This document shows positions 1 to 38,450 of a stretch of 38,450 nt of DNA, piece by piece. The DNA lies in contig JALFIB010000126.1 of assembly GCA_022776305.1 (NCBI GenBank), positions 1 to 38,450 on the forward strand. The letters run 5' to 3'. The translations under genes and the position numbers were made by a program. The notes below the pieces were generated by a model, which ran no database searches, was not told the origin of the DNA, and was given only the letters and a program-made list of their open reading frames with translations. Origin of the DNA: Lachnospiraceae bacterium. GTDB lineage: Bacteria > Bacillota > Clostridia > Lachnospirales > Lachnospiraceae. How positions within the stretch are numbered: position 1 is the stretch's first letter; each line of letters opens with the position of its first letter.

Positions 1-863
1 TTGTAACGGTACATGGCATCGTCCGCATCATTTTTGATCTCTTCAAAAGATTTCTTGTTTTCTTTTCCGTCTATCTCTACGATCCCAAAACTGAAGGATG
101 CAGGGTAAACACAGGAATATGCCCCTGCAAATACTTTTCTCAGCTCTTCCATTTTCTCGTTCAGTTCTTTTTTCAGGCAATTAGATACCACGATGGCAAA
201 CTCATCACCGCCTACACGTGCAAACACATCTGTGTTCCTAAAGCTGCTGCCCACCAAAGAAACAAATGCCCTGATATACCGATCCCCTTCATTATGTCCA
301 AACCTGTCATTTACAGACTTTAAACCGTCCAGATCTATGTAAACTAAAGTAAAATCCTTTTTCCCCCTGAGCATTTTTTCCATGTACTCATTGTAATACA
401 AGCGATTATAGATCCCTGTATCCGGATCATGGTACGCTTTCACAGAAAGCCTTTTCTGAGTTCGCTCCTTCTCTGCTTCCAACAGTGCTTCACGCTCTTT
501 CAGCTGCTCTGTCATAATGTTAAAAGCATCTGAGAAATCTCCCAAATAAGAAACGTGCTGGGAATAGTCGCCGGTAGCCACTTGTTTCGCCTGCCAGGTC
601 AGATGGTTCAGATTGGCATGGAGGTTTTTCAAATGGTTGCAAAGGAAATTCTCTTTATTCGGATAATCCCTCTTTAAATTCCCGTGGGACAGGTCCTCTG
701 AATACTGGAGCATCTCTTCTACAGCGGACTGAAGGTAAACCAGCCCTTTGCCAAGTTTTTGGAAGGGCTCATCCAATTGTTCAATATCCAGTGTCTGTAT
801 CTTAGAATCGTATAAAATACTTCTTAAGTATTCATAAAGCATCTCACAATTCTTGTCTTCCAC
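1..863 (-). CDS. HAMP-like/GGDEF diguanylate cyclase (C-terminus beyond window)
   Basis: This gene is predicted to make cyclic di-GMP from two GTP. The N-terminal ~100 residues have no membrane segment. They are followed by a HAMP-like stretch (around 'VATGDYSQHV' to 'MTEQLKER') and a short coiled linker. The GGDEF domain has an intact GGDEF signature at about residues 218-222. An RNTD sequence five residues before it matches the RxxD product-inhibition site. The frame is still open at position 1, so the C-terminal end lies outside the window. I chose the GTG start at 863, which lies 4 bp after the stop of the V4R gene. An out-of-frame ATG overlaps it, so the start is only fairly sure. The tight spacing suggests the V4R protein senses a ligand and this cytoplasmic enzyme turns the signal into c-di-GMP. 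Confidence 0.88.
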   Translation of the reverse strand, partial: MEDKNCEMLYEYLRSILYDSKIQTLDIEQLDEPFQKLGKGLVYLQSAVEEMLQYSEDLSHGNLKRDYPNKENFLCNHLKNLHANLNHLTWQAKQVATGDYSQHVSYLGDFSDAFNIMTEQLKEREALLEAEKERTQKRLSVKAYHDPDTGIYNRLYYNEYMEKMLRGKKDFTLVYIDLDGLKSVNDRFGHNEGDRYIRAFVSLVGSSFRNTDVFARVGGDEFAIVVSNCLKKELNEKMEELRKVFAGAYSCVYPASFSFGIVEIDGKENKKSFEEIKNDADDAMYRY

Positions 864-867
864 ATTT

Positions 868-1410
868 TCACCTGCCTTCTCTCGGGGCTACCTGGAACCG
901 ACATACCCTGTCCCCGCTGGCCCAGCAGTCGATCTCTACTGCCGTATACTCTTTTCCTGTATACCTTGAAAAGATACCGGCAATAAATCCTTCATCGTAA
1001 TTACATACAGTCTCTCCAAGCAAAGGCAGTCCGGAGCAATCTGCATCTTCTGCCACTGTAAGGATGATCGTTTCTTTCTCCTCGTCTATGCTCTCGATCC
1101 GAAGCACACCGATGCAAAGCTCCACCATTTTTTTCTGCAGCATGGCAAGAAACTCGTTCTTATTCAAGGAAATATCCAGCATATGGTCTGCGAAAAAAAT
1201 CCCCGCCCGGTAACCTGCTTTCCGAAACACCTCGATCTGCCGCTCTTTCCCAAATTCTTCAATCAACTCTTCCCTCATGGAATACTCAAAAAGCCTATAG
1301 ACCATCAGCGGCAAAGTCTCACCTAAGTTTTCACGGGAAGCAAGATCAAATTTCAGGTATTCAGAAAGTTCTCTCTTTTGCTCATCTTCAAAAAAAATAT
1401 TTTCTGCCAT
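868..1410 (-). CDS. V4R-domain (4-vinyl reductase-like) sensor protein
   Basis: This 180-residue soluble protein ends in a V4R domain, a small-molecule-binding fold also found in XylR-type aromatic sensors and bacteriochlorophyll biosynthesis proteins. Visible hallmarks are the 'GYRAGIFFA' segment near the middle and the C-terminal 'GFIAGIFSRYTGKEYTAVE' block, which leads into 'DCWASGDRVCRFQV' with two conserved cysteines. A further cysteine lies in 'DCSGLP'. No catalytic domain is attached. The reading frame extends to a TTG at 1434, but an ATG at 1410 has GGGAG eight bases upstream and is the better start. It is the first gene of a two-gene unit with the GGDEF protein, so a ligand-sensing role in c-di-GMP signalling is inferred. 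The ligand cannot be read from the sequence. Confidence 0.8.
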   Translation of the reverse strand: MAENIFFEDEQKRELSEYLKFDLASRENLGETLPLMVYRLFEYSMREELIEEFGKERQIEVFRKAGYRAGIFFADHMLDISLNKNEFLAMLQKKMVELCIGVLRIESIDEEKETIILTVAEDADCSGLPLLGETVCNYDEGFIAGIFSRYTGKEYTAVEIDCWASGDRVCRFQVAPREGR

Positions 1411-1483
1411 CACAATTCTCCCATTCTTTTCCAAATTGTCTTCGGCCGTTCTTTCTTATTTTCTTTATCCTTGCTGCATTTCG

Positions 1484-1512
1484 GTTACATCTGTCTCAAA
1501 CTATGGTATAAT
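1484..1512 (+). promoter_or_regulatory. Sigma-A promoter for the VWA-MoxR operon
   Basis: GTTACA (1484-1489), a 17-bp spacer and TATAAT (1507-1512), with TG one base before the -10 box (extended -10). Transcription would start near 1519 and leave a leader of about 160 nt before the GTG at 1680. I saw no recognised RNA motif in that leader. Confidence 0.6.
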
Positions 1513-1679
1513 AGACGGAAAGACCTAAGTAATAAATATTATGAGTTACCCAGCAAATATGTATTTTATGTCCATTTGCTCTTTGGCTCATATTATAATA
1601 TCTCTGCATATTTTTGTCACGGGATTATTCTCGATTTTTAAGAATCTGTGGAAATTACCTAATTTTAGAGGATTTATAC

Positions 1680-2987
1680 GTGAAAACACAACATTTTACA
1701 GTACTTTTCCAAAATGCCAAAGAGATTATACAACTATTGCAAGACGAAGCAGTGACACAGTTTTCTTCTTTTCCGGAAGCTTTTGGAATTTTAAAGCCCG
1801 TCCCTTGCGATACTCTTACTTCTGCTTTTGGCACAGACGGCACTGCTCTTTTTTACCATCCTGCTTCCGTATGTGAGGAATTTTTGCATTCTGCCACCCA
1901 CCTGAGGCTGATGTATCTGCACACCCATATCCATTGCCTTTGTCTTCATCTTGAAAAACCGCAGGATGCAGACGGTACATTATGGGATGCAGCCTGTGAT
2001 CTGTCTGCAGCTGCTGTTGCCGCGCACCTCGTACCGGAAAAATACGAAGGTCAAGAAATACCTGACCTGATCCATCCCTATTCTGCCCTGTCTTTACTGC
2101 AAAAAGATACGAAACTATACAAAAAAGCCTGCTCCTTTCATCTGGATTCCCACGAATTCTGGCCTCACCGCACAGAAAAGCCGGAAGTTCCGGAGGGATC
2201 CTGCAGCGGTCCTTCCATCGTGCCACAGCATTCCCAGAATATTTCCCATGATTTTTTCCGGCAATTTCGGGAACTGCTTCCAAAACTAGAACAGGAGATC
2301 TCATCAGGAAGCGGAAAGCGGAACTTAAGTTCCGGCAAGGAAGTACAGGATGCATGCCTTGAACGGCGGGGCGATATGGATTACCGGCAATTTTTACGAC
2401 GTTTCACGGTAGCCCGGGAAGAGGCAGTTTTAGATCCCTGCTCTTTTGACTACATTCCTTATACCTTTGGACTGGCACACTATCACAATATGCCGTTTAT
2501 TGAACCTTTAGAATACTGTGAGGTGAACAAGCTGGATGAATTTGCCATTGCCATTGACACCTCTGCCTCCTGCAGCGGAAATATTGTCCGTCGTTTTTTA
2601 GAAGAGACCTGGACGCTCCTCCGCCAAAGGGAGAATTTTTTCTCCCGGATGCGGCTTCACATACTTCAATGTGACTCCATGATTCAGGACCACAAGATCA
2701 TCACCAGTGTGGAAGAATGGGAGGAGAACCTTTCCCAGATTAAGATACTTGGACATGGGAACACAGATTTTCGTCCTGTTTTTGAGTATCTAGATGACCT
2801 AATCAAGAAAAATGAGATCCACCATTTAAGGGGACTCCTCTATTTTACGGACGGGGACGGTATTTTCCCCCGTTTTCGCCCCACCTATGACACAGCTTTT
2901 GTGTTTTTAAACCATCGCCTTGAAAAACAAAAGATTCCGGATTGGGCAATCCGGTTAAACTTAAATCTTCCGGAGGAAACCATATGA
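1680..2987 (+). CDS. VWA-like (DUF2201-type) protein, partner of MoxR ATPase
   Basis: This 435-residue protein has two parts. The N-terminal part carries a histidine-rich stretch ('HLRLMYLHTHIHCLCLH'), as in the putative metallopeptidase half of DUF2201 proteins. The C-terminal half is VWA-like: 'FAIAIDTSAS' fits the DxSxS metal site, and 'LLYFTDGDGIFP' follows near the end. A charged low-complexity linker separates them. I chose the GTG at 1680 because AGAGG lies eight bases upstream. The frame continues up to a TTG at 1614 with no ribosome binding site. Its stop overlaps the start of the MoxR-type ATPase by ATGA, so the two are translationally coupled. MoxR-VWA pairs are known to act as chaperone or metal-insertion machines. 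The client here is unknown. Confidence 0.75.
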   Translation: MKTQHFTVLFQNAKEIIQLLQDEAVTQFSSFPEAFGILKPVPCDTLTSAFGTDGTALFYHPASVCEEFLHSATHLRLMYLHTHIHCLCLHLEKPQDADGTLWDAACDLSAAAVAAHLVPEKYEGQEIPDLIHPYSALSLLQKDTKLYKKACSFHLDSHEFWPHRTEKPEVPEGSCSGPSIVPQHSQNISHDFFRQFRELLPKLEQEISSGSGKRNLSSGKEVQDACLERRGDMDYRQFLRRFTVAREEAVLDPCSFDYIPYTFGLAHYHNMPFIEPLEYCEVNKLDEFAIAIDTSASCSGNIVRRFLEETWTLLRQRENFFSRMRLHILQCDSMIQDHKIITSVEEWEENLSQIKILGHGNTDFRPVFEYLDDLIKKNEIHHLRGLLYFTDGDGIFPRFRPTYDTAFVFLNHRLEKQKIPDWAIRLNLNLPEETI

Positions 2988-4486
2988 ACATTCGAGAAGC
3001 AAAGCAGGAAATTATCCATACCATTCAAGCATATACGGCCAAAAACAAATGGGGAGGCTACGCCATCCCTTCCATCCGGCAAAGGCCCCTGCTTTTGATC
3101 GGCCCTCCCGGCATCGGTAAAACGGCCGTAATGGAACAGGCCGCAGAAGCCTGCCACGTGGGTTTTGTCTCTTACACCATGACACACCATACCCGCCAGA
3201 GCGCCATCGGCCTGCCTTATATTGAGCACCGCAATTTCGATGGAAAAGAATACGCCGTGACAGAGTACACCATGAGCGAGATCATCGCCTCCGTATACCG
3301 GTGTATCGAGGAAAGCGGCTGCCGTGAGGGCCTGCTTTTTCTTGATGAGATCAACTGTGTTTCTGAAACCCTTGCGCCGGCTATGCTTCAATTTCTGCAG
3401 ACAAAAACCTTCGGAAGCCACCGCCTGCCGGAAGGCTGGGTGCTCTCTGCAGCAGGAAATCCGCAGGAATACAATAAATCCGTGCGTGAATTTGACATCG
3501 CCACCTTGGACCGCCTGAAATATATTACAGTAGAAGCGGATTACGGTTCCTGGCGTTCCTACGCCTTAGAAGCAGGGATACACGGTGCAATCCTTTCTTA
3601 TCTGGACGTGCATCCCGACCAGTTTTACGTATTGGAACAGACATACAGCAGCAAATCCTTTGCCACAGCGAGAGGATGGGAGGATCTCTCTTGTATCCTT
3701 CTTGAATATGAGGACCTCTCTCTGCCGGTCACTTCAGAACTTGTGGGGCAATACCTCCACAAAGAAGAGCTGGCGAGGGATTTCAACGGCTGCTACCACT
3801 GGTACGCTTCCTGCAGCAGATCCCTACCTATCCTTGCCATGCTGGAAGGTGACCCGGAGGCCGCAAAAGCATGCCATCGGATCTTAACAGAATCCGATTT
3901 TTCCAGCCAGCTCCATCTCGTACATCTGATATTATCTTGTATCGGAAACCATCTGAGGCAGCATGCTGCCCTTGAAAACAGCCTGCAAACATACACCGGT
4001 GTTTTGGAACGTTTTTACCGATACGAAAAGCAGAACCATATTGATAATCTCTGGGATGCCCTTCAGCCATTTCTCACCCATGAAAAAGAAGTGCTTGACA
4101 TCCGCAAAGAACACGGTCTTTCTTCCGATGAAGAAATCTGCCAAGTACAGCAGTCCCTTTATGATCTTCAAGAAGCCGGATATCGTTTCCGCGCATCCGG
4201 GTCATCCGAGGACGAACTGCAGTTTTATGCAGAAAAGGAACGCAGTGAAAAAGAAGATGCCATCTCCCATGCTTCCGCCCAGATCGGACGCATGACAGAA
4301 AACAGCCTTCTATTATTTGAAGGCGCAGAAAATTCTGCCTTCACCGTTTTGTTGTCTTCCCTGCTGCAAAACAACTTATTTTCAAAATTTATCCAAAAGC
4401 ATCCTAGCCCTCTTTTTGAAGAAAAGAAAAAACGGCTGGATTTCAACTCCCGTGAGGAAGAGCTGAAAGCAATGCTACATTTGTGA
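2984..4486 (+). CDS. MoxR-type AAA+ ATPase
   Basis: This 500-residue protein has a Walker A motif GPPGIGKT (residues 40-47), a Walker B motif 'LLFLDEIN' (acidic pair at 121-122) and a sensor-1-like 'SAAGNPQEYN' followed by 'IATLDRLKY'. These place it among MoxR/RavA-like AAA+ proteins. The C-terminal 250 residues form a helical, acidic extension that I do not recognise. The ATG at 2984 has CGGAGG upstream and overlaps the VWA stop by four bases. An earlier in-frame start at 2942 lies inside the VWA gene and lacks a ribosome binding site. Family knowledge suggests the ATPase remodels a client protein or metal site together with the VWA partner. No client gene is nearby. Confidence 0.85.
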   Translation: MNIREAKQEIIHTIQAYTAKNKWGGYAIPSIRQRPLLLIGPPGIGKTAVMEQAAEACHVGFVSYTMTHHTRQSAIGLPYIEHRNFDGKEYAVTEYTMSEIIASVYRCIEESGCREGLLFLDEINCVSETLAPAMLQFLQTKTFGSHRLPEGWVLSAAGNPQEYNKSVREFDIATLDRLKYITVEADYGSWRSYALEAGIHGAILSYLDVHPDQFYVLEQTYSSKSFATARGWEDLSCILLEYEDLSLPVTSELVGQYLHKEELARDFNGCYHWYASCSRSLPILAMLEGDPEAAKACHRILTESDFSSQLHLVHLILSCIGNHLRQHAALENSLQTYTGVLERFYRYEKQNHIDNLWDALQPFLTHEKEVLDIRKEHGLSSDEEICQVQQSLYDLQEAGYRFRASGSSEDELQFYAEKERSEKEDAISHASAQIGRMTENSLLLFEGAENSAFTVLLSSLLQNNLFSKFIQKHPSPLFEEKKKRLDFNSREEELKAMLHL

Positions 4487-4492
4487 TATAAT
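4463..4492 (+). promoter_or_regulatory. Possible promoter of the AraC gene inside the MoxR 3' end
   Basis: CTGAAA (4463-4468), an 18-bp spacer and TATAAT (4487-4492), with TG one base before the -10 box. It overlaps the MoxR stop codon. It would let the AraC gene be expressed separately from the upstream operon. Confidence 0.45.
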
Positions 4493-4528
4493 TCATCCGG
4501 AAAAGCCCCGTGGAAGGAGAAAAGAGAT

Positions 4529-5422
4529 ATGGCATACGAAAGTATTCAGCTTGATGAAGATATTCAAATACAAGATATTTATACGATCCATTACTTTGAA
4601 TATAGAAGTGATTTTCATTTTGCAGGAGAACGCCACAATTTCTGGGAATTCCAATGTGTAGACAAAGGGGAAGCAGAGGTGGTTACAGATGACGGTCCCC
4701 ATTATCTGTCACGGGGACAGGTGATCTTCCATGAGCCCAATGAATTCCATACTCTGACAGCCTCCGGAAGTACGGCACCCAACATTATCGTCGTCTCTTT
4801 TGCCAGTGATTCCCCATGCATGGATTTTTTCCGGAAACGCATTTTGACTCTTTCAAGCTCGGAAAGGAATATCATGGGACTTCTCATTGCAGAGGCGCGC
4901 CGCTGCATCGCCTCTCCGCTGGACGACCCTTATCTGGAAAAAATGAAGAAGCGTCAGGATTGTATGTTCGGATCTCAGCAGCTGATTCTTCTTTACTTGA
5001 AACAGCTGCTGATCTCCATAATACGCCGCCACACTGTGCCGCAGCTTTCTGTTCATATTGAACAGATCGGGGTAAATCCTCCTTCTGAAACATACAATAA
5101 AATCATTTTTTATCTGGAAGAGCATGTTCAGGAATCTCTCACTATCGATGATATCTGCCATGACAATCTCATCGGCCGCTCACAGCTCCAAAAACTGTTC
5201 CGTGAGCAGCACCAATGCGGCGTTATTGAGTTTTTCTCCCGCATGAAGATTGAATTTTCCAAACAGCTGATCCGGGAATGCCAAATGAACTTTACCCAGA
5301 TATCAGATTTCCTTGGATACTCTTCTATCCATTATTTTTCAAGGCAATTTAAGAAGATCACAGGCATGACCCCCTCAGAATACGCCTTTTCCATCAAGTC
5401 GCGTTCTGAGAGGAAGCATTGA
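4529..5422 (+). CDS. AraC/XylS-family transcriptional regulator with cupin N-terminus
   Basis: This 297-residue protein has the usual AraC length. The N-terminal ~110 residues form a cupin-like sensor fold ('FWEFQCVDKGEAEVVTDDG', 'GQVIFHEPNEFHTL'). The C-terminal ~95 residues carry two helix-turn-helix units: 'LTIDDICHDNLIGRSQLQKL' and 'FTQISDFLGYSSIHYFSRQF', with the closing 'GMTPSEYA' signature. GGAAGGAG precedes the ATG. It is convergent with the sugar permease gene 13 bp away, so it could regulate either the MoxR unit upstream or the ABC sugar operon. Cupin-AraC proteins often sense sugars, but the target is not shown by the sequence. Confidence 0.88.
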   Translation: MAYESIQLDEDIQIQDIYTIHYFEYRSDFHFAGERHNFWEFQCVDKGEAEVVTDDGPHYLSRGQVIFHEPNEFHTLTASGSTAPNIIVVSFASDSPCMDFFRKRILTLSSSERNIMGLLIAEARRCIASPLDDPYLEKMKKRQDCMFGSQQLILLYLKQLLISIIRRHTVPQLSVHIEQIGVNPPSETYNKIIFYLEEHVQESLTIDDICHDNLIGRSQLQKLFREQHQCGVIEFFSRMKIEFSKQLIRECQMNFTQISDFLGYSSIHYFSRQFKKITGMTPSEYAFSIKSRSERKH

Positions 5423-5435
5423 CTTAAGCTTTAAT

Positions 5436-6299
5436 CTAGCCTTTCACACCACCCAGTGCCACTCCTGCCACGATGTATTTTGACAAGATCAAATATACGA
5501 TCACGAGAGGAATGATGGTCACAAACAATCCCACATAGACCACGCCGTAATCTGTACGGAACTGGTTTGAACTGAGCAGCTGTACAAACATGGGAAGGGT
5601 CTTCTTGGAATCCGACGTCAGCATGATGGTAGGTGTAAACAAATTGTTCCATTGTGCGATGAACTGGAAGATCGCCTGTGTTGCCACCGCCGGTTTAACA
5701 ATGGGAAGTATAATGCGGTTAAAAGTACTGAACTCACCGCTGCCATCAATACGCGCCGCTTCGATCATCTCAATGGAAAGTGTACTCTCCATATACTGCT
5801 TCATGAAGAACACCACCGCAGGTGATGCAATCGCCGGTACGATCAAAGGAATATACGTATCAACCAGCCCCAACTTCAGCATAAAGCGGTAGAAACCGAT
5901 GACTGTGATCTGGCTGGGCACCATCATAATGGCCATAATGAAAGCCCAGGCGATTTTCTTGAATTTAAAATTGTATACATGGATACCGTAAGCCGTCATT
6001 GCAGAAAAGTACACAGCGCAGAAGGTTCCCGGTACCGTAATGATCAGTGAGTTCAGGGCCGCTCTTTGCAGCGTGATCTGCATACCGTTCTGTTTTAAAA
6101 GGAGATTTTTCCAGTTCTCCAAAAAATGTGTGGACGGTATGAGAGAAATTCCCGCTTTGATGGCATCCGAAGTACGCGTAGCATTGGAAACCAAAAGCAA
6201 AAAGGGAAACAAACTTACCGCGCAGAAGAAAATGCAGACTGCCGTCCTGATAAACGTCTGGCGTTTTAAAGATGCAGAATAACTCTTTGTTCTCGTCAT
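5436..6299 (-). CDS. Carbohydrate ABC transporter permease, MalG type
   Basis: This 287-residue inner-membrane protein has about six hydrophobic segments and the EAA loop 'EAARIDGSGEFSTFNRIILP', which docks to the ATPase. It resembles MalG/MsmG-type permeases. The ATG at 6299 overlaps the TGA of the partner permease by four bases and has AGGAGG eight bases upstream. A GTG three codons earlier is less likely. It is the last gene of the binding protein - MalF type - MalG type operon. No ATPase is encoded nearby; such importers commonly use a shared MsmK-like ATPase. Given the operators shared with cellobiose phosphorylase, the substrate is probably cellobiose or a cellodextrin. Confidence 0.9.
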   Translation of the reverse strand: MTRTKSYSASLKRQTFIRTAVCIFFCAVSLFPFLLLVSNATRTSDAIKAGISLIPSTHFLENWKNLLLKQNGMQITLQRAALNSLIITVPGTFCAVYFSAMTAYGIHVYNFKFKKIAWAFIMAIMMVPSQITVIGFYRFMLKLGLVDTYIPLIVPAIASPAVVFFMKQYMESTLSIEMIEAARIDGSGEFSTFNRIILPIVKPAVATQAIFQFIAQWNNLFTPTIMLTSDSKKTLPMFVQLLSSNQFRTDYGVVYVGLFVTIIPLVIVYLILSKYIVAGVALGGVKG

Positions 6300-7261
6300 G
6301 CTTTGCACCTCCTCTTCGCTTTCTTCATTTCCGCTGCGTCTTTATCACGCATACTGTAGAACAAGATCAAACTGATGATCAGAGTTACAATGAACAGCAG
6401 CACGGATACGGTAGCTGCTTTTCCCACATCTGTATTGTACATTCGCATGATATACATGGACATGGTTGTGGAAGTGTCGTTGGGCAGGCCAACCAGTCCC
6501 GTCTCCGGTACATTGAACAGAGCCGGAATATCGTACATCTGAAGTCCGCCGATGGAAGAAGTCACCAGAACGTACAGTAAGATCGGCTTCAACAGCGGAA
6601 GGGTGAGATACCGAAACTGCTGCCAGCCACTGGCACCGTCGATCTCTGCCGCTTCATAAAGCCCCGGATTTATACCTAAAATCCCGGATATCAAAAGCAG
6701 TGTCGTATTTCCGAACCACATCCAAAACAGGATCATGGAGATCAGGCCTCGGGTCCCTCCTACGCTGGCCATAAAGTCAAAGTTTTCCGATATCAGCTCA
6801 ATATCCCTCAAAGTTTTGGTAACCGTCCCGTACTGGGTAAACATCGCTTTAAAAAGTACGGCAATAGAAGCTGCCGTAATAATACTGGGCAGGTAAATAA
6901 TAACTTTAATGGCACCTGTGCCCTTTACTCTTACTTTTTTATTCGTAAGCCATGCTGCCAGAAGCAGGGATACTAAAATCTGAGGTATGAAGTTCTGTAT
7001 CCACATGATCAGCGTATTTTTCAAGTAGATCAGCGCGTATGGCTTTTCACCTGCTGCCAGCCCCAAAACATTGATAAAATTCTGAAGTCCGGCAAATTCT
7101 ATAAACTCCCGTCCATTCCTTTTATAATAGCTTAATGTACTATAGTAAAAGGTATTGAGCAGCGGCCAGAATTGAAACAGCAAATAGGCAATAAAAAACG
7201 GAGCAATGAAGTAATAACCGTATTTGCTGTAATTGACTGTCTTTCTTTTTTTCTTTCCCAT
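6296..7261 (-). CDS. Carbohydrate ABC transporter permease, MalF type
   Basis: This 321-residue membrane protein has a lysine-rich N-terminus ('MGKKKRKT'), about six transmembrane segments and the EAA loop 'YEAAEIDGASGWQQFRYLTL'. It forms the transmembrane heterodimer with the MalG-type permease encoded next, with which it overlaps by ATGA. The frame extends upstream to 7312, but GGGAGG sits just before the ATG at 7261. The gene lies 158 bp after the binding-protein gene. That gap holds a stable hairpin, a common arrangement that allows higher expression of the binding protein than of the permeases. Confidence 0.9.
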   Translation of the reverse strand: MGKKKRKTVNYSKYGYYFIAPFFIAYLLFQFWPLLNTFYYSTLSYYKRNGREFIEFAGLQNFINVLGLAAGEKPYALIYLKNTLIMWIQNFIPQILVSLLLAAWLTNKKVRVKGTGAIKVIIYLPSIITAASIAVLFKAMFTQYGTVTKTLRDIELISENFDFMASVGGTRGLISMILFWMWFGNTTLLLISGILGINPGLYEAAEIDGASGWQQFRYLTLPLLKPILLYVLVTSSIGGLQMYDIPALFNVPETGLVGLPNDTSTTMSMYIMRMYNTDVGKAATVSVLLFIVTLIISLILFYSMRDKDAAEMKKAKRRCKA

Positions 7262-7330
7262 TGCTTCCTCCCGTCCTTCCACATTCGAATAAGGACAAAG
7301 TGAGAAACCCACCTTATCATAATAAGAACA

Positions 7331-7357
7331 GGGCTGCCTAATAATTTTCAGCAGCCC
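7331..7357 (-). promoter_or_regulatory. Intercistronic hairpin between binding-protein and permease genes
   Basis: GGGCTGC (7331-7337) and GCAGCCC (7351-7357) form a 7-bp stem with a 13-nt loop. On the minus strand it is followed by a U-rich but interrupted tract. It could act as a partial terminator or protect the 3' end of the binding-protein mRNA, giving stoichiometric control within the operon. Confidence 0.5.
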
Positions 7358-7419
7358 ATGCCATTTTTGTTTATTTATTTCTGTGGAATGTAACCCTTAT
7401 CGGGATACGCTTATTCTTC

Positions 7420-8769
7420 TTATTCTACACTCAGGTATGAGAATGTATCATGGATGCTGGATGTAAGGTCAGCGATTGCTGTATCCAGATCCTTTTCGCC
7501 TGTAGCGTATGCCTGAGTCTGAGCATCCAGAAGAGACAGAATCTGCTGATCTTCTGCTGTTACGATGGATGCGTCCAGTCCGTCTGCCAGCGGAAGGAAG
7601 AACTCCATGAAGTTCTGTCCAGCGTCAGCGTACAGATATCCGTTGCCGTCTGCAGAAGCACCGCTCTCAATGATCTTACTGATGGCTTCTGTATTGTTTA
7701 CAAAGTCAGAATTCAGTGTATTGATCGCTACCATGCCTTCTGTATCACATGTGATATATTTCATGATCAAAGCTGCAAGCTCTGTGTCAGAACACTCTGT
7801 TGTAGCTGCAAGTCCTGTACCGCCCCAGTAGCACTGCTCCGGTGTAGGAATGAGGATGGTGTTGTTTTTCCATGTGTCGCTTAAGCACCAGTATGTGAAC
7901 CACGGGCATCCCATGTATGCGATTGCTGCATTTGCGCTTTCGCCGTCACCGTCCATGTTTGCATACCAGTCAGCACTCCACTGGTTTGTGTTGTATGTAA
8001 GTTCCTCATCATACATTGTCTTAGCAAGCTCAAGGTACTGTGTCACGTTCTCATCTAATGTGATCACATCGTTCTCATTGTAGAAGCCCTCACTTCTTGC
8101 ATTCATCAGCACACGTTTCAGTTCATCATATCCGGAGAACAGTTTGCATGCTCCGCCTGAAGCTTCTTTTACTTCTCTTGCTGTCTCAAGGATCGTATCG
8201 TAATCAGCAAATTTTGCTTTTAACTCTTCCGGATCTGTGGTTCCGAGATATTTCTCAGCCAAGTCTGCACGAATCTGGAAGCATCCCGGTGTAGCCTGCC
8301 AGAACAGCGCCCTTACATTTCCGTCCCAGTCAGATCCAAGGTCGATATTGTACTGATACTGTTTTGCGTAATCATCAGCTGTAATGCCGAGGCTCTCAAC
8401 TGTCTGTACCCAGTCACTGTTTACGTATTTCTGAACATAGTCAACTTCAAGTCCCATCATATCTGGATACAACTCATTTGACGGGTCATCCAGCATGGGA
8501 TCCAGTTTGCTCTGATAGTAATCAGATCCACCTGTGTTTACAAATACGATTCTTTCATATTCTTCCGGATAAGCTTCCTTAAACGGACCGTCAAGGATCT
8601 TTTTAATGTCATCATTCCAGCCCCAGACTACAAATGAGTCTTCGCCTGCTGCATCACCTGATACTGTGTTTTCCGGCTCTGTCTCTTCTTCTGCAAAAAC
8701 CGGAACTGCAAATGCGGAAATACCCATAGCAGCAGTCATCATAAGTGCAAGTAATTTCTTTGTTTTCAT
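7420..8769 (-). CDS. Extracellular sugar-binding protein of ABC importer (no lipobox)
   Basis: This 449-residue family 1 type solute-binding protein heads the sugar ABC operon. The N-terminus is a classic signal peptide: 'MKTKK', then a hydrophobic core, then 'AVPVFA' before an acidic linker (EEETEPEN). The mature part is acidic and rich in tryptophan and tyrosine ('VVWGWNDD', 'MGCPWFTYWCLSDTW'), as in oligosaccharide-binding proteins. Oddly, there is no cysteine at the cleavage site, so it is not a standard lipoprotein. How it stays on a Gram-positive cell is unclear. The promoter at 8859-8887 has a LacI-type operator directly at the start site. The substrate is inferred to be cellobiose or cellodextrin from the shared operators. 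Confidence 0.88.
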   Translation of the reverse strand: MKTKKLLALMMTAAMGISAFAVPVFAEEETEPENTVSGDAAGEDSFVVWGWNDDIKKILDGPFKEAYPEEYERIVFVNTGGSDYYQSKLDPMLDDPSNELYPDMMGLEVDYVQKYVNSDWVQTVESLGITADDYAKQYQYNIDLGSDWDGNVRALFWQATPGCFQIRADLAEKYLGTTDPEELKAKFADYDTILETAREVKEASGGACKLFSGYDELKRVLMNARSEGFYNENDVITLDENVTQYLELAKTMYDEELTYNTNQWSADWYANMDGDGESANAAIAYMGCPWFTYWCLSDTWKNNTILIPTPEQCYWGGTGLAATTECSDTELAALIMKYITCDTEGMVAINTLNSDFVNNTEAISKIIESGASADGNGYLYADAGQNFMEFFLPLADGLDASIVTAEDQQILSLLDAQTQAYATGEKDLDTAIADLTSSIHDTFSYLSVE

Positions 8770-8836
8770 ACACGATTCCTCCTTAAAATATTATGGCTTA
8801 GCGTAATTTAAATTGTTTTCCGATTATTGTTTTTTC

Positions 8837-8850
8837 ACGAAATCGTTTAA
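8837..8850 (-). promoter_or_regulatory. LacI-family operator, site A (importer operon)
   Basis: On the minus strand this reads TTAAACGATTTCGT and matches 13 of 14 bases of site D (10302-10316). It begins a few bases after the predicted start of transcription of the ABC operon, where a bound repressor would block initiation. Confidence 0.65.
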
Positions 8851-8858
8851 CTAAATTC

Positions 8859-8887
8859 AATATACACGAATTCGCACAATATTTCAA
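8859..8887 (-). promoter_or_regulatory. Sigma-A promoter of the sugar ABC operon
   Basis: TTGAAA (8882-8887, minus strand), a 17-bp spacer and TATATT (8859-8864). Transcription would start near 8852, right against operator site A. The remaining ~210 bp up to the LacI stop is AT-rich and holds operator site B but no gene. Confidence 0.7.
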
Positions 8888-9079
8888 GTGCATTTTTTTA
8901 TTTTTTATACATTTTGACATATTGTACAAATTTTAATTCGATTTTAGTCACCTTTTTCTTATGGGAAGAGGTTTTTTCTTGTATTTATTACGTTTTTTCC
9001 TTTGTGCACTTTTTCTATCCACTGTCTTCAGCATCCAAATTCCACATAAAAATTACAAAAACCCCTTATTTTACTTAAT

Positions 9080-9094
9080 CTTTATCGTTTTCGT
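9080..9094 (+). promoter_or_regulatory. LacI-family operator, site B (auxiliary)
   Basis: CTTTATCGTTTTCGT matches 13 of 15 bases of site D (10302-10316). It sits just after the lacI-type stop codon, with its central CG 242 bp upstream of the CG of site A. That is a reasonable distance for a repression loop. It does not overlap any visible promoter. Confidence 0.5.
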
Positions 9095-9099
9095 ACATA

Positions 9100-10107
9100 T
9101 CAGAGTTTTTTCACGGATTTTCCAGTTATCAGCGCTCCCGGCACAACGATCTTTTCCGCCAATGTGATCTTCGGCTGCTCTATCAGGCGGATCAGCTCCT
9201 CGGCAGCACGTTTCCCGATGGTCACGGTATCCTGACAGATGGTCGTCAGCTTTGGCTCCAATACTCTTGCCAGAGTGATTCCGTCGTATCCTGCCACAGA
9301 AATATCCTCTGGAATGCGCAATCCCTTTTCCCTGATGGCATTAATGCATCCAAGGGCAGAAAAATCATCCGGACATAGGATGCACGTAGGCGGATCCGGC
9401 AGCTCCAGAAGCTCATTGGCCATACGTTCCGTTTCCTCTGTATCCCTGTATGCAGCTTCTTTTACATACTCCTCCGGCACTTCGATCCCAAACTCCGCAA
9501 GAGTCCTGTAAAAGCTGCCTATCCTCGCTTTTGTCGTAGAAGAATCCAGACCATGGATGTACGCAATCTTCCTGTGGCCCTGCTGGCACACGTACTGTAC
9601 CAGATCACGCATTCCGTTCACATTATCGGATACAATCGCCGTTCTGCCGTCAAAGACATGGTCAATGGTAACCACCGGAAGGCTGCTCCGGATCAGCTCC
9701 TGTGCCTCCGGTTTGTAAAAATCAATGCAGGCGATCACAATTCCTTCCAGTCCGCGGTACCGGCAGTGTTCATAATAGCTCTGGCGCTGTTTTGGCATAT
9801 TGCAATTCACAAAAGTAATGTCGTACCCTTTTTCTTCTGCCGTCACCTTAAAGCTCTCAATGATGCTGCTGAAATAATCGTGTTTCAGCCCGCTTCGCGC
9901 CTCATCTACAAACAGTATGCCCAGATTATAGGTGCGTTTCGTTTTGAGCGCCCGCGCCGAAGAATTGGGCAGGTACCCCATCTCTTTTGCAACTTTCTTG
10001 ATTTCATCCCGTTTTTCTGCTCCGATATCGCTGTAATCATTCAGCGCTTTGCTCACCGTAGCAATGGAGACCCCACACTTTTTCGCAATATCTTTCATGG
10101 AAACCAT
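9100..10107 (-). CDS. LacI/GalR-family transcriptional regulator
   Basis: This 335-residue repressor has an N-terminal LacI helix-turn-helix (residues 4-24, 'MKDIAKKCGVSIATVSKALN'), a hinge helix ('NSSARALKTKRT') and a periplasmic-binding-protein-like effector domain ('NLGILFVDEA' onward, 'ILCPDDFSALGC', 'VAGYDGI'). GAGAGG precedes the ATG at 10107. The gene is divergent from cellobiose phosphorylase and sits upstream of the sugar ABC operon. Closely related palindromic boxes centred on CG lie in its own promoter and in both neighbours' promoters. Autoregulation and control of cellobiose uptake and phosphorolysis are therefore strongly suggested. The effector, probably cellobiose or a related sugar, is inferred only. 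Confidence 0.92.
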   Translation of the reverse strand: MVSMKDIAKKCGVSIATVSKALNDYSDIGAEKRDEIKKVAKEMGYLPNSSARALKTKRTYNLGILFVDEARSGLKHDYFSSIIESFKVTAEEKGYDITFVNCNMPKQRQSYYEHCRYRGLEGIVIACIDFYKPEAQELIRSSLPVVTIDHVFDGRTAIVSDNVNGMRDLVQYVCQQGHRKIAYIHGLDSSTTKARIGSFYRTLAEFGIEVPEEYVKEAAYRDTEETERMANELLELPDPPTCILCPDDFSALGCINAIREKGLRIPEDISVAGYDGITLARVLEPKLTTICQDTVTIGKRAAEELIRLIEQPKITLAEKIVVPGALITGKSVKKL

Positions 10108-10139
10108 AAGTCATACCTCTCTCACTGTATCTTCCGTAT

Positions 10140-10154
10140 CTTAATCGTTTTAGA
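10140..10154 (+). promoter_or_regulatory. LacI-family operator, site C (lacI-type gene)
   Basis: CTTAATCGTTTTAGA is part of an imperfect 16-bp palindrome centred on CG 10146-10147. It lies about 11-25 bases after the predicted lacI-type transcription start, which supports autorepression. Confidence 0.55.
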
Positions 10155-10171
10155 ACCATATATTACTTTTT

Positions 10172-10200
10172 ATTTTAGTATAATATCCTTAAAAACACAA
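10172..10200 (-). promoter_or_regulatory. Candidate promoter of the lacI-type gene
   Basis: TTGTGT (10195-10200, minus strand), a 17-bp spacer and TAAAAT (10172-10177). The -35 box is weak, as expected for a regulator gene. A weaker operator-like box (ACAACGTTTTCTT) overlaps its -35 side around 10195-10208. Confidence 0.45.
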
Positions 10201-10262
10201 CGTTTTCTTCTTTTATTCCAAAATTCTTTTTGAAAAAACCGCTCCTATTTCATAATTATCTC

Positions 10263-10291
10263 TTGCTTTCGCAAAAAAAATGAGCTATACT
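10263..10291 (+). promoter_or_regulatory. Promoter of the cellobiose phosphorylase gene
   Basis: TTGCTT (10263-10268), a 17-bp spacer and TATACT (10286-10291). Transcription would start near 10298, about five bases before operator site D. Confidence 0.6.
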
Positions 10292-10301
10292 CTTGCTATA
10301 G

Positions 10302-10316
10302 CTTAAACGTTTTCGT
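10302..10316 (+). promoter_or_regulatory. LacI-family operator, site D (cellobiose phosphorylase)
   Basis: CTTAAACGTTTTCGT contains the perfect 8-bp palindrome AAACGTTT. It lies immediately downstream of the predicted transcription start of the phosphorylase gene. It lacks the TG...CA ends of a good CcpA cre site, so the local LacI-family protein is the better candidate to bind it. Confidence 0.65.
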
Positions 10317-10358
10317 ATTTTGTAATTATGAAATATTACTAAGAAAAGGAGAACCATC

Positions 10359-12794
10359 ATGAGATTTGGCTATTTCGATGATGACCATAAGGAATACGTC
10401 ATTACCACCCCCAAAACTCCGCTTCCTTGGATAAATTATCTGGGGTGTAATGATTTCTTCTCTTTAGTGTCAAACACTTGCGGCGGATACAGCTTCTATA
10501 AAGACGCAAAACTGCTGCGCATCACACGGTACCGTTACAACGACGTGCCTTTCGACGCAAACGGTAAGTACTATTACATAAAAGAAAATGGCACCGTCTG
10601 GAATCCCGGCTGGCAGCCGGTGCAGACAGAGCTTGACCGCTATGAGTGCCGCCACGGTATCGGTTATTCCAGATTCCTTTCATCGAAAAACGGGTTGAGT
10701 GCCAACCTGCTTAATTTTGTTCCTATGGATGATTCTTGTGAGATCAATTACCTCACGCTCACCAATGAGACAAAAGAAGAAAAGGAATTCCAGATTTTTT
10801 CCTACGTAGAATTCTGCCTCTGGAATGCCGTAGATGATATGACAAATTACCAGCGCAACTTAAGTACCGGAGAGGTGGCGGTCGAAGGCTCTACCATCTA
10901 CCATAAGACAGAGTACCGTGAACGCCGGAACCACTATGCATACTTTTCGGTGAATACTCCTGTGGACGGGTTTGATACGGACCGCAGCAGCTTCATTGGG
11001 CCATACCGCCCTGCATCAGATCCTGCTGCCGTCGCCGAAGGGCATTGCAGCAATTCCATTGCCAGCGGATGGTACCCCATTGCCAGCCACCAGATTCAGG
11101 TAAAACTGATGCCGGGAGAGAGCCGTTCCTTTATCTTTGTCTTAGGATACGCTGAGAATGCACCAGAAAACAAATGGGAAGCTCCGGGTATCATCAACAA
11201 GCAGCCGGCAAAGGAACTTTTGTCTCGTTATCAGACAGACCGTCAAGTAGAAGATGCCTTTCAGGCACTTCACCGTTACTGGGACGGTCTTCTCTCCAAC
11301 TTCTCCCTCCGCTCTGAGGACGAAAAGCTGGACCGTATGGTAAACATCTGGAACCAGTACCAGTGTATGGTTACGTTCAACATGTCCCGGTCAGCCTCTT
11401 ATTATGAGTCAGGAACAGGCCGCGGGATGGGATTCCGCGATTCTTGCCAGGATCTTCTGGGTTTTGTCCACCTTATCCCGGAGCGGGCCAGAGAACGTAT
11501 TATCGACATTGCTTCCACCCAATTCGAAGACGGAAGTGCTTACCATCAATACCAGCCACTGACAAAAAAAGGGAATCTGGACATCGGAAGTGGTTTTAAT
11601 GATGATCCACTGTGGCTGATCGCAGGCACAGCAGCCTACATAAAAGAAAGCGGGGATTTCTCTATTTTGGATGAAATGGTTCCCTTTGACAATGATGTTT
11701 CCAAATCAGCCACACTTTTTGAACACTTAACCCGTTCTTTCCAATATACTGTCACCCATAAAGGTCCCCACCAGCTGCCGTTGATCGGACGCGCCGACTG
11801 GAATGACTGCCTGAACCTGAATTGTTTTTCCGATACTCCCGGAGAATCTTTTCAGACAACAGGCCCTTCCGAAGGCCCTGTTGCAGAATCCGTGTTTATC
11901 GCCGCCATGTTCGTAAAATATGGCAAAGAGTACGCAGAGCTTTGTTCCCTTCGCGGAGAAAAGGACAAAGCTGCCGCTGCCCTTGAAGAAGTCGATAAGA
12001 TGTATCAGGCAGTAATAGATTCAGGCTGGGACGGTGAATGGTTCCTGCGTGCCTATGATGCCAATTCCGATAAAGTAGGCTCCCATGAATGTGAAGAGGG
12101 GCAGATCTATATCGAGCCACAAGGTTTCTGTGTCTTAGCCGGTATCGGAATCGAAGAAGGATATGCGCAAAAAGCGCTTCAATCTGTAAAAGACAGGCTG
12201 GATACGAAATACGGCATTATGATCCTGCAGCCTGCTTATACGAAATATTCTTTAAATCTCGGTGAAATTTCTTCTTATCCGCCGGGATACAAAGAAAATG
12301 CCGGTATTTTCTGCCATAACAATCCGTGGGTATCCATCGCTGAAACAGTTTTGGGCCATGGAGAGCGCGCTTTCGAGATCTACCGAAAGACTTGTCCGGC
12401 ATATCTGGAAGATATCAGCGAGATACATTGTACAGAGCCTTACGTTTATTCCCAGATGGTTGCAGGCGCTGATGCCCGATTCCACGGACAGGCAAAAAAC
12501 AGCTGGCTCACAGGCACCTCTGCCTGGACCTTTGTCAATGTATCCCAATATATCCTCGGCATCCAGCCCCAGTTTGACGGCCTTGCCATTGACCCGTGCA
12601 TCCCGAAAGAGTTTTCCGCTTTCCAAGTGAAACGTCATTTCCGGGGCGCCGATTATGAGATCGACGTACAAAATCCGGAACATGTAGAAAAAGGCATCCG
12701 GTCATTGATCGTAGACGGAAAGGAAATCGAAGGACATGTGATTCCCTTTGATCCTGAAAAGAAAGAATACCGCGTCACAGCCATCATGGGTTAA
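10359..12794 (+). CDS. cbpA: Cellobiose phosphorylase (GH94)
   Basis: This cytoplasmic enzyme is predicted to convert cellobiose plus phosphate to alpha-D-glucose 1-phosphate and glucose, saving one ATP compared with hydrolysis. The protein has 811 residues, the same length as the clostridial enzyme I recall. Long blocks are near-identical to it, such as '[20 protein letters not shown]' and '[11 protein letters not shown]'-like '[11 protein letters not shown]'. GH94 hallmarks include '[12 protein letters not shown]' (residues 478-489), whose D483 is in the position of the general acid, and 'SWLTGTSAW' near the C-terminus. AAGGAG precedes the ATG. The gene is monocistronic and divergent from the lacI-type gene. 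It ends at a bidirectional terminator. No signal peptide is present, so the substrate must be imported by the adjacent ABC system. Confidence 0.95.
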
Positions 12795-12831
12795 CGGCTG
12801 TTTCGCGCCTCCTTGCCATAAACTCCTCTCA

Positions 12832-12880
12832 AAAAAGGACAGCTTCCGATGTCCATGAATCATCGGAAGCCGCCCTTTTT
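12832..12880. terminator. Bidirectional terminator between phosphorylase and GH3 genes
   Basis: A 10-bp perfect stem (GCTTCCGATG at 12842-12851 and CATCGGAAGC at 12861-12870) with a 9-nt loop is extended by AAAAAGG on the left and CCTTTTT on the right. It can terminate both convergent transcripts. Confidence 0.85.
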
Positions 12881-12889
12881 CATTCCTAT

Positions 12890-12936
12890 TTTTGTGTATT
12901 TCCTGCTTTTGTGTATTTCCTGCTTTTACGTATTTT
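12890..12936. repeat. 17-bp tandem repeat, about 2.7 copies
   Basis: TTTTGTGTATTTCCTGC occurs at 12890-12906 and 12907-12923, followed by a degenerate partial copy. It lies between the terminator and the 3' end of the GH3 gene. It is non-coding and probably came from replication slippage. Confidence 0.7.
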
Positions 12937-12955
12937 CTTATTCTGCCACCTCAGC

Positions 12956-15367
12956 TTACTCTGTTTTTAAGATCAGCTGCAGCACTCTTCTGGCACAGTC
13001 CCGCAATTCTTCTTTTGTAAGCAATCCTTTTTCCAAAGCAGCCATCAGCCGCTCCGGATAACCTGTTCCCATCTTGATATCATTTCCGGCTTTCACTTCT
13101 TTGTAATGCTCGCCTTTCGTCCACCAGTCCGTAGTGACCACCCCTTCATATCCCCATTCACCGCGGAGGATATCTTCCAGAAGCTCACGGTTTTCCGATG
13201 CTCTCTGGCCATTGACCAGATTATAAGACGTCATCAAAGCCCATGGCTGGGATTTTTTTACACAGATTTCAAATCCCTTTAAATAAATCTCACGAAGAGC
13301 GCGCTCTGAAACCCTTGAGTCGCTGTTCTTGCGGTTTGTTTCTTTATTGTTGCAGGCAAAATGCTTTATGGTGGCAGCCACTTTTTGAGACTGGATCCCC
13401 TCTACCATGGCAGCCGCAATCGTACCTGTCAAAAGAGGATCCTCTGAATAATACTCAAAATTCCTGCCGCAAAGAGGGCTTCTGTGAATATTCATGGCAG
13501 GAGCCAGCCAGATGGAAATATTATTCTCTTTTACCTCTTCCGCTGCAGCGCAGCCCACTTTCCGTACAAGATCCGGATTCCAGGTGGACGCAAGCATGGT
13601 AGCGCAAGGCCAAGAGGTAGTATAGATTCCGCATTTCGGTTCGATCCTAAGGCCGGCAGGGCCATCCGCCGTCATAAGATTAGGGACACCATATTCCGGA
13701 AGATTACCAAAGCCGAATGTATTTGCCACACCGGTATTTGGCTGCCCCCCTAAAAGCTCCGCCATGTCCGCTTCTGTAAGCTGATCCATGAATTCTTCCA
13801 GAGAAGCATTCCCTTCTGCCACATCATCCAGTAAGATTTTCTTCTCCTGTTCCTTCGGCCACAACAGGTATCGTCCGACCGCTCTGACAAAAGGTGTTAC
13901 CCCTTCTGTCTCTTCGCCGCTCCAACCCAGCCCGTTTTCCATAAAATCATAAGGTGCTCCCTGTTCCAATTCTTCATAGGAACCGTCAGAAACCATGCGT
14001 TTTGGAAGTTGTCTGGGCGCCAGTTCTTGTGAAAGCTGCTCTGTCACTTCGTCTTTCATCACATCCAGCTCAAAGGGGATCTTTTTTGCATCCCGCACAG
14101 AATTTCCCACATAAAAACAGTAGGATCCTTTCTCCAGAACATATGCGGATTTTTTAATTTTCCCCAGATCATCATAGGATGCCAGTGCGGCCACCGGGAA
14201 GGACAGCGTCATCATCTGTGCTTCTCCCGGAATGAGGTTTTTAGTCTTTTCAAAGGCAGCCAGCACCCTGAAAGGCTTGCCCAGTTTTCCCTGAGGAGCG
14301 CCGCAGTACACCTGTACCACTTCTTTTCCCGGAACTTTCCCCGTATTTTCCACCTGTACCGTAATTACGATCCGGTCATCTCTTAACCCGGCCCAGATCA
14401 CATCAATAGAAAACTCCGTATAAGAAAGGCCAAATCCAAAGGGATAATTCACCGTCTCTTTTGCCTGTTCTATCGTTTCAAAATAGCGGTATCCCACGTA
14501 AATATCTTCCCTATATTCCACGTAAGCAGGAGAATCATGGAAATTTGCCGTAGAAGGATAATCGTCCAGGCTTGCGGCAAATGTATCTGGGAGCTTACCC
14601 GACGGGTTTTCCTTTCCCAAAAGGATATCCGCCATAGCAAGGCCGCCCTCCATGCCTCCCTGCCATGCAAGAAGTACCGAAGAGATCTTATCTTCTTTCG
14701 CGAACCATGTGGTATCTACCATGCCTCCCACATTGAGAACTGCGACCACTTTTTCAAATTTTTCACATACTGCACGGACCATTTCCTGCTCTCGGTCTGT
14801 CAGGCAGTAATCGGACTGTTCAAAAACCCGCCTGCTCATCTCACTTTGGGATGCCTCATATGGATCCTGCCCTTCATAGGATACGCTTCTGCGGTCCCAT
14901 CCTTCCCCGGAAAAACGGCTGATCACGATCACCGCCGTGTCTGCAAATTCTCTTGCCTCCCTTACAAGTACCTCCGGAAGCTGCGGTTCTACGGTCATAC
15001 CGGGAATCGCCCCGTCGCGGTACTGCCGCTCTACCTCATCTTTATAAAATCTTGCCAGCGGTTCAAATACCATATCAACTGCATCATTTTTTACAAATCC
15101 GTCGTAAAGGTTCCACACATGGGAAACTGTCACATCTCCGCTTCCGCCGCCGCCCTTTACATAGTCAAATACGCCTTTCCCGAACAGAGCCACTTTTCCA
15201 TCCTTTTTCAGTGGCAAAAGCCCTTCGTTATTTTTAAGCAGCACCATGCCTTCGCATCCTGCTTTTCTTGCCAGTGCCAGATGCTCCGGCGATGCTGTCA
15301 CTTTCCTATCGTGCCCCTCTAAAGGCAGGTTTGGCATATATCTTGCCCTTCTCCATCTGCTTTCCAT
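12956..15367 (-). CDS. GH3 beta-glucosidase with permuted domain order
   Basis: This 803-residue glycoside hydrolase family 3 enzyme has its domains in reversed order. The GH3 C-domain comes first ('GMVLLKNNEGLLPL', 'GGMEGGLAMADILLG', 'PFGFGLSYT'). A fibronectin-III-like domain follows ('VQVENTGKVPGKEVVQVY'). The TIM-barrel half comes last ('MTADGPAGLRI', 'KHFACNNKETNR'), ending with the nucleophile motif 'GVVTTDWW' (D747). Butyrivibrio and Ruminococcus beta-glucosidases are known for this permutation. There is no signal peptide, so it acts in the cytoplasm, probably on cellobiose or other beta-glucosides. I chose the ATG at 15367 because GGAGG lies five bases upstream. The frame stays open to a TTG at 15454 without a ribosome binding site. 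The MATE gene lies 117 bp upstream on the same strand. Confidence 0.92.
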   Translation of the reverse strand: MESRWRRARYMPNLPLEGHDRKVTASPEHLALARKAGCEGMVLLKNNEGLLPLKKDGKVALFGKGVFDYVKGGGGSGDVTVSHVWNLYDGFVKNDAVDMVFEPLARFYKDEVERQYRDGAIPGMTVEPQLPEVLVREAREFADTAVIVISRFSGEGWDRRSVSYEGQDPYEASQSEMSRRVFEQSDYCLTDREQEMVRAVCEKFEKVVAVLNVGGMVDTTWFAKEDKISSVLLAWQGGMEGGLAMADILLGKENPSGKLPDTFAASLDDYPSTANFHDSPAYVEYREDIYVGYRYFETIEQAKETVNYPFGFGLSYTEFSIDVIWAGLRDDRIVITVQVENTGKVPGKEVVQVYCGAPQGKLGKPFRVLAAFEKTKNLIPGEAQMMTLSFPVAALASYDDLGKIKKSAYVLEKGSYCFYVGNSVRDAKKIPFELDVMKDEVTEQLSQELAPRQLPKRMVSDGSYEELEQGAPYDFMENGLGWSGEETEGVTPFVRAVGRYLLWPKEQEKKILLDDVAEGNASLEEFMDQLTEADMAELLGGQPNTGVANTFGFGNLPEYGVPNLMTADGPAGLRIEPKCGIYTTSWPCATMLASTWNPDLVRKVGCAAAEEVKENNISIWLAPAMNIHRSPLCGRNFEYYSEDPLLTGTIAAAMVEGIQSQKVAATIKHFACNNKETNRKNSDSRVSERALREIYLKGFEICVKKSQPWALMTSYNLVNGQRASENRELLEDILRGEWGYEGVVTTDWWTKGEHYKEVKAGNDIKMGTGYPERLMAALEKGLLTKEELRDCARRVLQLILKTE

Positions 15368-15484
15368 CTTTTCCTCCAATCCCGCGTCTTTTAAACTTTG
15401 CTTTTTCAGTATTTTTGCGAAATCTTTCCCGGCTTTTCCACAAGCCTTTTCCAAACTGGATATTTTTATGGTATCAAAAAGCAG

Positions 15485-16825
15485 TTAGACATACAATACT
15501 TTTTGCTTATTCATATGATGGTAATAAACAAGGCACATCACTATGCCAAATACTGTAGCTGTGGGAGCCGCAAGTCCTATGCCGGTCAGTGAAGCATTGG
15601 GCCGGATACTCATAAGATAGGACATGGGCAATCGGATCAAAAACGACTGCGCAAGCCCCTGCAGCATCACGAACATAGATCTGGAATGCCCGTTGTAATA
15701 TCCCAGAAAACTAAATAGTATACTCGTTATGATCGCCTCAGGCGCAAAGCCCCTCAGATACTCAAAGGCTCTGGCAATATCACGTTCATTATTTGAGAAT
15801 ATGGAAGCCAGCATATCTCCTTTAAAGAACGCGAATGCAGCAATCACAACGCCTATTCCTGCACCCACTGCCATTCCGTAAAGCATCCCTTTTCTGGCGC
15901 GGTCTTCTTTTCCGGCACCTACATTTTGTGCCACAAAAGATGCCATGCACTGCATGAGTGAACCGGGTACCAACATGATGAAGGATTGAATCTTCTGTGC
16001 GATTCCATACCCGTTGGATGCATCCAGACCTAATCGGTTGATAAAAGCACAAAGTGCAAGAAAAGTAAGATTGGTGAGCAGCTCCTGCAGCGCCAGCGGC
16101 GCTCCCACCTTCACAAATGCTTTCGTCTTCTTTCCGAACCGGATGTCCTTCAAGGAGAAAAGGAAAGGCAATTTCTGCCTGCGGATGATTACGAGTGATA
16201 AAATAACACTGACTGCCTGTGCTGCAATGGTTGCAATGGCAGCTCCCGCCACATTCAGATGGAATACAGCGATCAACAAAAGATCTCCTACTATGTTCAC
16301 AACGCAGGCAATGGCTACAAAGAGCAGCGGCAGCTGGGAATTCCCCAACCCTCTGAATATACAGCTGATCAGGTTATAGAATACTACGAAAAGAAACCCA
16401 ATACCGCATATCCGGATGTACTGTGCAGTCAATGCCACTGCTTCTTCCGGTGCCTGCATCAGCACTGCAATAGGGCGGGCAAATAAGATCAGTACTACCG
16501 AAAGTATTGCTGCTAAAATCAGGAAAAACGAAATGGCATTTCCGATCAGGGAACCAATCTGGTCATTCCTTTTCTCTCCCAGATATTTTCCCAGCAAAAT
16601 CGTCACTCCGGTAGCCAGAGCATTCAGTACAAAAGTCAGCAGGTTCATAATACTGCTTCCGGTAGAAACTGCGGAAATCCCTGCATTCGTACCGAAATGT
16701 CCCACCACCAGCATATCCACAGCGCCATACATTGCCTGCAGTACCAATGCTCCCAAAATGGGAAACATAAACTGTATCATTTTTCCAAAGATACTGCCCT
16801 GTGTAAAATCCTGCTTATTATTCAT
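15485..16825 (-). CDS. MATE-family efflux transporter
   Basis: This 446-residue membrane protein has about 12 hydrophobic segments and the two-fold repeated MATE fold ('FPILGALVLQAMYGAVDMLVVGHFG' region, and 'APLALQELLTNLTFLALC' in the second half). MATE proteins export drugs or metabolites using a Na+ or H+ gradient; the substrate is not predictable here. The ATG at 16825 overlaps the 3' end of the SH3-like gene by eight bases (ATGAATAA), so the two are coupled. Both are transcribed from a strong promoter carrying a CIRCE operator, which would place this exporter under HrcA heat-shock control. Confidence 0.93.
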   Translation of the reverse strand: MNNKQDFTQGSIFGKMIQFMFPILGALVLQAMYGAVDMLVVGHFGTNAGISAVSTGSSIMNLLTFVLNALATGVTILLGKYLGEKRNDQIGSLIGNAISFFLILAAILSVVLILFARPIAVLMQAPEEAVALTAQYIRICGIGFLFVVFYNLISCIFRGLGNSQLPLLFVAIACVVNIVGDLLLIAVFHLNVAGAAIATIAAQAVSVILSLVIIRRQKLPFLFSLKDIRFGKKTKAFVKVGAPLALQELLTNLTFLALCAFINRLGLDASNGYGIAQKIQSFIMLVPGSLMQCMASFVAQNVGAGKEDRARKGMLYGMAVGAGIGVVIAAFAFFKGDMLASIFSNNERDIARAFEYLRGFAPEAIITSILFSFLGYYNGHSRSMFVMLQGLAQSFLIRLPMSYLMSIRPNASLTGIGLAAPTATVFGIVMCLVYYHHMNKQKVLYV

Positions 16826-17075
16826 GGAATTTCGTTTCCTTTAAATCGATCCATCCTTTGCCGCTTTTCAGCCTTCCCCAAAGGACGCCGTTCTTATTCC
16901 GCTTAATCTCTTCCAGCTGCAATGGAATATTCTCATTTGAAATGTCCCACAGCGGCGCATACTCTTCCCCCGGACCTGTGTACGTTTTCTTTTCTCTGCA
17001 TAACATATCCACCTTGCACGGAGCTCCATGTTTTTCAACCTTTTCCCATTCTTCTTCAAAATTCAACTGTTCCAT
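16818..17075 (-). CDS. Small cytoplasmic SH3-like protein
   Basis: This 85-residue acidic protein has no signal peptide or membrane segment. The sequence 'YTGPGEEYAPLWDI', followed about 25 residues later by 'VLWGRLKSGKGWIDL', is the pattern of a bacterial SH3 domain. Those are normally extracytoplasmic and bind the cell wall; this one appears to stay inside unless it is exported by an unknown route. AGGAGG precedes the ATG. It is the first gene after the CIRCE-bearing promoter and overlaps the MATE gene by eight bases. Its function is unknown. A regulatory or assembly partner of the exporter is one guess. Confidence 0.8.
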   Translation of the reverse strand: MEQLNFEEEWEKVEKHGAPCKVDMLCREKKTYTGPGEEYAPLWDISNENIPLQLEEIKRNKNGVLWGRLKSGKGWIDLKETKFHE

Positions 17076-17120
17076 AATAACCTCCTACCATCTAGCTCGC
17101 CATAATGGGCTGTTTTTTTG

Positions 17121-17147
17121 TTAGCACTCTTTTCTTTTGAGTGCTAA
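17121..17147. promoter_or_regulatory. CIRCE element (HrcA operator)
   Basis: TTAGCACTC (17121-17129), nine bases, then GAGTGCTAA (17139-17147). Both arms match the CIRCE consensus perfectly. It lies just downstream of the start site of the SH3-MATE promoter, the usual place for HrcA repression. CIRCE normally controls groESL and hrcA-dnaK; none of those genes is nearby. Confidence 0.92.
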
Positions 17148-17161
17148 TTCATGTCATAGAA

Positions 17162-17189
17162 ATTGTAACACTTCTTTTTTATTTGTCAA
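17162..17189 (-). promoter_or_regulatory. Sigma-A promoter of the SH3-MATE operon
   Basis: Consensus TTGACA (17184-17189, minus strand), a 16-bp spacer and TACAAT (17162-17167). Transcription starts near 17155, just before the CIRCE element. Confidence 0.8.
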
Positions 17190-17219
17190 TGTGTTTTCTA
17201 TGTTTTAATCAAGAGATTA

Positions 17220-20200
17220 TTACAGCAGCCATTTTTCCAGCGTCTTTGCAAGGGTTTTCACCTCAAAGGGTTTTGCAATATGCTCATTCATCCCCACTGT
17301 TTTTGCAGCCTGTACGTCTTCCGCAAATGCGTTTGCAGTCATGGCTATGATGGGTATACATCTGCAATAATTCCGGTCCATGGCACGTATTGCCCTAGTT
17401 GCATCATAACCGTTCATCTTTGGCATCTGGATGTCCATAAAAATAATGTCATAATATCCATCTTCACATTCTGTCATTTTGTCCACAGCCTCAATGCCAT
17501 TTGATACACGTTCCACTGCAATACCTGTCATTTTCAGGATCTCCACTGCTATTTCTGCATTGAGCTCATTGTCTTCCACAAGAAGCGCACGAAAGCCCGC
17601 CAGATCCATACGTTCCATGTCTGCAAGGAGAATCTCCTGCTCTTTATGCTCTTCTTCTCCTAAAATAGAGTGAAAAGTCCTAGCCAATCTAGAACGGAAT
17701 AAAGGCTTTGTGATAAAAGCATTTGCACCTGCCGCACGTGCTTCCTGCTCGATCTCAGACCAGTCATAAGCAGAAATAATAATAATCGGCACATCCTTTC
17801 CCACGGCTTTTCGGATAGCCCTCGTGGTGGCAATTCCATCCATATCGGGCATTTTCCAATCTAAAATGCACGCAAAAAAGTCCCTGTCTTGCTGATGATG
17901 CCGTATGACATGTTCCACAGCCTGAGCTCCTGATGTAACTCCCACAACCTTCATCCCCAGATCGCTGAGCATGCCGCAGCAGGATTCCAAGCTTAAGGAG
18001 TCATCATCTGCTACAAGCACATCAAGGTCAACAAATTTATCATACTGTACTTCTATAATATCCTGTAGCTTCAAATAGATCGTAACGGTAAAACGTGATC
18101 CCTCGCCAAGCTTGCTTTCCACCTTAATGTCACCACCCATCATGCGGACGATGTTTCGGCTGATTGGCATGCCAAGCCCCGTTCCCTGGATATTGCTTAC
18201 GTGTCCATCGGAAGCTCTGGCAAAAGGTTCAAAAATATGGTCCAGAAATTCTTCTGTCATGCCGATTCCGTTGTCTTCAAAAATAACTTCATAACAACCC
18301 ACTTTTGCCTGCCTTGACGGCTTTTCCGATATGGAGATCGTGATCTTTCCTCCGTCGGGTGTGAATTTCACAGCATTGCCCAGCAGATTCATGAAAACTT
18401 TCTGGATACGAAGGCTGTCTCCCACTACCGCCTCGTGAACCACATCCGATATGTTAACGGACAGCGTGTGGCCATGCTCTTCAATCTGTGCACTGGTCAT
18501 TGTGATCAGATGGTCGATCAGGTCTGAAAGATTGAACTCTTCCTCCACCAGCTGGACTTTACCCGATTCTATCTTACTCATATCCAAAACTTCATTGATC
18601 AGGCTGAGCAGATGTTTGCTGGCATCCGTGATTTTCTGCAGGCTGTCTTTTACCCGTTCCTTATCATCAATATGGGCTGCCGCTATGGCAGTCATTCCAA
18701 TGATGCCATTCATAGGCGTGCGTATATCGTGGGACATATTGGACAGGAAATTCGTCTTTGCCCGGTTTGCTTCTTCCGCTGCGTCAAATGCCGCACGCAG
18801 GGCCATTTCCTGCTGCCGCTCTTTTTTTATCAGATCATCAACATTTCTGGTTCCCACTACTACAGCAAAACTGCCGTCTCGCTCCTGTACAAATGCCACC
18901 CTTGCCTGAAGATATATGATCTCATCATTTTTCAGTTTTTCATAAGTAAAGGAATAATCTTTTCCATCTGCCCGGAAATGCTCCAAAGACAGTTTTTCCA
19001 TAAACTCACTGCGACAGTCTTCTGAAACTAATTCTTCCGCATAGCCGCGCATTCCTTTCGACCAGCAGTAATTATGTTTGAGAAAATACTCCGAGATAGC
19101 TTTCCCGTCTTCATCCTCCGCACGGTACGTGGTAACCGTATCTGTATCAGGATCCACAAGAAGTACGGAATAATACTCTGAGCCGAGTCCTTCAATGATC
19201 TCACGCTGGGTTTCCATTTCACGTGTCTGTTTTAATTGACGCCGCATTTCCTCGTCCACATCGCGCAGTCCTAAAATAAACGTGATCGCTCCATTCGGAT
19301 CCACTGTTTTTGCCACATTCATCTCATAATAGGAAATGATCCCATTCATGATCCTGCGGTACCCCAGTTTAAAAAGCCCTACATCAGGAACCTTCTCCAT
19401 CAGGACATTTAGTCTCGTAGAGGTGATAAGGCGCTCTCTGTCTTCAGGGATCACATAGTTCTCAATATATTTTGTAAGGATTATCTCATAATTGCCTATT
19501 TCCATTAATTTGCCCAACAGTTCCGGGGCCATGCCGATACCATCTGTCCGGTAAAGAGAAATCCTGCTGGTCTTTGCATCAATCTTAAACAGGCTGTGGT
19601 ATTCCTGGCTAAGTGCACTAGCAACTGCCATTTCTTCCTGAAGGGCAGCGTTCATCTTCTCGACTGATGCAAGTGCTTCCTCAATTTTTCTTTGCTGTGC
19701 CAGTTCCTGCATTTTCTCTTCATTGATATTTTTAAAGCCAATCACAAACTCATTTCTTTCACGGTTCGGCTTCACCAGCTGGCACTGGAAATATTGCAGC
19801 TGCCCATTGCGAAATACCCTGTAATTAAAGTACCAAGTCTTTGTATCTGATAAAAGCTTATTCACGCCTGCTACGGAACACACCTCGTCAAAAAGCTTCC
19901 TATCCTCTTCAAGCACATCATTATCTATATAAGAACAGATATTTCTTTCATAACTTCCGGCTGCAAATCTCTTTCCATAACGGTCACTCATTGCCTGCCC
20001 CATACGATAACAGACTGCTTCCCCGGTATCCCCATTCACTGCATATATATTTTCATATGGTATGGCAAGGGCCTGAATGAGATTGTCCTGAGATTCCAGA
20101 GCCTCCTTTTCCGCAGTAATCTGACGGAAACCACAGATAATCTTGGTGTTTTTCCCATTCTCATCCTTCTCCACCGAAATAATGCTGCAGCGAACCCATC

Positions 20201-21095
20201 CGCCAGTAAGTGCAATGTACTCCTGTATTATGATCTGCTTATTGCCAAGTCTCGCGTCAATAGTATCAAAATCCATAAAGATTCGCATGATTGAGCGGTA
20301 TTCTGCCACAACCAAATCATCCACCAACATTTTTAAGGAGATTCTTGCATCCCCTTTTTCACTATAAACATGATGGCTACTGTCAAGAGAAATGATTTCC
20401 TGAAAAGAATTTTCTTCCAGATCGATATAAAACAACGCAAAGAAAACACTGCTCAATGAACCGATGATTGCAGTGTGCTTTTTTTCATCTTCCAAAAGCG
20501 TGGCAAGTTCATCATTTGCCTCCTGCAATTTTTTCCAAGCATCCCCTTCTTCCATTACTTCCTGCAATCTTTTCCTATCATCTTTCTCTGTCTCAAAGGC
20601 CAGATTCTTGTCCAGACTGCCTGAGCTTTCTCCCCGGCTATCTGTGATTTCGCCCAGACAGGCAGATGATGCAACCGATAGTAAAAGAAGCTCGTCTGTA
20701 TGGCGATGAGGATTTTCTATCTCGAGGAATCCGGCAATCTCATCGTCAACCATCAAGGGTACTGCCAGCAGACTTTTGTTTTCCTGAAATTCCAAAGAAA
20801 CCTCTCCGTTTTCTTCTAACATTCCAAGCAATTCTTCCAGATTATTTGCAAGTATGTTTCTCTGATAGACATTTTCTTCAGTCATCCCAGACCTGCACCA
20901 CTCAAATGTACAGCTTGCTTCTGTATGCATTGGATTCAGTTCGTAAACGTAAGCATGGTCTGAATCATAATATTCTCCAAGATCAGAAAGGATATGTGTT
21001 ATCTTATCCCTATCTTTCGGTTTATTCGAGTATTCACGCAATATATACCGGATTGCATGAGCCTGATCTAACATGTTTTGTACAAATTCGCCCAT
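17220..21095 (-). CDS. Hybrid sensor histidine kinase with GAF/PAS domains and two receivers
   Basis: This soluble kinase of 1291 residues starts with a GAF-like domain (about 1-160). Coiled linkers and several PAS-like domains follow to about residue 760 ('NEFVIGFKNINEEK', 'ITFILGLRDVDEE', 'FAVVVGTRNVDD' mark their ends). Next come a HisKA domain with H789 in 'NMSHDIRTPMNG', an HATPase domain ('DNGIGMTEEF', 'GTGLGMPIS') and two receiver domains with phospho-acceptors at D1079 ('ILDWKMPDMDG') and D1221 ('FMDIQMPKMNG'). No membrane segment is visible. The ATG at 21095 has GGGGGTGA nine bases upstream; a TTG at 21113 is a weaker alternative. It is monocistronic. No response regulator with an output domain is adjacent. 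Confidence 0.9.
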   Translation of the reverse strand: MGEFVQNMLDQAHAIRYILREYSNKPKDRDKITHILSDLGEYYDSDHAYVYELNPMHTEASCTFEWCRSGMTEENVYQRNILANNLEELLGMLEENGEVSLEFQENKSLLAVPLMVDDEIAGFLEIENPHRHTDELLLLSVASSACLGEITDSRGESSGSLDKNLAFETEKDDRKRLQEVMEEGDAWKKLQEANDELATLLEDEKKHTAIIGSLSSVFFALFYIDLEENSFQEIISLDSSHHVYSEKGDARISLKMLVDDLVVAEYRSIMRIFMDFDTIDARLGNKQIIIQEYIALTGGWVRCSIISVEKDENGKNTKIICGFRQITAEKEALESQDNLIQALAIPYENIYAVNGDTGEAVCYRMGQAMSDRYGKRFAAGSYERNICSYIDNDVLEEDRKLFDEVCSVAGVNKLLSDTKTWYFNYRVFRNGQLQYFQCQLVKPNRERNEFVIGFKNINEEKMQELAQQRKIEEALASVEKMNAALQEEMAVASALSQEYHSLFKIDAKTSRISLYRTDGIGMAPELLGKLMEIGNYEIILTKYIENYVIPEDRERLITSTRLNVLMEKVPDVGLFKLGYRRIMNGIISYYEMNVAKTVDPNGAITFILGLRDVDEEMRRQLKQTREMETQREIIEGLGSEYYSVLLVDPDTDTVTTYRAEDEDGKAISEYFLKHNYCWSKGMRGYAEELVSEDCRSEFMEKLSLEHFRADGKDYSFTYEKLKNDEIIYLQARVAFVQERDGSFAVVVGTRNVDDLIKKERQQEMALRAAFDAAEEANRAKTNFLSNMSHDIRTPMNGIIGMTAIAAAHIDDKERVKDSLQKITDASKHLLSLINEVLDMSKIESGKVQLVEEEFNLSDLIDHLITMTSAQIEEHGHTLSVNISDVVHEAVVGDSLRIQKVFMNLLGNAVKFTPDGGKITISISEKPSRQAKVGCYEVIFEDNGIGMTEEFLDHIFEPFARASDGHVSNIQGTGLGMPISRNIVRMMGGDIKVESKLGEGSRFTVTIYLKLQDIIEVQYDKFVDLDVLVADDDSLSLESCCGMLSDLGMKVVGVTSGAQAVEHVIRHHQQDRDFFACILDWKMPDMDGIATTRAIRKAVGKDVPIIIISAYDWSEIEQEARAAGANAFITKPLFRSRLARTFHSILGEEEHKEQEILLADMERMDLAGFRALLVEDNELNAEIAVEILKMTGIAVERVSNGIEAVDKMTECEDGYYDIIFMDIQMPKMNGYDATRAIRAMDRNYCRCIPIIAMTANAFAEDVQAAKTVGMNEHIAKPFEVKTLAKTLEKWLL

Positions 21096-21135
21096 GGCAT
21101 AACTCACCCCCAAAATACTAATTGTTCAAAACATA

Positions 21136-21166
21136 TCGTAATATTACGAAAAATCCTATATGTCCA
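21136..21166 (-). promoter_or_regulatory. Kinase promoter overlapped by a 14-bp perfect palindrome
   Basis: The palindrome TCGTAATATTACGA (21136-21149) covers the -10 box TATTAC (21138-21143) of a candidate promoter with -35 TGGACA (21161-21166) and a 17-bp spacer. Such a position suggests an operator for a dimeric regulator. The other sequence in 21167-21479 holds a 6-bp inverted repeat (ATGTCA...TGACAT, near 21199-21217) and one weak ORF. Confidence 0.45.
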
Positions 21167-21219
21167 GATATCTGTATCTTTTCTGTTATAGATCACAAAT
21201 GTCATACTAATTGACATTA

Positions 21220-21411
21220 TTATTTTTTATCCCAAAAGCTTTTAATAATAATTATCACACCATACCCTGTCGTGCCAGAACAAGATTTTTTCTTTCGTTT
21301 GTCCCACGGATCATTGTACAAAAGGAAACGCCTGTTAAAATGAAAGGCCCTAAAAACCTCATAAACATCAGGAAATTCCGTGTTTATAAGATCCTTAAGG
21401 CCTTGCGCCAT
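21220..21411 (-). other. Possible small ORF or gene remnant
   Basis: This 63-residue frame ('MAQGLKDLINTEFPDVYEVF...') reads like a soluble protein for its first ~45 residues and then becomes low-complexity. The open frame continues about 14 codons upstream of the ATG, and there is no good ribosome binding site. It could be the remnant of a larger gene lying between the GGDEF-EAL and kinase genes. I do not recognise the family. Confidence 0.25.
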
Positions 21412-21479
21412 GATTGCCCAACAAGATTTATCCTTCCATAAGATTTCTAGTTTTCACTATATAGCGATCATTCAATATA

Positions 21480-22808
21480 TCAATTTTTCAGCAATTGTTC
21501 AAATTCAGCGGCTGGTATGGGCCGTGCAATATAATACCCTTGAACATAGTCGCAGCCCATTTCCCGCAAGCGATTCATCTGTTCTAAGTTCTCCACACCC
21601 TCTGCAACAACGCTCAGCTTCATCCTGTGCGCCATGCTGATAATATCACTTAAAATACTCTGGTCTGTTGCTTTCGCCGTTTCGTTCTGGACAAATCTCA
21701 TATCCAGCTTCAAAATATCCAACTTCATCTGGCTAAGCATATTCAAAGATGAGTACCCGCTGCCGAAATCATCCATCTCAATTATGAACCCTAACGTTCG
21801 AAGTTCTTCTACTGTATTAATAATTTGGGTAGGATTCTCTGCATAAGCGCTCTCCGTAATCTCCAAATGCAGGTACTCGGGATCTATGCCGTATTTTCCT
21901 GTAAGTTTCAAAAGTGTATCCGCCAGATCCAGCTGGTACACATCTGCTCTGGATACATTCAGATACCGGCAAAATATCGTTTCCGTTTTCTCTCCAATCC
22001 CGCAGCTGGGCGCACACACGCTCCCATATATATTGATCCATCTGTGGAATAAAACCATTTTTCTCAAATAATGGTATAAACTCATCCGGAGCCATAATAC
22101 CCCATTCCGGATGAATCCATCGTACCAGTGCCTCTGCTCCTGCTATGCAGTCGTCCCGCATGCTATATTTAGGCTGGAAATAAACTACAAACTGGCCCTC
22201 TCCAAGAGCCGGTTCCATCGCATCGGTAATAGCCTGCTCCCTCAATAATCTGCTTCGAAGAGAATCGTCGTAAACTGCAAAGTATTTATTATACTGCCCT
22301 CTAATACTCTCCATTGCAAGCAAAGCCCGGTCGCACATCTTCTCAACGGGAAGTGAAGGATCCGTAATTTCATAAATCCCCCAACGCATCACTATGCTCT
22401 TTATTAAGGCCGATGGCTCCTGTTCCTCGTTAAGCCCGAAATTCCGACGGTCTTTCTGTTCCTGCTCCCGTGTCTGGAAACAAAGAAAACGATCAGCACC
22501 AAAACGGCCACAGAAGCCACTGTCTCCCACCATATTTTGGGTTATCGTCGCAACCCTCTTCAGCAGTCGGTCGCCCGCCTCCCGTCCGAAAATATCATTA
22601 AACAGTTTAAAATTTTCAATATTTGAACAAACAATCGTATATTCTCGTTCCGGTTCTTCCAAAAGCCTCTCCCGCACCTTCTGGCAAAAAAATTCTTTGC
22701 TGTAAAGCCCGGTATCTGCCGTTCCGTCCATATCTCATCGATCTGTTTCCTTTTACTTTTGAACATGTCCATACGGAATTTCTTTTCATCATCAACTTTC
22801 TTATTCAT
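21480..22808 (-). pseudogene. GGDEF-EAL protein, interrupted by frameshifts
   Basis: The gene encodes a degenerate GGDEF domain ('GRFGADRF' in place of GGDEF) followed by an EAL phosphodiesterase domain. The EAL motifs are all present: 'AEALVRW', 'LHLEITES', 'DDFGSGYSSL', 'EGVEN' and 'QGYYIARP'. It should therefore degrade rather than make c-di-GMP. The EAL domain is split near 21959-21963: the upstream frame reads 'ILPVSE' and the downstream frame resumes 'NVSRADVYQL', where 'PVSVNVSRAD' is expected. That fits a net loss of two bases. A second shift lies near 22730, where the 22808 frame ('KRKQIDE') passes to 'MDGTADTGLYSKEFF'. The outer frames are the same, so the two shifts compensate. Alternatively translation may start at the ATG at 22731, leaving one frameshift. 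Confidence 0.75.
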
Positions 22809-22903
22809 TTCTTATGCCACTGGTAAAACTCTTTGAAATCAGCTTTCACATCATCCGGCAGCATCGTTTTCTTCACGCCCCGGATAGCTCCCTCCAGAGC
22901 CAT
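22805..22903 (-). CDS. Small ORF coupled between DUF5131 and GGDEF-EAL genes
   Basis: The product is a 32-residue peptide, 'MALEGAIRGVKKTM' onward, rich in lysine and ending in 'QWHKK'. The ATG shares one base with the stop of the DUF5131 gene (TGATG). Its own stop overlaps the next ATG by ATGA. There is no separate ribosome binding site, so expression would depend on reinitiation. The tight packing supports it being translated, but it could also be the tail of an ancestral longer gene. I do not recognise the family. Confidence 0.4.
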   Translation of the reverse strand: MALEGAIRGVKKTMLPDDVKADFKEFYQWHKK

Positions 22904-23628
22904 CAGGCGGTGTATACAGACGGCGAATAATCAATCCCTGCACGCCTTGCCTGACTGCAAAGATCCTTCACCTGCAGCGTATACTTCTTACCCTCTTTTA
23001 CAAAATGGGTCCCGCACTGTCTAAACTGGAAGGACACGTTTTTACGTATACATTGTTCCCTAATGTCCAGTACCCAAGCATAATCAAGCGGCCTTGCGTT
23101 CTTGTCCGACTCACCGCCCACCACCACGGCTTCTATCCCATCCAGATATGGTTCCATATGAATAGGGCCTATCAGGGGCTGGGCTGTGATCTGCTTGTGC
23201 TTGATGGGAAGTTTTTGAAATACAGACAGTTTGCGGTCCGCATTCTCCTGATTTTCCACAGTACAACAGACTACAACATTGTCGTAGCCGTTCCCCCAGT
23301 CATCCGGAATACACTGCATAAACCTGTGGATCCGCTTTGTCAAGAACAAAAATGTGCAGTCTGATCTCTCGCGGATAATATCCCAGCACGCGTCTCTCCA
23401 TGCATCTCCTTCCTCAAGAAGAAAATCACTGGAAAAACATAAATATACGAGCCCGGGCGGCATCTTATATTCACCATTTTTCTTTTTTGCAGTCAGCCTG
23501 TCAAAGTTATCATTTTTGACGATATGATTGGTAGCAATTCCACGCTTTGCGTCACCTTTATGAATATAACAATACTTACAGCCTTCGCTGCACCTATGAC
23601 AGCCTCTCCACGGATCCCATCTGGACAT
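22903..23628 (-). CDS. DUF5131 (phage Gp37/Gp68-like) radical-SAM-type protein
   Basis: This 241-residue protein has an N-terminal cysteine cluster 'GCHRCSEGCKYCYIH', which fits the three-cysteine Fe-S motif of the Gp37/Gp68 family. It continues with family-like blocks 'FLFLTKRIHRF', 'VVCCTVENQENADRKL' and 'VVVGGESDKNARPLDYAWV'. GGAGAAG precedes the ATG. Proteins of this family occur in phages and in bacterial accessory loci; the reaction is not established. It lies 28 bp after the Ntn hydrolase gene and overlaps the next small ORF. No TcmP-like partner is visible. Confidence 0.8.
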   Translation of the reverse strand: MSRWDPWRGCHRCSEGCKYCYIHKGDAKRGIATNHIVKNDNFDRLTAKKKNGEYKMPPGLVYLCFSSDFLLEEGDAWRDACWDIIRERSDCTFLFLTKRIHRFMQCIPDDWGNGYDNVVVCCTVENQENADRKLSVFQKLPIKHKQITAQPLIGPIHMEPYLDGIEAVVVGGESDKNARPLDYAWVLDIREQCIRKNVSFQFRQCGTHFVKEGKKYTLQVKDLCSQARRAGIDYSPSVYTA

Positions 23629-23656
23629 TTTTTATCTTCTCCATTGTTTTTCAGAT

Positions 23657-24355
23657 TTAATTCAGAGACGAAATCTGTTTCCGGGAAATGTCTCCCCATT
23701 TCCGGTTTTCACACCAATACACTGTGTTTTCCGTAACATCAAATACCATAGATACCACCGTCGGGCATACGGTCTGTGATGATGCTTTCAATACTTCAAA
23801 ACAATCTGCCACGTCAAAACTGTCTCCTGATCGTTCCAGCATGGAAACCGCCTTTTCATACCGGTCAAGCCCCATCCAAGGATGCTGCTCACGATCTCCC
23901 TTAAAAGGAGAAAAGTTTGTGAGAACAGAAAATTCCGGTCTCTCTTTGTACTGATATCCCTGTCCGGGAATGATCTGCAAAACGTTGCCGTTTCTGTCTG
24001 ACAGCTGTGACTGGAACGTCACCCCCGGAACGCTACAGATCGTATGGTTTTCCGCAATTTCTTTCACTTCAGAAAATGTTTTCTTTTCCAATAGCAAGTC
24101 AATGTCCAGATTGATGATATTTTTGCAGTTTTCTACAGTCGGATTGCTGCGCTCATCAAAAGGCCAGCAGGTAGGCATGGCAACAAAATCCCCTCTGGCA
24201 TTTGCCCCAAATAGGGGAAGCCAGCCTTCTGCTTCATCCTTGACAGCGATATACACTCTATTCTCTTCTGCTACTACCTGATATTCCATCTCCAATAAAT
24301 CGAGATTCCATCCAACTATTGTTTTCTTTCCATTATGAACGATACTCGTACACAT
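23657..24355 (-). CDS. Ntn-hydrolase, choloylglycine/penicillin acylase-like
   Basis: This 232-residue protein begins 'MCTSIV'. After removal of Met, Cys2 would be the N-terminal nucleophile. 'VGWNLDL' follows around residues 14-20, as in linear amide C-N hydrolases (the bile-salt hydrolase / penicillin V acylase superfamily and related C45 enzymes), and 'LTNFSPF' lies near residue 140. It is shorter than typical bile-salt hydrolases (about 320 residues), so the amide substrate should not be assumed. GAGGAGG lies nine bases before the ATG, inside the second copy of a tandem repeat. It is co-transcribed with the GyrI fragment upstream and DUF5131 downstream. Confidence 0.75.
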   Translation of the reverse strand: MCTSIVHNGKKTIVGWNLDLLEMEYQVVAEENRVYIAVKDEAEGWLPLFGANARGDFVAMPTCWPFDERSNPTVENCKNIINLDIDLLLEKKTFSEVKEIAENHTICSVPGVTFQSQLSDRNGNVLQIIPGQGYQYKERPEFSVLTNFSPFKGDREQHPWMGLDRYEKAVSMLERSGDSFDVADCFEVLKASSQTVCPTVVSMVFDVTENTVYWCENRKWGDISRKQISSLN

Positions 24356-24409
24356 TTCAAATCCTCCTCGTGGGAACCTTTATTTCAAATCCTCCTCACA
24401 GGAACCTGT
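24354..24409. repeat. 28-bp imperfect tandem duplication carrying the RBS
   Basis: Copies lie at 24354-24381 and 24382-24409. They share the core ATTTCAAATCCTCCTC and the later GGAACCT. On the minus strand each copy contains GAGGAGGATTTGAAAT. One copy holds the last codons and stop of the GyrI fragment, and the other holds the ribosome binding site and ATG of the Ntn hydrolase. Confidence 0.8.
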
Positions 24410-24588
24410 ATTTCCGTCAGCCATTCCCGTTCCGTTTCTTTGTTCCACACTCCGTCAATATAAGACTCCCTGATATTCCCGCAGATCTCATAACTATTTT
24501 CTTCGATATAATTCAAGAGCGCTGCACAGGATTCATGAAGGGTATCATAAGATTTCGTCAGATCTTTTACTTCAATACATGCGCTCAT
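24385..24588 (-). CDS. Truncated GyrI-like effector-binding domain protein
   Basis: This 67-residue protein matches only the C-terminal part of GyrI-like/AraC effector-binding domains. 'LLNYIEENSYEICGNIRESY' and 'WNKETEREWLTEIQVPVRR' are typical ends of that fold, which is usually about 150 residues or fused to a MerR helix-turn-helix. AAAGGAGG lies six bases before the ATG, so it is probably still translated. Upstream is a promoter with MerR-type architecture. It is either a small stand-alone derivative or the remnant of a MerR/GyrI regulator. Confidence 0.6.
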   Translation of the reverse strand: MSACIEVKDLTKSYDTLHESCAALLNYIEENSYEICGNIRESYIDGVWNKETEREWLTEIQVPVRRI

Positions 24589-24617
24589 ACATAGCCTCCT
24601 TTTTCCTTTCTGAAGCT

Positions 24618-24648
24618 ATGCCACAGCCTCCCCTAAGGGACGAGTCAA
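24618..24648 (-). promoter_or_regulatory. MerR-type promoter of the GyrI fragment / Ntn hydrolase / DUF5131 operon
   Basis: TTGACT (24643-24648, minus strand) is followed by an unusually long spacer holding the dyad CCCTTAGGGG. The -10 region is poor and falls in TGGCATAG (19-21 bp spacing). Long spacers with a dyad are the mark of promoters that a MerR-family activator must untwist. The dyad differs from that at 37339-37357, so a different MerR protein probably acts here. Confidence 0.5.
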
Positions 24649-24721
24649 GAGCTTATATGATATTGTACCAAATCCACCTGCTGTGAAATAGGGTAATAAA
24701 CGATGTAAATGTGTCAATTTT

Positions 24722-25882
24722 TCATCTTGTTGCTTTGTTTAAGGCCTCATGCATCACAATCATCAGCAGCAATAAAGCCAAAAGATATACAGGCAAAAGA
24801 GCAACGGTAATGGTGTTAGCAATGACTCCAAATAGCGGCGGCATCAGTAAAATCCCCATATAAGCAAATGCCATTTGTACTCCAATGATTGCCTGAGATT
24901 TATCCTCACCAAAATGTTCCGGAGTGGAATGGATAATGCAGGGATAGATTGGGGCGCATCCGAGACCGATCAGGATCAAACCTGCTAATGCAATCTCTGC
25001 TTGGCCGTGAATGAACATTACAAATACTCCGCTCAAAATCAGCACTTCCCCCAATCGGATCATTTGCGTATCATTCAGCTTCATAGTGATAAACCCGCTG
25101 ATTGCCCTTCCCACTGTAATTCCCACAAAAAACATTGCTGCGTAGCTAGCAGCCTTATCTTTCGGCACTCCTTTATACAAATGCAAAAAGCTGCTCGCCC
25201 ACAAACCACTTGTCTGCTCAATAGCGCAGTAACAGAAAAAACAGATCAGCACTTCTTTTGCTCCGTGGATTTTTAAAATGCTCTTCAAAGGTATCGGCTT
25301 TCTCTTCTCTCCAGCGTTTTCATCAACTGTCTGCTTTCGCTCTTTCCAAAGAGGCAGGCTTGCAAAGAGAATAACAGTTAAAACCACCTGCAGGATTGCA
25401 ATATAACGGTATCCCATATTCCATCCCCGTCCTCCTGTCAGTGCATATCCCATGATATACGGGCCCGCAGCCGCTCCGATTCCCCACATGCAATGAAGCC
25501 AGCTCATATGCCTGCTCTCATAATGAAGTGCAACGTAGTTATTAAGAGATGCGTCAACACTTCCTGCACCAAGGCCATAGGGAATTGCCCAAAAACAGAT
25601 CATCCAGAATTTGCCAGACAAAGAAAATCCAAACAATGCAAATGCTGTCATTGCAACACTGATCGCTGTAACTTTTCCAGTTCCAAGCTTCAAAGTCAAT
25701 CGATCACTCTGCAAACTTGAGATCACGGTACCTAATGCAATAATCATCGAAACGATTCCTGCATAAGACAGTGGAACGTGAAACTGCGTATACATCATCG
25801 GCCATGCCGAACCCAGCAAGGAATCCGGCAAGCCCAAACTGATGAAAGCCAGATAAATAATAGCTAAAAGAAGTTGTATCAT
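24722..25882 (-). CDS. MFS transporter
   Basis: This 386-residue protein has about 12 transmembrane segments and the FucP-like pattern of small sugar-type MFS carriers ('FISLGLPDSLLGSAWPMMY' at the N-terminus, 'GLGAGSVDASLNNYVA' in TM5, 'GLGCAPIYPCIIH' in the second half). The aspartate and asparagines in the N-terminal half suggest proton-coupled uptake of a polar substrate, but this is inference. GGAGGTGA precedes the ATG. It is divergent from a broken AraC-family gene that probably once controlled it. Confidence 0.85.
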   Translation of the reverse strand: MIQLLLAIIYLAFISLGLPDSLLGSAWPMMYTQFHVPLSYAGIVSMIIALGTVISSLQSDRLTLKLGTGKVTAISVAMTAFALFGFSLSGKFWMICFWAIPYGLGAGSVDASLNNYVALHYESRHMSWLHCMWGIGAAAGPYIMGYALTGGRGWNMGYRYIAILQVVLTVILFASLPLWKERKQTVDENAGEKRKPIPLKSILKIHGAKEVLICFFCYCAIEQTSGLWASSFLHLYKGVPKDKAASYAAMFFVGITVGRAISGFITMKLNDTQMIRLGEVLILSGVFVMFIHGQAEIALAGLILIGLGCAPIYPCIIHSTPEHFGEDKSQAIIGVQMAFAYMGILLMPPLFGVIANTITVALLPVYLLALLLLMIVMHEALNKATR

Positions 25883-25987
25883 CTTGTCACCTCCATGTTT
25901 TATTGATATAATAATATCGTTTTTTATTGATAATTCATAGAATTATTTCGCCTATTTTATATGACAAAATCGTCAAAAGGAGTTTCT

Positions 25988-26592
25988 ATGGCAATCAGTA
26001 TCTGTAATGTGCACACGAATACAATTCAAAGAGAAATTACTCCCCATGGGAGTGCCCAGTTTCCTGTTGCATGCTATGAGGACAATATGGAGCTCATGGA
26101 TGTTCCGCTTCACTGGCATGATGAATTTGAATTTATTTTGGCTACGAAAGGAACCGTCACGCTTCATATAGGAACGGTGCATCTGTCTGTCCCAAAAGGT
26201 TCTGCTGTTTTTATCAATTCAGGCTGTCTTCACTCTGTAGAATCTGCTGTTCATAAAGCCAGTGTTTTAAGGTCACTTGTTATCCATCCCAGATTTGTTG
26301 GCGGGGCTATTGACAGCTATTTCTGGCAACAACAAATCAAGCCCTAATGGATCAGGTATCGTGCAGTGAAAGCGTTCTTTTACGCAGCTTTAAGAAAACA
26401 GTGGGCGTCTCACCAATGCGTTATCTTATCAATTACCGCATAGAAAAAGCCGGCGTCCTTCTGTTATCTACCACTTCAAAATCATGTGATATTGCCATCC
26501 AGTGCGGTTTTAATGATTTTAGCTACTTTACCAAATTGTTCCATAAAAAGAAGGGGAAAACACCTATAGAATACAGAAACGCAAAGGACTAA
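25988..26592 (+). pseudogene. AraC-family regulator with internal deletion
   Basis: The 5' part (25988-26347) encodes the cupin sensor domain of an AraC regulator ('MDVPLHWHDEFEFILATKG', 'VPKGSAVFINSGCLHSV') and stops at TAA 26345-26347. The 3' part continues in another frame from 26347. It starts inside the first helix-turn-helix ('CSESVLLRSFKKTVGVSPM') and runs through the complete second one to 'GKTPIEYRNAKD'. The linker and the first DNA-recognition helices, about 80 residues, are missing, and the parts are out of frame. An out-of-frame internal deletion of roughly 240 bp explains this. AAAGGAG before the ATG at 25988 is intact. The cupin half may still be made as a 119-residue protein. 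Confidence 0.75.
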
Positions 26593-26619
26593 TGCCCTTT
26601 GCGTTTCTGTATCTTTTTT
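26571..26619. terminator. 17-bp perfect-stem terminator inside overlapping convergent gene ends
   Basis: ATACAGAAACGCAAAGG (26571-26587) and its exact complement (26596-26612) flank an 8-nt loop and are followed by C and a run of T on the plus strand. The left arm encodes the end of the AraC remnant and the right arm encodes the end of YjdF. The stop codons of the two genes overlap in the loop. Confidence 0.85.
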
Positions 26620-27005
26620 TGCTGTTTCAGTTCAAACATACGCTCAGCTTCTGCCATTTTCTGTTCCCGGCTTTTTACTTTGCGTTCCTGTTTGTTCTGC
26701 TCCTGCTGCAATTTCAGAGCCTGCTGAGACTTCGTTCCAACTCCTGTATCCTGCAGTTGTTTCTTTACATCTCTTTGAACTCTTTTGGGTTTTTTCTTTG
26801 CCTCTTTGACAGCAGCTGCCACAGCCGGGCTGAACCGCAGATCATAGTAATGTTTTAAGATAAACTCATGCACCTCGTAGTCTTTTGGTTCCGCACCAAA
26901 GGTTACTTTTGCGGCTGAAAGTTTTCCATCACAGATGCATTCAAATACACCCACCCAGAATGGATCTTCAAAATATACCGTCAATCTGCCTCTTAGATCG
27001 CCCAT
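26589..27005 (-). CDS. yjdF: YjdF family protein (DUF2992)
   Basis: This 138-residue protein opens with the DUF2992 signature 'GRLTVYFEDPFWVGVFE', continues with 'GKLSAAKVTFGAEPKDYEVHEFIL' and ends in a long lysine/glutamine-rich coiled tail ('QQALKLQQEQNKQERKVKSR'). I chose the ATG at 27005, preceded by AAAGGAGGG. The frame runs on upstream, but that sequence is a structured RNA and not protein. YjdF's molecular role is unknown. The gene is typically controlled by a riboswitch for azaaromatic compounds, suggesting a part in coping with such toxic heterocycles. Its last codons overlap the convergent AraC remnant by four bases. Confidence 0.9.
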   Translation of the reverse strand: MGDLRGRLTVYFEDPFWVGVFECICDGKLSAAKVTFGAEPKDYEVHEFILKHYYDLRFSPAVAAAVKEAKKKPKRVQRDVKKQLQDTGVGTKSQQALKLQQEQNKQERKVKSREQKMAEAERMFELKQQKKIQKRKGH

Positions 27006-27028
27006 GACAATCCCTCCTTTATGAATTG

Positions 27029-27122
27029 GTATGGGCAAAGAATGGACAACCCGGAGGGGCAGGTTACTTACCCTGCTGATAAACCACAGGACGGCCGGGC
27101 TACCTACCGGCTCTGGCATATC
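27029..27122 (-). ncRNA. yjdF (azaaromatic) riboswitch
   Basis: The leader of yjdF has two similar 5-bp stem-loops on the minus strand. The first is GCCGG (27107-27111) with CCGGC (27094-27098) and loop TAGGTAGC. The second is GCAGG (27072-27076) with CCTGC (27059-27063) and loop GTAAGTAA. They are joined by CCTGTGGTTTATCA. Complementary TATG/CATA ends could close the aptamer. The GGTAGC...GTGGTTT...AAGTAACC order fits the yjdF motif as I remember it, and the position directly before yjdF supports it. There is no terminator before the ribosome binding site, so control is probably at translation. Confidence 0.8.
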
Positions 27123-27181
27123 AAATCATATGCGTTGCGTTTTTATCTTTGCATAAAACAGTTGCCTGTTTCGTTGATTTG

Positions 27182-27210
27182 AATATACCACATTTTTCTG
27201 TATCTGTATA
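27182..27210 (-). promoter_or_regulatory. Promoter of the yjdF riboswitch transcript
   Basis: TATACA (27205-27210, minus strand), a 17-bp spacer and TATATT (27182-27187), with TG one base before the -10 box. Transcription would start near 27175 and give a leader of about 170 nt that holds the whole aptamer. Confidence 0.6.
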
Positions 27211-27224
27211 CCTCGTATCTATTG

Positions 27225-28298
27225 TTAAAGGCAGTTCTCAACTTCCTTCCGTTTCTCGTATAATACACAGCCTCCCTTATGGTCTTCCATCAATGTACCA
27301 CTATTTTGTAATTTCAGAAACAGGTTGGAATGCAGCGCCTCTCTCAGAGAGGTATCCCTCACATTCACATCCGAATACGGTGAAAAAGGACAAGGTTCTG
27401 CGCCACCATGAGAATTGATATGGAAAAATCCTCTGCCTGCAGCAATGCACCCGCCGGAAGACTTTTCATCTCCCGGAAAACACAAAAAGACCATGTCCTG
27501 ATATTTTTTTCTGATTTCTGCAAGACGCCGGTTCATATATTCTCGTTCCAAATCTCCCGGAGCCAGTTTTTCCAGTTCTCGTGTCATCGGAACAAACTCT
27601 ACGAAAAACAGCGCTTTGCAGTCACGCTCTGCCAGCTTTTGAATAAACGCATCGGAGGTTACCTCCTCCAAGTTTTCTTTTGTAACTGTTACAGAAGAAC
27701 CAAACATCAATCTTTCCCTCTGCATCTCTTCCATAGCAGAAAGAACCTTTGCATAAACGCCTTCTCCCCTTCTGGAATCCGTCTGTTTTTCTTTTCCTTC
27801 GATACTGAATATAGGCAGGAGATTTCTTGATCTTTTCATCATCCCCATATATATATCATCAATCAATGTTCCGTTTGTAAAAATGGGGAACAGGATGTTT
27901 TGTCTCTTTCCGGCCATTTCCATCACATCACGGCGGATCATCGGTTCCCCTCCCGCTAAAAGAATAAAACTAATTCCCATCTCCTCGGCCTGTTCAAAAA
28001 TAGAATCCCATTCCTCGGCGGAAAGCTGTCCTGTCGGTTTATCATCCACACAGGAATGTACCGCTCTGGCATAGCAGCCTGCGCAATGCAGATTACAGCT
28101 GCTGGTAATGCTGGCAATCAAGAAAGCAGGAATATGCTCCCCCGCTTTTTCTGAAATTTCCCGCCTCTTCGATGATGCCTTGGCTGAAACTGCAAATTTG
28201 GCCATAAAAATACTTTGCGCCGGATTTGTTAAAGTAACTTTTACTGCATTTTTTATGATATTTTCCACTCCGGCAGTCATATATTCCTGTATATTCAT
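27225..28298 (-). CDS. Radical SAM protein with SPASM-like C-terminus
   Basis: This 357-residue protein has the radical SAM Fe-S motif CxxxCxxC in 'CNLHCAGCYARA', then 'LLAGGEPMIRRD' (the GGE SAM-binding motif) and 'IFTNGTLID'. Late cysteines ('GGCIAAGRGFFHINSHGGAEPCPFS' region, which is typical, and 'GGCVLYEKRK') suggest an auxiliary cluster of the SPASM type. The substrate is unknown, and no precursor peptide is seen next to it. The ATG at 28298 lies 11 bp after the stop of the kinase gene, so the two are co-transcribed. A longer frame to 28451 overlaps the kinase and is unlikely to be used. Confidence 0.85.
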   Translation of the reverse strand: MNIQEYMTAGVENIIKNAVKVTLTNPAQSIFMAKFAVSAKASSKRREISEKAGEHIPAFLIASITSSCNLHCAGCYARAVHSCVDDKPTGQLSAEEWDSIFEQAEEMGISFILLAGGEPMIRRDVMEMAGKRQNILFPIFTNGTLIDDIYMGMMKRSRNLLPIFSIEGKEKQTDSRRGEGVYAKVLSAMEEMQRERLMFGSSVTVTKENLEEVTSDAFIQKLAERDCKALFFVEFVPMTRELEKLAPGDLEREYMNRRLAEIRKKYQDMVFLCFPGDEKSSGGCIAAGRGFFHINSHGGAEPCPFSPYSDVNVRDTSLREALHSNLFLKLQNSGTLMEDHKGGCVLYEKRKEVENCL

Positions 28299-28309
28299 AT
28301 TTTTTCCAT

Positions 28310-30187
28310 TTATCTGTCCTCCACTGTCTCGTCCTTTTTCCGGTAGATACGGAAAAACTCTTCTATTGCCCTGACAATGGATTCTTTGCCGGAAACAGTC
28401 CAGTCCGCTCTCATTCCGATCTGTCTGAGCATTTTGCTCACACTCATGCAAGTATCCGTGTCATCATCCACCACTAATGCTCTTGCTCCCTGCAATTCAG
28501 GGATTGGCTCATATTTCACAACATTGTCTGAGAGCTTACAGTCAAATACAACGGAAAACTCCGTACCTTTTCCTTCTTCACTTTTTACGCTGATAGTCCC
28601 GCCCATCATGTCCACAATGTTTTTCGTGATCGCCATTCCAAGCCCGGTTCCTTGAATTCCGCTTACGGTTGAAGTCTGCTCTCTGGTAAACGATTCAAAA
28701 ATATGCTTCTGGAATTCCTCAGACATTCCAATACCATTATCCTTTATGCGGAATTCATAAGTTGCATAACCGTTTAGTTTACAAGGCTTTTCAGAAACCC
28801 TGATACTGATGGTTCCACCGACAGATGTAAATTTAATCGCATTGCTGACAATATTCAGCAACACCTGATTGAGGCGGAGCTTGTCTGTAATGATGTCTTC
28901 ATTGAGAATATCCTGTGTATCAATATACAGGTCTTGCTGTTTTGCAGAAATATTAGACTGGATGATGGTCCTGAGATCGTGGAGTACATCCGGAAGATGT
29001 ACTTCTTTTTCTTCAATCTTCACCCGCCCGCTCTCAATACGGCTCATATCAAGAACGTCATTGATCAGGCTCAATAAATGGTTGCTTGACGTAGAGATCT
29101 TACTGAGGTAGTCTCTGGTCGTTTCTACATTGTCAAGGTGGGCTGCCGCCAACGCTGTAAACCCAATGATTGCGTTCATTGGAGTACGTATGTCATGGGA
29201 CATATTGTTGAGGAAAACCGTCTTCGCCCGGTTGGCATGTTCGGCAGCTGCAAGTGCATCCACAAGGGCCTTTCTATGGATCTCTTTTTCCCGTTCTTCT
29301 TCATCCACATTCAGGAATGCAAAGGCAATATTGGACGCTTCTTCCTCTATTTTTGCAAATTTGATCAACACAAGCTCAAGCCATTGGTATTCGCCATTTT
29401 TTCCGGTATTTTGAAACCTGTAGGCATATCGTTTCTTATCCCGGAGCAATCTTTTTAAATAATCCTCATCGGCAAACCGAAGTAATTCCTCACGAAAATC
29501 CGGATGCGCATAAGAATTCACCAGATTTCTGAATCTGTTAAAATAGTCTTCTGAATTTCCAGTATGATCTTCTGTACTTTCTTCGGAAGCCGTTCCATTT
29601 ATATCGTATTTCGAATACTCTTTCGTATTGAGATTGATAAAATACAAAGTGGAATACTGGCTGGCCAGCCCTTCGATTTTCTTTATGTCTTCTTCAAGAA
29701 TCTTTCTCTGCTCTACGTCTTTCGCATGCAGTTCTTCAATTTTTGTCAGGTCAAGAACATAAGTGATTGCCAGAAGGTCATCGTTCGACAGGTCGCGGTA
29801 CATCACCACATGCTGTTCCGCTAACATGGGATTACCCAAAGTATCCTTGGTCCAATAGCGGTGGCAAAGGTGATCTTCCCCTTTTTCAAAACATTTTTCC
29901 AGATGATCTCTATCGAAAAACGCAAAGTAATCTTGCTGCTGCTCCTCTGCCAATTGATTGCCCCATTATTCAATCACGTCCCAATATCTACAGTCATCGG
30001 GGAACCCGATTGCCTCATTGATGCTATATTCAACATCGTCAATGACCTGATACATAGTTCCCGGAACGAGGTTCTGAGTGATATTAATGTTGTAGTAAGC
30101 TCCTGCACTTGAAGAAAGTGCATGCTCCATGATTTTTATTTTTTTCTTATATGTTTCGAGCTGCTGCTCTAGCTTGGTAATCCCCAC
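28310..30187 (-). pseudogene. Hybrid histidine kinase with in-frame stop and truncated receiver
   Basis: The gene encodes a PAS-containing sensor part, a HisKA domain with the phospho-histidine in 'NNMSHDIRTPMNA' (codon 331), an HATPase domain ('DNGIGMSEEF', 'GTGLGMAIT') and the start of a receiver domain ('ALVVDDDTDT'). A TAA at 29966-29968 (codon 74) interrupts the first PAS domain in frame; the sequence continues in the same frame with 'WGNQLAEEQQQDYFAFF'. The receiver ends after ~55 residues ('VSGKESIVRAIEEFFRIY...'), before the phospho-acceptor aspartate. I chose a GTG start at 30187 with GGAGG eight bases upstream. A shorter product from the TTG at 29953 could still have kinase domains. 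The radical SAM gene follows directly. Confidence 0.75.
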
Positions 30188-30232
30188 TCTGGTAACCTCC
30201 GGTATTTTTGCAATTGCAATTCCCATGCGATA

Positions 30233-30264
30233 ACAGGGTGAGGGCATCCGCCTGCTCACCCTGT
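30233..30264. repeat. 10-bp perfect inverted repeat in the kinase leader
   Basis: ACAGGGTGAG (30233-30242) and CTCACCCTGT (30255-30264) flank 12 bases containing GGC...GCC, which can extend the stem. There is no T run, so it is not a normal terminator. It lies 46-78 bases upstream of the chosen GTG at 30187 and overlaps the end of a 31-codon upstream ORF. Confidence 0.65.
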
Positions 30265-30351
30265 CAGCAAAGGAGAGAGAATATTGATAAGAAATTTAAA
30301 ATCTCTATTTGCAATTTTTATTGACATTTTAATTTCATCAACATATCGCAT
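30256..30351 (-). other. Possible 31-residue upstream ORF in the kinase leader
   Basis: The frame encodes MRYVDEIKMSIKIANRDFKF and 11 more residues. It starts seven bases after the predicted transcription start and ends with a TGA that overlaps a GTG in the kinase frame (GTGA). It has no clear ribosome binding site. It may be a leader peptide, a remnant, or chance. Confidence 0.3.
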
Positions 30352-30364
30352 ATATATTGCATCA

Positions 30365-30393
30365 ATCATACCATAATGCACCTACTAAAACAA
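30365..30393 (-). promoter_or_regulatory. Promoter of the kinase / radical SAM operon
   Basis: TTGTTT (30388-30393, minus strand), a 17-bp spacer and TATGAT (30365-30370), with TG one base before the -10 box. The rest of 30394-30503 is AT-rich, with nothing else recognised. Confidence 0.6.
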
Positions 30394-30503
30394 GATATTT
30401 CTCCAGCCTAACCCTTTTATTTTGTGTCACGATAGTTGTTATTGTTCATTTTCTGTCATTAATATTTACATAAATACGTATATCAAATCCAGTAGAGCAT
30501 AAT

Positions 30504-30532
30504 AAACCCAGCCAAAAATCTATCTGGGATTT
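30504..30532 (-). terminator. Terminator at the end of the ars operon
   Basis: On the minus strand AAATCCCAG (30524-30532) pairs with CTGGGTTT (30504-30511) and is followed by ATTATG. The stem spans the acr3 stop codon. It is short and the U tract is weak, so termination is probably partial. Confidence 0.5.
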
Positions 30533-31574
30533 GTCGAGAACCACCCTGCAGTTTTGTTGGCAATCTTTACTAACGTCAGCATGACAGGAACCTCGGTCAG
30601 CACACCCACTGTAGTAGCAAGCGCCGCAGGGCTGGTTGTACCAAACAATGCCACTGCCACTGCTACTGCCAATTCAAAAAAGTTGGATGCGCCAATCATT
30701 CCGGCAGGAGCTGCTATATCGTGAGGCAGTCCTAAGAGTTTACAGGCAATATAAGCAATGGAAAATATTAAAAGAGTTTGTAAAACCATCGGTATCGCAA
30801 TGAGTACGATATGCAGTGGATTGTCAAGAATAACTTCACTTTGCCCCATGAAAATCAACACTAGAGTTAATAACAGGCCAATTGTAGTTACAGAATCAAA
30901 TTTATGGATGAATACATTTTCAAAGTATTCCCTTCCTTTGCTTTTTGTGACCAAAATACGAGTCAAGATACCCCCTGCCAGCGGAACGACTACAAATAAT
31001 ACCACACTGAGAACCAATGTATCAAAAGGTACAGATACATCAGATACCCCCAAAAGAATTTTTACAATAGGTACAAAAGCAACCAGAATAATCAGGTCAT
31101 TGGTCGTTACCTGTACCACCGTGTATGCCGGATTGCCATGTGTCAGTGTACTCCAAACAAACACCATGGCAGTACAGGGTGCTGCCCCAAGCAGTACTGC
31201 CCCGCTAAATATTCTGTTGCAAGATCTGGTGCAATAAATCCCTTAAAAACCACAAAGAAAAACAAAGAAGCAATTCCATACATGGTAAACGGCTTTACCA
31301 GCCAATTGACGATCCATGTAACAAAAAGGCCTTTCGGATTTTTGCCCACATTACGGATACTCTGGAAATTCACTTTCAACATCATCGGATAGATCATAAT
31401 CCAAATCAGTACCGCCATTGGAATAGATATCCGGGCATATTCAAACTTGTTTAAAAGTGCTGGTAATTCTGGAATAAAATGGCCAAGGACTACTCCGACA
31501 ACCATACAAAGCAATACCCATACTGTTAAATAACGCTGAAAACAACTGATACCGGAACTTTTATCTTTACTCAT
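30520..31574 (-). pseudogene. acr3: Arsenite efflux transporter Acr3, frameshifted in a G tract
   Basis: The two frames together encode a complete ~350-residue ACR3-type arsenite permease with about 10 transmembrane segments. The first frame (31574 down to ~31200) ends 'PDLATEYLAG' and then goes out of frame. The second resumes at 'CTAMVFVWSTLTHGNPAYTV' and runs to the end. The break is at a run of four G (minus strand, 31200-31203), where five would restore 'LAGAVLLGAAPCTAMVF'. The conserved cysteine needed for arsenite transport in this family lies just after the break. A one-base loss by slippage or a sequencing error fits equally well. It is the last gene of the ars operon. If real, arsenite export would depend on the DUF318-type permease or on frameshifting. 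Confidence 0.85.
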
Positions 31575-31664
31575 TTTTCTGCCTCCTGATATATTGATTT
31601 TTATCTATTTGTTCTATGGTAAGAAAGCTGATACAGGTTATACCAGAATCAGCTTCCTTTTGTT

Positions 31665-32114
31665 TTAATTCAATTTTTCTTTTAGCTGAAGCACTTTTTC
31701 CTTAATCAAACGGATGGTCTCTTTAAATATCTCATCCGATTTTCCGCTCGGATCATCCAAGCCCCAGTTTTCTATATACTGGGCGGAAATATATGGGCAG
31801 CTTACATTACAACCCATGAAAATCACTACATCCGGCTTAGGAATGTCAGAAATCAGCTTATTATATTGTGTAAGCTCCATGTCAATACCGTGGATTTGTT
31901 TCATTAGGCGCACTGCATCCGGATTGATGTGATCTTTTAATTCTGTGCCGGCAGAATAGCTTTCAAACACATCCGAAGCCAGTTCTTTTCCAAAGGCCTC
32001 GGCAATCTGACTCCGGCAGGAATTATGGACGCATATAAATGCCACTTTCGGTTTTCCTTCACACTGTAGTCTAGGCTTATAAGTTTCACAATCACAGCCA
32101 CATCCCTTACCCAT
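31665..32114 (-). CDS. arsC: Arsenate reductase, thioredoxin-coupled LMW phosphatase type
   Basis: This 149-residue enzyme reduces arsenate to arsenite. It has the P-loop 'CVHNSCRS' (CX5R) after a first beta strand 'KVAFI', the downstream redox cysteine in 'GCNVSCPYI' and the 'DDPSGKSDE' segment. These are features of the S. aureus-type ArsC. A cysteine-rich N-terminal extension ('GKGCGCDCETYKPRLQC') is added and may bind metalloid or take part in thiol relay. AAGGAGGG precedes the ATG. The thioredoxin-like gene 12 bp upstream is a natural electron donor. Confidence 0.92.
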   Translation of the reverse strand: MGKGCGCDCETYKPRLQCEGKPKVAFICVHNSCRSQIAEAFGKELASDVFESYSAGTELKDHINPDAVRLMKQIHGIDMELTQYNKLISDIPKPDVVIFMGCNVSCPYISAQYIENWGLDDPSGKSDEIFKETIRLIKEKVLQLKEKLN

Positions 32115-32126
32115 GATATGCCCTCC

Positions 32127-32447
32127 TTAGAACCCCAATTTATGCAGTAGTTTTTCTACGTCAGCTGCTTTCAGTACCTTGCCCATGGATACAACCTTTT
32201 CATTGACTACAATAGCAGGCATACTCATTACTCCGTATTCCATGACTTTCTGCATATCGGTGATATACTCAACTTCAATGGATAACCCCAATGCTTTGAC
32301 AGCTTCTTTCGCATTTTCATACTGTTCATGACAGGATTTACACCCTGCACCTAATACCTTGATACAGCAGATACCCTCCGTTGCCTCTGCACAACAGGTA
32401 TTCGTAATTTCCTCTTCCTTCTTTTTTCCAAAACCAAATAAACCCAT
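32127..32447 (-). CDS. Thioredoxin-family redox protein
   Basis: This 106-residue protein has a thioredoxin/glutaredoxin-like fold with the active site CKSC in 'LGAGCKSCHEQYENAKEA', a cis-proline-like 'VMSMPAIVVNEKVVSMGKV' and the C-terminal helix 'ADVEKLLHKLGF'. This is the pattern of small TM0996-type thioredoxins. Extra cysteine pairs lie in the N-terminal extension ('TNTCCAEATEGICC'). AAGGAGG precedes the ATG. It sits between the permease and arsC genes and probably supplies electrons to ArsC or hands thiol-bound metalloid to the permease. Confidence 0.88.
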   Translation of the reverse strand: MGLFGFGKKKEEEITNTCCAEATEGICCIKVLGAGCKSCHEQYENAKEAVKALGLSIEVEYITDMQKVMEYGVMSMPAIVVNEKVVSMGKVLKAADVEKLLHKLGF

Positions 32448-32464
32448 GATGATATCCTCCTTTT

Positions 32465-33481
32465 TTATATTAACATATACTGAAACACATTGAACAGGTA
32501 ACCAACGATGATAATTCCTACAGTACAGATTGCAACGAAAACACCAAGCAGTTTCGGTTTCACAGCTTTCTTCAGCATGATCATGGATGGCAGGCTCAGT
32601 GTAGTAACAGCCATCATAAAGCTAAGGATCGTACCAAGCTGTGCCCCCTTTGCAAGCAGCGCCTCCGCAACAGGAATTGTACCAAAAATATCAGAGTACA
32701 TCGGAACACCAACAAGAACAGCCAGCACCACTCCAAAGGGATTATTACTTCCAAGCACTGTCTGGATCCACGCTTCCGGAATCCAGTTGTGGATGACTGC
32801 ACCGATTCCGACACCGATCAAAATGTACGGGAAAACTTTTTTGAAAGTAGCCGTCACCTGCTCCTTTGCATAAACAAGGCGGTCTTTTACCGTCAATCCG
32901 GGAACTTCAATGTCTATACTTCCTTTGGCATTACGGATAAATTCTTCTACGTAGTTTTCCATGTGCATTTTTTCTATTAATGTACCGCCGGCCACTGCTA
33001 TCACGAGCCCCACTACAACATATACCACGGCAACTTTAGCACCAAAAATACTCATAAGAAGTACCAGACTACCCAGATCAACCATCGGGGAAGAAATCAG
33101 GAAAGAAAAAGTTACTCCAAGGGGCAAGCCTGCACTGGTAAATCCGATGAATAAAGGAATTGATGAGCACGAACAGAATGGTGTGACTGTGCCCAGCAAG
33201 GCAGCGATAATATTTGCCCAGATCCCTCTAAAACGACCCAAAATCCGTTTGCTCCGTTCAGGCGGAAAGTAACTTTGAATATAAGAAATAACGAAAATCA
33301 GAAAACATAGCAATACGGTGATCTTTATAACATCGTAGAGAAAAAACTGAATACTGCCGCCCCAGCGTGATGAGGTGTCCAGCCCTGCAGCCAAAAGGCC
33401 CTTTCCAATCAAAGCGTTCAGCCATTTCATTCCAAGTACTTGATCCTGCATGAAAAGCCAGAAAGAATTTAATAGATCCAT
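32465..33481 (-). CDS. DUF318-type permease (ArsP / SO_0444-like)
   Basis: This 338-residue membrane protein has 8-10 hydrophobic segments. The core motif 'TPFCSCSSIPLFIGFTSAG' near residue 115 is typical of DUF318 permeases, whose cysteines are thought to bind thiophilic metals or organoarsenicals (ArsP). A second repeat contains 'NPFGVVLAVLVGVPMYSD'. GAAAGGAG precedes the ATG. It follows arsR by 85 bp and precedes the thioredoxin gene, so export of trivalent arsenicals or a related metal is likely. It may back up the interrupted Acr3. Confidence 0.88.
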   Translation of the reverse strand: MDLLNSFWLFMQDQVLGMKWLNALIGKGLLAAGLDTSSRWGGSIQFFLYDVIKITVLLCFLIFVISYIQSYFPPERSKRILGRFRGIWANIIAALLGTVTPFCSCSSIPLFIGFTSAGLPLGVTFSFLISSPMVDLGSLVLLMSIFGAKVAVVYVVVGLVIAVAGGTLIEKMHMENYVEEFIRNAKGSIDIEVPGLTVKDRLVYAKEQVTATFKKVFPYILIGVGIGAVIHNWIPEAWIQTVLGSNNPFGVVLAVLVGVPMYSDIFGTIPVAEALLAKGAQLGTILSFMMAVTTLSLPSMIMLKKAVKPKLLGVFVAICTVGIIIVGYLFNVFQYMLI

Positions 33482-33566
33482 AAAATAGAGCTCCTTTCAA
33501 ATAGATAAATTCAAAACTATCTAATTATTATCCCAAAGAAAAACCATCCTTTCAGATGGCCTTTCG

Positions 33567-33884
33567 TCATTTGCCACAGCACGCATCATCCTGTTTTCCG
33601 GAAAACTCCAAGGTAACCTGCTCCTCCAACAACTTCTTTGCACGTTCTGCGCCAGCCGGATTAAGAGAATAATGTACCCATTTCCCATCTTTACGTCCCT
33701 GTACAATATCGGCATCGCACAGTATTTTCATATGATGGGACAACGTAGGCTGTGTAATATGCAAGTCTTCCAACAGCCTACATGCACATTTTTCTCCTGT
33801 CCTGAGCTGTTCTAAAATTTTCAGCCTGTTTTCATCGCAAAATGCTTTAAACACCTTTACTGTTTCATTGTATGCAGATGCCAC
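33567..33884 (-). CDS. arsR: ArsR-family metalloid-responsive repressor
   Basis: This 105-residue winged-helix repressor has the recognition helix region 'HITQPTLSHHMKILCDADIV' and 'GRKDGKWVHYSLN' as the wing. The cysteine pair in 'GEKCACRLLEDL' is at the position of the arsenite site of ELCVCDL-type ArsR proteins; two more cysteines end the protein ('DDACCGK'). The start is GTG with AGGCGG upstream. A palindrome overlies the start site of its consensus promoter, so autoregulation of the five-gene ars operon is expected. Arsenite would bind the cysteines and release the repressor. Confidence 0.93.
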   Translation of the reverse strand: MASAYNETVKVFKAFCDENRLKILEQLRTGEKCACRLLEDLHITQPTLSHHMKILCDADIVQGRKDGKWVHYSLNPAGAERAKKLLEEQVTLEFSGKQDDACCGK

Positions 33885-33901
33885 TTTTTCCGCCTCACAC
33901 T

Positions 33902-33917
33902 CAAATTTTTGAATTTG
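33902..33917. promoter_or_regulatory. ArsR operator
   Basis: CAAATT (33902-33907), four bases, then its complement (33912-33917) in CAAATTTTTGAATTTG. It lies at the transcription start of the arsR promoter, 5 bp from the -10 box. Confidence 0.65.
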
Positions 33918-33922
33918 TCTAT

Positions 33923-33951
33923 ATTATATTCAACACATAGAAATTTGTCAA
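33923..33951 (-). promoter_or_regulatory. Consensus promoter of the ars operon
   Basis: TTGACA (33946-33951, minus strand), exactly 17 bp, then TATAAT (33923-33928). Both boxes match consensus perfectly. The -35 box contains the TGA stop of the upstream SDR gene. Confidence 0.88.
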
Positions 33952-34616
33952 TGTGTCTTTTCACCTTCCGGCCAGATAAAACTGCAGTTTCCGGCTTCAA
34001 GCCCGTCAATCAGGATATTCTGCCCGGTGCAAAAACGGTTTTTGACAGCCATGAAATAAATCCACTCCGCCGCTTCCTCCACAGTCATCCATCGTTTCAG
34101 TGGAGTAAGCTTCATAATTTCTGCCCACAGTTTCTCATCCTCCATCACCGGACGGTTTAGTTCGGTCATGACTCCACCGAAATCCAGGCTGTTGCATGTT
34201 GCCTGAAACCCTGCGACACGCATGGCAACATTTTTCGTATACGCAAGAACGCCTCCTTTGCTGGCAGCATATTCCGGGAACTCTGATCCTGTATGGCCGC
34301 TTGCGGAACCTATCATGATAATAGACCTTATTTCTGGCTGGATCCCGTAGTGCTCTGTAATCTGTATGGTTCCCTTTAAATTCACATCAATATCATTTTC
34401 ATTTTGCACACCAGCGTTGTTTACCAGTACATTCATCGCCGGTAATTCAGGATAAGAAGCTTCTTCTCTGATATCAAGGCAAAAATGTTTATAATTCCCG
34501 TCACTGATTGCAGAATCCTTTTTATCAAATCCATATACGTTATGGCCTTCTTTTAGAAAATATTCTGCGCATCCTTTCCCGATACCTGAACTGGTACCTG
34601 TAATCAATATATTCAT
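33948..34616 (-). CDS. SDR-family oxidoreductase
   Basis: This 222-residue short-chain dehydrogenase/reductase has the cofactor motif 'ITGTSSGIGKG' (TGxxxGIG) at the N-terminus, 'VLVNNAG' for the NNAG motif, a serine in 'IMIGSASGH' and the catalytic 'YAASK' (YxxxK). It is shorter than the usual ~250 residues because the segment between the NAD site and NNAG is compact. GGGAG precedes the ATG, which lies 2 bp after the ECF S-component stop. It is the last gene of the nucleoside hydrolase operon. A role in modifying the released sugar is possible but speculative. Confidence 0.9.
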   Translation of the reverse strand: MNILITGTSSGIGKGCAEYFLKEGHNVYGFDKKDSAISDGNYKHFCLDIREEASYPELPAMNVLVNNAGVQNENDIDVNLKGTIQITEHYGIQPEIRSIIMIGSASGHTGSEFPEYAASKGGVLAYTKNVAMRVAGFQATCNSLDFGGVMTELNRPVMEDEKLWAEIMKLTPLKRWMTVEEAAEWIYFMAVKNRFCTGQNILIDGLEAGNCSFIWPEGEKTH

Positions 34617-34618
34617 TC

Positions 34619-35173
34619 TTACACATTCTCCCTCATTTTTTTAGGCAGGGCTTTTACCAGAATTGCAACGATATATAAGCAAATAACTCTGTCAATATAA
34701 TCTGTTATGAACTGGACTACAAAGCAGCTTCCAACCATCCCAAGGGGCGTTTTCGCCAGTATCTGGACGATCAGTGAAGAACCGGAGGACGTGATCCCCC
34801 CAAATAGAAAAGCCGTGATGCACGCACTTACAATGGTAGATGGGATCGTAATCACTACAGCTGCCAAGAGAACCCATCCTTTCCTTGGCTGGTATTTTTT
34901 GTATACAAGTCCAGTTACAAAACCAAGTATGATCCCAACCGGTGCATAGTATAAAGAATATATGTCAACTGTCATTCCCAGAAGCAATCCGCTGAGTACA
35001 TTGGGAAGCATTCCGTAGAATGGCCCCAGAACGGATGCAATAAAAACCGTGCCGATACTGTCTAAATAAATGGGAAGCCTCAGCAATAATGCAATCTGGC
35101 CTCCTATTAAGTTAATACAAACAGCAAATGCAACAATACAAATTTTGTATGCAGAAGTTCTTTCTTTTTTCAT
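34619..35173 (-). CDS. ECF transporter S component
   Basis: This 184-residue protein has about six membrane segments and the typical S-component layout ('LDSIGTVFIASVLGPFYGML', 'LLGMTVDIYSLYYAPVG', a basic loop 'YKKYQPRKG'). It would capture a small nutrient and pair with a shared ECF energising module, which is not encoded here. AAAGG lies before the ATG. It sits 8 bp after nucleoside hydrolase, which suggests a nucleoside, base or related vitamin as substrate. Confidence 0.85.
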   Translation of the reverse strand: MKKERTSAYKICIVAFAVCINLIGGQIALLLRLPIYLDSIGTVFIASVLGPFYGMLPNVLSGLLLGMTVDIYSLYYAPVGIILGFVTGLVYKKYQPRKGWVLLAAVVITIPSTIVSACITAFLFGGITSSGSSLIVQILAKTPLGMVGSCFVVQFITDYIDRVICLYIVAILVKALPKKMRENV

Positions 35174-35181
35174 ATTTACCT

Positions 35182-36165
35182 TTAAACTCTCCCTATCATA
35201 TCTTGTAAAATGTCCAATTTTTCTGGTGTGGTATCAAGCAGCCTTGAAATAAATAATTCAAAAAAACGATAGGAATCCACCTCTGTCAGTACTCTGGCAT
35301 TTGGTTCCTTTTTGTAAAAGCCCATAGAATCTACTACAGACTGGCCAAGTGAAATCCCTTGCGTTTCGATCTGGACAAATGAGTCAAATCCCCCACAAAT
35401 ACTTCGATCCACAAAATAAGCAACTGCAAGAGGATCATTGATCACACACCCTATGATATGCTCCCACTGCCAATGGAAATCAAAATAAAACTTTGTGATC
35501 TTCTTAATAAAATCCCCTGTTTCCGGATTCAGGCGGCAGATATATTCCAGAATGGTAGGCGTAAGGACGATTTTTCTTGTCACATCAAGGCCGACCATGT
35601 GGATACGTTTGCCCTTTTGGTACATCTTTTCATATACCAACGCCGCGGCATCCGGATCACACCAATAATTATATTCTGCTACAGGCGAGCAGTTTCCATG
35701 GCTTTTAAAGGCTCCCCCCATTGATACCAGTTCTTCCATATTATAAAAAGCATCCAGATCTCTTTCGATCAATGCTGCAAGATTTGTCATTGGTCCCAAT
35801 GCGATCACAGAAACCTTCTCACGCTTTAGCACCGATGCCAAAAAGTCCACAGCTCCTATCTCCTGTTCATAACCAGCCACTTCCGGCAAAAAGCTTTCCC
35901 CGAGCCCGTCTTCTCCGTGTGTATCCAGTGCATTTACATAATCGCGTTTGATGGGTTTGCTCTCACCGACAAAAACCGGTACATCCAGCCTGCCAACCTG
36001 CTTCAAAACTTTTTTTGCATTTTCAAATCCCATTTCCACAGGTGAATTTCCACATACGATGGTAATGCCGATCACTTCAATTTCTTTTGATTTTAAAGCC
36101 AACATAATTGCTAGACTGTCATCAATTCCCGGATCACAATCAATAATAACCTTTCTTTTCTCCAT
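35182..36165 (-). CDS. Inosine/uridine-preferring nucleoside hydrolase family protein
   Basis: This 327-residue enzyme is predicted to split nucleosides into base and ribose. The N-terminal calcium-site motif DxDPGxDD is present as 'DCDPGIDDSLA', with 'VFVGESKPI', 'ALGPMTNLAAL' and 'HMVGLDVTRK' further along, all as in IunH-type proteins. The ATG at 36165 has GGAAAGG upstream; a TTG at 36180 is less likely. It heads an operon with the ECF S component and SDR gene. The long hairpins at 36205-36287 lie in its leader region. Confidence 0.92.
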   Translation of the reverse strand: MEKRKVIIDCDPGIDDSLAIMLALKSKEIEVIGITIVCGNSPVEMGFENAKKVLKQVGRLDVPVFVGESKPIKRDYVNALDTHGEDGLGESFLPEVAGYEQEIGAVDFLASVLKREKVSVIALGPMTNLAALIERDLDAFYNMEELVSMGGAFKSHGNCSPVAEYNYWCDPDAAALVYEKMYQKGKRIHMVGLDVTRKIVLTPTILEYICRLNPETGDFIKKITKFYFDFHWQWEHIIGCVINDPLAVAYFVDRSICGGFDSFVQIETQGISLGQSVVDSMGFYKKEPNARVLTEVDSYRFFELFISRLLDTTPEKLDILQDMIGRV

Positions 36166-36204
36166 TTTTTTCCTTTCCAAACGTTTTACGGCGCATGTAC
36201 GCGG

Positions 36205-36255
36205 AGCATTTTTACGTCATAGGAAATCACACTTTCCCATAACGTAAAAAATGCT
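36205..36255. repeat. Long inverted repeat sharing bases with the adjacent terminator
   Basis: The arms at 36205-36226 and 36233-36255 are complementary over ~22 bp, with two G-U wobbles and one bulged base around a 6-nt loop. The right arm overlaps the T tract and the first bases of the terminator stem at 36251-36287, so the two structures cannot form fully at once. Confidence 0.75.
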
Positions 36256-36287
36256 TTTGTTTATACCCTCCCTATAAACAAAAGCAT
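36246..36287 (-). terminator. Strong intrinsic terminator between the merR and nucleoside hydrolase genes
   Basis: On the minus strand a perfect 15-bp stem (arms 36273-36287 and 36251-36265) with loop GGGAGGG is followed by six T residues. It lies 174 bp after the MerR-family stop and about 80 bp before the nucleoside hydrolase start. It may end the MerR transcript or attenuate the nucleoside hydrolase operon. The 36288-36460 stretch holds a small ACTGG...CCAGT hairpin (36339-36362) and no gene. Confidence 0.85.
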
Positions 36288-36460
36288 CAACAAACAAACT
36301 GCTTGCGCAGCCTGTACTTATCATCATGTACTTTGCCTAGTTTTTTATACTGGGAGGTTTTCGAACCAGTTGCCGCATTATTTTAACACACTTTATATTC
36401 AATGGCAATGATTTATTTCGCGAATCTTGCCCGTGTATGTTTTGATCGATATCCAAACAT

Positions 36461-37312
36461 TTATGAAATATCGCCTTCCCCATAATAACGCTTAATTGCG
36501 CTTGCGACATATTCCGAACAGCCTGTTCCAAACTGACTGTCGGTAGCTTCTGCCAATTTTGAGTACTGCAGATACTCTTTAGCTAAATCCAGTAAAATAC
36601 TTCTGGCATTGTCAAGTACAAACATCTTTTTGTAGTTTTCTGCAAGCATCTCTACAGCAGATCGTTCCATATCCATATCATGGGATTCCTTTGCAGCCAT
36701 AAACAGTTGGTAGATTTTCGTATTTTCGTCTTGTTCCTGTTTTATTTCCTCAGTATCACCGGTTGACTGCATGATCGCTTCCATTATCTTTTCTTTACTT
36801 CCGTACCATTTCATCAAGTCTACTACAGCCTGTTCATTTGTAAATCCGGAGGATAAGTATTCTTTATACTTTTCCAGACTTCCAAACTTTTGTACCTGCT
36901 CATCAACGCTCTCTCTTGGCATACATTCCAAAGTATGGTTTACCATTTTCTGCACTTCATCCTTGCTAAAGGCTTCAAAACTCATAGTATTAACTCCTTT
37001 CATCACATCCGTGATCAACTCAATAATTCCATTCAAACGGTTTCGCTTTTGTTCCAGCAAATTCTTTTGCGTTATCAAAACTTGTTCTTTGTCATAATTC
37101 GGAGTATCCATAATTTCCTTAATCGTAATCAATGGGATCTCCAATTCACGAAAAAACAGGATTTCCTGCAGCTTTTCTAACGCTTTGTTGTCATACAGAC
37201 GATAACCTGTTTCTGTTAATTCCGTTGGTTTCAACAAACCGATTTCATCATAATACCGCAACGTCCTTATACTTACTCCGGTTATCATAGATACCTCTTT
37301 TACAGTCTTCAT
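36461..37312 (-). CDS. MerR-family regulator with TipAS-like effector domain
   Basis: This 283-residue protein has an N-terminal MerR helix-turn-helix and wing ('MITGVSIRTLRYYDEIGLLK', 'TGYRLYD'), a long dimerisation coiled coil (to about residue 110) and a C-terminal ~160-residue domain. That domain ends 'FGTGCSEYVASAIKRYYG', as in TipAS-type antibiotic-binding domains. Such proteins bind thiopeptide-like or other cationic drugs and activate promoters with long spacers. GAAAGGAGG precedes the ATG. Its own promoter has a 19-bp spacer, pointing to autoactivation. The GyrI-like gene upstream would add a second drug-binding protein. Confidence 0.9.
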   Translation of the reverse strand: MKTVKEVSMITGVSIRTLRYYDEIGLLKPTELTETGYRLYDNKALEKLQEILFFRELEIPLITIKEIMDTPNYDKEQVLITQKNLLEQKRNRLNGIIELITDVMKGVNTMSFEAFSKDEVQKMVNHTLECMPRESVDEQVQKFGSLEKYKEYLSSGFTNEQAVVDLMKWYGSKEKIMEAIMQSTGDTEEIKQEQDENTKIYQLFMAAKESHDMDMERSAVEMLAENYKKMFVLDNARSILLDLAKEYLQYSKLAEATDSQFGTGCSEYVASAIKRYYGEGDIS

Positions 37313-37332
37313 TTTTTCCTCCTTTCACAAGA

Positions 37333-37363
37333 ATCGTAAACCGTTACGCTGCGAGAGAGTCAA
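37333..37363 (-). promoter_or_regulatory. MerR-type promoter (19-bp spacer) of the TipA-like gene
   Basis: TTGACT (37358-37363, minus strand), exactly 19 bp, then TACGAT (37333-37338). The spacer carries an imperfect dyad (CTCTCGCAGCGTAACGG). This is the standard architecture of autoregulated MerR-family promoters. Confidence 0.8.
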
Positions 37364-37459
37364 TACCAAATCTATATTTTTTCGCTTTAAAATGCTCCTG
37401 CCAGAACTGCGGTGCGCTTTCCCGTCAATTCCTGCACCGTTTTGTCTTTTTTATCTTTG

Positions 37460-38095
37460 TTACGCCTTCTTTCTGATCGGATGCCGGATCACAGTTTTCC
37501 ATTTTTCCGGTGCTACCCGTCTGGCATCGGATAAATAAATTTCATGATGCAATCTTGTATCACTGAAATCATTTTCATAACCCTGTGTTTCTATAAATGC
37601 ACCCATCTTTTTTATAGTTTCTGGCTCTTCATCGAATGGTCCGAGATGCATGATCTGAACACAAAGTCCTTCTTCAACAGTCATGAGCTCTGCACAGGAG
37701 CAATCCAATCCCTTCTTTTTTTCTGCCATGGATGCCGCCCATTGAAAATCTTCTTTTGTAATGAATTCAGGTATGCGGATCATCGAAATCCAGTGAAATG
37801 TACTTTTATCAGAATAATCAATGCCCCCTATTCCTTCCTGCCACCAAAACCCTTCTAATGGAGGAACCACATATTCATAGAAGCCTTTTATTTTGTAGTC
37901 AGTCTTGTAACTCATTCTCAGCGTATACGCCATTGTATACAGCACACCGATTGCCTTCTTATATGCTCCATCTTCCTCATTTGGATCACCTTCACCACGA
38001 ACCGCTATATAATTTGCCTTTGGAACCATCACAATTTCCGGTTTGTTTTTAGGCATATAGAATTCTTTGTATTCTTTCTTAAAATCAAATGCCAT
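37460..38095 (-). CDS. GyrI-like small-molecule-binding protein
   Basis: This 211-residue protein belongs to the GyrI-like/SbmC superfamily: 'KPEIVMVPKANYIAVRGEGDP' at the start of the fold, 'YVVPPLEGFWW', 'WISMIRIPEFITKEDFQWA' and 'HEIYLSDARRVAPEKWKTVI' at the end. Stand-alone members bind or hydrolyse small cyclic or cationic compounds and protect against toxins, but specificity is unknown. The ATG at 38095 has GGGAGGG upstream and follows the cysteine-rich gene by 10 bp. The next gene downstream is the TipA-like regulator, from its own promoter. Confidence 0.85.
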   Translation of the reverse strand: MAFDFKKEYKEFYMPKNKPEIVMVPKANYIAVRGEGDPNEEDGAYKKAIGVLYTMAYTLRMSYKTDYKIKGFYEYVVPPLEGFWWQEGIGGIDYSDKSTFHWISMIRIPEFITKEDFQWAASMAEKKKGLDCSCAELMTVEEGLCVQIMHLGPFDEEPETIKKMGAFIETQGYENDFSDTRLHHEIYLSDARRVAPEKWKTVIRHPIRKKA

Positions 38096-38105
38096 AGCAC
38101 CCTCC

Positions 38106-38450
38106 CTATTCCTGACAGAACTCTCCTTTGTAAAAATTCTCATTTCCTGTTTTTACTGCCTTCATACGAAAGCACACACACCCGTCCGGACAGACATAGT
38201 CCTTCACAAGGGGTTCTACTCCGCCAACCAGCGTAAGATCCCCTCCGCTTCTGACAGCCTGCATATCCCCGTAAAGAATCTGCATCATCTTGGAACAGAT
38301 GCCATAGCCCTGTTCATTTACCGGACATCCATAAGTACATGTATATTTATCCCCGATTTCCTCACCATTTCTGCAATAATGCTCTGTGTGGTCACTGCGG
38401 AGAAATCCTGTTACTGTGATCTCAAATTCATATTCTTCCTCATACCATTT
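38106..38450 (-). CDS. Cysteine-rich protein, possibly TIGR04076 family (N-terminus beyond window)
   Basis: The visible 114 residues start inside the frame at the window edge. They include 'EFEITVTGFLRSDHTEHYC', 'GDKYTCTYGCPVNEQGYGIC', a central 'QILYGDMQAVRSGGDLTLVG' and the end 'DYVCPDGCVCFRMKAVKTG'. The spacing of conserved-looking cysteines and the 'C-DG' segment near the end recall the TIGR04076 family of small proteins of unknown function. It may bind a metal. It lies 10 bp upstream of the GyrI-like gene and is probably co-transcribed with it. The family assignment is tentative. Confidence 0.5.
   Translation of the reverse strand, partial: KWYEEEYEFEITVTGFLRSDHTEHYCRNGEEIGDKYTCTYGCPVNEQGYGICSKMMQILYGDMQAVRSGGDLTLVGGVEPLVKDYVCPDGCVCFRMKAVKTGNENFYKGEFCQE

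Follow-up and report, generated by a model that had tools for sequence, protein, structure and literature searches.

The palindrome at positions 17121 to 17147 of the window, the 38,450-nucleotide stretch of Lachnospiraceae DNA analyzed here, is probably a working operator of the repressor HrcA, and the operon downstream of it, which encodes a protein of 85 residues and a MATE family exporter, would then belong to the class I heat-shock regulon as an accessory target particular to this species. The HrcA-CIRCE regulon of class I normally comprises groESL and hrcA-grpE-dnaK. The features of the site and its operon are on the minus strand of the window in the following arrangement.

17184..17189, minus strand: −35 box TTGACA, from a promoter search.
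17162..17167, minus strand: −10 box TACAAT, preceded by TG, spacer of 16 bases, ending 14 bases before the CIRCE.
17121..17147, minus strand: CIRCE (palindrome), putative HrcA operator, with 0 mismatches to TTAGCACTC-N9-GAGTGCTAA.
16818..17075, minus strand: gene for the 85-residue protein, possibly with a bacterial SH3-type domain and, by eye, without a signal peptide; open reading frame preceded by AGGAGG.
15485..16825, minus strand: gene for the MATE family exporter of 446 amino acids; Pfam MatE with an E value of 2.9e-49, and TIGR00797.
12956..15367, minus strand: beta-glucosidase-like gene, only a possible third member of the transcript; open reading frame, NCBIfam models below their cut-offs.

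An earlier sequence-only reading had described two perfect 9-base arms with a 9-base gap at the start site of a near-consensus promoter. The pattern search agreed with this description of the arms and the gap, and with up to 3 mismatches allowed, the window contained no second match; in shuffled windows, the mean was 0.01 matches, and 1 of 100 shuffles contained a match at this threshold. The predicted promoter TTGACA-16-TACAAT fits the consensus at 11 of 12 positions, although promoter-like sites as a class were not enriched in the window, with 4 sites versus 3.6 in the shuffles. With a distance of 14 bases to the −10 box, the CIRCE starts near +8 relative to the predicted transcription start, so that it is close to the promoter as had been proposed but just downstream of the start and not on it. 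Another 45 bases separate the CIRCE from the gene of the 85-residue protein, with the AGGAGG ribosome site in front of the ATG. The predicted operator thus adjoins the promoter and is located upstream of the first gene, which is the placement expected of a member of the regulon.

The assembly to which the window belongs, as contig 196, has 2.92 Mb in 303 contigs and is 89.17% complete and 6.44% contaminated. Lack of an hrcA gene in this genome would have spoken against the assignment, as the sequence-only reading had pointed out, and one hrcA match is present in the assembly, on contig C45, as an open frame with no internal stop. It contains both HrcA domains, PF01628 with an E value of 2.3e-68 and the DNA-binding domain PF03444 above its cut-off. 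The whole assembly harbors six perfect CIRCEs, plus a seventh match with 3 mismatches, and a control with the reversed pattern yielded 0 matches in the whole assembly. Of the other five perfect CIRCEs, two are in front of groES genes and one each in front of hrcA, htpG (Hsp90), and a lon-type gene, and these gene names are backed by the Pfam domains HrcA, Cpn10 (twice), HSP90, and LON substrate-binding plus AAA. The window operon is on a different contig from hrcA and from both groES genes.

The distance from the −10 box to the CIRCE is 14 bases in the window, 14 at hrcA, 13 at lon, and 11 at the first groES gene. At the second groES gene, it amounts to 37 bases, as counted from the end of the best promoter within 90 bases, and the promoter-to-CIRCE geometry is not uniform among the sites of this assembly. 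The CIRCE is positioned between promoter and gene at hrcA, the first groES gene, lon, and the window operon, unlike that of htpG (L002 1501-1527, G000:C7), where it was seen by eye upstream of the likely −35 box. Since the window contains a perfect operator at the same distance as the hrcA site and at nearly that of the lon-like site, HrcA repression of the operon for the 85-residue protein and the exporter is very likely from the sequence.

The end of the gene for the 85-residue protein overlaps the start of the MATE gene by 8 bases. Assignment of the second product to the MATE exporters, already proposed before, was confirmed by PF01554 (167.3 bits versus a cut-off of 24.9) and by TIGR00797 (184.2 bits versus a cut-off of 147.4), while no specific equivalog of NCBIfam passed. 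The 85-residue protein itself had no family match in Pfam and NCBIfam. In an alignment of 14 of its relatives, the positions of the motifs G-x-G-x-x-Y and W-G-x-L-x-x-G-x-G-W were invariant or nearly so, and one of these 14 relatives matched Pfam SH3_3 with an E value of 9.9e-07. A profile compared with PDB chains gave weak matches only, a ribosomal protein with an E value of 0.055 as the best and 2krs_A with 0.12 as the second. The earlier description as SH3-like is therefore plausible by way of the matching relative, but it is not carried by the protein itself. One of the relatives of the small protein (L010) has, by eye, a signal-peptide-like start.

The glycosidase gene begins with an ATG at 15367, preceded by GGAGG, 117 bases after the MATE gene, and it matched glycosidase models of NCBIfam that were all under their cut-offs. 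No minus-strand terminator-like site was found between 15485 and 15367, but the last part of the MATE gene itself contains such a site (15547-15532). This gene is perhaps cotranscribed with the operon.

HrcA is reported to need GroEL for its activity and to be inactive once unfolded proteins occupy GroEL (PMC3842655, PMC8045354, PMC3828012). By analogy, HrcA kept active by free GroEL would at normal temperature occupy the CIRCE, a short distance into the transcript, and block the promoter (17189-17162). Titration of GroEL by unfolded proteins would inactivate HrcA, and the products of the operon, perhaps together with the glycosidase, would be made alongside the chaperones. We infer for this site binding of HrcA, repression, induction, and a benefit of the exporter; as a guess, the exporter may remove compounds that also damage proteins.

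A conserved operator at this locus was proposed by the sequence-only reading as support for its assignment. Relatives of the small protein were sought in 98 genomes, in genome contigs, and in 397 family members at an E value of 1e-8. Besides the window, 18 loci were obtained, 15 of them from the 98 genomes and 2 and 1 from the additional searches, and a CIRCE at up to 4 mismatches was absent from the DNA fetched for all 18. Only three of these 18 relatives are stand-alone small proteins, L025 with 56%, L259 with 44%, and L011 with 40% identity, and the others are pieces of longer proteins, so that few true orthologues were available for judging the conservation of the CIRCE. At L025, the next gene is a DUF445 gene and not a MATE gene. 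Fourteen genus matches from the search of the 98 genomes were considered as orthologues and rejected, since they are located in open frames of 229 to 448 amino acids.

The exporter gave the same result. In 47 genomes of the genus, 34 MATE relatives were listed at an E value of 1e-80. Of these, 29 with 34 to 66% identity were fetched, and none had a CIRCE at up to 4 mismatches, with some of the flanks being cut by contig ends; the contigs of the other 5 contained no CIRCE at up to 1 mismatch. The closest MATE relatives, with 66% and 57% identity in G024 and G019, are in other gene settings, following a valyl-tRNA-synthetase-like and a MarR-like gene as read from the translations. Among the genomes searched, a CIRCE in this place was seen in this species only, and the wider proposal of a new, conserved branch of the regulon was not borne out. 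Of the proposal that the operon belongs to the class I regulon, the part based on a perfect and well-placed CIRCE, an hrcA gene, and five textbook sites in the same assembly holds, but the expected conservation does not.

All 47 genus genomes contain CIRCEs. The survey at up to 1 mismatch comprised 208 sites, 152 as regions and 56 in loci obtained earlier, which were classified by comparing the neighboring genes with reference proteins; a Pfam check of 9 reference proteins, including 3 of the 5 for hsp20 and 1 of the 2 for clpB, showed matching domains. Sites were assigned to groES (54), hrcA (46), htpG (42), hsp20 (21), lon (20), clpB (17), and the window operon (1), leaving 7 unplaced, two of which (L088 and L195) are at contig ends. 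Since a groES gene was found 485 bases from the CIRCE in L161, a total of 201 of the 208 sites are in front of hrcA, groES, htpG, hsp20, lon, or clpB, and one is in front of ftsH. The window CIRCE is the only one of the 208 genus sites at this operon. Of 392 order-level genomes, 174 matched a search for a CIRCE together with a ribosome site.

The ftsH site (L193 1001-1027, G044:C233) is a perfect CIRCE in front of a gene with FtsH and AAA domains, the sole such case among the 208; it had been a candidate for a lon site and was rejected because Pfam showed the FtsH domains. An ambiguous groES-type CIRCE promoter is present in L124 (975-1065, G027:C188), with no groES placed in the following 1 kb. 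The stretch downstream of it is shared, in opposite orientation, with the spacer between CIRCE and groES in L161 and is perhaps a small repeat element or an assembly break.

Uniqueness of the site needs to be considered also with respect to its origin. A captured or leftover operator, to which HrcA binds although regulation of the exporter brings no benefit, and which will drift away, is possible but clearly less probable than a functional accessory target. It would explain a CIRCE private to one species among 47 genomes, and a source may be indicated, because the window promoter plus CIRCE can be aligned over 99 bases with 73% identity to the hrcA promoter of G025. Moreover, 7 of the 10 classified matching loci were hrcA sites, compared with 2 htpG sites and 1 groES site, so that descent from an hrcA-type promoter may be possible. 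Captures also seem to happen in the genus, as a groES-type CIRCE promoter of about 80 bp in front of an acyltransferase gene in G030 indicates. On the other hand, both arms are perfect, like those of the five further sites in the assembly, and CIRCE and promoter are as far apart as at the hrcA site. The hrcA site of the same assembly aligns over 29 bases only, and most of the other alignments cover 29 to 41 bases, chiefly the CIRCE itself, which does not establish common descent. Copying from an hrcA promoter is suggestive only. The flanks of the window CIRCE match those of the second groES site of the same assembly over 7 bases on each side, the longest match among 207 sites with full flanks, with a runner-up of 13 versus 14 bases, and this hints weakly at copying from that site.

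Alternatively, the window contig might have entered the assembly as contamination from a different species of the genus, in which case its link to the hrcA gene of the assembly would be accidental. Location of hrcA on another contig of a fragmented and contaminated assembly (303 contigs, 6.44% contamination) indicates a possible mix of two close species; two groES genes with CIRCEs are present, and the flanks of the window CIRCE are closest to the second of them, albeit with a runner-up nearly as long. This origin is improbable. Another species of the genus should very probably possess its own hrcA, as concluded from CIRCEs in 47 of 47 genomes and 46 of 208 sites at hrcA. That the contig itself is of this genus was indicated by an 811-residue protein encoded on it, which had matches in 37 of the 98 genomes at an E value of 1e-150. 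Most of the full-length matches in the genus had 78 to 83% identity, compared with 59 to 69% outside of the genus, the exceptions being G031 with 69 to 71% and the partial matches in G044 with 72% and in G045 with 84%; being closest within the genus, this protein places the window contig there. A chance palindrome without function, in favor of which there is only the lack of conservation, is very improbable, because about 4e-5 perfect copies were expected per genome by a simple base-composition estimate and the position fits the promoter and the ribosome site.

The preferred reading, an accessory HrcA target, shares with the class I HrcA-CIRCE regulon the repressor family, a perfect operator, and a comparable location downstream of the promoter. 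Apart from the window operon, all five CIRCE genes of the assembly are core heat-shock genes. The difference is in the target, an exporter operon without a chaperone or protease. The sequence-only reading had regarded this as a new kind of HrcA target, but accessory targets were already published (PMC4989314, PMC3828012). For Waddlia chondrophila, a set of accessory HrcA targets, 12 genes among them, is reported from ChIP-Seq (PMC4989314), and there as here a conserved core is accompanied by targets mostly restricted to one species. The Waddlia data include ChIP-Seq and gel shifts for five promoters (PMC4989314), whereas the window offers sequence only, from another phylum and with a MATE exporter as target. 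The regulon of Clostridium acetobutylicum, another clostridial one with htpG and a membrane protein, is described as having an HrcA site that groESL shares with the adjoining CAC2705, which encodes a membrane protein of unknown function (PMC3828012), in contrast to the window operon with a CIRCE of its own. HrcA sites at lon and clpB are reported from Spiroplasma melliferum, which agrees with CIRCEs at lon and clpB in the genus of the window, but no exporter target was found in the part of that study considered (PMC5138195). An HrcA site at rpoH is reported for Geobacter sulfurreducens. In Lactobacillus plantarum, predicted HrcA targets of other kinds are described, the majority of which hardly changed in the hrcA mutant (fold changes near 1), and multidrug transporter genes are mentioned among those that the hrcA mutation affected at elevated temperature, without a claim of a CIRCE (PMC3842655). 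A MATE exporter as a direct HrcA target was not found in the literature examined, which was a partial and not an exhaustive selection. As a candidate, the window operon adds one more to the lineage-specific accessory HrcA targets already described.

Other sites of this kind were observed in the genus. In G022:C13 (L261 4488-6890, with the CIRCE at L099 1501-1527), a perfect CIRCE and a strong TTGACA-17-TATATT promoter immediately precede a CBASS-type operon. It contains a 2TM-Sa_NUDIX effector (Pfam, E value of 2.2e-54), a SMODS cyclase (PADLOC, 3.1e-86), and an E2-like protein (PADLOC, 3.8e-36), and looks like an apparently complete CBASS layout. No in-frame ATG of the effector is next to the ribosome site. 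Sa_NUDIX was present in 2 of the 47 genus genomes and in 2 of 397 sampled family genomes, and only the G022 locus has a CIRCE, the other three being without. A connection of HrcA with CBASS, or of CIRCE and heat shock with anti-phage functions, was not found in a non-exhaustive literature search. If true, defense would be switched on in this case when a phage or any stress occupies host GroEL. The promoter segment in G030 (L165 969-1050, G030:C165) has a one-mismatch CIRCE, is located between a MATE and an acyltransferase gene, and reads toward the latter.

With three clear cases in 208 sites, including the window, accessory targets are rare. It is conceivable, if rather doubtful at present, that HrcA is in this genus a general sensor of GroEL shortage tapped by individual species via a CIRCE at accessory operons for an exporter, a CBASS-type system, or an acyltransferase.

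CIRCEs were also found on viral contigs, in 104 stretches, 80 of which were taken as loci; a rough classification yielded 77 sites with a nearby open reading frame, 10 of them matching reference proteins. Three viral contigs with similar genes possess two perfect CIRCE cores each (L319 at 3471/3819, L323 at 9713/10143, and L340 at 10300/10691), which by eye are inside longer palindromes near small genes. They may serve phages as binding sites for the HrcA of their host, or belong to a different operator that has this core in common. In L270, L279, L291, L297, L301, L312, L320, L324, L335, L344, and L346, a perfect CIRCE is located 28 bases before genes that by eye resemble hsp20.

If the assignment of the window operon is true, the class I heat-shock regulon would, in a clostridial bacterium, include an exporter operon. 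This suggests that the CIRCE, although a very conserved operator, is still gaining species-specific targets. If several of these targets share a logic of export, defense, and membrane lipids, the loop of GroEL and HrcA would be a reusable stress sensor.
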